Position numbers and translations under genes: made by a program. DNA of 64,000 nucleotides from Bacillota bacterium. GTDB lineage: Bacteria; Bacillota; SHA-98; Ch115; JABLXJ01. The stretch spans positions 1 to 64,000 of the forward strand of contig JABLXJ010000006.1 of assembly GCA_013178125.1 (NCBI GenBank), given 5' to 3'. Under the pieces are notes generated by a model, which saw only the letters and a list, made by a program, of their open reading frames with translations, made no database searches and was not told the origin of the DNA. Within the stretch, counting starts at the first letter, position 1. Each line of letters begins with the position of its first letter. Shown here piece by piece: positions 1-64,000 of this stretch.

Positions 1-2
1 TC

Positions 3-626
3 GTAAAGATCAATGAGATCCAGGCGTTCCGGCAGTGGGTGGAGGCGCGTCTTGCGAACAAGGGCGCACTTCAATCGGAAGACTTCGCCAGAGTGCAGGA
101 GATCGCTTCTGACTATGTGAGCCGGAATATAAGGTACTTCGTTTTCGATGTCGTGGAGGTCACGCCGGAGACGCGCTTCGTGGAACCTATAGTCTACAGA
201 TTCAAAAGCAAAGAGCTCTTCTACCCGCTCAAGACGACCAATACGTTCGGTGGCGAAGGCCAGATAGACCTCGTGGTCGTGGCGCCCGGCACGTTGTGCG
301 ACCCGCTCTTCCAAGAACCCCTCTACACAGAAGATAGATTCTCTCCGTGCTGCGGCATATGCGGCATATGGCCCGACGGAACGTGGTGCTCGCCGTTCGC
401 AAGCACATCCGAGCAGGTCGCGAAGGGCGAGCTGAAGTCGGTGTACAGTGGCGCTGAGGAGTTCTTCAAGGCCCACGAGGCCGTGTTCATGCAGCTCGTC
501 CGGTACAAGGGGCCGTTCAAGTTCAATGACGATGTCAGGATAGACATCTCGCGGGCACCGCGGCGGGCGTATCAGGTGTCGACCGACGAATGGTTTCCCG
601 ATGACATCTTGAGGGACTCAGATTAG
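3..626 (+). CDS. DUF2330-like secreted protein, C-terminal part
   Basis: The frame is open from the window edge, so the start lies outside. About 207 residues are visible, ending in TAG. The text resembles the C-terminal half of DUF2330-type proteins: a segment PIVYRFKSKELFYPLKTTN is followed by a beta-rich region and a CCGICGIW cysteine cluster. Proteins of this family are usually exported and of unknown function. The signal peptide cannot be seen because the N terminus is missing. A GTG at 39 could in principle be a start, but the coherent coding text continues upstream of it (VKINEIQAFRQW), so it is more likely internal. The family call is from memory of the motif and is moderate. Confidence 0.6.
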   Translation, partial: VKINEIQAFRQWVEARLANKGALQSEDFARVQEIASDYVSRNIRYFVFDVVEVTPETRFVEPIVYRFKSKELFYPLKTTNTFGGEGQIDLVVVAPGTLCDPLFQEPLYTEDRFSPCCGICGIWPDGTWCSPFASTSEQVAKGELKSVYSGAEEFFKAHEAVFMQLVRYKGPFKFNDDVRIDISRAPRRAYQVSTDEWFPDDILRDSD

Positions 627-663
627 CCTACCTTTCCGAGATAAAATAAATAATGGAACCCGG

Positions 664-1127
664 TGAGGGTAGGCGACGTGGTGACGCGGATGCCGTGGGC
701 AACTTTCGCCGTGGAGGTCGCCAATGCCATGACCGCGCTTTCTTGATGGAGGCGTTTTTGCGAGGCGTGGGGTGCAACTGGTTCGTGGCGCTCCCTGTGT
801 GGATGGCCTTCAGCGCCGAGGACGTTACGGGGAAAATGCTGGCCATCTGGTAGCCGATCATGGCCTTCGTGGCCATCGGTTTCGAGCACTCCGTGGCCAA
901 TATGTTTTTCGTGCCCCTCGGCATCTTCGCGGGCACCGACCCAGCATACATTGCGTTCGCTCGGACAGCCCAGGCCCTTGCGACGCGGGTTCCGGTCTTG
1001 CATGCAACCTGGAAACATTCTTCGTGCGTAACATCGTCCGTTCGTTTTCCTGATTCGCGATCTCCGTTCAGGAAGCATCTTGTTCATTGGCAGGTTGGCT
1101 AATCCCGCGCAGAATCCCGCAAAGTAG
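664..1127 (+). pseudogene. Decayed formate/nitrite transporter (FNT family) gene
   Basis: Pieces of an FNT-family channel (FocA/NirC type) can be read in the right order but not in one frame. About 742-960 in one frame gives GVGCNWFVALPVWMAFSAED and then [20 protein letters not shown], a very typical FNT core, interrupted by an in-frame TAG at 851-853. Around 1010-1040 another frame gives ETFFVRNIV, and 1071-1127 gives [18 protein letters not shown] followed by a stop. At least two frameshifts and one stop separate the pieces, and the N-terminal third is hard to recognise. This is a dead gene. Intact family members are pentameric membrane channels for formate or nitrite. Confidence 0.8.
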
Positions 1128-1275
1128 GTGCATTGTGAGAGGGTGTCAGTATGATAAATGTGCCGGGTAGTGAAACAACGCATAGCACGAACGTTTTGTC
1201 TAAACAGGCAAGAGAGGAAGAGGAATCGATATGTCTACACGACAAAGTCGTTTAGGGATTCGTGGGGGAGAATTC

Positions 1276-2283
1276 ATGAGGATGTTCCTTGTTCTTGCCA
1301 TGGTTTTAGGTGTTTCGTCTTTTGCCCCAATATCCTATGCCGGGTACTCCAGTGGCCCGAGCCAAACGGAAGAAGAGGTCTTACAAGAACTCCTGATGGG
1401 TCCGACAAAATTTATAATTAGAGTATCCAGTAACGGCTGTACGGATAAGAATTCCTTCAAAATCGACGTGAAAAAGGAAGTAGGGTTATCCCCGAAAGCA
1501 CCGCATTATCTTCTGACAATCATCCGGATCCGACCTGATGAATGTAAGGCGATAGTAGATGGTGGAGTTTTACTTCTATTTGACTTAGAAACGGATCTGG
1601 GATTAACAGGCGATTTTACCTATTCCATCACAAACCGGGTATATTCATTGTCTCGAACTCAACCTTCAGAGAACTCTTTATTCTCTATTATCGAAAAATA
1701 CTTCACTTTAGAATTTCCCAAGCTCAAAGAAGTAAGACCGGAACCGTTTACTAAATTCATAATGGACCATGATTATTTTACCTGCTACCTCCCGGACCGT
1801 TGGAAGTTGGAGCGGGACCGGGAAGGCGATGAAAAGGCCGGTATTTTCGAGGTCCACCTGACGATGCCGGAGAAGGCCAAACCGGAAGACGGCGAGCGTT
1901 ATTTCTTTCCCGACCCCCTTATTTACGTGGGATATTACAGTAAGAACAACCGGCAAAATGAGACTTATGAAAGTTTTATCAAGGATTATGAGGAACTGCT
2001 CCTGAAAAGGGAGGGTAGCAACCAATCCCGATATGAGAAGCCGAAGGAAATCAAATTCAACGGAAGAGAAGCTAAAGAAATAACCTATGAAGTCTACCAG
2101 GAGATACAGCGCGGGCCACTGGTTACGATCAAGTATTGGCTAAAGGCCAGGTTCATTGTGGTCAAGGGCGAGGAAGGTTTTTATGTGCTCGCCTATAAAA
2201 GCCCAAAAAAGTTTTACGATAAATATTTACGTATTTTCGAAGAGGTGGTAGGGACATTTAAAATTGGCGAAACGAATCCATGA
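1276..2283 (+). CDS. Secreted protein of unknown function, PsbP-like C terminus
   Basis: The protein is 335 residues if started at the ATG at 1276, which follows a strong GGGGGAG ribosome site and begins directly with a signal peptide (MRMFLVLAMVLGVSSFAPIS, cleavage likely after residue 22). An upstream in-frame ATG at 1231 would put 15 polar residues before the signal and is less likely. No catalytic motif is seen. The last 150 residues (a YESFIKDYEELL helix, then alternating beta strands ending EEVVGTFKIGE) resemble the PsbP/DUF1795 fold, which is common in lipoproteins and secreted stress proteins. Base composition is more AT-rich than in the genes from 27 kb on. Function unknown. Confidence 0.7.
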   Translation: MRMFLVLAMVLGVSSFAPISYAGYSSGPSQTEEEVLQELLMGPTKFIIRVSSNGCTDKNSFKIDVKKEVGLSPKAPHYLLTIIRIRPDECKAIVDGGVLLLFDLETDLGLTGDFTYSITNRVYSLSRTQPSENSLFSIIEKYFTLEFPKLKEVRPEPFTKFIMDHDYFTCYLPDRWKLERDREGDEKAGIFEVHLTMPEKAKPEDGERYFFPDPLIYVGYYSKNNRQNETYESFIKDYEELLLKREGSNQSRYEKPKEIKFNGREAKEITYEVYQEIQRGPLVTIKYWLKARFIVVKGEEGFYVLAYKSPKKFYDKYLRIFEEVVGTFKIGETNP

Positions 2284-2358
2284 TCGACCCATCCAGGCGT
2301 TTGGCCATTACTTCTAGCCTATCAGGGAAGACATCGACTAGCATATAATAGTCAGCTA

Positions 2359-2582
2359 CCCCACGGCTAAAGCCGGGGGATCGTGATGAGCAAGCCCGGA
2401 GCCGACCAGCCTCAGCCACTAGACACAAGCCTGAGGGGGCTACGTTATCCAGGTCATGACACCCTGGGGTGCGTTGCCAGCCCCAGGCCCTGTCGTTCGG
2501 CATTAAACAGGCATACGGGGTCGAAGCCAGTATGCCGAACATCATTGGCGAGGCAAACATTACCCCGAAAAGGGGGCTCTAT
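2359..2582 (+). ncRNA. Orphan IscB-type omega RNA (HEARO RNA)
   Basis: The segment starts with the hairpin CCCC-A-CGGC-TAAA-GCCG-GGGG (2359-2379), typical of IS200/IS605-like ends. A series of stems follows: CCTCAG/CTGAGG (2410-2415/2431-2436), CCTGGGG/CCCCAGG (2463-2469/2481-2487), GTTCGGCAT/ATGCCGAAC (2495-2503/2532-2540) with a competing GGCATAC/GTATGCC (2510-2516/2530-2536), and CCCC-GAAAA-GGGG (2563-2575). The last stem sits just before an ATG at 2583. Order, position immediately 5' of an ORF beginning MSKVF, and the CCCTGGG..CCCAG core match HEARO RNAs, the guide scaffolds of IscB nucleases. The guide would be the roughly 16 bases left of 2359. The partner gene is destroyed, so this is probably a relic. 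Confidence 0.75.
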
Positions 2583-2630
2583 ATGAGCAAAGTCTTTGGC
2601 CTCTGGTTCTTCGCTATTTTGTGTGGGTAA
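2583..2630 (+). pseudogene. iscB 5' remnant
   Basis: The ATG at 2583 follows a G-run ribosome site and opens with MSKVF, the usual start of IscB proteins (MxKVFVLD). The frame then diverges at once (GLWFFAILCG) and stops at 2628-2630. From about 2597 on nothing like IscB (PLMP, RuvC, HNH) can be found, so the rest of the gene was lost or replaced. The sequence just after the break, with an AT-rich GATATGATAG stretch, might be the edge of another mobile element, but I recognise no transposase. Confidence 0.55.
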
Positions 2631-2813
2631 CCACCTAAAAAGTGATATGATAGTCCCAAGGTGGTTATCATGCGAGACACTTCTTCTCCCGGGCGCGCCT
2701 TATTATTGCATGAAGGATTGACCGGAGGGATTGAGGGTTTATGATCCTTGATATAGCTTCGTAAGGCGAATTTAGGTTGGATACCCTGAAACATCAAAAG
2801 CGAAGCTCAAACC

Positions 2814-3160
2814 TTTCTTGCCACGCATAAGGTGTGGGATAAGAAAGTATCCAATGTCAGCTTCATCCGCTCCACACGATGTCTGCCATCAGCATTGTCT
2901 ATCGGGAACAGTGCTGGCCATTAGCACTGTTCGTTGGGAATAGTGCTGACCATTAGCATCATCCGCCAGTAACAGTGTTAGCCATTAGCATTGTCCGCCG
3001 AGAACGATGCTAGCCATTAGCATCGTCCATCGAGAACAGTGTTAGCTATTAGCATCATCCGCCGGGGACAGTGCTTGCCATCAGCATCGTCATCGTCCGT
3101 CGGGAATGATGCCTGCCACCAGCATCGTTGCCCATCCCAAGGGTTATGCGTGCTAAGAAA
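2814..3160 (+). repeat. Array of about eight 32-bp hairpin repeats closed by a long inverted repeat
   Basis: From about 2875 to 3140 there are eight degenerate units of about 32 bp, each an imperfect palindrome of the kind CGATGCT-AGCCATT-AGCATCG followed by a spacer like TCCGCCGAGAA. Arms vary together: CAGTGCT/AGCACTG in one unit, CGATGCT/AGCATCG in another. Several mismatches are G:U-compatible on the plus strand. The array is closed by an inverted repeat: TTTCTT (2814-2819) with AAGAAA (3155-3160), CACGCATAA (2822-2830) with TTATGCGTG (3144-3152), and TGGGAT (2835-2840) with ATCCCA (3134-3139). No open frame is conserved. The strand is assigned from the G:U pattern. The same architecture recurs near 12 kb. 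Confidence 0.8.
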
Positions 3161-3294
3161 AAGCCTCCCCGGGTATAACAATGTACCCCAAGAGGGCTCA
3201 TGGTAGTCCTTTTAGAAACCAGGAAATCGTCGGACTATCGGTTCAAAAGATCTCTCGAGGGCGATTAGCCTCTCTAACTATGCTCTACTCGATC

Positions 3295-4185
3295 CTATTT
3301 CCAGGCCCGGGCCAATTCAGATGTAGTCATGAACCCGGCCCCTTCTTCTTTGAGATCCCGGATCAGATTTCCGAGTTCCATGAGGGCCTTATCCCCGCAA
3401 TTTCTCGTTATGAATTCATCGGGCATGACGCTACCTTCTCCATAATGGATAAGCCCCCCCGGCATCTCGACAAACTCCCAGGGGTGCATATAAAAGCAGA
3501 GAACCACAGGGAGCGATCTCTCTTTCAAATAACTGATATAGTTTCTAACGTGAATCATAAGTTTATCTGCTCCATCTGTTCTAAAGAGGGGCCACTGATC
3601 CCGATCACGGCCGAACTCATCACGGCTTTCCATGGACATATCGGCGAAATTGGGTATTTCAAGCAGCCTCATATCGCCTTCCTTGGTCCAATCGTTCCTA
3701 CTCGGGTGGTACGGGATCAGCCTCTCCCTGTAATAATAAAGAGGGTAAGAGGCGTCCGCAAGAAACCCGAGATCCTCCAGGGCATTTACCACGGCCGTGC
3801 TACCCCAGAGTCGAGGGCATCTGAAAGACAAAACCTCCTTGCCGACAGCAGCCTCCACTAGCTCGGTCGCCCTTTTGACTCGCAGGGGAACCTCCTCAGG
3901 GAGAAGCGGCTTAACCCCGGGGATCGGAAAAAGCTCATCACCTATGGTTTCGTGATAAAGACTGTGGCATCCCACTTCATGTCCTCTGGAATCTATCTCC
4001 CGCACCAAGGCCGGGAACTTTGAAGCTGCCTCCCCAGTAAAAAAGAATGTCGCCTTTACATCTGCATCCCCGAGCAACTCCAAGAGCTTCGGTGTCCCTT
4101 TCTCAACCCCATCATAAAATGGAGTCCAGCTGCCGAGATCGGTTTCAACGTCAAAGCCAAAGACAACGGTAATTCCCTTTTCCAC
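3295..4185 (-). CDS. Polysaccharide deacetylase (NodB-homology)
   Basis: 296 residues with a GTG start and a GGAGAGGGGG ribosome site about eight bases upstream. The NodB fold is supported by GFDVET at residues 10-15 (catalytic aspartate), the metal-binding H-x3-H motif in EVGCHSLYHET, and a SFRCPRLWG segment after it (arginine/proline motif 3). The later HPWEF region supplies the usual C-terminal histidine motif. There is no signal peptide, so it may act in the cytoplasm on a small acylated sugar or amide, like the PuuE/HpPgdA subgroup, rather than on peptidoglycan. It stands alone between the hairpin array and the ABC operon, in the same direction as the latter but separated by 237 bases with an inverted repeat. 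Substrate unknown. Confidence 0.85.
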   Translation of the reverse strand: MEKGITVVFGFDVETDLGSWTPFYDGVEKGTPKLLELLGDADVKATFFFTGEAASKFPALVREIDSRGHEVGCHSLYHETIGDELFPIPGVKPLLPEEVPLRVKRATELVEAAVGKEVLSFRCPRLWGSTAVVNALEDLGFLADASYPLYYYRERLIPYHPSRNDWTKEGDMRLLEIPNFADMSMESRDEFGRDRDQWPLFRTDGADKLMIHVRNYISYLKERSLPVVLCFYMHPWEFVEMPGGLIHYGEGSVMPDEFITRNCGDKALMELGNLIRDLKEEGAGFMTTSELARAWK

Positions 4186-4302
4186 AGTACAGCCCCCTCT
4201 CCCCAGGAATCCCTTTCCTTACAAAACGCGGTTCCCAGGAATCTCGCCCATCGTAACCACAAGAACAACCCCCATTATAACTAAATGATCAAAATGATCA
4301 GA

Positions 4303-4412
4303 AGGCACAGGCCTGTCGACCGAGCACCCCAGCTTCCTGTAAGCGTTAATTCGATGCTGACAGATGGCTATGTACTTTCAAAATGCATGGGGTAGACACC
4401 AAGCCTGTGCCT
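4303..4412 (-). repeat. Ten-base inverted repeat 3' of the ABC operon
   Basis: AGGCACAGGC (4303-4312) and GCCTGTGCCT (4403-4412) are perfect complements enclosing 90 bases directly after the stop of the binding-protein gene. There is no U-tract, so it is not a canonical terminator. It may be a 3'-end stabilising fold or chance. Confidence 0.35.
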
Positions 4413-4422
4413 ATAATTATAC

Positions 4423-5382
4423 CTACTTTTTCAAACTCTGCGCATCCACGATATCAGCCACAGTCATAACCCATGGCACCCAGTTCTTCCCCTGACTAAA
4501 ATAAACCCCTTGCACTTCCTGGCCTTCAAGCAGTTGGACAGCAACCCTCACGGCATCCCGCCCTGTCTTCCGGGGGGCGAAATCCACTGTCGCATACATC
4601 CTCCCCTTCTTGACCGCCTCAATAGCCTCATCTTCTGCATCGCAACCTATGACAATTATCCCTTTACGCCCTGCCGCCTCGATCGCATTAATAGCGCCCA
4701 GGGCCATCTCGTCATTGTAGGCATAGACAGCATCGATATCCCTATGTGCCTGGAGTAGATTCTCCATGACCTCCATTGCCTTTTGCCTCGAGAAATCAGC
4801 AGGCTGCTGTGCTATTATCTTTATACCTGGGTAATTGCTAATGACGCTTGTGAATCCCTTACTGCGATCCCTGCTGGCCGAGGAGCCAGGGATACCCTCG
4901 AGCACTATAACCCTTCCCTTTCCATTGAGGGCTTTAACAAGGGCCTTGCCGCCAAAATATCCTCCCATTTCAGCCGAAGCGCCGACATGTAAGATATAGC
5001 CTTTCTCGTCAACGAACCTATCCAGCGTTATCCATGGTATCCCCGATTTGTTAAGCGCTCGTGCAGCTGGGATGAGGGCTTTGGCATCAGCGGGGTTAAG
5101 TATAATGAGATCAAACTTTTGAGTAATCATGTCTTCAACCTGCGCGAGCTGGGTTCCGGGACTGTTGTTGGCATCTGCGATATAAAGTTGGACTCCCTGC
5201 TTTGCGGCTTCCTCCTCCAGGCCCTTCTTCATTTCCACAAAGAACGGTACGTTCAGGGTACATAGCGCCACGCTGATGCGGTACTTGCCCTTCGCAGCAT
5301 AGCTAATAGGGCTAAATAAGCTCATAGTAAGCACGAACAGAAGGATCAGGCTGATCGCCACGAGCTTTTGGTTTTTTAACAT
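4423..5382 (-). CDS. Ribose-type ABC transporter substrate-binding protein
   Basis: 319 residues. A signal peptide covers residues 1 to about 29 (hydrophobic ISLILLFVLTMSLFSPIS), with no lipobox cysteine. The mature part is a Peripla_BP_4 (RbsB-like) protein: the first lobe opens ISVALCTLNVPFFVEMKKGL, the hinge region carries EGIPGSSASRDRSKGF, and ligand-loop text YAYNDEMALGAINAIEA follows. It captures a solute outside the membrane for the permease and ATPase encoded just upstream (5422-7934). It is last in its operon and has a strong GGAGGAG site before ATG. The family binds sugars, polyols and also autoinducer- or purine-like ligands. The adjacent M24 protein suggests the ligand may not be a plain sugar. 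Confidence 0.9.
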   Translation of the reverse strand: MLKNQKLVAISLILLFVLTMSLFSPISYAAKGKYRISVALCTLNVPFFVEMKKGLEEEAAKQGVQLYIADANNSPGTQLAQVEDMITQKFDLIILNPADAKALIPAARALNKSGIPWITLDRFVDEKGYILHVGASAEMGGYFGGKALVKALNGKGRVIVLEGIPGSSASRDRSKGFTSVISNYPGIKIIAQQPADFSRQKAMEVMENLLQAHRDIDAVYAYNDEMALGAINAIEAAGRKGIIVIGCDAEDEAIEAVKKGRMYATVDFAPRKTGRDAVRVAVQLLEGQEVQGVYFSQGKNWVPWVMTVADIVDAQSLKK

Positions 5383-5421
5383 ACATATCTCCTCCTTTTC
5401 ACAAATTTGTTAAGGCATATC

Positions 5422-6399
5422 TTACATGAGATGACTTGCCGCTTTCCCCTCCTTTCTAGCAATCACCCCACCTGTAACTTGCCTCTTCCGAGCGTAACTG
5501 TCCATGAGCACCGCCCCGACTATTATCACCCCCTTAAAAATCTGCTGGTAGTATGAAGAGACGTTTAGAAGGTTAAACCCGTTGTTCAAAACCCCTATAA
5601 TCAAGGCGCCGATTAACGTACCCAAAATAGTTCCTTCGCCACCAAACAGGCTCGTTCCCCCGATAATAACAGCAGCAATGGCATCAAGCTCGAAGCCCAT
5701 ACCGGCCGTCGGATCGGCTGAATTTAACCTCGACGTCAGCACAATCCCGGTAATGGCACAAAGGATACCCATTATGGTATATACTGTCATGCGCCGCTTA
5801 TCTATATCGATACCAGAATACCTTGCTGCCTCCTCGTTCCCGCCGATTGCATAAACCTCACGTCCAAAAACCGTAGATGAGAGAAGGAAGTGACATATGA
5901 GGAGCACCACTGCGAGGATTATAACTGGCACCGGGATTGGACCAGCGTAGCCCGCCCCGATGAATCGAAAATCTTCATTCAGGTCGTAGATTGGCCTCCC
6001 ACCGGTATAGATGAGGGTGAGCCCACGCGCGGCAGTCAACATCCCAACGCTGACGATGAAGGGCGGGATGCCCCCCTTTGAAATGATAAAGCCATTTGTG
6101 AAGCCGAGGAAAGCTCCCAAGAGCAAGCCAGCGAACACCGCAACCCAGGTGCCGTGAGGTTGCAGGCCGGCTACTATTGCGCCGGTTAACGCAACCTGAG
6201 AACCCACAGAAAGGTCAATACCAGCCGTTATAATTACCATCGTCATTCCCGCAGCCAGTATCCCATTCATGGATATCTGCCTGACTACATTTGTCAGATT
6301 TGATACAGTAAGAAATACGGGCGACATGAATGACAGAACGACGCAGATTCCTACAAGCACAATCACTATGCCGTACTTCTGGAGAAAGCTCTTCTTCAT
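5422..6399 (-). CDS. Ribose-type ABC transporter permease (RbsC family)
   Basis: 325 residues with eight to ten hydrophobic segments. It carries the family signatures ITAGIDLSVGSQVALTGAIV near residue 65 and GGTSLFGGEGTILGTLIGAL near residue 255, the EAA-like loop that contacts the ATPase. Its start lies 38 bases after the ATPase gene, and the binding-protein gene follows 39 bases downstream, so the three form one operon. Only one permease gene is present, so the channel is presumably a homodimer, as is usual in the CUT2 family. Confidence 0.9.
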   Translation of the reverse strand: MKKSFLQKYGIVIVLVGICVVLSFMSPVFLTVSNLTNVVRQISMNGILAAGMTMVIITAGIDLSVGSQVALTGAIVAGLQPHGTWVAVFAGLLLGAFLGFTNGFIISKGGIPPFIVSVGMLTAARGLTLIYTGGRPIYDLNEDFRFIGAGYAGPIPVPVIILAVVLLICHFLLSSTVFGREVYAIGGNEEAARYSGIDIDKRRMTVYTIMGILCAITGIVLTSRLNSADPTAGMGFELDAIAAVIIGGTSLFGGEGTILGTLIGALIIGVLNNGFNLLNVSSYYQQIFKGVIIVGAVLMDSYARKRQVTGGVIARKEGKAASHLM

Positions 6400-6437
6400 T
6401 CCCCATTACCTCCTGGGCAACTCCAACTCTACTAACC

Positions 6438-7934
6438 TCAACCCCCCAGCGCGCAGCGGAGGATTCCCTCCTGGGTGGCCTCATGGCGCAGGAATTCCCC
6501 CGTAATCCGGCCCCTGGCCATAACGATTATCCTATCGCTCATGCCTAGGACTTCCGGCAACTCCGAGGAAATCATTATGACTGCGCCTCCCGCCTGCGCA
6601 AACTCTCCCATGAGGCGGTGAATCTCGCGTTTTGCACCGACATCGATCCCTCGAGTTGGTTCATCAAGGATAAGTACCCTGGGACGCGTCAACATTCCCT
6701 TGGCAAAGACTACTTTTTGCTGATTACCGCCGCTAAGATTCTCCACCAGCTGTTCAATAGAAGGTGTTTTGACGTTCAATCTATCTACAGCGTCTTCAAC
6801 ATTGGCCCGTTCCTTGTTTCGGTTGATGAAAAACCCATGCATGCTCAGGGACGAAAGTACCGAAAGCGAGGTATTCTCGCGCACTGTCATCTTCCGGACG
6901 AGGCCTTGATTCTTTCTATCCTCGGGTAGAAGATAGATGCCATGCTTTATGGCATCCGTTGGTCGCGATATCTTGAGCCTCCGACCGTCCATATAGATGC
7001 TGCCTGACGTCGGAGGCTTTATGCCATAAATCGACCGGGCGAGCTCTGTACGGCCGGCCCCCATGAGACCCGCTATCCCCAGAATCTCGCCGGATCTAAC
7101 TTCAAATGATATATTTTCGAATTCTCCCACCCTTGACAACCCTTCGACTCTGAGCACGGGTTCGCCGATCTCGACCTCAACCTTGGGGAAGAGATCTGTC
7201 AATTCTCTGCCTACCATCATACCAACTATTTGGTTGTAAGTGACCTCATCCAATTTCTTTGTACCAATAACACGACCATCCCTGAGCACGGTAATACTAT
7301 CTGCTATTTGAAAAAGTTCCTCCAATCTATGGGAGACAAAGATAAATGTTACACCCTTTGCTTTTAGGCCTTTGACTATGTCGAAAAGCTGCCTTACCTC
7401 GCCTTGGGAGAGTGCAGAGGTAGGCTCATCCATTATTACAAGCCGCGCACCACAGGATAATGCCTTGACTATCTCTACAAGCTGACGCTCAGCTACGCCC
7501 AGCTCTCGCACGGGGATTTTGGGGTCAAGCTCAACTCCCAGTTGTCCAAGGAGTTTCTCGGTATTGCGTTCTAATTCATCCCAGTCCACCACTCCTAAAC
7601 TACCATGATGCGGCAAGCGTCCAAGAAAGACATTCTCCCTCACGGAGAGAGCAGGGATCAGGTTTAATTCCTGGTGAACTGTGGCGATCCCTAGCTGCTG
7701 TGCATGTCTTGGACCCTGGATATCAACCTCTGTATCTCGAAAGGTAATGCTCCCCGAATCCTTTCGATGTATGCCGCTCAAGATCTTGATAAGCGTCGAC
7801 TTACCAGCCCCATTCTCCCCAACCAACGCGTGGATTTCTCCTGGCCTAACCTTGAAGTCAACGTTATCAAGCGCAACAATACCCTGGAAGCGCTTGGATA
7901 TACCTCTCATATCAAGCAGGTACCCGTCGGACAT
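6438..7934 (-). CDS. Ribose-type ABC transporter ATPase, two ABC domains (RbsA family)
   Basis: 498 residues, the usual RbsA length. The first ABC domain has Walker A GENGAGKST near residue 40 and Walker B LVIMDEPTSAL near 165, with a weak signature (LGVAERQL). The second has a degenerate Walker A (GLMGAGRTE near 290), a good signature LSGGNQQKV near 400 and Walker B VLILDEPTRGID. This asymmetry is normal for CUT2 transporters. It energises uptake through the permease encoded directly downstream. The ASRT-fold gene lies 85 bases upstream. Confidence 0.92.
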   Translation of the reverse strand: MSDGYLLDMRGISKRFQGIVALDNVDFKVRPGEIHALVGENGAGKSTLIKILSGIHRKDSGSITFRDTEVDIQGPRHAQQLGIATVHQELNLIPALSVRENVFLGRLPHHGSLGVVDWDELERNTEKLLGQLGVELDPKIPVRELGVAERQLVEIVKALSCGARLVIMDEPTSALSQGEVRQLFDIVKGLKAKGVTFIFVSHRLEELFQIADSITVLRDGRVIGTKKLDEVTYNQIVGMMVGRELTDLFPKVEVEIGEPVLRVEGLSRVGEFENISFEVRSGEILGIAGLMGAGRTELARSIYGIKPPTSGSIYMDGRRLKISRPTDAIKHGIYLLPEDRKNQGLVRKMTVRENTSLSVLSSLSMHGFFINRNKERANVEDAVDRLNVKTPSIEQLVENLSGGNQQKVVFAKGMLTRPRVLILDEPTRGIDVGAKREIHRLMGEFAQAGGAVIMISSELPEVLGMSDRIIVMARGRITGEFLRHEATQEGILRCALGG

Positions 7935-8019
7935 CTTCCCTTCACTCCACGTTCATGATTCACGTTAGTCCACGAGCCAAGGCCCTATTTTAATACCTCC
8001 AGAAATCCCCGAAGGCGTC

Positions 8020-8454
8020 CTACGCAACGGGGAATGCCATTGTTCCATAATATGCAAGGTTAGGCTGGCGAACATCGAGGCGACCGAACTGGACCACCAC
8101 GGGGACGTCGCTACGTATTCGAAGAGCATACTGCCCAAACGGTATCCTATAACTATCCGGCCCGATGGGTTTATCCAGCCGTATGCAGAGGACCCTTTGT
8201 CCATCAACAGTATAAGGGATTCCTAAAACAGGATCTCGATCCGTAAAGTAAATGTCGATCAAGATGTGAGCATTTTCTCTATTGGTATTTAAAATTATGA
8301 GGGATTCGTGACCTTCGAGCTCACCATCCCCTCTTGGAGGAAGGTCCCCATCCGGGACCACCCATACCCTATGGCCTTCCCCTTTCACTTCGCCGATATT
8401 ATTGGTCCACCCGCAGGTATCGGTGCTAGCGGTGCCGGCATTTGAAGCGTTCAT
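8020..8454 (-). CDS. Sensory rhodopsin transducer-fold protein (ASRT family, PF07100)
   Basis: 144 residues, soluble, all-beta in appearance. The pattern GHRVWVVPDGDLPP, then ESLIILNTNRENAHILIDIY, FTDRDPV and a closing SDVPVVVQFGRLDVRQ is typical of the Anabaena sensory rhodopsin transducer family. No rhodopsin gene is visible here. Family members in Firmicutes and other non-phototrophs often sit beside carbohydrate transporters, and the fold is related to carbohydrate-binding proteins, so a small-molecule-binding or regulatory role is likelier than light signalling. It lies between the creatinase-like gene and the ABC genes in one orientation. ATG start; the first 25 residues are not conserved, so the true start may be somewhat downstream. 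Confidence 0.8.
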   Translation of the reverse strand: MNASNAGTASTDTCGWTNNIGEVKGEGHRVWVVPDGDLPPRGDGELEGHESLIILNTNRENAHILIDIYFTDRDPVLGIPYTVDGQRVLCIRLDKPIGPDSYRIPFGQYALRIRSDVPVVVQFGRLDVRQPNLAYYGTMAFPVA

Positions 8455-8533
8455 TTTCTGTATTCCCTCGCTTTGTCACAATAGTCTCTCTCTGGCATGC
8501 ATCTCATATATTCCATGTATTACACGATTACAG

Positions 8534-8603
8534 GATTGCCCCGCTTCGCTTGGATAGCTACCTTGATGAATCCTGATACACGCAAGCGAAGCGGAAGGCA
8601 ATC
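8534..8603 (-). other. Long stem-loop between the M24 gene and the ASRT gene
   Basis: GATTGCC-CCGCTTCGCTTG (8534-8552) pairs with CAAGCGAAGCGG-AA-GGCAATC (8583-8603): 19 base pairs with a two-base bulge and a 30-base loop. It lies just after the stop of the M24 gene, with no U-tract on the minus strand. This fits a processing or stability element, or an imperfect terminator lowering read-through into the transporter genes. Confidence 0.5.
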
Positions 8604-8632
8604 TAGATGCAATAGGCTACCTCAGGCTACGC

Positions 8633-9805
8633 TCAAAGCCTGCTTGGCGCATTCATGATCAAGTCTTCCATGTAAGGGGAAAGGGGTTCCGCACCCTTTT
8701 CGGTTATGACATAACCAGTCTCCACCCTAACCCCATAAAGGGTTGGATGGCCAAAGAGGCTCACGTCAATACAAACAGTCATACCCGGCTGCAATACATC
8801 GCGGCTATTGGGCCCAAAAAACGGGGCCTCCGCCTCGAGCAGACCGATGGTATGTACATATGGAACAAGCATATACGGCGCATATCCTCGCCCCTTTAGG
8901 AAGTTGCGCGGAACTGCATCGATTTCCACTGCCGACCTGCCAGGGACGAGCTGCTCCCGGGTCAATGAGAAGGCTTCGACAGCATCTGCGAGGTAGCGCT
9001 TTTGCTCGGCACTAGCCTTGTTGCCGACGAAGAGGGAAAGCCCGGCGGCTGAACTGTAACCATTGTAGCGGGGGCTCACCCCGGCGAGGAGGGTGTCGCC
9101 TTCCTCGAGGATACGGTCGGATGCTGTTGGGACCACCCCATTGCTCCGTTCGCCGGCACCCATGATAGTCTTAAAGCCGAACCAGTTTGCCCCGAGTGTA
9201 CGCATCTTCCCTTCAGCGAGGCCGGCAAGGTAGTACTCGGGCACGCCGGGTGCTATATTCTCGAGGATAACCTTAAACCCTTCATCTGCAATCTGGAATG
9301 ATTTCTTTATTGACTCGATCTCCCATTCACTCTTTATAACCCTAAACTCCTCAAATTCTTCAGTTATATCGATGAACTCTATCCCATGTAAATCAGCCTG
9401 TAGGTGAGAATAGACTCTATAGGGCATCTTATTGAGTCCCACTATGCCGAGGCGGCTTACCTTTCTCCCAACTATCTCGTGGAATACGACATCGAAGGTA
9501 ACAACCCTCGCCATAGGATACTCTTCCTCAGGGACCATGAAGACCTGGACGTTCCTGGTCTCTTTGATGGCGGATGATTCCCTGGCAAAAGGCTCCGATT
9601 CAGGACCTCCAAGTATACAAGCATCACCTTGCGCCGGAACCAATATTGCCCCGCTCTCGAATTGAGGGCACCATCCCGAGAGATACCACCCATTTGCTAT
9701 ATTCAATTCATCGTAATAAATCAGGGCGGCATCGAGCCCTTTTTCGGCAAGGAGTGTTTGGGTGCGCTTGATTCTCGCTGTGGATTCTTCCTTGGGTATC
9801 CCCAT
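8633..9805 (-). CDS. Creatinase-like M24 protein without metal ligands
   Basis: 390 residues with the two-domain creatinase/prolidase layout: an N-terminal Creatinase_N domain (1-140) and a C-terminal pita-bread domain (about 155-380). In metallo-M24 enzymes two aspartates follow the pattern DxGxxxxGYxSDxTR. Here the segment reads LLAGVSPRYNGYSSAAGLSL, so both are missing, while VPYVHTIGL and RVETGY keep a histidine and a glutamate. That is the creatinase condition (no metal), but the histidine that does catalysis in Pseudomonas creatinase also appears absent (SNGVVP). It probably acts on, or senses, a small solute taken up by the downstream transporter. A clean LacI-type palindrome lies about 160 bases upstream. 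Confidence 0.8.
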   Translation of the reverse strand: MGIPKEESTARIKRTQTLLAEKGLDAALIYYDELNIANGWYLSGWCPQFESGAILVPAQGDACILGGPESEPFARESSAIKETRNVQVFMVPEEEYPMARVVTFDVVFHEIVGRKVSRLGIVGLNKMPYRVYSHLQADLHGIEFIDITEEFEEFRVIKSEWEIESIKKSFQIADEGFKVILENIAPGVPEYYLAGLAEGKMRTLGANWFGFKTIMGAGERSNGVVPTASDRILEEGDTLLAGVSPRYNGYSSAAGLSLFVGNKASAEQKRYLADAVEAFSLTREQLVPGRSAVEIDAVPRNFLKGRGYAPYMLVPYVHTIGLLEAEAPFFGPNSRDVLQPGMTVCIDVSLFGHPTLYGVRVETGYVITEKGAEPLSPYMEDLIMNAPSRL

Positions 9806-9966
9806 TTTTCTCCCTCGCTTTCGATGTTTGATCTCATCCTGATTTCATCCTGACCTCATTCTGACTCTGGCCTTTGCCTCGCCAAACTCATGCTCTCCCA
9901 TTCCCCGGTGCCATTATCGATATAGCCTGGGGATAACCTGCGGATGCAGGTTTGGCGACTCGTTTT

Positions 9967-9985
9967 GGTATCGATACCGGTATCG
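9967..9985. promoter_or_regulatory. Probable LacI-family operator
   Basis: GGTATCGATACC (9967-9978) overlaps CGATACCGGTATCG (9972-9985), giving two interlocked perfect palindromes. They lie in the 312-base space between the lacI-type gene (10118-11176) and the M24 gene they would control. Perfect CG-centred palindromes of this size are typical LacI-family operators. No second copy was found by eye, though GGTATCGATTCC near 11492, upstream of the regulator itself, is similar. The remainder of 9806-10117 holds no recognisable gene. Confidence 0.5.
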
Positions 9986-10117
9986 GTGCTTAATTATTCG
10001 CCCTAAGACTCCGGAATCCTCCTAAGCTACCAGAATGTTTTGGGACTATATTCTAGGTGAAATTCGAACTCTATTCTACCTTAACTCCGTTGGCTGTATC
10101 AAAAAAAGGGTAATCGG

Positions 10118-11176
10118 TCAGGTAGACTCCCATCTTTGGGAGCAAACTGCCGTTGACTCTCTCACTATAAGCTTTACCGGGAGGATGCTTGTAGAGAAGC
10201 AATGGCCGTCCCTACCCTCTTCGAACAACTCCATGAGCTTCTTGACCGCCAGGCGCCCCATCGATTTCCTTGGCACCTGGATAGTTGTCAGAGAAGGTTG
10301 AGTATGCATCAATAATTCTATACCATCGAACCCAGCAACGGATATATCTCCTGGCACCTTAAGCCCTCTCTCGTTTATAGCCCTAATGGCCCCAATAGCC
10401 ATCTCGTCATTGGCGAATACTGCTGTAGGCCAGTCTGACTTCGGAAGTTGTAAGAGACTAGACATGGCTACATAACCGCTTTCAGGGTGGTAGTCGCCCT
10501 CTTTGATGAGTGACTCATCTATCTCGAGCCCGTATTCCGCAAGGCCCTCACGGTAGCCTTTACTTATATCCAGAGAGAAAAAATGCTCCCTGGGGCCTCT
10601 AATCAACGCTATCCTTTTATGCCCAAGCCCTACAAGGTGGGAAACCATCATCCTGGCTCCTCTTACATTATCACAGATTATACTATCGATCCCATCCACA
10701 TTGGCCGGCGCATCAACCAGGACCACGGGGACCTCCTCTTTAACAAACATATCAAGGGTGACCCGGGGAGCCTGACCCACGATAACTGCGGCCTGGATTA
10801 TCCTATCATGGACCATCTGCAGGGTTTTGCCTCCGTTACCAAGCGGACCGCTGCTAAGAGTTGAAAATATCACATGATACTGGCGATCTGCAAGCTCCCT
10901 TTCAATTGTTTCGAGAATATCTGAATAGTAGGTATGGGTTTGTGTAACATCCTCTCCAAGGACGACCCCTATACACCGGGACCTGGAAGCATCTAGCGTA
11001 TCTCCTCTGCTCAGGGAGCGAGCCGCTAAATTCGGATAGTAGTCTAACTCCCGCATAGCCCGGAGAACCTTTTCCCGCGTCTCCTCACGTATATTCCTGG
11101 CATTGTTGATTACCCGTGAAACAGTCGTTGTACCAACACCAGCGAGTCTTGCAACATCTGCTATAGTCACTTTCAT
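10118..11176 (-). CDS. LacI-family transcriptional regulator
   Basis: 352 residues. The N-terminal helix-turn-helix MKVTIADVARLAGVGTTTVS is followed by a hinge helix (YYPNLAARSLSRG). A periplasmic-binding-protein-like effector domain runs from residue 60 to the end (IGVVLGEDVTQTHTYYSDIL; FANDEMAIGAIRAINERGLK; SVAGFDGIELL). It probably represses the M24/ASRT/ABC operon encoded directly downstream in the same direction, via the palindrome at 9967-9985, and may bind the same solute as the transporter. A 23-residue insertion near residue 65 (SRGDTLDASRSR) is a little unusual. Confidence 0.92.
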   Translation of the reverse strand: MKVTIADVARLAGVGTTTVSRVINNARNIREETREKVLRAMRELDYYPNLAARSLSRGDTLDASRSRCIGVVLGEDVTQTHTYYSDILETIERELADRQYHVIFSTLSSGPLGNGGKTLQMVHDRIIQAAVIVGQAPRVTLDMFVKEEVPVVLVDAPANVDGIDSIICDNVRGARMMVSHLVGLGHKRIALIRGPREHFFSLDISKGYREGLAEYGLEIDESLIKEGDYHPESGYVAMSSLLQLPKSDWPTAVFANDEMAIGAIRAINERGLKVPGDISVAGFDGIELLMHTQPSLTTIQVPRKSMGRLAVKKLMELFEEGRDGHCFSTSILPVKLIVRESTAVCSQRWEST

Positions 11177-11846
11177 GAAATCCTACCCTCACCTTGCTCC
11201 TTCGTCTGTTGTAGAGTCTACCTCGAAAATAAATATTACCCCAGCTAAAGCCATTTTCATTCTCTGGTGGTGCCGCCTGGGCGGCATGCGGGTCTGTCTA
11301 CTCCGAAATAATCCAATCACTTCCAGAGGTATTTCCATTCTCCATAGCGCTATGCCGACGCACAGAGATCTACTCAAAATAGCTCTATAAAGGTCATCTG
11401 CATCCTCTATCGGTGCCACCGCAGGCAGCATGAAAGCCTATTCTACCTTAAAGGTCTATTCTACTTTAATTGTATCGCTACTAGGTATCGATTCCATATG
11501 TTCATAATTAATTATTCTATAGCTTACCGAGAAATCCTTCCTTGGTACCGCAAAAACAAAAACATCTGACCATCTCACCCGATATCTCTGACTTCCTCAT
11601 AATACTACTTTGTTAGGTATGGACAAAAGGCCAGCTAAATGGCATATAGGATAAAGATGGGGTACTTATGGGGGATAAACATTAAAACCACACCCTATCC
11701 TATATACGGGATATACAAGGCCATTGAACGGTACTTTGGCCTGTGCAGGCGAGAGGAAAGCATCTGGTCGCTTTGTCGATAGGTCGTCGGATTATTGGCT
11801 GATGTTGCGCCTAAAACCTGTCAAGGGATTGCTGATGCGGTTCCTC
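11177..11846. other. Intergenic, no gene seen
   Basis: AT-rich leader region of the LacI gene. Short open frames here lack ribosome sites and family features. TTCTACCTTAAAGGTC and a second TTCTACTTTAA are direct repeats near 11440-11470 and may be part of the promoter region; I cannot place -35/-10 boxes with confidence. Confidence 0.4.
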
Positions 11847-12178
11847 AACTTATGATATAGATTTCCATATTGCTGCCAGGATTTGAGTACACCCCATCCC
11901 CCATCTTTTATCCCTCATCCCTTACCATGCTGCAGCTTGCAGCATATTTTCTGAAAACATGCTGCAAAGAGTAGCACATCTTTTAAAAACATGCTGCAGT
12001 CTACAGCATGTTATCTTAAAGATATGCTGTAATGAGTAGCATCGCTATCCCCGATGCTGCAGATTGCAGCACATCCCGCCAGAACATGCTGCGTAGTGCA
12101 GCATGTTTTTCAAAGATATGCTGCATGGGGCGGCACGTCCAACCTCTGGTAACAATATGGAAGTTTGTATCATAAGTT
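11847..12178 (+). repeat. Second array of 32-bp hairpin repeats closed by a long inverted repeat
   Basis: Seven units of 30-33 bp (11926 to about 12136) share the form CATGCTGCAG-n-TGCAGCATG plus a spacer like TTTTTCAAAGA. Arms are perfect in some units (CATGCTGC/GCAGCATG) and G:U-tolerant on the plus strand in others (TGCTGC/GTAGCA, TGCTGC/GCGGCA). The closing repeat is 33-35 bases: 11847-11880 (AACTTATGATATAGATTTCC and on) against 12143-12178. Most of its mismatches are also G:U on the plus strand. Unit length and overall plan match the array at 2814-3160, although the sequences differ. No ORF is conserved. An RNA of nested hairpins is the simplest reading. Confidence 0.8.
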
Positions 12179-12375
12179 AAGTATTACGTAATGAAGACGT
12201 TGGGTATCACCAAATCGCCTTTGTAAGACTTTAACAGCGTTTAAAAATGCTATCCGCCGATGCATCGAAAGATTTAGACCAATGAACTTTATGACCCTTA
12301 GGATTGGTTATGATATCCTACTTATGATCCACGTTTTTTGCCAATCCTGCTTATCGATTTCCACCTCTCGGAGAT

Positions 12376-13236
12376 CTAAGTATTGAGATACCCCCGCCTT
12401 TGGGCTCTCGGTTCCCTGCATTTGGAAAGAACTAGTCGGCATGGAATCAATGTTTTCGGCGGTAACCATGATGAGCCGACAAGTTTAGCACCTGCCGCCA
12501 GAATGCATGCGTGCTGGACAGCAACTTCCCCGACAAGTTGCGGATTTTGCGCCTCGACGGCAATTAAACGTGTATTTGTTTCAAGCGCCCTTTCAATCCG
12601 GTCGGAAAGATCGAAGCCTGCTATGTAATAATGGTGATGCATCCCTCGAGAAGCTTCGAGCAAAAGTTCAAGAGCCACCCCATCGTAACCAAAGAGGCAG
12701 TCTGCATCAGGCACTTCTTCAATCAGTCTCCTCAACTCATCTGCTGATGCGATGTCGGAAAGTGATAGCCGGCAGAGACAACTGGCAGGGCCTACTTTCC
12801 GCAAGCCGTCAAGGAAGCCTTGTAGTCGCAATTCTGATTCCGGAGAGACGGGATTTACTAATGCTAAGACTCGAATCCCCTCTTTTCGAGGGTTGATTTT
12901 GACAGCCACATATTTCCCCAATTCCAGCCCACCCGAATACGAATCAGACCCCACAAACGGTATGTCCGGCAGGCCGAGAGGAAAGTCAACCAGTACCGTG
13001 GGGATCACCTTCACGGCAAAGGCGTGTTCCAGAACCCTTCGGTCACCTGTGACAACTATTAGCGCATCACAGTCGGATGCATCGGTAACCTGGGCAATCT
13101 GTGTTTCCCTTGAGCCGTCAGCATCTGATACGGTCAAACAGAGTCCCGCCCTGTCTGCCGCCGCCCGGGCACCAACAATGAGTTCCTGAAAGAATATGAA
13201 GTTGGTCGTTAGTAAACTGAAGTGCACTCTTAACAC
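12376..13236 (-). CDS. Periplasmic-binding-fold protein without signal peptide
   Basis: 286 residues. The first residues MLRVHFSLLTTNFIFFQELI already correspond to strand 1 and helix 1 of a Peripla_BP_4 domain, so there is neither a signal peptide nor a DNA-binding domain. Later landmarks fit the fold: GSDSYSGGLELGKYVAVKI, the hinge, LFGYDGVALELLLEA, and VEAQNPQLVGEVAVQHA. It lies 20 bases after the creatininase-family gene and is last in the operon. A cytoplasmic solute-binding protein or sensor is possible, as is a transporter receptor gene that has lost its export signal. The C-terminal 20 residues are basic and unconserved. Confidence 0.7.
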   Translation of the reverse strand: MLRVHFSLLTTNFIFFQELIVGARAAADRAGLCLTVSDADGSRETQIAQVTDASDCDALIVVTGDRRVLEHAFAVKVIPTVLVDFPLGLPDIPFVGSDSYSGGLELGKYVAVKINPRKEGIRVLALVNPVSPESELRLQGFLDGLRKVGPASCLCRLSLSDIASADELRRLIEEVPDADCLFGYDGVALELLLEASRGMHHHYYIAGFDLSDRIERALETNTRLIAVEAQNPQLVGEVAVQHACILAAGAKLVGSSWLPPKTLIPCRLVLSKCREPRAQRRGYLNT

Positions 13237-13256
13237 CGGTCGGTGGCCCCCCGGCT

Positions 13257-13991
13257 CTAAACAATAACCTTTCTCAACTGGTCAAGAATCAATTGCACCA
13301 TCCGTTGACCCAATTCCTGAGAAGCATGGCGAGCCATCTGCACAAACCAGGGTTGCCCCTCCTTAAGTTGATTCATCGCCGCCCCTTCCGGGCATGTAGC
13401 TATCATGAGCGACGTCTCATATTGACCCGCGTGGTCGTAACCTGTGGCCTGTTGCACCTCCGGAGCCATTAGCGGGATTACCTTAATCCAGTTCCAGGGG
13501 TTATCCGCCTTGTCTAAAGTTTCATAAAACCTGGCGTTTTCCGGTCGGCCCCACCAGCCACGGCCGTGTTTCTCCTCCAAAAACCGGAAGATAAGCTGAC
13601 GTGCCGACTTGATGAAGCAAAGGGCTTCCGGTAACTCGATCCCATTCTCATATTGATGGTGAATGACCACATAGATATTGCGGAAACCGGTCAGAAGCAT
13701 CCCCCAGAGAACATCCCGAACATAATGTTCAAAATTATCGACGTCAACATGAATTGTTCCTTGCTCCGGCCCCGCCACGGCGTAGGAAGACGGCCCGTAA
13801 TATATGGGCGGAGCAAGAATCATATCCTTTTCTTTCTCCAAGAGTTCGAGAATCCGTGTTACCACCAGCGTATCTGTTCCGAAGCCCAGATGTTCACCGT
13901 GGTATTCTATTGTTCCGGCCGGAATCACTAACGGCCACCGTTTTTCGATGGCCTCTCTAAGTTGGAACGGGAAAAGAGTCTCAAGTCTCAT
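13257..13991 (-). CDS. Creatininase-family amidohydrolase (PF02633)
   Basis: 244 residues. IPAGTIEYHGEHLGFGTDT at residues 23-41 supplies the metal ligands (Glu29, His31, Asp40) of the creatininase family. VVIHHQYENGIEL matches the NGHYEN motif of true creatininases, except that the ligand histidine position is a glutamine with histidines just before it. DHAGQYETSLM near residue 195 gives the late ligand region. Family members hydrolyse cyclic or linear amides (creatinine, 3-dehydro-scyllo-inosose-like rings, formamidopyrimidines). Being encoded between an ABC transporter and a creatinase-like partner, it probably opens or cleaves the imported solute. The exact substrate cannot be read from sequence. 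Confidence 0.85.
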   Translation of the reverse strand: MRLETLFPFQLREAIEKRWPLVIPAGTIEYHGEHLGFGTDTLVVTRILELLEKEKDMILAPPIYYGPSSYAVAGPEQGTIHVDVDNFEHYVRDVLWGMLLTGFRNIYVVIHHQYENGIELPEALCFIKSARQLIFRFLEEKHGRGWWGRPENARFYETLDKADNPWNWIKVIPLMAPEVQQATGYDHAGQYETSLMIATCPEGAAMNQLKEGQPWFVQMARHASQELGQRMVQLILDQLRKVIV

Positions 13992-14099
13992 CTTATTCTA
14001 GCCCCCATTTCCTTAAAAACTCATCGAAACAATCATCCACCAGATTTCTGTTCCTCCGCTACTACTACGAGCATTTAGTTATGACTGCATCGCTTCTAA

Positions 14100-15071
14100 T
14101 CACCTTAGCCGCCGATGTTCAGAAGTGTTCAGCCAAACAGCTCCCAGAACCACGATACCGCGAGCCACCATTTGAGCATAGGGAGAGACGTTCAGGAGAA
14201 TCATTCCGTTCACCAACATTCCGATAAAAATCGCCCCCATTATGGTTCCAATAAGTGTTCCCTCTCCCCCGAATAGACTTGTTCCCCCCAGGATCACTGC
14301 GGCAATGACCTCTAATTCCAACCCTTCTCCGACAGCCGGCGAGCCAGTACCTAAGCGTGAGGCCATCAGGATACCACCAATTGCCGTGAGAACCCCACCG
14401 ATGATGAATACCTTATAAAGTATCTTGTCGACTTCGATACCGGAGAGGCGGGCAACCTCACTATTCTCGCCCACCACTTGAATGTACTTGCCGAGCCGAG
14501 TCTGAGTGAAAACAAATTCGCAAATGCACCATAGGACTATCATGATAACTATAGGAGTGGGGATGCCCAAAAGGTCTCCGCGGGCAAGTTCACGGAATCC
14601 TTTGGACTCTATGTAAATTGGATAACCTTTGGTCATGAAAAAACCAATTCCGCGGATGATTCCCATTGTCCCAAGGGTCACAATGAAAGCGGGGATCTTT
14701 TGCTTGGCTACAAAGAACCCGTGCAAGAGGCCCATTCCAACTCCCACGCCGATTATCACCCACGGCCAGATGTAGGCTGGTAGAGCAGTTCGGCTTACAA
14801 GAACGGCGGTAAGCAAACCGGTAAGTGCAACCCCGGAACCGACACTGAGGTCGATCTGACCGGCGGTGATTATGAACGTCATCCCAAAAGCAATGATGGA
14901 GGTGACGGCGATCTGCCTGCCCACGTTGAAGAGATTGTTGACGGTCAAAAAGTACCGGCTCAAGACTGAGAAAAGGGTGAATAAGATACCAAGCCCTATG
15001 AAAAGGCCGTATCCCCTCAGGAATTTCGTAACGGATGATGTCTGTACCTGTCTGATCCTGACTTGGTCCAT
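14100..15071 (-). CDS. Ribose-type ABC transporter permease (second system)
   Basis: 323 residues, strongly hydrophobic, with the CUT2 permease signatures ITAGQIDLSVGSGVALTGLL near residue 65 and GGTSLFGGEGTLIGTIMGAI near 255. It overlaps no gene; its ATG is five bases after the ATPase stop, which suggests translational coupling. It is a paralogue of the permease at 5422-6399 but clearly diverged, so the two systems probably differ in ligand. Confidence 0.9.
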   Translation of the reverse strand: MDQVRIRQVQTSSVTKFLRGYGLFIGLGILFTLFSVLSRYFLTVNNLFNVGRQIAVTSIIAFGMTFIITAGQIDLSVGSGVALTGLLTAVLVSRTALPAYIWPWVIIGVGVGMGLLHGFFVAKQKIPAFIVTLGTMGIIRGIGFFMTKGYPIYIESKGFRELARGDLLGIPTPIVIMIVLWCICEFVFTQTRLGKYIQVVGENSEVARLSGIEVDKILYKVFIIGGVLTAIGGILMASRLGTGSPAVGEGLELEVIAAVILGGTSLFGGEGTLIGTIMGAIFIGMLVNGMILLNVSPYAQMVARGIVVLGAVWLNTSEHRRLR

Positions 15072-15076
15072 AAGAG

Positions 15077-15865
15077 CTAAAAGTCACCTCCAGTTATCAT
15101 GAGTCTAGCCACTTCATCTCGGGTTGTTTCAGTCGTTTTGCGCTCACCAACTACACTCCCCCGGCGAAGGACCAGGATGCGGTCAGCGACACGAAAGACG
15201 TCCTCGAGGTTATGACTTATGAGAATAACGGCGATTCCTTGATTCTTAACCTGTTCTATTGTTTGACATACCTTTTCACTTTCTCTTACGCCAAGAGCAG
15301 CGGTAGGCTCATCCATAATAATCAACTTGGCGTCCCAATAAATCCCCCTGGCAATGGCAGTAGCCTGCCTCTGGCCACCGGACAGCTTACCTACCGGGCT
15401 CCTCACCGAACCAATATTCACTTTCAGCCTCTCAAATATGGGGGCAGACTCCTCGTCCATGCGCTTCTTGTCCAACACTTTTACGAAACCAAGGAAGTTA
15501 CGAGTGAACTCCCTTCCCAGGAATATATTTTCTGCAATACTCCGTTTGTTTGCCAACGCCAGATCCTGATATATAGTCTCAATACCTAAGTCCCTGGCAT
15601 GTTGAGGAGTGAAAATCGTCACCTCTTGGCCGTTGAACCACACCCGCCCGCTATCGGGTGCGTGGGCCCCCGAAATAACCTTAATCAGGGTCGACTTCCC
15701 CGCCCCATTGTCACCCACCAAAGCTAAGATCTCCCCTCGCCAGAGGGAGAAACTAACATTAATTAGGGCTTGAACAGCCCCAAATGCTTTCGAGACTCCT
15801 TCTACCTTCAATAAAGGCTCCTGTTCTATGTTCGGCATGGGTGCAGCCCCCCTCAACGAAGACAA
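15077..15865 (-). CDS. ABC transporter ATPase, single domain
   Basis: 262 residues with one complete ABC domain: Walker A GDNGAGKST near residue 55, signature LSGGQRQATAIARG near 160, Walker B LIIMDEPTAAL, and the H-loop VILISHNLEDVFR. Unlike the 498-residue ATPase of the first system it has only one domain, as in FrcA/XylG-like half-size partners, so it must dimerise. It energises the permease encoded five bases downstream. Confidence 0.9.
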   Translation of the reverse strand: MSSLRGAAPMPNIEQEPLLKVEGVSKAFGAVQALINVSFSLWRGEILALVGDNGAGKSTLIKVISGAHAPDSGRVWFNGQEVTIFTPQHARDLGIETIYQDLALANKRSIAENIFLGREFTRNFLGFVKVLDKKRMDEESAPIFERLKVNIGSVRSPVGKLSGGQRQATAIARGIYWDAKLIIMDEPTAALGVRESEKVCQTIEQVKNQGIAVILISHNLEDVFRVADRILVLRRGSVVGERKTTETTRDEVARLMITGGDF

Positions 15866-15954
15866 CTGAGAAACGCCTTCTGTGCCTTCTGTGCTAACTC
15901 ATTAAGCCATGTTCTTACTCAACAAACAAGTCGGTATATTCTCTGGCCCAGAAA

Positions 15955-15983
15955 CCCCCGCCCCGGGGTTGGTGAGGCGGGGG
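15955..15983 (-). terminator. GC stem-loop between binding-protein and ATPase genes
   Basis: CCCCCGCC (15955-15962) pairs with GGCGGGGG (15976-15983), followed on the minus strand by TTTCTGG. Sitting inside an operon directly after the binding-protein gene, it fits a partial terminator or 3' stabiliser that lets the receptor be made in excess over the membrane parts. Confidence 0.55.
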
Positions 15984-16013
15984 ACCTATCCCTACAGGTC
16001 TAATATTTTTGGC

Positions 16014-16985
16014 CTAATATTTCTGGATTTCTAGCTGAGCCTCCGCCTGTTTAAGATTTTCCTTAGAAACCAAAAGCGTTGGGATTACAATCCTGTTGGG
16101 TACAAAGTCAGACCCGATGAGCTTCTTACCGGCGGCTTTGATTATGGCCGCTTGCATGGAAGCTTCCCCGAGGAGAAGCGGTTGCTGAGCCACAGTTGCG
16201 AGCAGTTTTCCTTCCTTAATAGCCCGCATAATTTCTGTATCAATGTCGACACCGACTACTTTGATGTCCCGCCTGTTGGCCATTTCCAAAGCCGCCACGG
16301 CAGCCATGCAGGTTACTTGGTTGGTACCCATAATCATGTTGATATCAGGATGAGCTGTGATGATATTCTCAGTGGAGGCCATGGCAATATCTCGCATTTT
16401 CCCTTGCTGGACAGTAACGATTCTCACCCCAGGAAGTTCGGTTACTTTTTCCTTAAACCCTTGCAGCCGCTGCTGCTGGGCTACCGATTCCAACCAGGAA
16501 ACAACCCCAATTTTCGCCTTGCCGCCCATGTTCTTGGCAATATAATTTTTGGTATACTCCCCCAGTTTCCGCCCAATCTCCAGATTATCCGAACCGATGA
16601 AGGTAACGACTTTATCTGTATACAGTTGCATATCAGCTGTTATCACCGGGATCCCCCGTTTAGTCGCTTCCTCAACAACCGGTACGACACCGGAGGGATC
16701 CACCCCATAAACTATCAGGGCATCTACACGCCGTCCGATGTAAGTTTCAAGGGCCTGAACCTGATTAGCGAGTTCACCCTTGGGGTCATTGAGCAACATC
16801 TCCACTCCTGCCCTCTCAGCGACCCGTTTCATGCCCTTGACTACGTCAATATAGAATGGATGCTCGTAGGTGATAATAGAAGTACCAATCACCAGCTTTT
16901 CCCCTTCGGCAAATACCATTCCGGTCAAGCCCAGTAACAGGCCGAAGACCAGGAGATACGGTAGTAACCCTTTAAATCTTGCCAT
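16014..16985 (-). CDS. Ribose-type ABC transporter substrate-binding protein (second system)
   Basis: 323 residues. A signal peptide occupies residues 1 to about 26 (LLPYLLVFGLLLGLTGMVFA), with no lipobox. The Peripla_BP_4 fold is shown by IGTSIITYEHPFYIDVVKGM, ADMQLYTDKVVTFIGSDNLE and MGTNQVTCMAAVAALEMA. It is first of the transporter genes, followed by a GC hairpin and then ATPase and permease genes. There is no clear Shine-Dalgarno; instead a perfect hairpin ACAGGGAT-CTATTT-ATCCCTGT (16998-17019) lies 13 bases before the ATG and may control translation. Confidence 0.9.
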   Translation of the reverse strand: MARFKGLLPYLLVFGLLLGLTGMVFAEGEKLVIGTSIITYEHPFYIDVVKGMKRVAERAGVEMLLNDPKGELANQVQALETYIGRRVDALIVYGVDPSGVVPVVEEATKRGIPVITADMQLYTDKVVTFIGSDNLEIGRKLGEYTKNYIAKNMGGKAKIGVVSWLESVAQQQRLQGFKEKVTELPGVRIVTVQQGKMRDIAMASTENIITAHPDINMIMGTNQVTCMAAVAALEMANRRDIKVVGVDIDTEIMRAIKEGKLLATVAQQPLLLGEASMQAAIIKAAGKKLIGSDFVPNRIVIPTLLVSKENLKQAEAQLEIQKY

Positions 16986-16997
16986 CGATTATGTGCC

Positions 16998-17019
16998 ACA
17001 GGGATCTATTTATCCCTGT
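16998..17019 (-). promoter_or_regulatory. Hairpin in the leader of the binding-protein gene
   Basis: ACAGGGAT and ATCCCTGT are perfect complements with a six-base loop, ending 13 bases before the start codon at 16985, where a ribosome site would be expected. It could be an operator palindrome or an RNA hairpin limiting initiation. Confidence 0.45.
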
Positions 17020-17169
17020 AGCTCGACCCTCCCTTCTTGAATGTTAGACAAATACAAAGGTAGTCGTTACTACATGATACATCTCACTTTGTGCGGCTAA
17101 CTTGCGGCTAACTTGTATTTTCTGGATATTTCACCTCCCCTCATCCTTTTGCACCTACACTAACGACAG

Positions 17170-17256
17170 CTACACTTCGATGATCGGACCTTTAACTCTT
17201 GAAAACCACTCTACTCCATTAACAGTCACCCTCACTCCATCCTCTTGAGTCACATC
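17170..17256 (-). pseudogene. Duplicated C-terminal end of the M24 gene
   Basis: Directly after the TAG of the M24 gene, in the same frame, 28 codons read DVTQEDGVRVTVNGVEWF and end GPIIEV before a second TAG. The end of the intact protein reads IEDGVRVTKDGVEELS and ends REIIEV. This is therefore a second, diverged copy of the last 27 or so codons, left by a partial tandem duplication or by deletion of a paralogous gene. No ribosome site or start belongs to it. Confidence 0.7.
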
Positions 17257-18417
17257 CTAGACCTCTATGATTTCACGCCGGTAATTTGATAGCTCCTCCA
17301 CCCCGTCCTTTGTGACCCTGACCCCGTCTTCGATTCTCAGCCCCATGGTATCGCTTCTCAAGAATATATCCACGCTAAAGACCATGTTCTCCTGGAGCGG
17401 CCAATCCGAGTTAGATTCTATCCACGGGTGCTCGCATTCCATCAGACCTGTCCCATGGCAGGGCCCGTAGAGAATCCAATCCCCATAGCCAAGCCCTCTC
17501 ACCGTTTCCTTGAAAACCTTATCTACTTCCTTCGCTACCACTCCCGCCTTCATAGCTTTGATAGCAGCGAGCTCAGCTTCAAGACCGGCTTTAATGAACC
17601 GCTTGATATCATCCGAAGCCTTGCCCAGCACAAGCGGCCGGCCGATACTTGACGAGTAACCACCTACACGGGCCCCAACCTGGACCTGGACTAACTCCCC
17701 TTCCTGGATTTTGCGGTGTGTAGGCCTACTAATAGCTTGATTGGTATTGGAGCCTGCAATACACCACATAGGGAAACCCTCTGTTTCCGCACCAGCTTGA
17801 AGCATGGCATTCAAGGCAATACCTTTGACCTGAATCTCTGTCATGCCAGGCCTGATGTTTTCAAGCACGGCTTCAAAGCCGATCTTTGAGAGCCGGTAAG
17901 CCTCCCGGTGAAGGGCGAGTTCGTTCTCGCTCTTGATCATCCTCATCTTTATGAGGATATCATCCGCCCGTACAACCTCCCCGTCCCCCATTGCCTTCCG
18001 AATGCCATCATAGATAGGCACGGGCATGATGCTATATCCAACAATCCCAAGCCGTCTTATTCCGCGACCACCGGATGCCTCATCAAAGAGCTCCTCAAAG
18101 CTTGTAAGCTTCTCACCGGGGTACTCTGGTTCAGATGATTCCCTATAAACTAGAACCCTCCTAATCTTTTCTATTTTCGATCTAGATTTTGCATATGTAT
18201 AGCTTTCAGGTCCTATTATGAGGATGGGCTCCCCTTCCACAGGCACGATGACCCCCGCAGTTTCAAAAGCCGGCCAGTAGTCTGCAAGATACCTTACATT
18301 CTGCGGCTCAGCCTCATCTGCATGAGTAATTAGGGCATCAAGCCCTCTCTGCGCCAACTCTTTCTGGATTCTCCGTATTCTCTCCTCAAACTCACTCTTT
18401 GGTATCTCCAACATCAT
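17257..18417 (-). CDS. Creatinase-like M24 protein without metal ligands (second copy)
   Basis: 386 residues, with Creatinase_N (1-145) and pita-bread (160-380) domains. As in the paralogue at 8633-9805, the aspartate pair of metallo-M24 enzymes is missing (VQVQVGARVGGYSSSIGRPL), although CHGTGLMECEHPW keeps the histidine region and LRIEDGVRV a glutamate. The position of the catalytic histidine of creatinase reads NQAISRP. Each of the two ABC modules thus has its own metal-free creatinase-like protein placed between regulator and transporter, which argues for a shared chemistry. It starts 48 bases after the LacI gene. Confidence 0.82.
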   Translation of the reverse strand: MMLEIPKSEFEERIRRIQKELAQRGLDALITHADEAEPQNVRYLADYWPAFETAGVIVPVEGEPILIIGPESYTYAKSRSKIEKIRRVLVYRESSEPEYPGEKLTSFEELFDEASGGRGIRRLGIVGYSIMPVPIYDGIRKAMGDGEVVRADDILIKMRMIKSENELALHREAYRLSKIGFEAVLENIRPGMTEIQVKGIALNAMLQAGAETEGFPMWCIAGSNTNQAISRPTHRKIQEGELVQVQVGARVGGYSSSIGRPLVLGKASDDIKRFIKAGLEAELAAIKAMKAGVVAKEVDKVFKETVRGLGYGDWILYGPCHGTGLMECEHPWIESNSDWPLQENMVFSVDIFLRSDTMGLRIEDGVRVTKDGVEELSNYRREIIEV

Positions 18418-18465
18418 ATCTATGATTCCTCCTGCTCTAATGTTTTCAAAGTAGCTGTCACGTCG

Positions 18466-19485
18466 CTAATCGTGATACGCATTCGCGCCACACGATCCTC
18501 TTATCAACAATTCAGCCTCCATTATTACCTGCCTGGGTTTCATGGACCTTTTTGCATGGAGCCTCCTCAGCAGAAGATCGCACGCTGCATCTCCAAGTCG
18601 ACCTGCCGGTTGCACCATCGCAGTCAAAGGTGGATCCAGCAAAGTCGTGAATTCCGACATGTCATCGAATGCCACAAGCGCCATGTCCCGAGGTATATGT
18701 AATCCCCTCTCCCTTATAGCTCTCATGGCTCCCAAGGCCATGAAGTTATTGGCAGCGAGAATGGCAGTAGGCTTATCGGCCTTATCTAGCAACTCTCCTG
18801 CCAACTCGTAGCCACTCTGCATTAGGAAATCCCCTTCTCTAATCCACCCCTTCACCTCCGGAATCCCATGATCGTGCAAAGCGCTGAGATATCCAGCAAG
18901 ACGATCTTTACCTGTCGTTTGGTTAAGAGGCCCTGTGATCATGGCGATCTTTCGATGCCCCAAAGAGAGAAGATGCTCCACCAGCCTCCGGGTAGCTTGC
19001 ACATTATCGATAATCACAGAGTCGACTTCTGCCCCTTCAACCAGGTTGTCAACTAGCACCACCGGTAGGATTCTTACGTCCGGAATCTCTAGCTTCAAGA
19101 GTTGATCGCTGATAGGGCTTAATATTACCCCATCCACTCGCCTCTCGGCGAGCATCTGAAGCCCCTTTAGCTCCCGGTCAGGATCGGAGTGAGTATCGTA
19201 TATGATCAAATCGTAGCCATTACGCCGCGCCCGTTCTTCAATGCCCCTCGCAATTGTGGCAAAGAATGGGTTAGATATATCCGGCATCACGAATCCGATG
19301 ATGTTAGACCTCTTGGTCTTAAAATTTCGGGCGAGGCTATTTGGATGATATCCTAATTCCTTGACTGCTCTATGCACCGCCTGTTGGGTTTCGGCACTCA
19401 CATACCGCTCGCCACGCAATACACGAGATACGGTGGCAAAGGAGACTCCTGCTTTTTGGGCTACATCCTTTATAGTGACGCTCAC
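18466..19485 (-). CDS. LacI-family transcriptional regulator (second)
   Basis: 339 residues. The helix-turn-helix MSVTIKDVAQKAGVSFATVS is followed by the hinge helix (YHPNSLARNFKTKRSN) and the effector domain starting IGFVMPDISNPFFATIARGI. It heads the operon with the second M24 protein, ABC system, creatininase-family hydrolase and signal-less binding protein. Two identical palindromes immediately upstream point to autoregulation. Confidence 0.93.
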   Translation of the reverse strand: MSVTIKDVAQKAGVSFATVSRVLRGERYVSAETQQAVHRAVKELGYHPNSLARNFKTKRSNIIGFVMPDISNPFFATIARGIEERARRNGYDLIIYDTHSDPDRELKGLQMLAERRVDGVILSPISDQLLKLEIPDVRILPVVLVDNLVEGAEVDSVIIDNVQATRRLVEHLLSLGHRKIAMITGPLNQTTGKDRLAGYLSALHDHGIPEVKGWIREGDFLMQSGYELAGELLDKADKPTAILAANNFMALGAMRAIRERGLHIPRDMALVAFDDMSEFTTLLDPPLTAMVQPAGRLGDAACDLLLRRLHAKRSMKPRQVIMEAELLIRGSCGANAYHD

Positions 19486-19516
19486 TTGCTAACCCCCAAT
19501 AAATCTATTGGTTATG

Positions 19517-19552
19517 ACAACGTTGTATGCCAATGTTATCTGACAACGTTGT
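19517..19552. promoter_or_regulatory. Twin LacI-type operators
   Basis: Two perfect ACAACGTTGT palindromes, at 19517-19526 and 19543-19552, are 26 bp apart centre to centre, each embedded in a matching TGACAACGTTGT context. They lie 32-67 bases before the LacI start. An AT-rich palindrome TATATATTCGATATATA follows on the far side. This looks like a repressor-controlled promoter for the whole operon. Confidence 0.65.
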
Positions 19553-19738
19553 TATATATTCGATATATAAAGTGATTTTCCTGCTGGTTAGATAAAATTC
19601 TTTTTATTTCCGGACCGGTGTACTCAATTTTTTCATGTAACCCACATTCCCAAAGAGCCCGAGGCCTCCCCAGGGCAGGCCGAATATGATGCCAGCCATC
19701 CCTTTCACCTCAGTCCCCGGGTGCGCCCGGTGTCTCTG

Positions 19739-20647
19739 TTACTGGTAGGATGCTCGTATCGCATCCCTCCAGTAGCAGGCTGACTCCTTGAGATCGCTGA
19801 CTACCTTGAGATCATCAGGGAACCGCTCCCTGTGGGCTATCTCAAAGGCCAGCATGACTTCGTCAACACCTGCAGCATGGATGAGCTCGAGGACCCTCTC
19901 CGCCCTTATAATGCCCTTCTCGTTGTATTCCTTTGTAAAGGGCCAATGCCGGCTGTGCCCGGACTCTGTCTGCTGGAGATGTACCACAGGTGAGACCCTG
20001 GCGAACCTCTCGAGCCACACATAGGGGTCTCTCTCATCGGGATGCGGGGCGTGGCCGATATCAAGGCACAGCTTCATCGGGATAGCAGATCCCCGGTTGA
20101 CCCGGGCTAGAAGGTCATCAGTATCGGCCATGGTCCAGCCGAGCTCGCGCGGGACCGACATGGGCTCAAAGATAAGAAACTCCATGCCTAGCGTCTTGCA
20201 GTGTTCAGCTATCGCCTGCCAGCTCTGCACAGCCTCCTCCAGGAGCGCATTCCTGCGGGCCTCATTCTCATAGTCGCTCACTGAGAATATCCCAAAATGA
20301 GCTCCAGTGCCCTTCGCACCCAGCTCAGCTGATATATCAGCCCACTTCTTGAACCAACCCAGCCACACCTTCCTCGTCGCCGCATCGGGGTGAAGCAGGT
20401 GGTTTACCCTGGTGAACGTGCTCGTGAAGGTCGTGTCAATCGTAAGCTCATACCGTTTTATACATGCCTTCAGGCGGTCGAGCTGGTCGCGAACCACATC
20501 TTGCGGCAGGAAGGGGTTGAGGAGGTCGGCGGTAAACTGGACGTAGGATAGGTCGAGCTCCTCGCGCACGATTCTCGTCCATACCTCGGGCTCGGGGAAC
20601 CTGTTGATTGCAAAGCCGGTATTTATTCCAAGCTTGATTCTGGTCAA
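19739..20647 (-). CDS. TIM-barrel sugar-phosphate isomerase/epimerase
   Basis: 302 residues from a TTG at 20647 preceded by a GGGAGG ribosome site; the longer open frame to 20809 adds 54 unconserved residues and is rejected. The start TRIKLGINTGFAINRFPEPE and the metal-site text LIFEPMSVPRELG, KLCLDIGHAPHPDE and VVHLQQTESGHSRHW fit the AP-endonuclease-2 / xylose-isomerase-like barrel (PF01261). Such proteins isomerise or epimerise ketoses or their phosphates (for example tetrulose phosphates in erythritol pathways). It is last in the dehydrogenase/epimerase operon. The precise substrate is not determined. Confidence 0.82.
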   Translation of the reverse strand: MTRIKLGINTGFAINRFPEPEVWTRIVREELDLSYVQFTADLLNPFLPQDVVRDQLDRLKACIKRYELTIDTTFTSTFTRVNHLLHPDAATRKVWLGWFKKWADISAELGAKGTGAHFGIFSVSDYENEARRNALLEEAVQSWQAIAEHCKTLGMEFLIFEPMSVPRELGWTMADTDDLLARVNRGSAIPMKLCLDIGHAPHPDERDPYVWLERFARVSPVVHLQQTESGHSRHWPFTKEYNEKGIIRAERVLELIHAAGVDEVMLAFEIAHRERFPDDLKVVSDLKESACYWRDAIRASYQ

Positions 20648-20818
20648 GGGTAGAGCCTCCCTACTTTCTTTCCTAGCTTTCTTAGAACTTCCTGCGACTA
20701 TAGAACTATAAAGTTCCTGTACAGAGCTCCTGCGACTACAAACGACGGGCCTGGACGGGACCCGATACAGACCACGTTTTTGGGATATACCCATACCTGG
20801 ATCAATCACATTCCAGGA

Positions 20819-21859
20819 TTAGGGCTCCACAATAACCTTCATGCCTTCCTTGCGCTCGGCCATTTGAAAGGCATCCGCTATCTTCTCCAGAGGGAACCGG
20901 TGGGTGATCAGCGAACCCACATCAACCCTGCCCGACCTGATGAGCTCGAGGGCGAGCCTGTGCTGCCTCGGCACGCTCCCGTGGCTCCCCGTAACGAAAC
21001 ACTCGCGATAATGAATCTGGTTGCTTGACACCTCGAGCGGCGGCGAGCTGGCGGGCAGCCCCCCGAAGAAATTCACCATGCCCCTCGGCCTGACGATATC
21101 CAGGGCCTGCCTCTGAGCCTCCAGGGATGCACATGCCACCATCACAAGATGCGCCCCGAGGCCGCCTGTCTCGGCCATGACCCGCTCGTGGAGGTCCTCC
21201 TCGGCCGTGGAGATATACACATCCGCATCAAAGCGCCGGGCCTGCTCCAGCCTTGCCTTTGAACGCTGGGCAAGGATGATCTTACTCGCCCCCTGGTGGC
21301 GCGCCAGCTGCACCAGCATGCACCCTACAGGGCCCGCCCCTATTATCACTACCGTATCCCCCAAGTGCACCGGCGTCAGCTCGAGGCCGTTTATGCAGCA
21401 GGCCAGCGGCTCCGCCAGGGCGGCGGCTTCGTATGGCACCCCATCCGGTATCTCATGGACAGGGCCATACTGCACCGTGATCTGGTTAAGGGGGATGTAT
21501 TCCGCAAACCCGCCCGGGAACTGGTACCCGATAGCGTAATTGATCCTGCACTCGTTTCCGTACCCGTCGCGGCAGAAATCGCACTCCCCGCACGGGACGT
21601 CGGCCCCTATGGCAACGCGGTCCCCGGCTTTGAACCGGCCGACCCGCCTCCCGGCCTCAACAACCTCCCCCGCTATCTCATGCCCTATAACCTGCGGCTC
21701 CTTTACACGACTGTTACCGTGGTGAAGGATTCTTATATCGGACCCGCACACCGCGCATGCTTTTACCTTTACCAGCATGCCGTAATCCGGGTCGATCTCC
21801 GGGACCGGGATATCGCGGAGAGCCAGGCGATCTATCCCTTCAAACAGCGCAGCCTTCAT
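20819..21859 (-). CDS. Zinc-dependent medium-chain dehydrogenase (polyol type)
   Basis: 346 residues. Catalytic zinc ligands are visible in ACAVCGSDIR (Cys38) and IGHEIAGEVVEAG (His/Glu), with the structural zinc cluster CGECDFCRDGYGNEC near 93-107. The Rossmann motif is VVIIGAGPVGCMLVQLAR near 170. It resembles sorbitol/threonine dehydrogenases and probably oxidises a sugar alcohol to a ketose with NAD+. It belongs to the DeoR-controlled operon with the second dehydrogenase, the epimerase and the isomerase. Confidence 0.9.
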   Translation of the reverse strand: MKAALFEGIDRLALRDIPVPEIDPDYGMLVKVKACAVCGSDIRILHHGNSRVKEPQVIGHEIAGEVVEAGRRVGRFKAGDRVAIGADVPCGECDFCRDGYGNECRINYAIGYQFPGGFAEYIPLNQITVQYGPVHEIPDGVPYEAAALAEPLACCINGLELTPVHLGDTVVIIGAGPVGCMLVQLARHQGASKIILAQRSKARLEQARRFDADVYISTAEEDLHERVMAETGGLGAHLVMVACASLEAQRQALDIVRPRGMVNFFGGLPASSPPLEVSSNQIHYRECFVTGSHGSVPRQHRLALELIRSGRVDVGSLITHRFPLEKIADAFQMAERKEGMKVIVEP

Positions 21860-21947
21860 AAATCAAACCTCGCAATCAATGATTTAGTTTTGCAACAATC
21901 CCTGTTTTGGAACAATCCCTCATTTGGTGATTTGATCCTATAGTCTA

Positions 21948-21996
21948 GGTCTAGACCCCTTAAGTCTGAGCCTAGACCCCTGCGGTCTAGACCCCT
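21948..21996. promoter_or_regulatory. Repeated GGTCTAGACC palindromes upstream of the dehydrogenase
   Basis: GGTCTAGACC occurs at 21948-21957 and 21984-21993, and the half-conserved copy GCCTAGACCCC lies between them, each followed by CCCT. They sit 90-135 bases before the dehydrogenase start, between it and the DeoR gene. This is a plausible DeoR-family operator array. Confidence 0.5.
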
Positions 21997-22062
21997 ATAC
22001 GCTGGCGCAGCGCCACAGGGAATGGAAATGTTCTTAGAAATGGCTGATTGGAAGTGACTGGT

Positions 22063-22833
22063 TCAGGCCACGATAACCTCGGGCCCTAGGCGCTCCACTC
22101 GCAGCCTGGCTTCATCGGGAACCTTGGTATCCGTTACAACCTTGTGCACATCTCGAATATCGGCAAAAGGGCACAAGGCAACCAGGCCAAATTTATGACT
22201 ATCCGCAACCACAATGATCTCGTCGGCGACCCCCATCATCCGCTTCTTGACAGGCACCTCGTGCATATTGGGATTCGTCAGTATACCCCTGTCAGGGGAG
22301 ATTCCACCCGTGGCCAGGAATAGCTTGTTTACGTGAACTGACTCAAAGAATTCTTCCGCGGGCGGGCCAACCAGGGACAGGGTCAGGCCTCGAACCATGC
22401 CGCCGGAGAGGATTACAACTATACCTGGGTTGTTGGAGAGCTCTGTTGCAACTGCAACCGAATTCGTCAGCACGGTTAGATCCTTCCGCGACCTGGACTT
22501 TATATGCCTCGCAACTGAAAGACACGTCGTCCCGGCGTCAATGATGATGGTATCACCGTTGCTGACAAGGGATGAGGCCATGGCGCCGATAGAATCCTTT
22601 TCGTCTTTATACTCCACCTGGCGCTCCTCGAACGGAAGATCGTAGCCTCCGGGGTCGTTCAGCACCGCCCCTCCATGGATGCGCTTGACTATCCCCGCCT
22701 TCTCCAGCTTCTCGAGATCGCGCCTTATAGTATTGGCCGATACCCCGAATTTCTCCGCGAGCCTCGAAACCGACACTCCGACGCTGCTCTTGATCTCGGT
22801 TACGATCGCAAGTTGCCTTTCAGTCTCTAACAT
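22063..22833 (-). CDS. DeoR-family transcriptional regulator
   Basis: 256 residues from the ATG at 22833, chosen because a GGGGAG site precedes it by about nine bases and the protein then starts MLETERQLAIVTEI, the normal DeoR beginning. The winged helix covers residues 5-57 (VSRLAEKFGVSANTIRRDLE). The sugar-phosphate-sensing DeoRC domain follows (DTIIIDAGTTCLSVARHI; LTNSVAVATEL; FLATGGISPDRGI). It lies within the operon between the two dehydrogenase genes and likely responds to a pathway sugar phosphate. Confidence 0.92.
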   Translation of the reverse strand: MLETERQLAIVTEIKSSVGVSVSRLAEKFGVSANTIRRDLEKLEKAGIVKRIHGGAVLNDPGGYDLPFEERQVEYKDEKDSIGAMASSLVSNGDTIIIDAGTTCLSVARHIKSRSRKDLTVLTNSVAVATELSNNPGIVVILSGGMVRGLTLSLVGPPAEEFFESVHVNKLFLATGGISPDRGILTNPNMHEVPVKKRMMGVADEIIVVADSHKFGLVALCPFADIRDVHKVVTDTKVPDEARLRVERLGPEVIVA

Positions 22834-22856
22834 CCCGGACGGTCTCCCCATACACG

Positions 22857-22920
22857 CAATATACACGGTATACATGAATACAGCATATCATGGCATGGCA
22901 TAGCATGACATGACCCGCAC
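22857..22920. promoter_or_regulatory. Short repeats before the DeoR gene
   Basis: GTATAC and a run of GCATGGCATAGCATGACATGAC-like pentamer repeats sit just before the regulator. Direct short repeats are typical of DeoR operators, but no consensus can be demonstrated here. Confidence 0.3.
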
Positions 22921-23026
22921 ATACGGCATTGTGTAACCCTAGTGGCTGTTCTTGTAACTATATTTCGCTATTGTCTCTCAGATTCCTGCTCATCTGGGAG
23001 TATCGTTAACAAAAACTACATCAACA

Positions 23027-24085
23027 TCAACCTGGTATGAAGAACACCCTATTGAAAACCTGCCTCTTGTGATACATCATGTCGAACGCCTCGGCCACAT
23101 CTTCGAGTGAAAAGCGGTGACTTATCAACGGAAGCACCTTTATGAGCCCCCTCGCCATGAAATTCAAGGTCAATTCCCATTCATTCACGGGATGAGGCCG
23201 GAACTCCGAATTCCAGGTCCCATAAAGGGCCAGCTGCTTCCGCAGAATGCCGCTTATCAGTTTAGCCGGCAGAACCACATCCTCCTGTGGATTGCCGAGC
23301 AACAAGACCCGGCCTCCCTTGCCCGCCATCTCCAGTGCGCCCTTTAACGTCGCAGGCACCCCGGCCGCCTCCACCACAAGGGAGACTCCCCTGCCGCCTG
23401 TCCTATCCTTGATGGCCTGGATTGGATCGGCCTTGCCCGCATCGATGCAGTTTTCAGGGGCGAAATCCAGCCGCATCGCCAGATCCAGCTTCTCCACGAC
23501 GGTATCGACCAGGTATACCTCCTTCGCACCGAGCGCCCTGGCCCATTGTGCCACCAGAATGCCTATGGGGCCTGCGCCGAGCACCGCCACGCTATCCCCG
23601 GGCTTTATGCCGCGAGCCCGGCGCAGCCCGTGCAGGGCAACGGCCGCGGGCTCTGTCGCCGCAGCGGTTTCATAATCTACCCCGGCCGGTATATGGATGA
23701 GGTTTCGAATCGGGGCCTTTACGTATTCGGCGAACCCCCCATCGGTCCTCGAGCCTAGGTAGTTATAGTCATCGCACAGGGCATAATCTCCAACCTGGCA
23801 GAAGTCGCACCGGCCGCAGGGTATGAGGGGTATGACGACCACCCTGTCGCCCGGCCTCACCCCTACATCCCCAATCTCTCCGGCGACCTCGACCACCTCG
23901 CCCGCAAATTCATGCCCCGGTATGGTCGGGAAGTGATATGTGCCCGTTACCATGACCCGGCGGATGTCCGAGCCACAAACCCCCGCCGCCTTTACCTTCA
24001 CCAGGGCCTCGCCATCGCTCAACCGGGGTATGGGAACCTCCTCGCATTTTATAAGGCCGGGGGCGTGCAAAACAGCCGCCTTCAT
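23027..24085 (-). CDS. Zinc-dependent medium-chain dehydrogenase (second)
   Basis: 352 residues from ATG 24085, which has a GGGAGAGG site. It begins MKAAVLHAPGLIKCEEVPIP. Zinc motifs: AAGVCGSDIRRV, PGHEFAGEVVEVAG and CGRCDFCQVGDYALC. Rossmann motif AVLGAGPIGILVAQWA near 170. It is like galactitol-1-phosphate or sorbitol dehydrogenases. Two such dehydrogenases in one operon suggest either two polyol substrates or oxidation at two carbons of one substrate. It lies 90 bases after the epimerase gene. Confidence 0.9.
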   Translation of the reverse strand: MKAAVLHAPGLIKCEEVPIPRLSDGEALVKVKAAGVCGSDIRRVMVTGTYHFPTIPGHEFAGEVVEVAGEIGDVGVRPGDRVVVIPLIPCGRCDFCQVGDYALCDDYNYLGSRTDGGFAEYVKAPIRNLIHIPAGVDYETAAATEPAAVALHGLRRARGIKPGDSVAVLGAGPIGILVAQWARALGAKEVYLVDTVVEKLDLAMRLDFAPENCIDAGKADPIQAIKDRTGGRGVSLVVEAAGVPATLKGALEMAGKGGRVLLLGNPQEDVVLPAKLISGILRKQLALYGTWNSEFRPHPVNEWELTLNFMARGLIKVLPLISHRFSLEDVAEAFDMMYHKRQVFNRVFFIPG

Positions 24086-24175
24086 TTTCCTCTCCCTGTT
24101 GGCCGCCACAGCGCCTTTCTCCTTCCTTCTCTTGCTTCCCTTTATTCTGGTTATTCCGATTCTCTACTTGCACCG

Positions 24176-24859
24176 CTATCTTTCGTCGCCCGCTCTCTCA
24201 GCTGCTGCCCGCATCTCCCGGACAGCCTGCGATAGCTCCACATCCTTCCGGTAGAGGCCGGAGGAGCCGCCCACGAAGACATTCGCCCCCGCCCTCGCAA
24301 GGAGTGGGATCGTCCTGGCGTTTATATTCCCATCCACCTCAATCGAAATATCGAGCCCGGACGCGGCTATCATCCTCGATACGTCCTCAACCTTTGATAC
24401 CATTTCGGGCAGGAACTCGCCCCCGGCAAAACCGGGACTTACGGTCATGACAGTGACGATGTCCACATAAGGAAGGATATATCTAAGCGGCTCAGGGCTC
24501 GTAGGTGGCGACAGGGCCACCCCCGCCCGGGCTCCCGCCCTCCGGATTCCCTTCAGGACCGGGTAGATGTTCCGGCATGCTTCCAGGTGGATGACTATTA
24601 TATCCGCCCCGGTATCTATGAAGGTCTTCACATGCCTCTCAGGGTCTTCGATCATGAGGTGAGCCTCGAACAGGATATTGATATCAGCCACACCCTTCAG
24701 GGCTTTGATCATCCAGGGCGAAAACCCGAAGTTCGGGACGAACCTCCCATCCATCACATCGAAATGCAATAGATCAACCCCTGCCGCCGCGGCCGCCCGA
24801 ATACCTGCAGACAGGTTGCCGGCGTCGGCACACATCATTGACGCTGCTATTCGGCTTTG
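24176..24859 (-). CDS. Ribulose-phosphate 3-epimerase family protein
   Basis: 227 residues from a GTG at 24859 with a GGGGGGA site; the longer frame to 24937 adds an unconserved leader. The family pattern is clear: RIAASMMCADAGNLSAG, LLHFDVMDGRFVPNFGFSP, FEAHLMIEDPERH, VMTVSPGFAGGEFLPEM, SIEVDGNINARTIP and GANVFVGGSSGLY. The changes MMCADAG for SILSADF suggest a relative such as allulose-6-phosphate or another ketose-phosphate 3-epimerase rather than the housekeeping Rpe. It is first gene of the polyol operon. Confidence 0.88.
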   Translation of the reverse strand, partial: QSRIAASMMCADAGNLSAGIRAAAAAGVDLLHFDVMDGRFVPNFGFSPWMIKALKGVADINILFEAHLMIEDPERHVKTFIDTGADIIVIHLEACRNIYPVLKGIRRAGARAGVALSPPTSPEPLRYILPYVDIVTVMTVSPGFAGGEFLPEMVSKVEDVSRMIAASGLDISIEVDGNINARTIPLLARAGANVFVGGSSGLYRKDVELSQAVREMRAAAERAGDER

Positions 24860-25095
24860 CACTCTACTATCCCCCCGATACACAAACACCGATACACCCT
24901 GGCTCTCGGTTTGCTGAAGTTTGCTATATAGGCGCATGGAACATTACATACCAATGCCTATAACATTTCCACCATATCACGTAAGTTAATGGTTATTGAT
25001 ATATCTATTCTCCCTGGAAGCTTGATTTCCTTCATAACGGCATGGGATTTTTCTACAGATATCAAGTTGCCGCAATAGATGGCGCAGCGCAGACT

Positions 25096-25359
25096 TTAGC
25101 GGGGTCTTTTCACCTGGGGATCCTGTGGACCTGTGAAGAATGGACGGCTGTTCACCTCATTAGTTGAGCGACGTTTATGAGTACTTCTCGCATTCTTTCT
25201 TACCCCCTGGAGTTCTCGCCCAATCTCATAGAGCTGGAAGGCGCGGAGCAGCTTCGCCTCAGCGGTCTCCTGCCGTAATTCCTCAATACGCTGGGCTGTC
25301 AGCGCTGCCGCAACCCTGGAAGGACGGCGGCGGTGGTTGTCAAATACCGAGTCGACCAC
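25096..25359 (-). CDS. Small basic protein of unknown function
   Basis: 87 residues with a GTG start and a GAGGAG ribosome site nine bases upstream. The middle (residues 17-55, AALTAQRIEELRQETAEAKL onward) is predicted helical and may be a coiled coil; the tail is rich in Lys, Arg and Pro. No family is recognised. The ribosome site is the main reason to accept it. Confidence 0.45.
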   Translation of the reverse strand: MVDSVFDNHRRRPSRVAAALTAQRIEELRQETAEAKLLRAFQLYEIGRELQGVRKNARSTHKRRSTNEVNSRPFFTGPQDPQVKRPR

Positions 25360-25532
25360 GGTTCTTCTCTCCTCGATTCACAGAGACCTGGCGCAAAGGT
25401 TATGACCAAATTTATTGTACCCTATTCCATGTATTCTTGGCAACGGGTGGTGGCGAGATTCAAAGGCTCCAATGGCAATTGGGTACGGCAATGTTTTACC
25501 AGGCTCGCTTGTGAAAGGTAAGAGGTTACGCC

Positions 25533-25682
25533 GTGGAGATCCCGGAGCTCCCTGGCTGTATCTCTCAGGGGGATACGGTCGATGAGGCTCTAGCAATGAT
25601 TAATGATGCCAAGAAAGGCTGGCTGGAGATAGCTCTCGAAGATGGGAGAGCAATCCCGCAGCCAGATGAAATTGGGGAATAA
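25533..25682 (+). pseudogene. hicB-like antitoxin remnant
   Basis: The frame reads VEIPELPGCISQGDTVDEAL, then KKGWLEIALEDGRAIPQP, which is the conserved core of HicB/UPF0150 proteins. The upstream in-frame text GYA also fits, but a TGA at 25511-25513 removes the usual first strand, and no hicA toxin gene is nearby. An AGAGG site does precede the GTG at 25533, so a 49-residue product is possible. More likely it is a truncated antitoxin gene. Confidence 0.6.
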
Positions 25683-25698
25683 GGAAAGACGCCGGGGG

Positions 25699-26358
25699 TT
25701 AACCCCCCAGCGTCTTCTGGATTAAGATAAGCCTTTCTGTCATCTCGGAATTCTTGCGTGCAAGCTCTTCATTCTCACGCCGCAGAGCCTCGTTCTCTCG
25801 TTCCAGAGCTAGAGTCCTGGCGTTAGACTGTTCAAATTCGCCCCGCAGCTTGATTAGCTCGGCTAGCGACCGCCCAACCCTGGTGAAAAACTCCATGAGC
25901 GTTTCCTCGTTTAGCATCGCCTGCCCTGCCATTGTATCTTTCATCAGGATACCTTCATCCCCCGCCAGAACCCCTCTGCCTTCCAGACCCTCCAGGGGAC
26001 CAGGACCGGCTCCGACTTCCAGGGACCGGACCAGTGCTAGAGCGGGACTGTCTACCTTCTCTCCCGGGCTTCGCCCCTTACCCTCAACAACCAAATCGCC
26101 TGCCTGGCTGTGTGCATCGCAGGGAGCGGTAGTGATTTCGACATCGACCTGGGCGCTATCGTTCTCGTCATTTTGCGACCTTTCTTTCCTGGCCTTATAG
26201 TAAAATGACAAGAGCGTGGAAGGCCTTCGATCTATGCCGAACCTGCTCCTGAGCCTGTCGCAAGCAGAAAGGCAGGCCTCGCGCACCGAACTACCCCTGG
26301 CTATCGACGTCTCCATCTCGTCCAGTGCTACCGCCTTCCAGTCAACTGCCTCCTCCAT
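25699..26358 (-). CDS. Coiled-coil protein with possible RsfA/Myb-like N terminus
   Basis: 219 residues, acidic. Residues 1-60 are helical and vaguely like the Myb-like start of RsfA-type regulators (EMETSIARGSSVREACLSAC; STLLSFYYKARKER). Residues 60-145 are a low-complexity linker. Residues 150-215 form a long leucine-rich coiled coil (ALERENEALRRENEELARKN). This suggests a dimeric DNA-binding or scaffold protein. The RsfA comparison is tentative and no function is assigned. Confidence 0.6.
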   Translation of the reverse strand: MEEAVDWKAVALDEMETSIARGSSVREACLSACDRLRSRFGIDRRPSTLLSFYYKARKERSQNDENDSAQVDVEITTAPCDAHSQAGDLVVEGKGRSPGEKVDSPALALVRSLEVGAGPGPLEGLEGRGVLAGDEGILMKDTMAGQAMLNEETLMEFFTRVGRSLAELIKLRGEFEQSNARTLALERENEALRRENEELARKNSEMTERLILIQKTLGG

Positions 26359-26574
26359 AGTAACACCTCCAATTCCACGGATTCTCTAAACCTACAATTC
26401 TCTTCCTTTAATATAATGTTTATTTTAATTATGAACCCGTTGATGAGTGTTTATTCCTATATGGGGAGCTTTTTCCACTGGAAGCATCTATTATTTTTGA
26501 TCTAAATTGGCGTGCATACACATAGAATTCGTCCCGTTTCCCTTTGGGAGGTCATATATTAGCCTAATATTGGC

Positions 26575-27021
26575 TCACTGGATGTTGATCTTGTAACCCT
26601 TGCTCCTCGCATTCTCGGCCTTGGGCAGGACTATCTCGAGAACTCCATTCTTGAAGCTCGCCTTTGCCTCCTCGCGTTTCACAGGGCTCGTCAGCGGGAG
26701 CATTCTGCTAAACGCCCCGTACATCCTTTCACGGCGGTGGAAAGCCTTATCATCGATGGCTTTCTCCTGCTTCATCTCGCCCCTTATTGTTACGGCGTCA
26801 TCGGTGAGGGTTATATCCACGTCCTTCTGATCCATGCCCGGTAGATTAGCTTTGATGATGATATCGTTTTCAGTCTCATACATATCCACGGAGGGTTGCC
26901 ACGCCCGGCCGCCGAGGAAGCCCGGCACCCCTCTCCGCGCAAAGGTATCATCAAACATCCTGTTTATGGTCTCCCGCAGGGAAACCAGGTCATCAAATGG
27001 ATCCCACCTGATCAGGCTCAT
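26575..27021 (-). CDS. Small heat-shock protein Hsp20
   Basis: 148 residues from ATG 27021, preceded by GGAGG and GGGAG. It begins MSLIRWDPFDDLVSLRETIN, the typical bacterial Hsp20 start, followed by the alpha-crystallin domain (residues 45-135: VDMYETENDIIIKANLPGM; ASFKNGVLEIVLPKAE) and a short basic tail with the KxxKINIQ-type I-x-I anchor. It is an ATP-independent chaperone holding unfolding proteins in the cytoplasm, and is monocistronic. Confidence 0.95.
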   Translation of the reverse strand: MSLIRWDPFDDLVSLRETINRMFDDTFARRGVPGFLGGRAWQPSVDMYETENDIIIKANLPGMDQKDVDITLTDDAVTIRGEMKQEKAIDDKAFHRRERMYGAFSRMLPLTSPVKREEAKASFKNGVLEIVLPKAENARSKGYKINIQ

Positions 27022-27361
27022 AACTCCCAACCTCCATGCTCTTTGTTCTTTTGTAGTCCTTCTCTTATGGTTCTTTCATATAGATTCGCTCGAATATTAG
27101 CTAGGTATATTGCTATTGGTGTTAGCGGCCAATTCACCTTTAGTATCTCCAGGCATCCTAAGGCTAATTCGAGCCATTGAACCGGCAAAACCACTGTTAT
27201 AAATTCAATCAGCAAATCAGTCAATAGAAATACAATAGGCGGCCGCATAAAGATCAGGACTTACGGTGTTGCGCGCCGTCCCCGGAGTGGAACACCGTAA
27301 GTCCTGGAAAAGTGGCGGTAATATTCAAACTTACACTCAGGTGGGTCGCTGGGAGGAATGG
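27022..27361. other. Intergenic with a 15-bp perfect stem
   Basis: AGGACTTACGGTGTT (27256-27270) and AACACCGTAAGTCCT (27291-27305) pair perfectly around a 20-base GC-rich loop. It lies about 57 bases beyond the last gene of the Hdr cluster, so it may end that transcript, although no U-run follows. The rest of the space contains no gene that I can support. Confidence 0.5.
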
Positions 27362-28252
27362 TTAGTACTCCTTCGGCATCTCCCCAAGCTGGGCATAGGT
27401 GAATACCGGCCCATCTTTGCACACATATTTCGAACCGATATTGCAGCGCCCGCACTTGCCTATGCCGCACTTCATCCTCATCTCGAGGGTCGTGACGATC
27501 TGCTCCGGTGCAAAACCGAGTTCGAGCAGGTTTTGGATTACAAACTTGATCATGATGGGCGGGCCGCACGTGACCGCCACAGCGCCCCCGGGCGCCGGCG
27601 CTACCTCCTTGAGGACGGCGGGCACAAAGCCGACCCTCCCCGTCCAGGCATCGTCGCCCCTGTCGACCGTGACCACGAGGTTCACGTCATCGCGCTGCCG
27701 CCATTTCTCGAGCTCCCATTTGAAGACCAGGTCGCCCGGGCTCCTGGCGCCGTAAATAATGTCGATCTTGCCGAAATCAGCCCTGTATTTCGCCGAGAGC
27801 ATGTAGTTTATAAGAGACCTCAGTGGGGCGAGGCCTATCCCTCCACCGATGAATATTATGTCACGCCCCTTCATGTCCTCGATGGGGAATGTATTCCCGT
27901 AGGGACCGCGCACCCCGATAACCGCGCCCTCCTCCAGGTGGTGCAGGGCAGTCGTCACAGCGCCCATCCGCTTCACGCTGAACTCAAGGTAGCCCTCCTG
28001 GGTCGGGGATGAGGTGATCGAGATCGGGGCCTCGCCAACCCCAAATATCGAAACCTCCGCGAACTGGCCCGGGGCGTATTTAAAACCCTGCCAGGCGTCT
28101 TCGTTCAAGAATATGACCTCAAATGTCTTAACATCGCTCGAATCCGTCTCCTGTGTTATCCTCCTGATCCTCGAGACATGAGGCAGGTAAACATCCTGTA
28201 CCACACCCGGAGTCACATCTGGAATCTCCCCGGCATACTGCAAAGCTCTCAC
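27362..28252 (-). CDS. FAD/NAD(P)-binding oxidoreductase of the Flox/sulfhydrogenase-gamma type
   Basis: 296 residues. It is a ferredoxin-NADP reductase-like FAD domain (40-130: GQFAEVSIFGVGEAPISITS), then an NAD(P) domain (FIGGGIGLAPLRSLINYML; VTCGPPIMIKFVIQNL). A C-terminal cysteine cluster, MRMKCGIGKCGRCNIG...VCKDGP, binds a [2Fe-2S] centre. Proteins of this type (HydG, AsrB, FloxA) exchange electrons between NAD(P)H and an iron-sulfur partner. It is last in the Hdr cluster, after the two Fe-S subunits, matching floxABCD-hdrABC layouts. The start could be a TTG nine bases inside, where spacing from GAGGGG is better. Confidence 0.85.
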   Translation of the reverse strand: MRALQYAGEIPDVTPGVVQDVYLPHVSRIRRITQETDSSDVKTFEVIFLNEDAWQGFKYAPGQFAEVSIFGVGEAPISITSSPTQEGYLEFSVKRMGAVTTALHHLEEGAVIGVRGPYGNTFPIEDMKGRDIIFIGGGIGLAPLRSLINYMLSAKYRADFGKIDIIYGARSPGDLVFKWELEKWRQRDDVNLVVTVDRGDDAWTGRVGFVPAVLKEVAPAPGGAVAVTCGPPIMIKFVIQNLLELGFAPEQIVTTLEMRMKCGIGKCGRCNIGSKYVCKDGPVFTYAQLGEMPKEY

Positions 28253-28336
28253 CCCTCAACGACGCTTAAATGCGGTATCCAGACCAGAACGCGGCATTCA
28301 GATGACGCAGCATTCAAACGCAGCAGCTGGATGGAC

Positions 28337-29605
28337 CTAGACGGCGCCCGCAGATACAGCGGGCGAAGCAGATGAATCAGGTGAAATGGATATAGCATCA
28401 AGAGATGCCAGAACGCTACGAATATCCATATTCACCGGACAGTTCTCTATGCAGCGCCCGCAGCCGACGCAAGCGATGTCGCCATTGTTCTCAACGAAAT
28501 AGCTGAATTTGTGCATGACCCTCTGCCGGAAGCGCTCCTTCCGGCCCGGCCGCGGGTTATGGCCCGAGGCATGAAGCGTAAACATGGGAAACATGCACGC
28601 GTCCCAGCATCGCACCCTCCGGCCTTTGCTATCGATGGCCTCATCAGCTATATCAAAGCAGTGGCACGTCGGGCAGAGATAGGCGCACGCAGCGCACCCC
28701 AGGCATTTACGGTAAAGCTCGCCCCAGCACTCATGCTCAAATATCACCTTGAGCTTTTCGTGGATGCCTCGCGCGGGGACGAGCGCCGGGATCCTGGCCT
28801 CGGCCCGCTTCCTTGCGTCCCTCCCGGCTGCCAGGAGCTGCTCCAGCCGCTCATCATCCTCCGCCTCCAGTCGCCCACCGCCCTCTATCCCATCCTCCGC
28901 TGGCCTCGAGAGGCGCCAGAATCCCGGCACCGCGCCCTCGAGCCCCGCGATCAGCTCTGCCCCCCGATCGGTGACGGCCTTTACGAGGTAAACCTCCCCC
29001 AGGTCCTCGAGGATAACGTCGGATCCCGCTTCGTCAAACGGGCCTCCACCCGTGGAGGTACAAAAGCACGTCTCAGCGGGCTCGTTGCAGGCGACAGAGA
29101 TTATCGCCGTTCCTCTCCGCCTGGCGACGTAATGGCCGTCCTTGTAATCGGCGGAATCAAAAACCTTATCGAGCAGCAAGAGGCTTCTCGCATCGCAGGG
29201 TCGCGTTCCGAAGATGACCCGGGGTCTATCGCTGTCATCATCGCTGGTGCCAACGCCGACGTCAATGCCAGTGCCAACGCCAACGCCGGGCCCGACCGGC
29301 TCGACCTTGACCGAGCTCACCATGCCTCCTGCGGTCCCGACCTCGAACTCTAGAAGCGTCTCGCTGGGGGGCAGGAATATCTCCTTGAGCGGCCGCGATG
29401 TGACGGTGGCGGGCATCGTCACCTCACCTGCGGACGACACCGGGGCGAATCTCGTCGTCTCCGCCTCCTGCACCGGGGCAAATACCCGGTACCTGGCAAT
29501 AAGTCCGCCAAGGAAGCCGGCGAGTTCGCCCTTATCCAAAACGCCAACGCCCGTGCCTTGGACTCCAGGGCCACCCGTACGATCTAGACCGGCGCTACCA
29601 CGCAT
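28337..29605 (-). CDS. 4Fe-4S protein of the sulfhydrogenase beta / Flox type
   Basis: 422 residues. The N-terminal half carries FGTRPCDARSLLLLDKVF and ISVACNEPAETCFCTSTGGG, typical of HydB/AsrA-like subunits. The C-terminal half has two ferredoxin-type clusters, CLGCAACAYLCPTCHC and CVGCGRCIENCP. It should pass electrons between the FAD/NAD(P) subunit encoded 84 bases downstream and the MvhD/Hdr parts. Residues about 103-127 form a glycine-valine repeat (PGVGVGTGIDVGVGTSDDD) encoded by a short DNA repeat, unusual for the family. The first 20 residues are also low-complexity. Confidence 0.85.
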   Translation of the reverse strand: MRGSAGLDRTGGPGVQGTGVGVLDKGELAGFLGGLIARYRVFAPVQEAETTRFAPVSSAGEVTMPATVTSRPLKEIFLPPSETLLEFEVGTAGGMVSSVKVEPVGPGVGVGTGIDVGVGTSDDDSDRPRVIFGTRPCDARSLLLLDKVFDSADYKDGHYVARRRGTAIISVACNEPAETCFCTSTGGGPFDEAGSDVILEDLGEVYLVKAVTDRGAELIAGLEGAVPGFWRLSRPAEDGIEGGGRLEAEDDERLEQLLAAGRDARKRAEARIPALVPARGIHEKLKVIFEHECWGELYRKCLGCAACAYLCPTCHCFDIADEAIDSKGRRVRCWDACMFPMFTLHASGHNPRPGRKERFRQRVMHKFSYFVENNGDIACVGCGRCIENCPVNMDIRSVLASLDAISISPDSSASPAVSAGAV

Positions 29606-29696
29606 CTAAAAAGCACCTCGCACAAGACAAATATAGCATGTAACGTAAACCACCCCAGGGACGGGAGCGGTTTCATAAATGGTTAATGGTTACAGG

Positions 29697-30734
29697 TCAT
29701 AGAACGAAATCGTCAGGATCCTCCTTGCTGAACGCGGCAAAAACAGCCGGCGCGCCTGCGGCCGCGGCCTTGCCAGCCTCGTAGTCAAAAAGCACCCTGG
29801 CGTCCTTCTCCATCTTCCTCGTGAGCTTCCGCAGATCGATGCCCATGGGGCAAGCGCGCACGCACGCCCCGCAATCGATGCACCTCCCCGCCAGGTGAAT
29901 GGCGCGCCCCAGGTGAAACACCATCTTGTCCGAGAGCGCCCGATCCTTGCCCATCCACTTGGGGGTCGCCCTGTCCGCGAAGCATTCCGGGCAATAACAG
30001 AGCGGGCATGCCTGCCGGCATGCATAGCACAGGATGCAACGATCGAATTCCTGAGAGAAATAATTCCAGCGCTCCTCGCTCGACCTGGCCTCAAATTCCC
30101 TTATCTCTCCAAATGGGTCGCGGCTTTCCTCGCTCTTATCATCCTTATCACATGCGCCGCCCGCGCCCATAGCCTCGGCTCCGGCGCTTTTGGCCTCCCC
30201 TGCCAGAAAATCGTAAACCGGGGCCGTGCGTTCCTCGCATACCTGGCACGATGGGTGCAACAGCTCGGCCCCATCGCCTTCGCCCCTCCCGGCCCTCCTC
30301 CGATCGATCACGCCCGTGCACGCGACGGCCACAATCTTAACACGGTCGCGCTCGACCTGCTTCTCAGCCAGGAGGCGAGCTAAAGCCCGCCCATCGCAGC
30401 CCTTTACAACCACGCCAGCCCGGCCCTCGATCCCCGGCAGGTAAACGGCCAGATCATTCTCGCAGCGCGCATCCCAGATGAGGGCGTCAGCGTCCTCGGG
30501 CCGGGTTACAAATACAGGCGTGACCCTCGAAGGCAGGGTCCCCTGCCCATAGCCGATGAAAACATCTACCGCCCCGTCGCTGAGGAGTTTGCGGGCTATG
30601 CGCCTGATATCCTCCTGTGCCGCCTTGTCCACGGCCTCATTCGCGGCAGCATTCGCGACAGCATCGCCTACGCCGCTATTTCCCCTTCTCTCTCTGCCAT
30701 CCTCTGAACCGCTCATACATATTACATCACTCAT
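29697..30734 (-). CDS. 4Fe-4S protein, FrhB-like N terminus (Flox type)
   Basis: 345 residues. The N-terminal domain resembles the F420-hydrogenase/HydB beta-subunit type (VVVKGCDGRALARLLAEKQV and KIVAVACTGVIDR, then CQVCEERTAP). The C-terminal part has two cluster motifs, CILCYACRQACPLCYCPECF and CIDCGACVRACPMGID. Together with its neighbour it forms the Fe-S relay of a Flox-like module. The start overlaps the stop of mvhD by four bases. N-terminal residues 8-35 and 185-200 are alanine/glycine-rich spacers. It is paralogous to 28337-29605. Confidence 0.82.
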   Translation of the reverse strand: MSDVICMSGSEDGRERRGNSGVGDAVANAAANEAVDKAAQEDIRRIARKLLSDGAVDVFIGYGQGTLPSRVTPVFVTRPEDADALIWDARCENDLAVYLPGIEGRAGVVVKGCDGRALARLLAEKQVERDRVKIVAVACTGVIDRRRAGRGEGDGAELLHPSCQVCEERTAPVYDFLAGEAKSAGAEAMGAGGACDKDDKSEESRDPFGEIREFEARSSEERWNYFSQEFDRCILCYACRQACPLCYCPECFADRATPKWMGKDRALSDKMVFHLGRAIHLAGRCIDCGACVRACPMGIDLRKLTRKMEKDARVLFDYEAGKAAAAGAPAVFAAFSKEDPDDFVL

Positions 30735-31243
30735 AAAACTGCGCCCGCCCCTCCTTGCATTTCCCTCACCTTGACCAGCTTACGGGCCGGGCCCAGCTCC
30801 CTGACGCGCCTCGTCACGGTTTTGATGACGTCCGCGAACTTCTCGCCCTCAGCGGCGGAGACCCATGAAAACTGAACCCTTCCCTCCTCCACACCGAAAT
30901 ACTCAATAAGCCTCTTGAGCATGGCGAATTTGCGTCTAGCGAGGTAATTGCCGGCTATATAGTGACAGTCGCCAGGGTGGCACCCCGACACGAGCACGCC
31001 GTCGGCGCCGCGCTGCAGGCATTTTAGGATGAGGAGCGGGTCGACCCGTCCCGAGCACGGCACCCGGATGACCCGGATATTGGGCGGGTACTGTATTCGA
31101 CTGGTCCCTGCGAGGTCCGCGCCGGCATATGAGCACCAGTTGCAGAGGAATGCGACGATCTTCGGCTCCCATTCGCTGTCCTGGTTCGTATTCGTATCCA
31201 TATTCACATCCGTATCTGTATTCATATTCATACCCGCGTTCAC
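30731..31243 (-). CDS. mvhD: MvhD-like [2Fe-2S] electron-transfer subunit
   Basis: 170 residues. The MvhD/FlpD domain spans about 29-150: FLCNWCSYAGADLAGTSRI, PCSGRVDPLLILKCL and SGCHPGDCHYIAGNY supply the iron-sulfur cysteines. In methanogens and Moorella it links a hydrogenase, formate dehydrogenase or NADH module to HdrA. Here it is encoded between the long HdrA and the Flox Fe-S subunits, with four-base overlaps at both ends. The first 24 residues are a repeat of Met/Asn/Asp/Thr, coded by a degenerate six-base repeat, with no counterpart in the family. GTG start with a good GGAGG site. Confidence 0.9.
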   Translation of the reverse strand: MNAGMNMNTDTDVNMDTNTNQDSEWEPKIVAFLCNWCSYAGADLAGTSRIQYPPNIRVIRVPCSGRVDPLLILKCLQRGADGVLVSGCHPGDCHYIAGNYLARRKFAMLKRLIEYFGVEEGRVQFSWVSAAEGEKFADVIKTVTRRVRELGPARKLVKVREMQGGAGAVL

Positions 31244-34200
31244 ACCGCATTCACCTCCGCCAGTATCTCCTCATCCGTGAACCCCTTCAGGGTTACCGCC
31301 CCGCACCGGCAGGTCGCAGCGCACGCGCCGCAGCCCTTGCACAGGGCCGCATTGATCCTGGCAACGCGCTCCTTCGAATCAAGCTCGATCGCCTTGTACT
31401 GGCAAACCTCGACGCACATCCCGCACCCGCTGCACCGCGCCTTGTTGATCTCGGACTTTATCCCCTCGCTCCTGATCTCCTCCAGGCTCAGGACGGTGCA
31501 TGCCCGCGCGGCCGCCGCATGAGCCTGCGCCACCGTCTCATCTATCGACTTCGGCGCATGGGCGAGGCCCGCCAGGAATACCCCCTCCGTGGCGAAATCC
31601 ACGGGTCGCAGCTTCATGTGGGCCTCCAGGAAGAAGCCGTTATCATCGAGGGGAACCTTCAGCATCTGCGCCAGCTGGTGATTTGAATCGTTGGGCACGA
31701 TGGCGGCGGCAAGCACCACCATGTCAGCTGGTATCGCAATCCTGCTCCCGAGAAGCGTATCGCGCACCACCACGCGGAGCCTCGCGGAGGGTTCTCCACC
31801 CCCATCGCCCCCTTGCCCGGCCATGGGCTCAGCCGCCACAGGCCCCACCGCACTAGGCCCGGCCACTTCCTCGACTACCGGGGGCTCATCCTCGGGATAA
31901 CGTATGAATACAACGCCAGCCTCGCGGGCCCGCTGGAAGTATGCCTCCCTCTCCCCATAGGTCCTGATATCCCGGTAGAGGACATATACGTCGGCCTCGG
32001 GGTCCTCAGCCTTCAACCTGAGGGCGTTCTTCACCGCTTCGCTGCAGCACATCCTACTGCAGTAATCCCGCCCGGCCTCGCGCGAGCCCACGCACTGTAT
32101 CATCACGAAGGTGCGACCGGTGCCGGTGCTCGCGGCGCGACCATCGGGCGCGCCCGGCTCATCCTGCTCATCTCGTGCGCCAGGTCGAATCCTTCCCGCG
32201 GCAAGTAGCTCCTCGAACTCGGACTGGGTGACGACCCTGGGATTCTCCCCGTAGAGGTACCTATCAGGCTTGAACTCGCCGGCCCCGGTGGCCACTATAA
32301 CGACACCATGCTCGACCTCGGCCTCGATGCCGCCGCCAACCGGCGCGATCCTGCTCTTGAAATTGCCCACGTATCCTGCTATCTCGCTTACAACGCACCC
32401 AAGGTAAACGTGGATGAGCGGCTCGCCGTCGACCCTGCGAATCAAATCCTCGAGATGCGCCTGCACATCCTTGCCCTCGAGCGTAAAATATATCCTGCGA
32501 AGGTGGCCGCCCAGCTCGAGCTCCCTCTCGACCAAGTGAACCTCAAAGCCCTGGCGCGCCAGGTCCAGCGCCGCCGTCATGCCTGCGAGGCCGCCACCTA
32601 TGATGAGCGCCGAATGCTTCACTGAGATAGGTAGCCGCTCGAGGGGCTCCAGGAGCGCCGCCCTCGCGACGGCCATCCGCACAAGGTCCTTGGCCTTTTC
32701 CGTGGCGAGCCCCGGCTCGTGCATGTGTACCCATGAACACTGGTCGCGAATGTTCGCCATGGCAAAGAGGTAATGATTCAGCCCGGCCTCGCGGATGGTC
32801 TCCTGGAAGAGGGGCTCGTGCGTCCGCGGGGTGCACGATGCGACAACGACCCTGGTGAGGCCGTGCTCCTGTATCTTCTCCTGGATGCGCTTCTGCGTAT
32901 CCTGGGAGCAGGTATAGAGATTTCGCTCGGCGTAAACCACATGAGGCAGCGTCTTAGCGTATTCGACAACGGCCGGGACATCCACCACGCCGCCGATGTT
33001 GATGCCGCAGTGACATACAAAGACCCCTATCCGGGGGCCCTTGCCCCTGAGATCCTTCTCCGGCGGGTAGGTCTTCTCACGGACCAGGCTCCCGCGAGCG
33101 CTCGCCAGGAGCGCCGCCGCCGCTCCGGCCGCCCCGCTCGCCTGCGTCACCGTCTCCGGTATGTCCTTGGGCCCCTGCATCGCGCCGCACACGAAAACCC
33201 CCGGGCGCGAGGTCTCCACAGGGTCGAAGGCCCCGGTCCTGGCAAAGCCGTACTCATCGAGCTCTATGCCCAGGGCCCGCGCCAGGTCGACTGCGCCCTT
33301 CGGGGGCTCCAGGCCCACGCTCAGCACGACCAGGTCGAATTCTTCCTTTACAACCCTTCCACCCTCGTCCTCATACGAAACGATGAGGTTATTCGTCTCG
33401 GGAGCCTCCGAGATATCGGCCACGCGCGTCCTTATATACCTGACGCCGTATTCAGACTTGGCCCTTTCGATGTAGCTGTCGAAGCCCTTCCCGTAGGATC
33501 GCATATCCATATAGAATATGGTGGGCTCGACACCGGGGGCATGCTCCTTTGCAATCACGGCCTCCTTGCTCGCATACATGCAGCATACGGATGAACAGTA
33601 TTCATTGCCGCAGGACCTGTCCCTCGAGCCAACGCACTGGATGAACGCGATCTTCCGGGGTATGTCGCCGTCGGAGGGCCGGAGGACCCTGCCCTCGAAC
33701 GGCCCCGAGGCGCTCAGAATGCGCTCGAACTCCACGCTGGTCACCACGTTTGGATAGCGCCCGTAGCCGTACTCGGCCATCCGCCCGGGGTCATACGGCT
33801 CAAAGCCTGGCGCCAGGATAACGGCGCCGACGTTGAGCTCCCGGGTGTTTGCGGCATCATCGTATTTCACGGCCCCGGCCATGCAGATATTCTCGCACAG
33901 CCCGCAGCCTATGCACGTTTCCCTGTCAATGGCATAGGCGAGAGGCACGGCCTGCGGGTAATCTATGTAGACTGACGGCCGGCGGGAGAGCCCCGCATTA
34001 AAGGCGTCCCGCGCCGCGCTGACAGGGCAGTGCTCGGCGCACAGCCCGCACCCCGTGCACTTCTCGACATCAATATACCTCGCCCTCGTCTTCACCATCG
34101 CCGTGAAGTTCCCCGGGCTGCCTTCGAGGCCCGTCACCTCGCTGTTGGGGATCACCTCTATATTCAGGTGCCTGCCGCACTCAACGAGCTTGGGCGACAT

Positions 34201-34386
34201 TATGCACATGGAGCAATCATTCGTCGGGAAGGTCTTGTCGAGCTGCGCCATGACCCCGCCGATGGCCGGCTTTGCCTCCACGATATACACCTTGAAGCCG
34301 GAATTTGCGAGATCAAGGGCCGCCTGCATCCCCCCGATCCCGCCACCCACGACCAGAACAGCTCCAACATTCTTATCCAAGGTCAT
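31240..34386 (-). CDS. hdrA: Long HdrA with two HdrA modules
   Basis: 1048 residues. Module 1 (1-430) has an FAD motif VLVVGGGIGGMQAALDLANS, the HdrA cysteine set NDCSMCIMSPKL, two ferredoxin motifs (CTGCGLCAEHCP, CIGCGLCENICM) and CVGSRDRSCGNEYCSSVCC. Module 2 (445-1048) has the HdrA N-terminal domain (IGVFVCHCGINIGG), a second FAD motif ALIIGGGLAGMTAALDLARQ and C-terminal clusters CSGCGMCVEVCQ and CKGCGACAATC. Fused HdrA proteins like this are expected to hold two flavins and many Fe-S clusters. Two acidic/alanine-rich insertions (about 765-790 and 865-895) are low-complexity. It overlaps the preceding mvhD by 14 bases. Confidence 0.9.
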   Translation of the reverse strand: MTLDKNVGAVLVVGGGIGGMQAALDLANSGFKVYIVEAKPAIGGVMAQLDKTFPTNDCSMCIMSPKLVECGRHLNIEVIPNSEVTGLEGSPGNFTAMVKTRARYIDVEKCTGCGLCAEHCPVSAARDAFNAGLSRRPSVYIDYPQAVPLAYAIDRETCIGCGLCENICMAGAVKYDDAANTRELNVGAVILAPGFEPYDPGRMAEYGYGRYPNVVTSVEFERILSASGPFEGRVLRPSDGDIPRKIAFIQCVGSRDRSCGNEYCSSVCCMYASKEAVIAKEHAPGVEPTIFYMDMRSYGKGFDSYIERAKSEYGVRYIRTRVADISEAPETNNLIVSYEDEGGRVVKEEFDLVVLSVGLEPPKGAVDLARALGIELDEYGFARTGAFDPVETSRPGVFVCGAMQGPKDIPETVTQASGAAGAAAALLASARGSLVREKTYPPEKDLRGKGPRIGVFVCHCGINIGGVVDVPAVVEYAKTLPHVVYAERNLYTCSQDTQKRIQEKIQEHGLTRVVVASCTPRTHEPLFQETIREAGLNHYLFAMANIRDQCSWVHMHEPGLATEKAKDLVRMAVARAALLEPLERLPISVKHSALIIGGGLAGMTAALDLARQGFEVHLVERELELGGHLRRIYFTLEGKDVQAHLEDLIRRVDGEPLIHVYLGCVVSEIAGYVGNFKSRIAPVGGGIEAEVEHGVVIVATGAGEFKPDRYLYGENPRVVTQSEFEELLAAGRIRPGARDEQDEPGAPDGRAASTGTGRTFVMIQCVGSREAGRDYCSRMCCSEAVKNALRLKAEDPEADVYVLYRDIRTYGEREAYFQRAREAGVVFIRYPEDEPPVVEEVAGPSAVGPVAAEPMAGQGGDGGGEPSARLRVVVRDTLLGSRIAIPADMVVLAAAIVPNDSNHQLAQMLKVPLDDNGFFLEAHMKLRPVDFATEGVFLAGLAHAPKSIDETVAQAHAAAARACTVLSLEEIRSEGIKSEINKARCSGCGMCVEVCQYKAIELDSKERVARINAALCKGCGACAATCRCGAVTLKGFTDEEILAEVNAV

Positions 34387-35296
34387 CTACCCCTATGCCC
34401 GTAGTTGTTGACTGGTATCTGGGCGATTGTTGCTGGACATCGTAAATATCGAGGACCCCGCGTTTCTTTAGGTACGCAACCTGCTTCAAGACATCCATGG
34501 CGGCCAGCCCGAGCATTGATGCTATATCCTTAACCGATAACGGTTCACGCGCCGCAAGGATTCGCACCCCCGCCCGCACGTATTCCTCGGCTATCACATC
34601 TTGCACCAGCCGCTCGAGCCTGGCCTCATCAATCCTCTCGCCATATACGCTACCCTCTTCCCTGAGCTCGCGCAGCCTCCCCACGAGCCACCTGAACCTC
34701 TCGCCTTCTACGATCTCCACAGCTATCGCCAGGGCCAGAGCAAGCCCATCGCAGGATGAAGAAGAAGATGCTGCTGATGCCGCTGCTGCTGGTGGTGATG
34801 ATGATAATGATGACGGTGATGATCGAGGCAAAGGCGAAAATGAAGACGAAGCCTTCAGCGGCCCCATGTGCCTTATCCTATTGCAGAATTCCTCGACGAT
34901 CTCGGCAAACCTGGCGCCCTCGGCCGCCGAAACCCAGTCAAGATGCAGCCTCCCAGGGTCTATGCCGACCTGGCGGAGCACCTCCCATACAATCCTCACG
35001 CGCTGGTCAGTCTGGTAGTTGCCCGTGAGGTAGTGGCAATCCCCGAAATGGCACCCAAGCACGAGGACCCCGTCGGCGCCGTTCATAAAGGGCCTGATCA
35101 TCATCGCGGGGTCGATCCTTCCCGAGCACATCACCCGGATGGCGCGCACGTTGGCCGGATAGCCGAGCCTCGACGTGCCCGCGAGGTCGGCGCCGGCGTA
35201 TGAGCACCAGTTGCACAGGAAGGCCACGATCTCCGGCTCAAACCCCGGCTCAACTCCTGACTCGAACCCTGACTCAACTTTCGTCTCAGCCACCAC
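34373..35296 (-). CDS. mvhD: MvhD-like subunit with C-terminal winged-helix-like extension
   Basis: 307 residues. Residues 20-150 are an MvhD domain (FLCNWCSYAGADLAGTSRLG; MCSGRIDPAMMI; GCHFGDCHYLTGNY). A serine/alanine-rich linker about 35 long follows (150-185), coded by a microsatellite-like stretch at 34750-34870. The last 100 residues are helical and end in a winged-helix-like part (PLSVKDIASMLGLAAMDVLK, KKRGVLDIYDV). Long MvhD proteins with such extensions occur in Hdr clusters, but the DNA-binding look is unexplained; it may be a protein-protein module. It lies between the two hdrA genes. Confidence 0.85.
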   Translation of the reverse strand: MVAETKVESGFESGVEPGFEPEIVAFLCNWCSYAGADLAGTSRLGYPANVRAIRVMCSGRIDPAMMIRPFMNGADGVLVLGCHFGDCHYLTGNYQTDQRVRIVWEVLRQVGIDPGRLHLDWVSAAEGARFAEIVEEFCNRIRHMGPLKASSSFSPLPRSSPSSLSSSPPAAAASAASSSSSCDGLALALAIAVEIVEGERFRWLVGRLRELREEGSVYGERIDEARLERLVQDVIAEEYVRAGVRILAAREPLSVKDIASMLGLAAMDVLKQVAYLKKRGVLDIYDVQQQSPRYQSTTTGIGVDDLG

Positions 35297-35299
35297 CGC

Positions 35300-37315
35300 C
35301 TAGCTCACCTCCAGCAGCGCCGCCGTCTGGGCGTAGATCTGGTCATCCGAGTAGTGGCGCATCTTGATGGCCCTCGCCGAACACGCGGCGCCGCACACGC
35401 CGCACCCCTTGCACGCCACCTCGATGACCCTCGCCTTGAATCCCTTATCGGTCTTCTCAACCTTGATGCCGCCATAGGGGCAAAGCTTCTCGCAGAGCCG
35501 GCACCCGATGCACAACTCCTCATCGACAACAGGATTCAGCGGGTCCATCTCTATCCTGTCGCTCGCCAGGACGCCCGCGGCCGCGGCCGCCGCGCACCCC
35601 GCCTGGGCGACGCTATCCGGGATATCCTTGGGGAATTGAGCACACCCGGCCAGGTAAATTCCTTCAATGGAGGTTTCGGCCGGCCGCAACTTCGGATGGC
35701 CCTCGAGCAGGAACCCGTCGGCGCTCCTTGAGACGTTCAGCTTCTGCGCCAGCTCCACGAGGCCCCCGGGCGGCCGCAGCCCTATAGCCAACACGGCCAT
35801 ATCAAACGTGAGATCCAGGATACACCCGCTATCTGCATCCTCCGCGACGATCCGGAGGCTGTGGTCCTCAGGGCTCTCCACTATCTCACCGGGCTTCCCC
35901 CTCACGAAGACAATGCCCTCGCTTCGCCCGCGTTGATAAAACTCCTCGAAGCCCTTGCCGGCCGTGCGCATATCGGTATAGTAGACGTAAACCTCGGCAT
36001 CCGGGTATTTCTCCTTGATCATGAAAGCCTGCTTCGCCGTTATCATGCAGCACACACGCGAGCAATACTTCCCCGCCCCATCCATTTCATGCTCATCGCG
36101 CGACCCGACGCACTGGATAAAGGCTATGCGACGCGGAGCCTCCCAATCGGACGGCCTCTTCAGCTTCCCATGGGTGGGGCCATCGGCGCAGATGATCCGC
36201 TCGAAATCAAGGCTTGTGATGACATTCGGGAAACGCCCGTAGCCATACTGTGTCTTCCTGGAGGCGTCATAAGGCTCAAAGCCTGTGGCCATCACTATGG
36301 CCCCGACCTCCAGCGTCACGATCTCCTCCCTCTGGGAGAAATCCACCGCCCCGCGCTCGCAGATCTTCTCGCAGACCCGGCACTTCCCGCCGCGCGTGAA
36401 GTACCTGCAATAATCCGGATCGATTACGTAGCTTGCGGGGATCGCCTGGGGGAATGGAATATATATGGCCTTCCGCTCCGAATAGCCGCGATTGAATTCA
36501 TCCGGGGCCTTTGATGGGCATTTCTCAGCGCAGAGGCCGCACGCCACGCATTTGGATTCATCTATATATCGCGGCTTCCGCAGGACCTCAACCCTGAAGC
36601 TCCCCACCTGACCCTCGACCTTTCGAACTTCTGTATAACTCAAGAGCTCGATGTTGCTGTTCTCCCGCACCTCTACCATCTTCGGGGACAGGATGCACAG
36701 GCTGCAATCGAGGGTTGGGAACGTCTTGTCGAGCATCGCCATGTGCCCGCCAATGCTCGGCTCCCGCTCCACGAGATAGGTCTTTACGCCCATATTTGCA
36801 AGATACAGGGCCGCCGAGATCCCCGCAACCCCTCCCCCGATCACCATGGCTGACTTCGTCACGGAGCCCACATTGCGCTCGAGGGGCTCCAAAAGCGCAG
36901 CCCGCGCGATGGCAGCTCTTGTGAGCGCCGCAGCCTTCCTGGTCGCAGCCTCGCGATCATGCCCGTGCACCCAGGAGCACTGCTCCCGGATGTTGGCCAT
37001 CTCCAGGAGGAACGGGTTCAACCCCGACCTGGTCATGAGCTGGCGAAAGGTACGCTCATGAAGGCGGGGTGAGCATGATGCTATAACAACCCTGTCGAGG
37101 TTGAGGTCCTTGATGTCATCAGCGATGGTCTTTTGCCCGACCTCGCTACATGTATACTTGTTATCGCGCGCAACGACAACCCCCGGCAGGCCGGCCACAA
37201 CATCGCGCACGCGCGCCACATCCACCGTTGCCGCTATATTCAGCCCGCAGTGACATACGTACACACCAATCCGGGGGGTGGGGCCAGCTTTGACCCCGCC
37301 GTGTGCCATACCCAT
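35300..37315 (-). CDS. hdrA: Heterodisulfide reductase subunit A-like protein
   Basis: 671 residues, standard HdrA length. The N-terminal domain (VYVCHCGLNIAATVDV; ASCSPRLHERTF; REQCSWVH) precedes the FAD motif SAMVIGGGVAGISAALYLAN near 155. HdrA-specific LDCSLCILSPKMVEV, ferredoxin motifs CVACGLCAEKCP and CRVCEKICERG, CVGSRDE..YCSRVCC, and C-terminal CIGCRLCEKLCP and CKGCGVCGAACS follow. HdrA carries the FAD thought to bifurcate electrons between ferredoxin and the HdrB site. It lies between hdrB and mvhD on one transcript. Confidence 0.95.
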   Translation of the reverse strand: MGMAHGGVKAGPTPRIGVYVCHCGLNIAATVDVARVRDVVAGLPGVVVARDNKYTCSEVGQKTIADDIKDLNLDRVVIASCSPRLHERTFRQLMTRSGLNPFLLEMANIREQCSWVHGHDREAATRKAAALTRAAIARAALLEPLERNVGSVTKSAMVIGGGVAGISAALYLANMGVKTYLVEREPSIGGHMAMLDKTFPTLDCSLCILSPKMVEVRENSNIELLSYTEVRKVEGQVGSFRVEVLRKPRYIDESKCVACGLCAEKCPSKAPDEFNRGYSERKAIYIPFPQAIPASYVIDPDYCRYFTRGGKCRVCEKICERGAVDFSQREEIVTLEVGAIVMATGFEPYDASRKTQYGYGRFPNVITSLDFERIICADGPTHGKLKRPSDWEAPRRIAFIQCVGSRDEHEMDGAGKYCSRVCCMITAKQAFMIKEKYPDAEVYVYYTDMRTAGKGFEEFYQRGRSEGIVFVRGKPGEIVESPEDHSLRIVAEDADSGCILDLTFDMAVLAIGLRPPGGLVELAQKLNVSRSADGFLLEGHPKLRPAETSIEGIYLAGCAQFPKDIPDSVAQAGCAAAAAAGVLASDRIEMDPLNPVVDEELCIGCRLCEKLCPYGGIKVEKTDKGFKARVIEVACKGCGVCGAACSARAIKMRHYSDDQIYAQTAALLEVS

Positions 37316-37335
37316 AACTATCCGGTCACCACCTC

Positions 37336-38208
37336 TCAGCCGAGCTTCGCCAGAAGCGCCTTGGGCTTTATGGGGTTCATGTTGAGCGCGAGCTCCTCCG
37401 GCTCCATCCCCATCGCAAGCCCGAGAACCTGCGGATAATAGAGGACGGGCAGGTCGTATTTGACGCCATACTTGGACTGTATCTTCCTCTGGTTTGCCCC
37501 ATACATGATATTACAGAACGGGCAGACGAGGTTTATGGCGTCGGCGCCGCGCTTCGAGATATCGTCCAGCTTCTGTTTGGTCATGCTGAGGGATATGTTT
37601 TCATCGACCCCGAGAATCGCACCGCCGCAGCACTCCTTCTTTGTAACATAGTCGACCGGCACCGCCCCCGCGGCCTCCACCAGCGCGTCGAGGCTGGCCG
37701 GCACCTCGGGGTCGTCGAAACGGTCGTAAATCTCGGACGGCTTCAGGTAATGGCATCCGTAATGCGAGGCGATCCGCAGGGAGCTGATATCGCGTTTCAC
37801 GCTCTCCCTCACCCTATCAAGCCCGACATCCTCATAAAGAACGCGCGCGAAGTGCCTGACCCTGGTCCGGCCCGAATACTTCCTCCCCAGCCTCTTCAGC
37901 TGCTCATTGACCTTGCCGAGAAGCTCCCCGTCCTCGCCGAGCCTCCTGGCCGCCTCGGTCAGGACGGAGGTGCAGGCGCTGCAAAGGGTGGTGATATCGA
38001 GGCCGTGCTCCTCCGCAAGGCTCAGATTCCGCGCAGCCATGAGAAGCGTCGTATCCTGGTGAACCGACTTCACAGGATAGCCGCAGCAGCTGAATTCGGG
38101 TATATCAATAAGCTCAATACCGAAGCCGCCTGCAACCTTGCGGGCCGAGACCTCGTAGCTCATGGCCCTCACGGGCACCGTGCAACCCAAAAATATAGCA
38201 TACTTCAC
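37336..38208 (-). CDS. hdrB: Heterodisulfide reductase subunit B-like protein
   Basis: 290 residues from a GTG at 38208 with a GGGGAGG site about ten bases upstream. There are two CCG domains: the first with FLGCTVPVR, FSCCGYP and CSACTS, the second with YGCHYLKPSE, KECCGGA and CPFCNIM. In methanogens these cysteines hold two non-cubane [4Fe-4S] clusters that reduce a disulfide. Here the physiological acceptor is unknown, since CoM/CoB are not expected in Bacillota. hdrC is encoded 43 bases upstream and hdrA 21 bases downstream. Confidence 0.95.
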   Translation of the reverse strand: MKYAIFLGCTVPVRAMSYEVSARKVAGGFGIELIDIPEFSCCGYPVKSVHQDTTLLMAARNLSLAEEHGLDITTLCSACTSVLTEAARRLGEDGELLGKVNEQLKRLGRKYSGRTRVRHFARVLYEDVGLDRVRESVKRDISSLRIASHYGCHYLKPSEIYDRFDDPEVPASLDALVEAAGAVPVDYVTKKECCGGAILGVDENISLSMTKQKLDDISKRGADAINLVCPFCNIMYGANQRKIQSKYGVKYDLPVLYYPQVLGLAMGMEPEELALNMNPIKPKALLAKLG

Positions 38209-38250
38209 TGCGATGGCCACCTCCCCACGTCTCTCACGTCAACATCAACG

Positions 38251-38778
38251 TCACGCGCTCGCCGTGCTGACCGGCTCCTGGGATTCCGCGCTCAGCAAGT
38301 CAGCGAGCCCCGTGACCTTGAAGATCTCGGCGACCTCGGCGATGTCCCCGGAGAGCCGGGCGAGCCCGAGCTCCTCCCGCTTTTCCTCTGTGAATTCATC
38401 GACCTCATACAGCCTGCCATGCGAGCCGATTAGTTCCGCCTGAGCCCTGAAGGCAGGGTGGATGTACCCCTCACGAACGGCCATGTTCTTCAAGGCGTTC
38501 ATGACCTCGGTGATCCTGACATCCTGCGGGCAGCGCTCGTAGCAGGTGTAGCACGTGGAGCAGAGCCATATGAAATCGCTCCTCAGGACCTGTTCCCTCA
38601 TCCCCAGTATGACCATGCGGATGATGCGCCTGGGGTTATACTTGCTATCTATCTCGCTGACGGGGCAACCCGATGTACAGGTGCCGCACTGGAAGCAATA
38701 CTTTATATGCTCGCCGCCCTCCTCCTTCGCGACCTCATGCTTAAACCTGGGGTTGAGATCTGTGATCACAACATCCAT
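38251..38778 (-). CDS. hdrC: Heterodisulfide reductase subunit C-like protein
   Basis: 175 residues. Two [4Fe-4S] motifs, CFQCGTCTSGCPV near 28-40 and CSTCYTCYERCPQDV near 73-87, are the HdrC hallmark. The rest is helical. It passes electrons from HdrA to HdrB. The last 15 residues (ESQEPVSTASA) are variable. It lies between the gcvH-like gene and hdrB. Confidence 0.95.
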   Translation of the reverse strand: MDVVITDLNPRFKHEVAKEEGGEHIKYCFQCGTCTSGCPVSEIDSKYNPRRIIRMVILGMREQVLRSDFIWLCSTCYTCYERCPQDVRITEVMNALKNMAVREGYIHPAFRAQAELIGSHGRLYEVDEFTEEKREELGLARLSGDIAEVAEIFKVTGLADLLSAESQEPVSTASA

Positions 38779-38869
38779 AAGCCATCCTCCCCGCGTTCCT
38801 TCTCGACGCGCTCACAATCACACGATCACAATATCACGGTCACGATCACTTGCGCAATCGCCTTCAGCA

Positions 38870-39289
38870 TCATTTCTTCACGTGCTTGGCTATTTCCTCC
38901 TCGAGCCACTCAGCGGCCTTCCCCGCCTGGAGCAGGTTCTCCAGCTCTGCAGGATTATCGAATTTGATTTTGGCGACCCAGCCGTACCCATAGGGGTCGC
39001 TATTCAATACAGTTGGATCGTCCTCGAGGGCCTCGTTGACCTCCACGATCTCGCCGCTCACAGGGGCATAGACCCGCCCAACCCACTTACCCGACTCGAC
39101 AGAGGCGAGAGGCTTTCCCTGCTGCACCTTCTTGCCCTCCGGGGGCAGGTCAACCGAAACGAACTCCCCCGCCAGCTTCTGCGCGAAATCATTGATCCCG
39201 ACGACCATGATATCGCCCTCGACCCGGCCCCAGCTATGGTTCGTGTCGTAATAGAGCTCATCCGGCAGCGAATATCCCTGAACATCCAT
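38870..39289 (-). CDS. gcvH: GcvH-like lipoyl carrier protein
   Basis: 139 residues from ATG 39289, eight bases after GGAGG. It has the complete lipoyl fold of glycine-cleavage H protein: SWGRVEGDIMVVGINDFAQK, the lipoyl lysine in SVESGKWVGRVYAPVSG, and NEALEDDPTVLNSDPYGYGW. No glycine decarboxylase genes are near. Its place between metF and hdrC suggests that its lipoamide may be the disulfide or one-carbon carrier for the Hdr/MetF system, as lipoate-binding proteins serve the sulfur-oxidising sHdr system. It could also simply be the glycine-cleavage carrier feeding methylene-THF. Confidence 0.92.
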   Translation of the reverse strand: MDVQGYSLPDELYYDTNHSWGRVEGDIMVVGINDFAQKLAGEFVSVDLPPEGKKVQQGKPLASVESGKWVGRVYAPVSGEIVEVNEALEDDPTVLNSDPYGYGWVAKIKFDNPAELENLLQAGKAAEWLEEEIAKHVKK

Positions 39290-39328
39290 AACCACACAAC
39301 CTCCTGCGCTTTCTTTATGAATATGGCC

Positions 39329-40261
39329 CTACATATCGTCCTGGTCATACACCGGCCTCGGCAAGAGGCCCGCCCGCTCGACGATAACAGGCGCAATACT
39401 CTCCCACATTATCGGCATGAGATGGATGCCGCTCACGCCCTCGATCTCCCGCAGCTGCAGGATCGTCTCCACGCATATCCTGATGCCTTCCTCCTTGGGA
39501 TCGGAGGCCTGCTCCATGCGCCTCACCAGCTCATCCGGCACGCTCATGCCAGGAACATCGTTCTTCATGTACCTCATGGCGCCCGCCGACTTTACAGGTA
39601 TCACCCCCGCCAGGATATACACCCTCTCGTGGAGGCCGTGATCCCACACCATCTCCATCCACCTTCTGAACCTCGGGACATCGAAGACCGCCTGCGTCTG
39701 GATGAAGTCGGCGCCGGCAGCGACCTTCTTCGCAAGCCGCACAACCCGGTATTCGAACGGGTCGGCGAAGGGGTTCGCCGCCGCCCCTATAAACATCCGC
39801 GGCTCGGACTTCATCTCCTCGCCATTCAAGAATCTCTTGTCGTCCCGCATGCCCTTGACCATGCCGATCAGTTGAATCGAGTCGATATCGTAAACGTTCT
39901 TCGATGTTGGGTGATTCCCAAAGCTTTGATGGTCACCCGTCAGACACAATATATTCTTGATGCCGAGAGCAGATGCGCCGAGGATATCGCTTTGCATGGC
40001 GATCCTGTTCCTGTCGCGGCAGGTCATCTGCATCACAGGATCCAGGCCGAGCCCGGCGGCGATCGCGCACGCGGCGATGCTCGACATCCTCACGATGGCC
40101 GTCTGGTTGTCCGTTATGTTTACCGCATCGACATAGCCCTTGTAGGCCTTCGCCTTCTTGACCACGACCTCCCTGTCATTGCTCTGCGGGGGGCCGAGCT
40201 CGCCCGTGACGGCGAAATCACCGTGCGCCAGGACCTTTTCAAGGTTGCTCCCTGATCTCAT
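39329..40261 (-). CDS. metF: Methylenetetrahydrofolate reductase, MetF
   Basis: 310 residues from ATG 40261, which overlaps the metV stop as ATGA; the longer frame to 40399 lies inside metV. The barrel motifs FAVTGELGPPQSND, VNITDNQTAIVRMSS, LCLTGDHQSFGNHP, GADFIQTQAVFDV and AGVIPVKSAGAMRYM fit MetF. It reduces 5,10-methylene-THF to methyl-THF in the Wood-Ljungdahl methyl branch. Tight coupling to metV and the Hdr genes matches the Moorella MetFV-HdrABC-MvhD complex. Confidence 0.95.
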   Translation of the reverse strand: MRSGSNLEKVLAHGDFAVTGELGPPQSNDREVVVKKAKAYKGYVDAVNITDNQTAIVRMSSIAACAIAAGLGLDPVMQMTCRDRNRIAMQSDILGASALGIKNILCLTGDHQSFGNHPTSKNVYDIDSIQLIGMVKGMRDDKRFLNGEEMKSEPRMFIGAAANPFADPFEYRVVRLAKKVAAGADFIQTQAVFDVPRFRRWMEMVWDHGLHERVYILAGVIPVKSAGAMRYMKNDVPGMSVPDELVRRMEQASDPKEEGIRICVETILQLREIEGVSGIHLMPIMWESIAPVIVERAGLLPRPVYDQDDM

Positions 40262-40935
40262 AGCAACATATCCTCCCTGACAACCTTCCTCGGCCCGCCA
40301 TCGCGGTTTTTGAACCAGTCCTTGGGTGGGAGCACCGTCCCGAGCGCCTCCAACCTCCCCAGTGACTTCATCCTGTCGAATATCAACTGCCAGGCGCAAT
40401 CGATATCCTTGCTGACCTCACACTTGCCGTTCTGCGACCCCCCGCACGGGCCGTTCAAGAGGCTCTTGGAGCACCGGGCTATGGGGCAAATCCCTCCCGT
40501 CCGATCGAGCACGCAGTCGCCGCACCCCGCGCAAAGCTCTGTCCAGAGTCCCTGCCTCTCGGGCATCCCTATGAATTTGGTGTTGAGGGCGGGGAGCACC
40601 ACCTTGCCCTCAAACATCCTGGCCATCGCCTGGACACCGGCGCCGCACCCCATGCTCAGCACGGCATCGGACGCCGCGACCTTCTCCGCGATGTCCCCGA
40701 GAAACTCCCACTCGCACTGGCGCTCAACCGTGGCCTCGCTGACATCAATCAGGGGGCTCAACCTGCCCTCACGGGCCCACGCCATCCTGATCAGGGATGC
40801 CAGGATACCGGCCTCCTTTTCGCCGCCGGCCATGCAGACCGTGACGCACGTTCCACAGCCCACCACAAGGATCCTGCGATAACCATCTATCATCCTGAGA
40901 ATCTCGGCTACCGGCTTCTGCTCCGCAACTATCAT
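40258..40935 (-). CDS. metV: MetV, Fe-S partner of MetF (MTHFR C-terminal family)
   Basis: 225 residues from ATG 40935 with an AAGGG site; a GTG at 40950 is the alternative. VGCGTCVTVCMAGGEKE (residues 26-42) and CAGCGDCVLDRTGGICPIAR with GPCGGSQNGKCEV supply the zinc/Fe-S cysteines of the MetV family (PF12225). It forms a heterodimer with MetF and passes electrons to it. It overlaps mvhD upstream and metF downstream, so the three are translationally coupled. Confidence 0.95.
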   Translation of the reverse strand: MIVAEQKPVAEILRMIDGYRRILVVGCGTCVTVCMAGGEKEAGILASLIRMAWAREGRLSPLIDVSEATVERQCEWEFLGDIAEKVAASDAVLSMGCGAGVQAMARMFEGKVVLPALNTKFIGMPERQGLWTELCAGCGDCVLDRTGGICPIARCSKSLLNGPCGGSQNGKCEVSKDIDCAWQLIFDRMKSLGRLEALGTVLPPKDWFKNRDGGPRKVVREDMLL

Positions 40936-40946
40936 ATCCGCACCCT

Positions 40947-41489
40947 TCACCTCGCTCGCGCTGCCTGAGCCTGCTCCCCTGTCGCAAGCCCCTGCTCTCT
41001 CGCCCCTGTCCCTATCCCTGTAACTGTAATCCCCGTGGCGGGACCGGGACCCATGTTTTCGACCTGCCTCGAAAACTCCTCAATGATCCTGGAGAAACGC
41101 GCATCCATATCCGGGGCGAGGTGAAAGAATTGAATCCTATCCTCCTCGATCCCAATGTCCCGGATAAGCCTGCGAACATACCCCACGCGCTTCTTCGCCC
41201 GCACGTTCCCTGTGAGATAGTGGCACGCCTCCTCAAAGCAACCAAGCACGATGACGCCGTCCGCCCCACCCTCGAGGGCCTTGAGGATATCGATGACCTC
41301 CACCCTACCGGTGCAGGGGACTTTCACGATTTCAACCCCACCCACCCGACCCACCTGGAACCCTGGGTTTTCGCCGGGCACTGTTGCCTCCATAGGCATG
41401 GTTTCCCCTGTTTTCTGCCCGAGCGCTGCGGCTGCGGCCGCGGCCTCATATGCAGAATGCTCGCAAGCGAAAGCGACGATCTTAGGCAT
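40947..41489 (-). CDS. mvhD: MvhD-like protein with altered cysteine set
   Basis: 180 residues. The domain is recognisable by IVKVPCTGRVEVIDILKALE and LGCFEEACHYLTGN. The first motif, normally CNWCSYAGAD, reads FACEHSAYEAAAAAAALGQK, so one ligand cysteine is gone, and about 25 residues are inserted before the second motif. The [2Fe-2S] site may be changed or lost. It is paired with metV and the 808-residue HdrA-like protein. The C-terminal 30 residues are a Thr/Gly/Ala-rich tail coded by short DNA repeats. Strong GAGGGAGGG site. Confidence 0.85.
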   Translation of the reverse strand: MPKIVAFACEHSAYEAAAAAAALGQKTGETMPMEATVPGENPGFQVGRVGGVEIVKVPCTGRVEVIDILKALEGGADGVIVLGCFEEACHYLTGNVRAKKRVGYVRRLIRDIGIEEDRIQFFHLAPDMDARFSRIIEEFSRQVENMGPGPATGITVTGIGTGAREQGLATGEQAQAARAR

Positions 41490-41506
41490 GAATAGCCCTC
41501 CCTCGG

Positions 41507-43933
41507 CTATGAGACTTCCAGGTCGTCCAGATCATCCAGACCATCCCGGCCATCGAAATACTCTTCACGTCCCCAATGACCTTCTAGATGATCTTCTGGA
41601 TGAACCTCCAGATGCTTCAGGGTTATCGCCCTGGCCGGGCACTCGCTCACGCAAACACCGCACCCCTGGCAAGCTATGGGGGTCACCCTCGCAGCCCGGT
41701 TCTCGTGATCCACCTCGATGGCCGCGTGCGGACACGACCTCAAACACGTAAGGCAGAGCGCGCATTTTCCAGGGTCCACGCTGGCCGTCGCCCAGTCAAC
41801 AGGACTGTGGCTCCTGGAGATCAGGCGATATGCCCGCAGCGCCGCCACCCTCGCATCTGAGACAACCTCATCCTCATCCTGGGGCCCGCGACACGTCCCG
41901 GCGAAATATATCCCGCGCCTGCTGGAATCGGCCGGCAGCAGGTGGACATTGTCCTCCTGGAAGAACCCCAGCGGTCCCGGGTGAACATTCAATATGGAGG
42001 CAAGCTCGGGGGCATCAATATCGGGCACCATCTCCTCGGCGATCACAAAGCAATCGCACTCGACCCTCAAATATCCAGCGACATCGCCGGGCCCGGCGAG
42101 CGAGCTATCACGGACGGTGATGATCAACTTTCCGCCCTCACCATCCACTCCATCCGCTCTCTGCACGCCAGGAATATGTGAGCCACATTTGATGAAAACC
42201 GCCCCCCTGTCGCGAGCCTCGCGGTATAGCACGCTCATGCCGCCCCCCGCCACCTTGACGTCCTCACACAGGACTATAACCTCTCCCCCACGATCCAGGG
42301 TCCTGACAGCCGTCCTCAGGGTCAGCCTGAATGCCGGACCATTGTTGCCAGCCATTACAGGGACCCAGAAAACGACCCTCCGGCCGGCCGGCTCCTTGAA
42401 TATATTGCCCTTCCGGAACTCCGAGAGGGTAACGACGCCGCCACCATCCGGAAGTCCCGCTCCGGCCGCAGGCGCAGGGAGCTCGAGCCTGTGGCCGGTG
42501 GACACGATAATGGCGCCGGCGCGGATTATACCCGGAAGGTCGCCGCCAGGATGAGATGATGATAATATGACCTCAAAATTGCCCGCCTGACCGCGCAGGC
42601 GCCCAATGCGGGAGGACGTCTTGACGCTGATCAGCTCATCCTCCATTATCCTCTCGACGAGAGCCGATACGTCCGGCCTCTCCGAAAGGTGAACCCGGCC
42701 GCCAAGGCTCACGTCACGCTCCACGATCGTGACAGCCACGCCCAGGTCGGCCAGGGTCTTCGCCGCAACCATCCCCGCAAGGCCGCCGCCGACTACGACG
42801 ACATGGTCGCCCTGGCTCCCGTCGCCCTGGCCACGATCGGGGCGGTCCTGGACCTTTGTAGGTGAACTCGAGAGCTCCCACATGTTTCCCCGCGCCAGGG
42901 CATTCAAAATCTCAGTTGCCACTCCCTCGCCGTCCCTCATCGCCTCCGCAATATCCATCGGCCCGCGGCACGAGCCTGCAACAAAGATGCCAGGCACCCC
43001 CGTCGGGGAATCAAAGAAACCATCGTGGCCGGCGCCCACCCCAAATACCTCGCCGAACCTGCCTGTATCGCTGCCAGGGGCGCTGCCCACCGCCAGCACG
43101 ACGAGATCAAACCCCGCCCTGCGCACATCCCCTGTATCTGGATCCTCATACCTGACCTCGAGGCAGTGGGGGCGCTCACCCGCACCCTCCCCGCTCTCCA
43201 GCCCATCGAGCACCCTCACCTCTCCAGGCATGCTCCTGATCATGCGAACGTTCCCGGCCGTCTCACAATACTCCTTGAAAGCCTGAGGGGCTTTGCCACC
43301 TCCCTGGAAATCCATATAGAATACGGCTATCTCAATAGCCGGGAGTTGCTCACGTATCACCTTGGCGAGCCGGAGGGAGTACATGCAGCACACCCGGGAA
43401 CAATAATCATGCTCGCCGCGGACGTCGCGCGACCCTACGCACTGGATAAAGGCTACCGAACGGGGCGCGACACCACCCAGGTATTCGGCCAGCATTCGCC
43501 CTCCCCGTAGCGCCCTCTCGAGCTCGAACGCCGAAACCACCCTCGCGTGGCGCCCGTAGCCGAGGTGCGGGCGCAGCCGTGCGTCAAACACATCAAAGCC
43601 CGTCGCGATGACGACAGCCCCGACCTCCAGAACCTCGCCGTTAGACAGGCGTAGCCTGTAATCTCCAAACTCCCCTGAGGACCTCTCGACGCTGCACCCG
43701 GTAAGCACCTTTATATTCCGGCAGGAAGCCACCTCGCGTATCTTATCCGCTACTGCGCATACATTGCACTTATTGCACCTATCCGTCGCCTTGCAACCGT
43801 AATATGCAGCCTTCCCGCCCAGCCTAGGCTCCTTCTCCACGAGATAAACATTCAACCCGCTATTCGCCAGAACCACAGCCGCCGACATCCCGGCCGGCCC
43901 GCCGCCTATAACGGCGATTCCCGCACCCTGCAT
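41507..43933 (-). CDS. HdrA-like flavoprotein with two FAD modules
   Basis: 808 residues from ATG 43933 (GAGGAGG site). The first FAD module begins GIAVIGGGPAGMSAAVVLAN and carries an unusual cysteine group, CKATDRCNKCNVC, near 45-60, then CVGSRDVRGEHDYCSRVCCM. The second module begins VVVVGGGLAGMVAAKTLADL. The C terminus has two ferredoxin clusters (CALCLTCLRSCP, CQGCGVCVSECP) and an acidic repeat tail. It lacks the canonical N-terminal HdrA domain and its middle ferredoxin motifs. Its position before mvhD-metV-metF equals that of the HdrA partner of MetFV in Moorella, so it is likely the flavin subunit feeding MetFV. Confidence 0.85.
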   Translation of the reverse strand: MQGAGIAVIGGGPAGMSAAVVLANSGLNVYLVEKEPRLGGKAAYYGCKATDRCNKCNVCAVADKIREVASCRNIKVLTGCSVERSSGEFGDYRLRLSNGEVLEVGAVVIATGFDVFDARLRPHLGYGRHARVVSAFELERALRGGRMLAEYLGGVAPRSVAFIQCVGSRDVRGEHDYCSRVCCMYSLRLAKVIREQLPAIEIAVFYMDFQGGGKAPQAFKEYCETAGNVRMIRSMPGEVRVLDGLESGEGAGERPHCLEVRYEDPDTGDVRRAGFDLVVLAVGSAPGSDTGRFGEVFGVGAGHDGFFDSPTGVPGIFVAGSCRGPMDIAEAMRDGEGVATEILNALARGNMWELSSSPTKVQDRPDRGQGDGSQGDHVVVVGGGLAGMVAAKTLADLGVAVTIVERDVSLGGRVHLSERPDVSALVERIMEDELISVKTSSRIGRLRGQAGNFEVILSSSHPGGDLPGIIRAGAIIVSTGHRLELPAPAAGAGLPDGGGVVTLSEFRKGNIFKEPAGRRVVFWVPVMAGNNGPAFRLTLRTAVRTLDRGGEVIVLCEDVKVAGGGMSVLYREARDRGAVFIKCGSHIPGVQRADGVDGEGGKLIITVRDSSLAGPGDVAGYLRVECDCFVIAEEMVPDIDAPELASILNVHPGPLGFFQEDNVHLLPADSSRRGIYFAGTCRGPQDEDEVVSDARVAALRAYRLISRSHSPVDWATASVDPGKCALCLTCLRSCPHAAIEVDHENRAARVTPIACQGCGVCVSECPARAITLKHLEVHPEDHLEGHWGREEYFDGRDGLDDLDDLEVS

Positions 43934-43963
43934 CGGGGTTTCCCTCCTCGAAAGACGCCTCAA

Positions 43964-44294
43964 TCTCTATCTATTCGCATTAGGTGCAAAAACTCCTGCT
44001 TTTTCGAAATGGTTTATCTCAAGTAAAGGGGCACACGCCACACAGGCGCTGTGGCCTGGACTGAAGCCGGGGCACACCGGTATAATCACCAGTATAATAT
44101 AAAATACATTGGCATAAGAAAATACACCCCGGGGCATAAAAAATATGGCCCAGCGAGATCGAAGGAATCGATCCCGCCGGGCTATATCCGTCCCACCTTG
44201 CTCACACAAGGTCTCCTGCTTACTCACAGCCCCGGGGGCTCCCAGGGTGAGCCAGGAGAATCGAGATGCAGCAATCCCTCTCTACTTGAAGCCT
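43964..44294. other. Leader of the Hdr cluster, no gene seen
   Basis: The 330 bases between the phosphofructokinase gene and the first gene of the Hdr/Met cluster are AT-rich around 44085-44130. TATTAT/TATAAT-like boxes on the minus strand (around 44090-44105) are a reasonable place for the promoter of the 16.5-kb cluster. No clean -35 box is seen, and there is no riboswitch I recognise. Confidence 0.35.
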
Positions 44295-45335
44295 CTACTT
44301 GAAGAGGGTTTTCACCTCGTTCCAGAGCTCTATGGGCACGGTCTTGGTCTTGCCAACGGCCACATCAAGGTCAACAGTGACGATCTTGTTCCCCACGACG
44401 GCCGGCATCTTTCCGAACTCGCCCTTCATGACCAGGTCAACAGCGGCCATGCCTAGCCTGGTCGGGTAGTACCGGTCCGAAACTGTCGGGGGTCCTCCCC
44501 TCTGGATGTGCCCTACGGCGGCGGCCCGCGTCTGGACTCCCGTTCTCTTCTCGATCTCGTCGGCGATCGCTTGGCCAACACCTCGCAGCCCGAGCCTGAT
44601 ATGGCCAAACGCGTCCACCTCGCCGCCAGCATCCTCACCGACGCTTGGCAGCTTCACTCCCTCGGACACGACCACTAGGCCGTAAGACCTGCCACGCGCG
44701 CGGACATCCTTGAGATGCTTGCACATCTCATCGAGATCGACCGGGACCTCGGGGATGAGGATCCAGTCTGCGCCGCCAGCCATGCCAGTCATAAGTGCCA
44801 CCCAGCCCGCATCCCGCCCCATGACCTCCAACACCATTATGCGGTGATGGGAGCGCGCAGTATCCCGCAGGCGCTCCAGGGCGTCCACGGCAACGCTCAC
44901 CGCTGTATCAAAACCGATGCAGTATTCCGTCCCTGAGACGTCGTTGTCCATGGTCTTGGGAACTCCCACCGCAGGCGCGCCGAGCTTGCTCAGCTTGTTG
45001 GCGACTCCGAGGGTATCATCACCGCCGATCCCGACGATGGCGTCGAGGTTGAATTTCTTTATATTATCGAAGACCTTCTGAACATCCTCCTCCTTTTTGA
45101 AGGGGTTGGTCCGGGAGCTCCCAAGCATCGTCCCGCCGACCGATATGATAGTGTCGACATCGGCGAGCCCGATCGGGGCCATATCGCCCTTCACAAGGCC
45201 GGCCCAGCCATCGCGTACCCCCATGACCTCCAGGTTGTAGTCGAGCGCCCGCATCACAACCCCCCTAATTGCAGGATTGAGACCCGGGCAATCCCCGCCT
45301 CCTGTAAGCACCCCTATTCGCTTGATCTCCGGCAT
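44295..45335 (-). CDS. pfp: Phosphofructokinase, PPi-dependent type
   Basis: 346 residues. The PFK fold is clear (IGVLTGGGDCPGLNPAIRGV; EVMGRDAGWVALMTGMAGGA; GHIQRGGPPTVSDR). The phosphate-donor site reads GIGGDDTLG (Asp107) and VPKTMDND (Lys127). Asp and Lys at these two positions mark pyrophosphate-dependent enzymes, whereas ATP enzymes have Gly at both. It interconverts fructose-6-phosphate and fructose-1,6-bisphosphate reversibly. It is encoded 47 bases after the aldolase gene, in the same direction. Donor specificity is inferred from these residues only. Confidence 0.9.
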   Translation of the reverse strand: MPEIKRIGVLTGGGDCPGLNPAIRGVVMRALDYNLEVMGVRDGWAGLVKGDMAPIGLADVDTIISVGGTMLGSSRTNPFKKEEDVQKVFDNIKKFNLDAIVGIGGDDTLGVANKLSKLGAPAVGVPKTMDNDVSGTEYCIGFDTAVSVAVDALERLRDTARSHHRIMVLEVMGRDAGWVALMTGMAGGADWILIPEVPVDLDEMCKHLKDVRARGRSYGLVVVSEGVKLPSVGEDAGGEVDAFGHIRLGLRGVGQAIADEIEKRTGVQTRAAAVGHIQRGGPPTVSDRYYPTRLGMAAVDLVMKGEFGKMPAVVGNKIVTVDLDVAVGKTKTVPIELWNEVKTLFK

Positions 45336-45382
45336 GAATCCTCACTCCTTACACCCGTTATTTACCTTATTTTGCCTCATTT

Positions 45383-46303
45383 CTATTCCTTCTTGAGGTC
45401 GCTTGCCGAAAGCTCCTGGCGGCCGCCATAACCGGCTCCCTTTGCAGCAAAGTTGCTGGCCTTGCCTGACGCGCCAAACAAACGCATCTTGGCCTTGATG
45501 ACCTTCTTGATCTCCTCGCGGCCTACCCCAGCAATCTTGCGCGGGTCGACCACGCTCGGATCCTTCGCCATGGCCTCCTTCATACCGCGGGTGAATGCCT
45601 TATTCAGCTCGGTCGCGATATTTATCTTGCAAATCCCGGCCTTGATCCCCTCACGGTAGCCCTCGTCGGTTACCCCCGAGGCGCCATGCAGGACGAGAGG
45701 AATACCTGTGATCTCCCGGATTTTGGCTATCCGCTCGATATCGAGCTTCGCCTCCTGAACCTTCATCTGGTGGACGCTGCCAACCGCAACGGCAAGGGAA
45801 TCGCACTGGGTCTCCTCCACAAAACGCAGGGCCTCCTCGGGCTTGGTCATGAGAGCCCTAACCTCTTCGAGCGTGACCCCGATCTGCGGCACCTTGCCCA
45901 GCTCAGCCTCCACAGGGATCCCACATGCATGAGCTATCTCGGTGACCTTCTTCGTTATTGCCGCGTTCTCCTCGAACGGGAGCGAGGAACCGTCAAACAT
46001 CAGCGATGTGAAGCCAGCCCTGAGGCACCTCACATTCTGCAGGAAATCCGTGCCGTGATCCAGGTGCAAAACCACGGGCACGCTAGCAGCCCCCGCCGCG
46101 ACCTTCACCATGGCCACAACCTGGTCGAGTCCTGCGTATTTGATTGCCCCCTGGCTCGCCTGGAGGATGACAGGGGCCTGCTCTTCCTCGGCTGCCTCGA
46201 CGATAGCCTGGACATACTCCAGGTTATTCGCATTAAAGGCTCCGACAGCGTACCCATTTTTCTGGGCATCGAGCAACATCTCTTTACTGGTTACTAGCGG
46301 CAT
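45383..46303 (-). CDS. fba: Class II fructose-bisphosphate aldolase
   Basis: 306 residues. Zinc and substrate motifs: VVLHLDHGTDFLQNVRCLRA near 75-95, GIPVEAELGKV near 130, PLVLHGASGVTDEGYREGI near 205 and KINIATELNKAFTRG. It cleaves fructose-1,6-bisphosphate to triose phosphates or works in gluconeogenesis. It forms a two-gene unit with the PPi-type phosphofructokinase. The tail after residue 290 is variable. Confidence 0.95.
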   Translation of the reverse strand: MPLVTSKEMLLDAQKNGYAVGAFNANNLEYVQAIVEAAEEEQAPVILQASQGAIKYAGLDQVVAMVKVAAGAASVPVVLHLDHGTDFLQNVRCLRAGFTSLMFDGSSLPFEENAAITKKVTEIAHACGIPVEAELGKVPQIGVTLEEVRALMTKPEEALRFVEETQCDSLAVAVGSVHQMKVQEAKLDIERIAKIREITGIPLVLHGASGVTDEGYREGIKAGICKINIATELNKAFTRGMKEAMAKDPSVVDPRKIAGVGREEIKKVIKAKMRLFGASGKASNFAAKGAGYGGRQELSASDLKKE

Positions 46304-46327
46304 AGTCTATACCCTCCTTAAGTTATA

Positions 46328-46339
46328 TCTGGATCCAGA
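46328..46339. promoter_or_regulatory. Palindrome upstream of aldolase gene
   Basis: TCTGGATCCAGA is a perfect 12-base palindrome 25 bases before the fba start, in the divergent space shared with the ZIP gene. It is a possible operator; the regulator is unknown. Confidence 0.3.
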
Positions 46340-46525
46340 CTTCACCCGGGCACTGGCACCCGGACTCTTGCCTGGACCATAGTTCAGCATCTGCTTGCAG
46401 CATTTATCTGCACCTAGCATTTGCCTCTTTCGCGGTTCTATTCTGCAGCAATCACTAGATTCCTGCTTTTTGATTCTCAAAACTTTGCGAGCGCATAAAA
46501 TTAGTCAGGAAGGGAGACGCGAGTC

Positions 46526-47263
46526 ATGGCCATGAATGTAATCCTCCCGACTATCGTCGGATTTGCGTCGGGCGCCATCGGGACTGGCCTCGGTGGCTCG
46601 GTCGCAGTCCTCCACAAGAACCCTTCTCAGAGAGCGCTTGCATTCCTGCTTGGCTTTGCAGGGGGAATAATGCTGGCTGTCGTGGCCTTTGATCTCATCC
46701 CCACATCATTCAAGGTAGGCGGGGTTCTGGCAGGCATCCTGGGGTTCGCGGCGGGCATGTGGAGCCTCGCACTGGTATCCAGCATCCTGCCTGGCACCAC
46801 GGAGTATCAAGGCGCCAGGGCCCATTACCTGAAAACCGGCATCCTCGTGGCTCTGGGCATAGCCACCCATGACCTAGCAGAGGGCCTGGCCATAGGATCA
46901 GGGTACGTCGCCGCGGAAATGCTCGGTTTCCGCGTTGCCCTGATAATGATGATCCATAATATACCCGAGGGAATGGCTATCGCTGCTCCGTTTCATATTG
47001 CGAAAGTCAGGAGGCGAAAAATCCTGCTCGCCACCTTGATCGCCAGCGCCCCCACCGGCGCGGGGGCCCTGGCCGGCTCGCTCCTCGGGGAGATTTCCCC
47101 CCTCATGCTCTCGGCGTGCTTGAGCATGGCAGGCGGGGCCATGACAAGCGTGGTCGCGAGGCAGCTGATCCCGGATGCATGGGATCTAAAGGCGAAGCCC
47201 TTCGCCAGCGCCGGCGTTGCAGCAGGGGTCCTTGCCGGGTTATGTCTTATCCTCTCGCTCTAA
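46526..47263 (+). CDS. ZIP-family metal transporter
   Basis: 245 residues with about eight membrane segments. Segment 4 carries GIATHDLAEGLAIGSGYVAA and segment 5 ALIMMIHNIPEGMAIAAPFH, the two His/Glu metal-binding motifs of ZIP proteins (HNxPEG in the second). It imports Zn2+ or related divalent ions across the cytoplasmic membrane. ATG with a GGAAGGGAG site. It is the only plus-strand gene in the 27-56 kb stretch, divergent from fba. Confidence 0.92.
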   Translation: MAMNVILPTIVGFASGAIGTGLGGSVAVLHKNPSQRALAFLLGFAGGIMLAVVAFDLIPTSFKVGGVLAGILGFAAGMWSLALVSSILPGTTEYQGARAHYLKTGILVALGIATHDLAEGLAIGSGYVAAEMLGFRVALIMMIHNIPEGMAIAAPFHIAKVRRRKILLATLIASAPTGAGALAGSLLGEISPLMLSACLSMAGGAMTSVVARQLIPDAWDLKAKPFASAGVAAGVLAGLCLILSL

Positions 47264-47366
47264 CCATTTCTCTTCGTTATGACCTTGTTCTGACATGACC
47301 TCGTTCTGACTTTCCCCTCCCTGATCTCTTCCCTTTCCCTTTCCCTTTCGGCCCCTTGCTCCCCCG

Positions 47367-49468
<2,102 letters not shown>

Positions 49469-49476
<8 letters not shown>

Positions 49477-50341
49477 ACAGCGCCACCTCACTCACTCTGC
49501 TACCATGGAGCGAAAGCAGGAGACCGAGCGTCTTTCTCATATTCTTCCTCTCTACGATCTTATCGATCATGCCGTGAGCAAGCACAAACTCAGACGTCTG
49601 GAACCCCGGGGGGAGCTTCTGGCGCATGGTTTCCTCGATCACCCGCGGGCCTGCGAATCCGATCTGGGCCTCGGGCTCGGCAAGCACGATATCGGCAAGC
49701 GAGGCAAAACTGGCCAGCACCCCGCCTGTAGTCGGGTTTGTCAGGACTGAGATATATAACAAGCCGGCCTCATTGAACCTGGCCACGGCCGCGCTCGTTT
49801 TGACCATCTGCATCAGGGAGACGATGCCCTCCTGCATCCTGGCCCCACCTGATGTGCAGAACATCACCACCGGTAGCTTGTGCTTTACCGCAAACTCGAA
49901 CGACCTTGTCACCCTCTCTCCGACAACCGACCCCATACTCGCCCCCATGAACCCGAAATCCATGGCCCCGATAACCACGGGGAAATCGCATATCTTCGCC
50001 TGCCCTGTGAGAATCGCCTCACTAAGACTGGTCGCATTCTTGCCATTTTTGATTTTCTCCTCATAGCCTGGAAAGCCCAGGGGGTTGATGCTCAAAAGCT
50101 CCGAGTCAAACTCGGTAAAGCTGTCGGCATCCACCGTCAGGGCTATGCGTTCGAGGGCGGATAGCTTAAAGTGGTAACCACACTTATGACACACCTTGAG
50201 GTTGCTTGCCAGCTCCTTGCTGTAGATTATCTGTCCGCACTTGTTACACTTCGACCACATGCCATCAGGGATCTCCCTCTTGACGCTCGCAGGCTTGACC
50301 GTCACGTATTTTTGTTTCGAACGAAACAGGTCCTTAAACAT
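49469..50341 (-). CDS. accD: Acetyl-CoA carboxylase carboxyltransferase subunit beta
   Basis: 290 residues. The N-terminal zinc ribbon [20 protein letters not shown] (Cys32, 35, 51, 54) is followed by the carboxyltransferase domain ([60 protein letters not shown]). It pairs with AccA, to which it is translationally coupled. The short DUF2007 gene lies 33 bases upstream. Confidence 0.96.
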
Positions 50342-50374
50342 CCCCCATCGCCACCCCGCCCTTACCTCTACCTG

Positions 50375-50575
50375 TCATCTGCCATAGGTACTGGTCAGGA
50401 TATCCTGAGCATCCTCGGCCTCGGACTCCGGCACGAGTATCTCAACGTTTCCAGACGCCCCTAGGTGAGGAACCCCCACAGGGCGCAGCATGACAAGATG
50501 TCCCTCCTTCTCGAGGAGTTCCTTCATCGATTCAGCAATAGCTCGGTTAGGAGCTATATACACCACGGTCCACAT
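50375..50575 (-). CDS. DUF2007-type small protein
   Basis: 66 residues. MWTVVYIAPNRAIAESMKEL, EGHLVMLRPVGVP and NVEILVPESEAEDAQDIL fit the ferredoxin-like DUF2007 (putative signal-transducing, PF09413) family. Its ATG overlaps the last base of the dnaE stop, so it is translated from the dnaE message. Function unknown. The same small gene is often found at this place between dnaE and accD. Confidence 0.8.
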   Translation of the reverse strand: MWTVVYIAPNRAIAESMKELLEKEGHLVMLRPVGVPHLGASGNVEILVPESEAEDAQDILTSTYGR

Positions 50576-53500
50576 TACGAGCCTGACGCCTCCTCTGTGG
50601 CATTTCTAATTGCGTCTCCCACACCCCATCTCACACCCCATCTTACGATTCCACCGATGTCCTTTCCCTTGATCAACTCGGCCGTGCGCTTCTCGAGGTC
50701 TCCATCAGGATTGACCCAAAACTCCGGCGAGGTGGAGACCAGGACGCTACCATCCGGCAGGCCGACTTCGATAAAGACAGGGGCATTTCCCTTGCTGGAC
50801 CCCAATAACCTCTTCAGTTTGCCAAGCGACCCGGAGTCGGATTTTGTCGCGTCAATAGTAATATGAACTTCGCCAGATGTCAAGGGAATAATCTCATTTG
50901 CGATTACTTTCGTGCCTTCCTCCTTGACATCGGCCCGGCCCTGAACGACAATGATCTCCTCCTCGCGAATAAAGCCGCCGTATTTTTCGTAAGTCTTCGG
51001 AAATACAATAACCTCGCAGGATCCTGTGAGGTCCTCCAGCGTCAAGAAACCCATCGGCTGGCCATTCTTAGTAACTGTCTTCTTGAACCCCGTTATGATC
51101 CCCGCCAGGCTAACACCCACCCCGTCGCGCAACTCGCCCAGGAGGACCGATGCCACAGTCGCCTTCTTTCTTAGCTCGGAGGCCACAGGGTCCAGGGGGT
51201 GGCCCGAAATGTATAGCCCGAGGAGTTCCTTCTCCATGGCGAGCCTCTCCTTCTCCAGGAACTCGGGGACGTCGGGCAGCTCGATATCATTAGCGCAAAA
51301 CGCAGCCTTCTCCGCGAACAAATCCAGGAACGAAACCTGGCCGCGTTTCCTCTCCCTATTCCCCGCCTGCGCCGCCTCGTAGGCCTCATCAAGCACTGCG
51401 ATCAGCTGTGACCGCCTCGCCCCGAGCGAGTCGAAAGCTCCACACCGGATGAGGCTCTCCGTGGTCTTCTTATTCACAACCCCAGTATCCACATGTTCAC
51501 AGAAGTCCACCAGCGATTTAAATCTCTCGTGCTTCTTCCTCGCCCTGATTATCGCATCGACGGCGCCCCTCCCGACGTTCTTGACGGCCGCGAGCCCGAA
51601 GCGAATCGCTCTGCCCCCTTTGATCACAGTAAAGTCCGCGAGGCTCTCATTGATATCGGGTGGAAGTATTTCTATGCCCTTTTGCCGGCATTCATTCACA
51701 TAAAATGCAACCTTATCGGTATTGCCGGTGACGCTCGTGAGCAGTGCAGCCATAAACTCGGCCGGATAATGGGCCTTCAGGTAGGCCGTCTGGTAGGATA
51801 TGAACGCATAGGCCGCCGAATGTGACTTATTAAACCCATATCCCGAGAAATACTCCATGAGGTCGAATATCTCTCCGGCGGTCTCCCTATCCACGCCATT
51901 CTTCTCCGCCCCGCTCAAGAAGCGGTCACGGAGGCTGGCCAGGACCTCGGGCTTCTTCTTGCCCATTGCGCGCCGCATGAGGTCGGCCTCGCCCATGGTG
52001 AATCCGGCAAGATCGCTCGCCACCCGCATGACCTGCTCCTGGTAGAGCATGATGCCGTAAGTTTCCTTTAATATCGGCTCGAGCTTCGGATGGGCGTAGA
52101 TTATCGGCGCCAGCCCGTGCTTCTGCCTGGCGAAGTCCTGGATTCTATTCATAGGGCCGGGCCGCCCAAGCGCAAGGATGGCAATGATATCCTCGAAGGT
52201 CGTCGGCTTGACCTCCTTGAGCAGGCTCTGAAAGAGGCTGCTCTCAAGCTGGAAGACGCCGAGCGAATCCCCGCTCCTCAGCATCTCGTAGACCCTGGCG
52301 TCGTCCAGCGGGATCGTCATTATGTCTATCTTCTCCCCCCGGGTGGCCGCAATGATATCCAGGGTCTTCCCGATCACCGTGAGCGTGCGGAGGCCGAGGA
52401 AATCCATCTTGAGGATGCCAAGGGGCTCCAGGTCCTCCATGGGGAACTGGGTGGTTATTGCACCATCTCCTGTCTTATATAACGGCACATAATCGGCCAG
52501 GGGATCCTTGGAGATCACAACGCCTGCCGCATGCACGGAGGCATGCCTAGGCATGCCCTCGACCGCCCTCGCCGTATCGATGAGCCTCTTGACCTGCTCA
52601 TTACCATCATAAACCCCCTTGAGCTCGGGCGAGCTCTCTAGCGCGCGGTCGATGGTGGTATTTAATTCCGTTGGGACGAGCTTTGCGATCCTGTCGACCT
52701 CCGCATACGGGAAGTTGAGCGCCCTGCCCACATCGCGGATCGCCGCCTTTGCCGCCATCGTCCCGAAGGTTATGATTTGGGCGACACGATCCTCGCCATA
52801 TTTGCGCGTCACGTAGTCAATGACCTCGCCCCTGCGCTCAAAGCAAAAATCCACGTCTATGTCGGGCATGCTCACCCTCTCAGGATTGAGGAATCGCTCG
52901 AAAATGAGATCATACTTCAGCGGGTCAATGCTCGTGATGCCCAGGGAATATGCGACTATGCTGCCGGGGCATGATCCCCTTCCCGGCCCCACATAGATGC
53001 CGGCCTGCCGCGCGAAGTGGATGAAGTCCCATACGATGAGGAAATAACCGCAGTAGCCCATCTTCCGGATGACATCAAGCTCGTAGTTCAGCCTGGCTTC
53101 CAGCTCCGGCGTGACCTTTTCGTACCTCTCCCTGAGGCCCTTCTCGCATAGCGCGCGCAGGAAGCTTTCCTCAGTGTGGCCTTCAGGCACCTCGTACGCA
53201 GGGACGAGCGAGCGCCCGAATTCAAATTCAAAGTTGCACCGCTCGGCGATCTCGAGGGTATTCGAAAGAGCCTCGGGTATCTCCCTGAAGGACCGCTCCA
53301 TCTCCTCGTGGGACTTGAGAAAGAATTCATCAGTCGGGAACCTGAGGCGGGACTCGTCATCAACTGTCTTCCCAGTCTGAATGCAGAGGAGGACGTCATG
53401 GACCCCCGAGTCCTCTCGCTTCACATAGTGGACATCGTTGGTCGCGACCAGCGGGATGCCAAGCTCTCGCGAAAGCTCAAACAAGGCGCGGTTTACCTTG

Positions 53501-54060
53501 TCCTGCTCGGAGATGCCGTTCGACTGGACCTCCAGGAAGAAATTCTCCGGCCCGAATATATCGCGATAAAGGAGGGCCTTCTTCTTCGCCTCGGGGAGCT
53601 TGTCCCGCAGAATGAGCTGGGGTATCTCACCAGCAAGGCAGCTAGACAAGGCCACAAGCCCCTCTGAGTGCCTTGCAAGCACCTCGTCATCAACGCGGGG
53701 TTTGTAATAAAAACCCTCCACAAAGCCGATGCTGGTCAATTTGACCAGATTCCTGTACCCTGCCTCGTCCCGGGCAAGCAACACGAGGTGGTATGGATCC
53801 TTGTCAATTCTGGGCTCCTTGTCCAACCGGGACCTGCTTGCGACGTAGACTTCGCACCCTATTATCGGCTTGATACCATGTCTCTTCGCCGCCTTGAAAA
53901 ACTCTATGGCTCCAAATAGCACCCCATGATCCGTTATGGCAAGGGCCCTATCGCCGTGGGACGCACTCGCCTGCATGAGCTCATCGAGTTTGCATGCCCC
54001 GTCAAGCTAAAGAAGGGAGTATTGTGTGTGCAAGTGCAGATGCACAAAGTCTCCCATCAT
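50575..54060 (-). CDS. dnaE: DNA polymerase III alpha subunit DnaE, with an in-frame amber codon near the start
   Basis: From ATG 54060 (GAGGGGGTGG site) the frame spans 1162 codons, the usual DnaE length. Codons 4-17 read GDFVHLHLHTQYSLL, the canonical PHP start; then comes TAG (54007-54009), and the frame continues LDGACKLDELMQASAS. The next start is ATG 53976, leaving a 1133-residue open frame. That frame contains the PHP remainder, the polymerase catalytic region (VGPGRGSCPGSIVAYSLGI; SMPDIDVDF), helix-hairpin-helix and an OB domain (GVSLAGIITGFKKTV). It is replicative polymerase. Either the first PHP strand is lost by reinitiation, the TAG is suppressed, or the base call is wrong. Confidence 0.93.
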
Positions 54061-54216
54061 GGACCACCCCCTCGAGGCACCAGGACGTAAATCTGCAACA
54101 GGTGACATATTCCACACCCGGATGCCAATTCCTGCTGACATCCGGGCCTTAACACTTTACGCTTTATTCACGCCTTATTCACGCCTTATGAAGCGCTCCC
54201 CGGCTACAGCTATTTC

Positions 54217-54663
54217 TCACTCCTCTAGCTCGCAGAAGAGAACTCTAAAAAAGAGATTTACGAGGTTCGACCGCCGCCTCGTCCTGACACCGCATGAGAC
54301 AAGGATAATGGGGTGGGCATGGTTTTCGACCTCGCGCACCGTAACATCGACCATCGCCATGGTGCTGTTGGCATTCATGTGCTCTTTAACGATGACGGCC
54401 TCGCCCTTTATCTCCACAGCGATATCGCCCTCATCCAGGATTGAAATCGCCACCCACTGGTTGCTCCTGAGGTTGGCAAGGGTGCGCCCATCGCGCTCCA
54501 GGGCGAGGCGCAGCATCCTATCATCGCGGGCGACAATGAGATTTACGGGGGCAACATGAGGACGCCCATCGCTTGCCGTAGTTGCCACCACGCACGTCGT
54601 GAGCCTTTTCTGAAGGAGGTCGACAACGTTGCCCGGAAGCCGATCGCAAACATGCCCCGACAT
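54217..54663 (-). CDS. Pyridoxamine 5'-phosphate oxidase-like FMN-binding protein
   Basis: 148 residues. The split-barrel pattern is visible: LTTCVVATTASDGRPHVAPV, LRLALERDGRTLANLRSNQW, VEIKGEAVIVKEH and VTVREVENHAHPIILVSCG. Family members bind FMN (or F420/heme) and act as small oxidoreductases or scavengers. It stands alone after dnaE in the opposite transcription order. Substrate unknown. The tail (FFRVLFCELEE) is not conserved. Confidence 0.8.
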   Translation of the reverse strand: MSGHVCDRLPGNVVDLLQKRLTTCVVATTASDGRPHVAPVNLIVARDDRMLRLALERDGRTLANLRSNQWVAISILDEGDIAVEIKGEAVIVKEHMNANSTMAMVDVTVREVENHAHPIILVSCGVRTRRRSNLVNLFFRVLFCELEE

Positions 54664-54764
54664 ACCAAAGCCCCCTTTGGCGGCCGAGCGACTCGTATGT
54701 CTCCACCCGCATGTCCGGTCCTGTTTCTTTCTAATCTATTCATATTGGAGACAGCAGAAAACTA

Positions 54765-54989
54765 TTACTCGTCCCTCCCAGTCTCATCGGCCTCCTCCTC
54801 GGGCCCGGCCCATAGCTTCGCAGCGGGTTCTCCGAGCACGTCTGCTGCTTCCTCCTCGTTAACCTCGGCCATGAGCATATCCAGAAAGTCCTTATCGTCC
54901 AGGTCAACCGTCCTCCGCAGGCTGCTTCCACTTGACCTCGCCGTTTTGGCCTTTTTAGCCGGAAACGATCGCTGTGCCACGGAAATCAC
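54765..54989 (-). CDS. Small acidic protein of unknown function
   Basis: 74 residues: a basic start (RSFPAKKAKTARSSGSSLRR) followed by an acidic helix (VDLDDKDFLDMLMAEVNEEE). A GAAAGG site precedes the GTG at 54989, or the internal GTG at 54977. Charge segregation and composition look like a real small protein, but no family is recognised. Confidence 0.45.
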   Translation of the reverse strand: MISVAQRSFPAKKAKTARSSGSSLRRTVDLDDKDFLDMLMAEVNEEEAADVLGEPAAKLWAGPEEEADETGRDE

Positions 54990-55117
54990 CGCCTTTCAGA
55001 TTTTTCCACCCAGGTTTATGTGATTCCCTCCAGCTAGATTGATGTCAAGATTGACGCGTAGAAGTCTTCGTCCATTTCAATGCCATGCCCGTCTCGGGCT
55101 GCGCCCGTGTACCTATC

Positions 55118-56092
55118 CTACGCATGTACGCCATTTTTTATTATCTCGACCCCATCGACGATGAGAGATGGCTTCAATATTATTCCGTCCAGGTGACTTG
55201 GCACCTTGACCCTGCCCCCAAATCCGCTATTATCGCCGATGGCGACGTGGACGGTGCCAAAGACCTTTTCATCCTCGAGGACATTACCTGTGATCACGGC
55301 ACGCTCGTTCGTCCCTATGCCGAGCTCAGCTACATTTCGCGCCTCCCCCGGAAGCCCTTCGAGGAGGGCTTGCAGCCGCCTAGCCCCCTCACCTCCCTCG
55401 ATTGATGAAACATACCCACTCTTTACGCGCATTATGATGGGCTCATCAACCATTCCAACGCCGGCCATCGCCCCGTCTATTACAATTATACCACTAGTTG
55501 CGCCTTCTTGCGGAGCAATATATGCCTCACCCGCGGGAAGGTTCCCGAAGTCCCCGGGCAGGTGATATATCCCCGTGTCGGGGCTGGCGACGCGCCCCTC
55601 GAGCGAGAATGTCACATCACAACCTGCAGGGCTTATAAGCCTAGCTGTCCTGCCCTCGCTCAGGATCCTGGTTATGCGGGTGCTCCTTTCCGCTATGGCA
55701 TCATAGTCCGCCGCAAGGGTTCTCATCATGCAATCCACTGTTATCCCGGGCAGCGTGGCAATCCTCGCCCCCGCCTTGCTGGCCCGCCGGCGGGCCTCTG
55801 TGTGGGAAAGGGATTTGCTTGTCGGGATGAGAACCACGTTGAAATACCCCATAAGCTCCGCGATCGCCGGTGGAGGCTCCTCCCCATTCACCCGCCTCGG
55901 GATGATCTCGGTGATCACGGCCTCCGCTCCGGCAGCTCTGGCCTCCTCCCACAGTGCATACCCGATTTCCCTTTCGGGCTCGTCTGTCAGGATCAGCACC
56001 GCCTCCCGGGGTTTCACTGCCATGCACTGCGATATAACGACCCTCGCAGCATTCCTCAAATCACTCATAGCACTCATGGTTGCTCCGACCAT
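55118..56092 (-). CDS. M29-like aminopeptidase family protein
   Basis: 324 residues (315-320 if started at one of the internal ATGs, the one at 56077 having a GGAG site). The N-terminal part binds like leucyl aminopeptidases of the M29/NicX group (LMGYFNVVLIPTSKSLSHTE; ARIATLPGITVDCMMRTLAA). The C-terminal part has the metal-site text ELGIGTNERAVITGNVLEDE, GTVHVAIGDNSGFGG and PSHLDGIILKPSLIVDG. Such enzymes are metal-dependent peptidases or ring-opening dioxygenase relatives. It is a monocistronic gene. Substrate unknown. Confidence 0.8.
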   Translation of the reverse strand: MVGATMSAMSDLRNAARVVISQCMAVKPREAVLILTDEPEREIGYALWEEARAAGAEAVITEIIPRRVNGEEPPPAIAELMGYFNVVLIPTSKSLSHTEARRRASKAGARIATLPGITVDCMMRTLAADYDAIAERSTRITRILSEGRTARLISPAGCDVTFSLEGRVASPDTGIYHLPGDFGNLPAGEAYIAPQEGATSGIIVIDGAMAGVGMVDEPIIMRVKSGYVSSIEGGEGARRLQALLEGLPGEARNVAELGIGTNERAVITGNVLEDEKVFGTVHVAIGDNSGFGGRVKVPSHLDGIILKPSLIVDGVEIIKNGVHA

Positions 56093-56374
56093 GCCATATG
56101 ACCCCCTCTCGTCTTTACAACCGCCAATTATACCAATTGCGCCAACATATTATACCAACATATTACCATGACCCCTGGCAAGATTGCAAAGGCAGTTGGA
56201 GAATAATTCCTACCGTGGTTAAGCTAGCCCTAGATACAACAATTTGGAGCTTCCGCCCGAATCAAAACCTGATAAATTCACACATAAAGTGCCCAAAACT
56301 CAAGATACTAATCACTGATATAGCTTGGAGCTCACATTTAATTACACAGCACACTACCAAAGGGAGGAGTATCT

Positions 56375-56698
56375 ATGCCGAGAAGGATAATGGGAGATTA
56401 TTTTATCGATGGTCGCGTCGCTATAGACCCCGTTCCGCTAGCCGAGGGCAAAAAGGCCACCATCATGTATAAGGGGCTTCTTGCAAAGTCCGGCGCTGAC
56501 TCGGTCTTCCTGCACTGCGGGTATGGGTATGATAACTGGATGAATGTAAAGACGCTGCCCATGACCAAGCAAGCCGAGGATACCTGGGTTGCAGAGGTTC
56601 CGGTCGAAGGCGGCACGAAATTCAACTTCTGTTTCAAGGATGGCGCTGAACACTGGGATACCAATAGCGGTCTGAATTGGGGCTGCGAGATTGTCTGA
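56375..56698 (+). CDS. Carbohydrate-binding module (CBM25/53-like) protein
   Basis: 107 residues, no signal peptide. GKKATIMYKGLLAKSGADSV, LHCGYGYDNWMNVKTLPMTK, TWVAEVPVEGGTKFNFCFKD and HWDTNSGLNWGCEI form the starch-binding-type beta sandwich with exposed Trp residues. Stand-alone cytoplasmic proteins of this kind occur in many Clostridia, possibly bound to glycogen. ATG preceded by a strong GGGAGGAG site. Confidence 0.85.
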   Translation: MPRRIMGDYFIDGRVAIDPVPLAEGKKATIMYKGLLAKSGADSVFLHCGYGYDNWMNVKTLPMTKQAEDTWVAEVPVEGGTKFNFCFKDGAEHWDTNSGLNWGCEIV

Positions 56699-57435
56699 TA
56701 GCCAGTAGGCCCCGGTTAAGCCCTGGCTCTCCTTTACGCTCAGGAGCGTGCTCGAGGACCAAAGCCTAAAGGCTAAAAACCAGAGATGCTTCAAGAGAGG
56801 CTGCCCGTCCCGGTCAGCAATCCTGCGCCGGCCGTGATGATGATCGAGTGTTCCGCACCGGGACCGCATGAATTAGCCGCAGGGGTTGGACGCGCGGCCT
56901 CTCTTGATTTGTCTTTGTACCCCTCGCCCTGCTCTGCGGTTATGCCGCTCACCCTGCATTCCACGCCTTGCATCATCCCACCCCTATGCTTGCCTACCCA
57001 TCCCCATAAGGTCCCCTGTAATTCCCCTATAGTTCTCTATAATTACCTCGTAATAATATTCCCTCTATATTCCCCATTGACTTCGCTCCCTCACCGTGCT
57101 AATATGAAGGCGATTTAATGGCGCCACCTTTTCTATAGCTCTACAGCAACCCTTACTGGCGTCTACTTATGAATTTAGCCGCTGAATTTAGCCGCCAGCC
57201 CGTGTCGTGTCAAGGGTTCACCTGGCAAATAGCGGATGGTTTCTATCTAGAGGCGGGCTCTAAATCTTAGAAAGGGGGGCTTGCAAGCCTGCAAAGAAAG
57301 TGGAGCAGGACCTTTGCAGGGAACAGGGAATAATGGAAAATATTAGATAGATCATAATACCCCCAATGGAATGTGGATAAGACTACTGGTTAGTAATTTC
57401 AAGAAATCTTCCGGACGAGGAGATGCGATCAAAAC
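56699..57435. other. Long intergenic region, no gene seen
   Basis: 737 bases between the CBM gene and the ATP-grasp gene. Direct repeats GAATTTAGCCGC (57172-57195) and a GCTTGCAAGC palindrome near 57279 are visible. No RNA family or reliable ORF is recognised. The promoter for the ATP-grasp/kamA pair presumably lies in the AT-rich part after 57320. Confidence 0.4.
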
Positions 57436-58545
57436 TTGATAGTAGGGTTAACTTATAACCTCAAGGGAGATTATGGGGGTAAAAACGGGCCCGAGGATTC
57501 GGACGCGGAGTTCGACTCGGAGGAAACCGTAGAAAACCTGATATTTGCCCTCAAGCGATGCGGTTACAACGTTATCCGCCTCCCTTACGGACCGGACCTT
57601 CTTGACAGGCTCAGGTGCGAGGAGCTAGATTTAATCTTCAACATCGCTGAAGGCCTGGAAGGGAGAAACCGCGAGTCGATAGTGCCAGCTATCCTTGAAT
57701 TTCTCGGGATACCTTACATCGGTTCTGACCCGCTTACCCTTGGGCTGGCCCTGGATAAGGCAACGGCGAAGGCCGTCGTGGCGGCCCACGGGATTCCCAC
57801 CCCGAGATTCCTCAAAGCAGAATCCCCCGGTGAACTATCTTTTGACGGGCAAAGCATCTACGATCATGCACAGAGCCCCCAGAGACTCAACTTCCCAGTC
57901 TTCGTGAAGCCCAACTGTGAGGGATCCAGCAAAGGCATCCGGAACTCCTCAAAGGTGGATGACTTCCCCAGCCTATTTAACATGGTGAAGCTAATAACCC
58001 GGGTCTACCGGCAACCTGCACTGGTCGAGGAATTCCTCGATGGCAGGGAGTTCTCGATCGGGATAATCGGGAATGAGGAATTAACAGTGTTCCCTATGCT
58101 GGAGGTTGAGCCGGATTACCAAGTCAATCCAGGGGAATTTGTGTATTCCTACGAGACGAAGAGCCAGAACCTCGAGAGATTCACATGCCCCGCTAATATA
58201 CCACAGGAGTTGGAGGACAGAATTCGAGCTATAGCCTGTGAAGCACATCGCATCCTGAGTTGCAGGGACTTCAGCAGGATAGATGTCAGACTGGATTCCA
58301 GGGGAGACCCATACTTCCTGGAGATCAACCCCCTACCCGGGCTCTCGCAAGTAAGCCTCTTCCCGCTTGTTGCGTCTGCCGCGGGGGTGTCCTTTGTTGA
58401 GCTCATCGATAGAATCGTCTCAATAGCCATCGAGAGGTTGAAGACTGGGTTGAAGACTGAGCGGGAGGCGTTTGAAGGTGGACCGGAGGTCTACGGACTG
58501 GAAATGGCAGATGTCCCACAGGGTTACCGACATAAGCGGGCTTAA
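57436..58545 (+). CDS. D-Ala-D-Ala ligase-like ATP-grasp enzyme
   Basis: 369 residues with a TTG start (GAGGAG site 14 bases upstream, rather distant). ATP-grasp landmarks: DLIFNIAEGLEGRNRESIVP (substrate loop), DKATAKAVVAAHGIPTPRFL, FPVFVKPNCEGSSKGIRNSS, ALVEEFLDGREFSIGI, and YFLEINPLPGLSQVSLFP with the metal ligands. It joins two amino-acid-like units with ATP. The tail overlaps kamA by over 60 bases, so the two are made together. It may attach an amino acid made by the KamA partner rather than serve the cell wall; this is inference. Confidence 0.88.
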   Translation: MIVGLTYNLKGDYGGKNGPEDSDAEFDSEETVENLIFALKRCGYNVIRLPYGPDLLDRLRCEELDLIFNIAEGLEGRNRESIVPAILEFLGIPYIGSDPLTLGLALDKATAKAVVAAHGIPTPRFLKAESPGELSFDGQSIYDHAQSPQRLNFPVFVKPNCEGSSKGIRNSSKVDDFPSLFNMVKLITRVYRQPALVEEFLDGREFSIGIIGNEELTVFPMLEVEPDYQVNPGEFVYSYETKSQNLERFTCPANIPQELEDRIRAIACEAHRILSCRDFSRIDVRLDSRGDPYFLEINPLPGLSQVSLFPLVASAAGVSFVELIDRIVSIAIERLKTGLKTEREAFEGGPEVYGLEMADVPQGYRHKRA

Positions 58546-59551
58546 GCAATATGTGGATCTTGGAGATGATGAGATAGATGAGATCGAGAGGGCCTCAGGG
58601 GAATTCCGGTGGGCGATAACCCCATACTACGCGAGCCTCATGGATAGGAAGGACAGGAACTGCCCAATACGGAAGCAGGCCATACCCTCGGCGCGTGAGC
58701 TCGAGGATGTCCTCGGCGAGGAAGACCCCCTCCACGAGGAGAAGCATTCCCCGACGAAAGGCCTGATACACCTCTACCCTGACAGGGTCGCTTTCTGCGT
58801 TACCAATCGGTGCGCCATGTTTTGCAGGCATTGCGTCAGGAAGAGGATTGTGGGGAAGAGGGATTACAACCTGTCCCAGGGGGATATTGCAAAGGGTATA
58901 AAGTATATAAGGGAACATGAAGAGGTGCGGGACGTACTGATCACGGGCGGGGACCCGTTGGTGGCGCAGGATGCCTGGATCGAGAGCCTCCTGCGGGAGA
59001 TCCGGGCTATCGAGCATGTAGAAATTATCAGGATCGGGACGCGCACGCTATGCACGATGCCACAGAGGATAACAGATGAGCTGTGCGATATCCTTTCCAG
59101 GTACCACCCCATCTGGATAAATGCGCAGTTCAACCACCCCAAAGAAGTAACGGAGGAAGCCGCCGCTGCCTGTGACAAGCTCCTGAGGGCGGGCGTGCCG
59201 CTGGGCAACCAGTCTGTGCTCCTTCGGGGTGTGAATGACGACCCTGATACCATGCGGGGGCTTGTCCACGCTTTGGTGAAGATAAGGGTGCGCCCCTATT
59301 ACCTTTACCAGTGCGAGGTTGTCCGCGGAACAGCGCATTTCAGAACCCCTGTAGAGCGCGGCCTCGAGATAATCCAGAGCTTGCAAGGCTTCACAACAGG
59401 GTTCGCGGTGCCGCGTTTTGTGGTGGATACGCCCATAGGGAAGGTGCCGGTCGGGCCCCAAAATATTGTGGCGAGGGATGAAAACTCAGTTACGCTGCGA
59501 AACTACGAGGGGAAGACGTGGCAACTCCCGAATTCCGTAAGCTGGCGGTAG
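58472..59551 (+). CDS. kamA: KamA-family radical-SAM 2,3-aminomutase
   Basis: 359 residues. The radical-SAM cluster motif CAMFCRHCVRKRI lies near 110-122, preceded by DRVAFCVTNR. PLP and substrate regions follow: ITGGDPLV, QFNHPKEVTEEA, YLYQCEVVRGTAHFRTPV and PRFVVDTPIGKVPVGPQN. Lysine 2,3-aminomutase has Asp in YxCD and a GGGGK loop. Here the first is Glu and the second IGKVP, so the substrate may be another amino acid, for example glutamate. The start is uncertain (TTG 58472 or a nearby GTG), inside the end of the ATP-grasp gene. Confidence 0.88.
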   Translation: MKVDRRSTDWKWQMSHRVTDISGLKQYVDLGDDEIDEIERASGEFRWAITPYYASLMDRKDRNCPIRKQAIPSARELEDVLGEEDPLHEEKHSPTKGLIHLYPDRVAFCVTNRCAMFCRHCVRKRIVGKRDYNLSQGDIAKGIKYIREHEEVRDVLITGGDPLVAQDAWIESLLREIRAIEHVEIIRIGTRTLCTMPQRITDELCDILSRYHPIWINAQFNHPKEVTEEAAAACDKLLRAGVPLGNQSVLLRGVNDDPDTMRGLVHALVKIRVRPYYLYQCEVVRGTAHFRTPVERGLEIIQSLQGFTTGFAVPRFVVDTPIGKVPVGPQNIVARDENSVTLRNYEGKTWQLPNSVSWR

Positions 59552-59709
59552 AGCGCCTTCAGGTTATCAGTATCAGGTTAGCGTATGGTTCTCTGCGCAT
59601 TCGGGCGTTTCGGACGGTTAGGGCGGTGCGCTTCACTTCACCCGGCGCTTCTACTCCACCCGGCGGACGCGGCTGTAGGACTCGGAAGAATTAGGATGCG
59701 GAATAGAAG

Positions 59710-59730
59710 ATAGGGGCGCACCGCCCCTAT
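59710..59730. terminator. GC hairpin between kamA and tRNA-Glu
   Basis: ATAGGGGCG (59710-59718) pairs with CGCCCCTAT (59722-59730) around a three-base loop. It lies between two convergent genes and could end either transcript. The tRNA also has TTTTT directly after CCA. No long U-tract follows the hairpin itself. Confidence 0.45.
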
Positions 59731-59787
59731 AAAAAACCCTTGGTAGGTACATAGCTAGCATAGCTAGGCACTTAAAGTACATAAAAA

Positions 59788-59863
59788 TGGTAGCCCCGAC
59801 GGAATTCGAATCCGTGTCGCCGCCTTGAGAGGGCGGTGTCCTAGGCCACTAGACGACGGGGCC
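59788..59863 (-). tRNA. tRNA-Glu (anticodon CTC)
   Basis: 76 bases on the minus strand with an encoded CCA. Acceptor GGCCCCG/CGGGGCT (first pair G:U), D arm GTCT..AGGAC, anticodon stem CCGCC-CTCTCAA-GGCGG with anticodon CTC, and T arm ending GGATTCGAATTCC. All standard positions are present. A T-run follows immediately. Confidence 0.96.
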
Positions 59864-60191
59864 ACACATCTAATTACAGCAAATTCAATTTGAGGCAAAG
59901 ACCCGGCCCCGCATTCCACGGAAGAGGCAGGTCCGTTCGCCCGCGTTCCTTTTATAATTATATACTCAATTGCCCTGTTGTCAAGGGGGGACCCGGATTC
60001 CCGCGGATTTTTCAGATGGCAACTGGATAGCCATGGTTTTCAGGCTAATACCGGGGCTACTTGGGGAAACATAATATCAGAAGGACTCTTTTCAACTGAT
60101 GCCATTTATGATGTAATTTACAGGGGGGACCTTGGTGTCCGCTCATGGGTTTCAACCGGGCTCAACCAACTATTGCGAGGGAGTGGTGTGC

Positions 60192-61232
60192 ATGCCAGAA
60201 AGACCGCCGAGCTTAAAGGAATGGCAAGAGCTTTACGATGCCGCGATAAAGTTTAAAGACCTTGCCCCCTGGGAGTGGATGTACGACTCCGATATATTTG
60301 GGGTCAAAAATCCCTATAGCGATGATGAAATTGGCTACTGTTGTGTATTGGGAAGGGCCGGCGAGGTACTTGGGCTTGTAGTATACCTGGGATCCGAGGG
60401 GCTTCAAACATATATCGAGACCCAGTTAGGTCGCGCCCAGAAGAACCCATTTGCGACCTTCATTGAAACGACAGGCCTGGTTTGCTTCTTCGGCTCAAGA
60501 GATGAGCTCCACAAGCGAGACCTCGAGGTCATTAAGGGCCTTGGACTCAGGTTCAGGGGGCACAATGCCTGGCCGATGTTCAGAAGCTACCGCCCAGGTT
60601 ATTACCCCTGGTTCCTGACATCAGGCGAGTCAAGGTATCTTGCTATCGCGCTGGAACAGTCCCTCAATGTAGCTACCAGGTTTCGCGAGGATCCTGAGAT
60701 GCTCAAGCCGCCCAAACCCGGGCAATACTTGGTGCGAGTCCCGCTGAAACAAGATGGGAAGATACTCTGGACTGACTCCTGGATCGAGCCTAAACCCGTC
60801 GCTAAAGTCGAAGTCCCTAGAGCGGTTTACCTGGACAGTATAAGGATAAGAAGGGCCCTTAAAGGTGCAAAAAAGGTAAGCCTCCACGTTGAGGCCGATC
60901 TATTTAACCTTCCAAACCCCATAATGGATGAAGGAGACGAGAGGCCCTACTTCCCGAGAATGGTCCTCTGGGTGGATAAAGGCTCCGGCCTGGTGCTGAA
61001 ATTCGACCTTTTTGATTTAGAGGAGCAGGATCCGTTTGGCGAGAGTTTCCTGAGGTTTATTGAGACTACGGGGATGATACCTTCCGATGTACACCTGGCC
61101 GACAGGGATCGCGAAGCCGAACTTACACCGGTTGCAGACGCCATAGGAACAAGGCTTGTGAGAGAGAAACGGCTCAGGGCGCTTGAGCAGGCGCGGGAGG
61201 GCCTCCTGGCGACCATGGGCGCGGGCTGGTAG
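60192..61232 (+). CDS. DUF6930/DUF7309-like protein of unknown function
   Basis: 346 residues from ATG 60192, which has GAGGGAG upstream and begins MPERPPSLKEWQELYDAAIK; the frame is open further upstream, but that part is unconserved. The N-terminal half (PWEWMYDSDIFGVKNPYSDD; CVLGRAGEVLGLVVYLGSEG; ESRYLAIALEQSLN) resembles DUF7309. The C-terminal half (FPRMVLWVDKGSGLVLKFDL; ETTGMIPSDVHLADRD) resembles DUF6930. These two domains occur together in uncharacterised proteins of Firmicutes. No catalytic site is known. Confidence 0.75.
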   Translation: MPERPPSLKEWQELYDAAIKFKDLAPWEWMYDSDIFGVKNPYSDDEIGYCCVLGRAGEVLGLVVYLGSEGLQTYIETQLGRAQKNPFATFIETTGLVCFFGSRDELHKRDLEVIKGLGLRFRGHNAWPMFRSYRPGYYPWFLTSGESRYLAIALEQSLNVATRFREDPEMLKPPKPGQYLVRVPLKQDGKILWTDSWIEPKPVAKVEVPRAVYLDSIRIRRALKGAKKVSLHVEADLFNLPNPIMDEGDERPYFPRMVLWVDKGSGLVLKFDLFDLEEQDPFGESFLRFIETTGMIPSDVHLADRDREAELTPVADAIGTRLVREKRLRALEQAREGLLATMGAGW

Positions 61233-61281
61233 CGCTTTGCGTTTGGTCCCTCCAGGTTGCTAGGCACGCTATTTTTTATTT

Positions 61282-63694
61282 TCACCCCGCTAGGACATGC
61301 TCCGTACGCCTTATTATATCCTCCTGCGTAGCCGGATCCAGGGTAGTGAACAAGGCGCTGTAGCCTGCCACCCGTACAATAAGATCACGGTATCTTTCAG
61401 GATGTTTCTGTGCGTCCCGCAAAGTTTCCGTTGATACTACGTTGAACTGCACGTGCCAGCCCTTGAGATCACAGAATCCCCGCAGGAGATGCACAAGGGC
61501 CGAAAGTCCCTTTTCGCCTTCAAGGGTTGCGGGGGAAAACCGCAAGTTCAAAAGCTGGGCTATCATCTTTGCCGTTTGGAGCTTTGTAACAGAAGCCATG
61601 ACGGCTGTAGGACCACGAAGATCAGTTCCCTGCACCGGTGATACGCCCTCGGCTATGGGCTCCCCCTTCCTGCGGCCGTCAGGCGTCGCCCCGACAACCG
61701 CGCCCATTGGGACGTTCGCCGATATATTGGATGTCGAACCACAATAGATACACCCGATGGGGCCCCTGCCGAATCGTGTTGTCCTGACATCCCGGATTAG
61801 ATCGAGGTAATCCTGCATAACTCCGCGGGCCACAAGATCAACCTCGTCGATATCATTTCCATACTTGGGCGCGTCATTCAGGAGCAACTGGCGCACCCGC
61901 TCCCCATCCGCTCCGGCGAAATCAGTCTCCAGAGCATATTTTAACTCCTCTTGAGTGAGGGCGTGTTCTTCAAATATGAGCTTCTTCATGGCCACCAGCG
62001 CGTTAGCCACGTTCGCTACGCCGGATTGTAACCCGCTTATGATATCATAGACCGACCCGCCCTCTTTGATGTTCTTCCCCCGCTCTATACAGTCATGAAC
62101 GAGGCTCGAGCAAAAGGCATCGGGCACGAGTTCTTCAAGGGCGAGATCCGCGGCGGCGTCAAAGGCCACGTGGCAGCGTATATAGAAATCAAGTTGCCTC
62201 TTGAAAGAGTCGTAAAGGTCATCGTAAGACTTAAAATTGGGAAGCCCCTGGGCCTGAGCCGCGGGGCAAAGCCGAACGCCGCTCTCGGGATCGGACCCGC
62301 CGTTTAGCGCCAGTTCCAGAACCTTGGTCAGGTTCAAAAAAGTCATCCCTGTGTTGCGGTACCCCCACTTCCCGGGCACCGCAGCCTCGACGCAGCCTAC
62401 GATCGCATAATCATATGCGTCTTCGAGCTCGACCCCTTTCTCCAGCAATGCAGGTATTATTATCTCGTCGTTCTTCATCGCTGGCATGCCGAACCCCAGC
62501 CGGATTATCCTTGCACACTCCATTAAAAAACGCTCTGGCGTGCCCTTATGAAACCGGGCAGAGACGTTCGGCTGGGTTAGACGTATCCTGCCGATTGCTT
62601 CAAGAACGAGATAGGACAATTCATTTGTTGCATCGCGTCATTCTCGTGTCTGCCCGCCAACGGTGACATTCTGGTAAGTCGGGTAACCTATACCGAAGCG
62701 GGGGTGAGCCCAGGGCCTGATCTTATTGATCGCGAAGAGTTTGAGCCATAGACATTCCAATAGTTCCAGTGCCTTTTCCGGTTCCGGAGTGAGCCTCCCA
62801 TGTTCAATATCCCTTTTATACGAGGGGGTATAGATACTGATCTAGCCTGCCGAGGGAAAACGAATGCCCGTTGCTCTCTATCTGGTTTATTACCTGTATG
62901 AACCAGATGGCCGGAATGTCCTCATAGAAGGTCTCGCTGGGATAGGCGGGCACCTTTCTGCATATCCTCGCTATCTCCAGGAGTTCCTCTTTCCTGGAAG
63001 GGTTATCCTCCATTCGCGCCAATCGTTCTGTTTCGTTGGCATAGCGCTCCGCAAAGGCGATAGCGGCCTCGAGCACAACCTTAACCGCGTCAAGGAATAT
63101 GCGCTCTTTGATGGCAGTATGGCTGGAGAGGTCCAGATTTGCGATCCGCTCATTCACCCTATCGATTATGGATTTCAAACCCTTGTTGATCACCAGGGGG
63201 AAATCAACAATTATGTGCCCATCGCCGGAGGTGATGTTCCCTAAGCCAGAAATTACACTTATTTCTTGAACCTTTTTCGCCATTTCAGGCATTATCGCAA
63301 GTGCCCTATCATAAACCGTCTTCCCTTCCCAATACAGGAGTATCTCCTCAAGTAGCTCCTCTCTATCTTCATCATCAACCAGGAATACATCGGCCTTACG
63401 CCGGGGGAAATCATCTATTTCCTCTCTTATCCAATCAATTGAATACTCCGGGAAGATTGGGGCGCTGCGGGGTTTAGATGCCTGGTTTCCTACGATCAAT
63501 TCCCCATCAAGCATATAAATAGACATATTCATAAGGACATTGCGTAAGGCGTTTGCGCGCCTTAAAATCGCGGGTTTATCCTCGTGCTTTCTGTAAGAGT
63601 CCGTTACCAAACGAGCACGTTCTATACAAATCTGAGGAGTGGTGGTAAGTAGAGTATCGCATATCCTCCCAATCTTGACCCCCGATCCTTCCAC
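61282..63694 (-). pseudogene. Glycyl radical enzyme gene broken by a frameshift and a stop
   Basis: The N-terminal part (62816-63694) reads like a PFL/glycerol-dehydratase-type enzyme up to SLGRLDQYLYP. A run of five C at 62824-62828 then shifts the frame, which continues in another frame as YKRDIEHGRLTPE to GYPTYQNVTVGGQTRE. A TGA (62638-62640) stands where the family has Gly, and the gene goes on RDATNELSYLVLEAIGR to the end. Removing one base gives 804 codons, a normal length. YAIVGCVEAAVPGKWG holds the Cys-x-Glu site of dehydratase/lyase members, and RVAGYSALF the glycyl radical. No activase gene is in the window. Confidence 0.85.
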
Positions 63695-63839
63695 TCGTTA
63701 ACGAAAGTTTTATAATTCTTCTATTGCATTTTTCCGTGTGTAGGTATATAAAAGGATAATAGGTCGAAGGACAAAATTTAGCCATAAGGGACATAATATG
63801 TCCCATTAGATTGCAGAACTTATTAAGCCCATAAAACGT

Positions 63840-63994
63840 TGCAGCGGTCTCTGAGGAGCGCTGCGACAGCAGAGGAGGTTTCGGCTTCCACAGAGGGAAT
63901 GAACGCCTCTATCCAGGAGATGTCCGCTTCTGCCGAATCCCTTGCGGAGATGGCGCAGCATATCCAGAATCTCGTTGCGCGATTTAAGATTTAA
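63840..63994 (+). pseudogene. Methyl-accepting chemotaxis protein 3' remnant
   Basis: From about 63856 the frame reads ATAEEVSASTEGMNASIQEM, then SLAEMAQHIQNLVARFKI and TAA, the usual end of a chemotaxis receptor signalling domain. Just upstream VAAVSEE can be read in another frame (63840-63856), so at least one base is lost, and before that the similarity stops. Only the tail of the gene survives, between the glycyl-radical pseudogene and the window edge. Confidence 0.75.
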
Positions 63995-64000
63995 AGCCGT

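Follow-up and report, generated by a model that had tools for sequence, protein, structure and literature searches.

A probable MITE-like foldback element with a variable palindromic minisatellite in an uncultured Bacillota bacterium

Modular elements already described and the architecture of E1

The BrickBuilt and 464/PgRS elements of Porphyromonas gingivalis are MITEs that carry internal tandem direct repeats variable in number (PMC4596501), and the BOX elements of Streptococcus pneumoniae are built from two end modules, variable internal tandem modules, and a stem-loop (PMC3049150). The eukaryotic Foldback elements, represented by FB, Galileo, and Tetris, are mostly of the Mutator type and generate target duplications of 8 to 10 bp (PMC4079207).

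In this work, we focus on E1, a copy of an element family designated F2, located in a window of 64,000 nucleotides (positions 1 to 64,000 of contig JABLXJ010000006.1) of an uncultured Bacillota bacterium whose nearest named record, as judged by DnaE, is isolate AS04akNAM_80 (91%). The features of E1 and of the related sequences are collected in Table 1.

Table 1. Coordinates of E1, its parts, and related features (positions without a contig handle refer to the window; C2 and C8 are contigs of the same genome)
Feature	Position	Strand	Remarks
Array 1, F1 copy	2819-3156	+	TTAGCAC ends, TAGCAYYGTCC units
IS701-like (DDE_5) insertion sequence, 5' remnant	11600-11843	+	homology to other copies ends at 11839-11844
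Whole F2 element, copy E1	11844-12181	+	338 bp, non-coding, foldback architecture
E1 left terminal inverted repeat	11844-11879	+	CTCAACTTATGATATAGATTTCCATATTGCTGCCAG
E1 pyrimidine-rich spacer	11880-11925	+	from left terminal repeat to units
E1 palindromic units	11926-12139	.	n=7, each of about 32 bp with two dyads
E1 right terminal inverted repeat	12146-12181	-	CTGGTAACAATATGGAAGTTTGTATCATAAGTTAAG
Second long F2 copy	C2:115215-115627		about nine units
Shorter F2 copy	C8:1164-1440		about five units
IS4-like insertion sequence	C8:139123-141427		ends CTGGACTTATGATAT / CTGGACTTTTGATAT; broken DDE_Tnp_1 / IS4 transposase

The terminal inverted repeats of E1 span 36 bp, with 30 of the 36 positions paired (83%), and the first 18 bp of the left one are conserved among F2 copies. 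The units start near positions 11926, 11958, 11990, 12023, 12053, 12085, and 12117, i.e., with a spacing of 30 to 33 bp, although tandem unit counts may be off since the assemblies are drafts (54 contigs for the genome harbouring E1). The unit cores are ATGCTGC..GCAGCAT palindromes, and further palindromes lie between the units. Nine dyads were counted, compared with 2.6 in mononucleotide shuffles (maximum 6), and their spacing is mostly 15 to 16.5 bp or a multiple thereof, with a recurrence of about 16 bp. A preliminary description of this DNA had recognised seven units of 30 to 33 bp with palindromic GCTGC..GCAGC cores and a closing inverted repeat, and both were recovered, the latter at the positions given in Table 1. 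With palindromic modules of about 32 bp enclosed by 36-bp terminal inverted repeats, the whole element amounts to one long imperfect hairpin, a structure that each strand is predicted to adopt: the plus-strand RNA fold reaches -148 kcal/mol, compared with -80.5 +/- 4.9 for shuffles (z -13.9), and the minus-strand fold has a z of -11.3. No ORF of more than 47 aa overlaps E1. The units show no similarity to the terminal repeats of their own family, and the possibility that units derive from a terminal repeat was rejected for F2, whereas it holds partly for F3 and marginally for one F1 end (these families are presented below).

Dispersal of F2 and its sister families

Similarity and pattern searches, which yield lower bounds, revealed about eight further F2 copies in the genome harbouring E1, either full-length or truncated, on contigs C2, C8 (three copies), C1, C12, and C3 (two copies). 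Apart from the two listed in Table 1, these copies are truncated or degenerate (C1, C12, two on C3, and two on C8). E1, E2, E3, and E10 share 87% to 89% identity outside indels and possess about seven, nine, five, and four units, respectively. A complete copy of 208 bp, about 89% identical over its length, is present in G003, a genome from another family of the same order; the pyrimidine-rich spacer is shortened in this copy and is also found in E2 and E3. F2 carriers number 2 out of the 398 genomes sampled from the phylum, namely, the genome harbouring E1 and G003, the 396 others giving none; in G001, which belongs to the same genus, a convincing copy is absent and a single weak 27-bp match was noticed. 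No relatives were found in phages and plasmids, and the terminal-repeat pattern was absent from named genomes and matched viral contigs twice, both times inside unrelated coding-like sequence.

The genes flanking the F2 copies are unrelated (TPR protein/GntR, aldolase/HTH, ROK, RF2, POR, radical SAM, CobA, PIN, Rrf2). An F2 end in the genome harbouring E1 (L030) and an F3 end in the sister genome (L077) both precede the same radical-SAM gene, at positions that almost coincide. On C8, a lone CRISPR-like repeat, GTCGCGCCCCACGCGGGCGCGTGGATTGAAACC (about 150475-150509), directly precedes a truncated F2 copy (C8:150518), beyond which lie two more palindrome arrays that differ in sequence; a fourth array of palindromes, GTGACGTACGTCAC, is located at about C8:150600-150900.

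Array 1 of the window is a copy of the F1 family, which is represented by copies of two to about nine units in the same genome and by shorter ones in G001, where GACTTGTT on both sides of a copy constitutes an 8-bp target duplication. The F3 family, with CTGCCAA units, has many copies in both genomes. Three of its seven complete copies are flanked by exact target duplications (TCATTGTTA, GACTTGAATT, and GGACATAAAATC; 9, 10, and 12 bp), while none of 42 swapped flank pairs displayed a duplication of at least 8 bp, and a fourth F3 copy carries the 8-bp duplication GAATCTAT. At an orthologous intergenic site (L047, L187), F3 ends are found in both the genome harbouring E1 and the sister genome, long in one and reduced to a short remnant in the other. 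Solo F3 ends in G001 (C73, C160, and C47) were considered as autonomous transposons, which was rejected because, judged by eye, no transposase-like ORF adjoins them. F1 and F2, though unrelated in sequence, both have a dyad spacing close to 16 bp, but the spacing is irregular in F3 arrays, so that a general rule of an approximately 16-bp pitch is not established.

The genomes of this group of uncultured bacteria contain at least three families built on one plan. The initial view of a dispersed family, as opposed to a single accident, is borne out by the F2 copies across contigs and in G003, and the search for more arrays returned these together with the F1 and F3 copies instead of merely two arrays. 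Copies differ in unit number but retain both the closing inverted repeat and the length of the units.

In other respects, a HEARO RNA (RF02033, 106.9 bits) is located at 2351-2563, preceding array 1 by about 260 bp, and looks like a solo copy since no Pfam family matches the 350-aa ORF immediately before it. A further dispersed intergenic repeat (CCATTTTCATTCTCTGGTGGTGCCGC..GCGGCAT) is present at 11218-11383. G001 contains at least six partial matches to it, and sequence resembling it recurs within some F3 arrays as well as within the IS4-like insertion sequence.

Insertion site and candidate mobilising insertion sequence

The 240 bp to the left of E1 match the start of a DDE_5 transposase element that G001 and G003 carry, termed IS701-like here from its DDE_5 domain, the domain alone being tested. 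Since this match stops at the boundary of E1, the element has its left end within the gene of another transposase. The interrupted gene does not resume in the right flank, which fits a later rearrangement of the site and the missing target duplication there. E1 had previously been placed between two sugar-type operons; it is in fact situated between the IS701-like remnant and unannotated DNA. Among the F2 copies, no exact target duplication was found, E2 having a near-match (TAATATTT/TAATGTTT). Target duplications, the sign of insertion that the preliminary description proposed to look for, are therefore present in sister copies (8 to 12 bp in F3, 8 bp in F1) but absent at E1. Its other proposed sign, an empty site, was not recovered in clean form: the E1 locus was not found in G001 to G003, and, in the sister locus of one F3 copy, the entire intergenic stretch is missing.

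With regard to mobilisation, the IS4-like insertion sequence on C8 is bordered by a perfect 9-bp target duplication, ATACTGGTA. Its assignment to the IS4 family is provisional, as its transposase scores just above the Pfam cut-off for the domain and well below that of NCBI for the IS4 model. The F2 ends match its end in register at 13 to 15 of 18 positions (14 of 18 for the left end of E1), and 13 of 18 positions are matched by the F3 end. Since this insertion sequence came to light through a search for ends resembling those of F2, the match is a preselected one, while its standing as an insertion sequence end is independent. The similarity to F2 is confined to about 18 terminal bases, hence F2 cannot be derived from it by simple deletion. 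The terminal 126 to 127 bp of this insertion sequence occur at contig ends, four times in G003 (L212, L214, L216, and L218) and once in the genome harbouring E1 (C30:16888-17014), as expected for a multicopy insertion sequence that breaks assembly. These ends are 100% identical in two bacterial families, which suggests either a recent spread of the insertion sequence or an assembly shared by related metagenome bins. The assemblies, which are interrupted at this insertion sequence, yielded no intact transposase bordered by exactly F2 ends.

Interpretation and comparison with known systems

The reading that we favour, with a probability of roughly 0.77, is that E1 is a non-autonomous MITE-like foldback element with a variable internal palindromic minisatellite, probably mobilised in trans by IS4-type transposases. 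This reading draws on the dispersed copies, the conserved ends, the gain and loss of modules, the unrelated neighbourhoods, the end located inside a transposase gene, the duplicated target sites of the sister families, and an insertion sequence of IS4-like type having nearly the same end and a 9-bp duplication. As in MITEs, E1 is short and devoid of a transposase gene, is bounded by terminal inverted repeats, and has dispersed copies at unrelated sites. With regard to the other MITE features, a target duplication is clear in F3 and F1 copies, approximate in E2, and lacking in E1, and the ends, but nothing more, resemble those of an element of the same genome whose transposase is broken in the copy read. 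An IS4-type transposase would act in trans on the F2 ends, modules would be gained or lost by slippage or hairpin-mediated recombination, and the element would have no conserved host function. A broader and rather unlikely version supposes a foldback superfamily whose members combine related ends of the IS4 type with unrelated palindromic minisatellites converging on a selected dyad pitch of about 16 bp; this pitch, and not the sequence, could serve, for example, transposase or nucleoid-protein assembly or cruciform formation.

The near 16-bp spacing shared by F1 and F2 despite unrelated sequences would also suit an array of sites for a host DNA-binding protein involved in silencing, partition, or nucleoid structure, the transposon-like ends only spreading it, since a half-pitch of 16 bp and a pitch of 32 bp (about 1.5 and 3 helical turns) would set the sites on fixed faces. 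We regard this as improbable in view of the irregular spacing in F3 and the patchy distribution within the phylum. The very stable fold, the closing-repeat mismatches that are all transitions, and two terminator-like hairpins on the plus strand would instead point to a structured non-coding or cis-regulatory RNA from this strand, kept by selection on RNA pairing. Such selection was implied by the G:U deviations on the plus strand noted in the preliminary description, but it is not supported by the mismatch types, which are balanced in a strand-symmetric fold of E1 (8 G.T and 9 A.C) and in the arms of the three F2 copies with both ends (12 and 11), and which number 49 and 34 when nine copies from the genome harbouring E1 and the G003 copy are pooled (binomial p 0.12). 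The closing repeat of E1, whose mismatches had been described as mostly G:U on the plus strand, has four G.T and two A.C. The likeness formerly drawn between arrays 1 and 2 (the latter being E1) stands for plan and differing sequence, but is not supported for a strand bias. All 23 arm mismatches in the three copies are transitions, which is weak evidence as the copies share ancestry and transitions are also common around them (roughly 63% to 89% of substitutions between copies and in surrounding DNA or neighbouring remnants). Furthermore, the minus strand folds about equally well, no neighbour genes are common to the copies, the unit number varies, and no Rfam family exceeds its gathering threshold, the sub-threshold matches being eukaryotic miRNA noise; such an RNA is hence quite improbable.

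Tandem, intergenic, multi-copy palindromes also recall REP/BIME or REPIN-type arrays mobilised by a Y1 (RAYT) transposase. Y1_Tnp (PF01797) was nevertheless unmatched in the draft assemblies of the genome harbouring E1, G001, and G003, in which positive controls matched, and long terminal repeats and the target duplications of sister families are not REPIN features, which makes this origin very improbable. An assembly artefact or a chance repeat, conceivable in a draft where tandem arrays can collapse, can hardly account for independent copies on several contigs and in another genome, or for folding z-scores of -11 to -14.

The coexistence, in a small uncultured Bacillota clade, of at least three MITE-like families that follow one modular plan of palindromes, and with a candidate mobilising insertion sequence at hand, offers a natural system for asking how palindromic minisatellites originate within transposons and are maintained there. 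It is also a warning that intergenic hairpins of very high stability and array-like form, when met in metagenome assemblies, may represent mobile DNA and not RNA genes.

Compared with the systems described so far, F2 resembles the BrickBuilt/464 elements in that their terminal repeats resemble those of resident insertion sequences and that long stem-loops are predicted, and F1 to F3 resemble them in forming several families with similar ends and unrelated interiors (PMC4596501). Their target duplications are irregular, and their units measure 23 or 41 nt, with ends matching ISPg1/ISPg9 and not an IS4-like insertion sequence (PMC4596501). In F2, by contrast, the units are themselves palindromic with a dyad pitch of about 16 bp, the ends resemble an IS4-like insertion sequence, and neither ends nor units correspond to the GAGACCTTTGCA ends and 23-nt bricks that characterise BrickBuilt. 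BOX elements likewise have ends resembling an insertion sequence (ISSpn2), but boxB hardly pairs with the ends (PMC3049150), whereas the whole F2 array can pair into a hairpin. Eukaryotic Foldback elements share with F2 a non-autonomous nature, terminal inverted repeats, and internal tandem repeats of variable number; however, their repeats lie inside the terminal repeats and may derive from them (PMC4079207), while F2 units are unlike their own termini and F3 units show some similarity to theirs. With IS4-type insertion sequences, F2, which carries no transposase, has the ends alone in common, the outermost 18 bp being nearly the same as in the resident one, which has a 9-bp duplication. In the portions of the literature available to us, we found no described precedent for a tandem array of units palindromic throughout whose dyad pitch is nearly equal in two families that are unrelated in sequence. 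By analogy with these systems, E1 is best described as an unusual variant of already known element designs.
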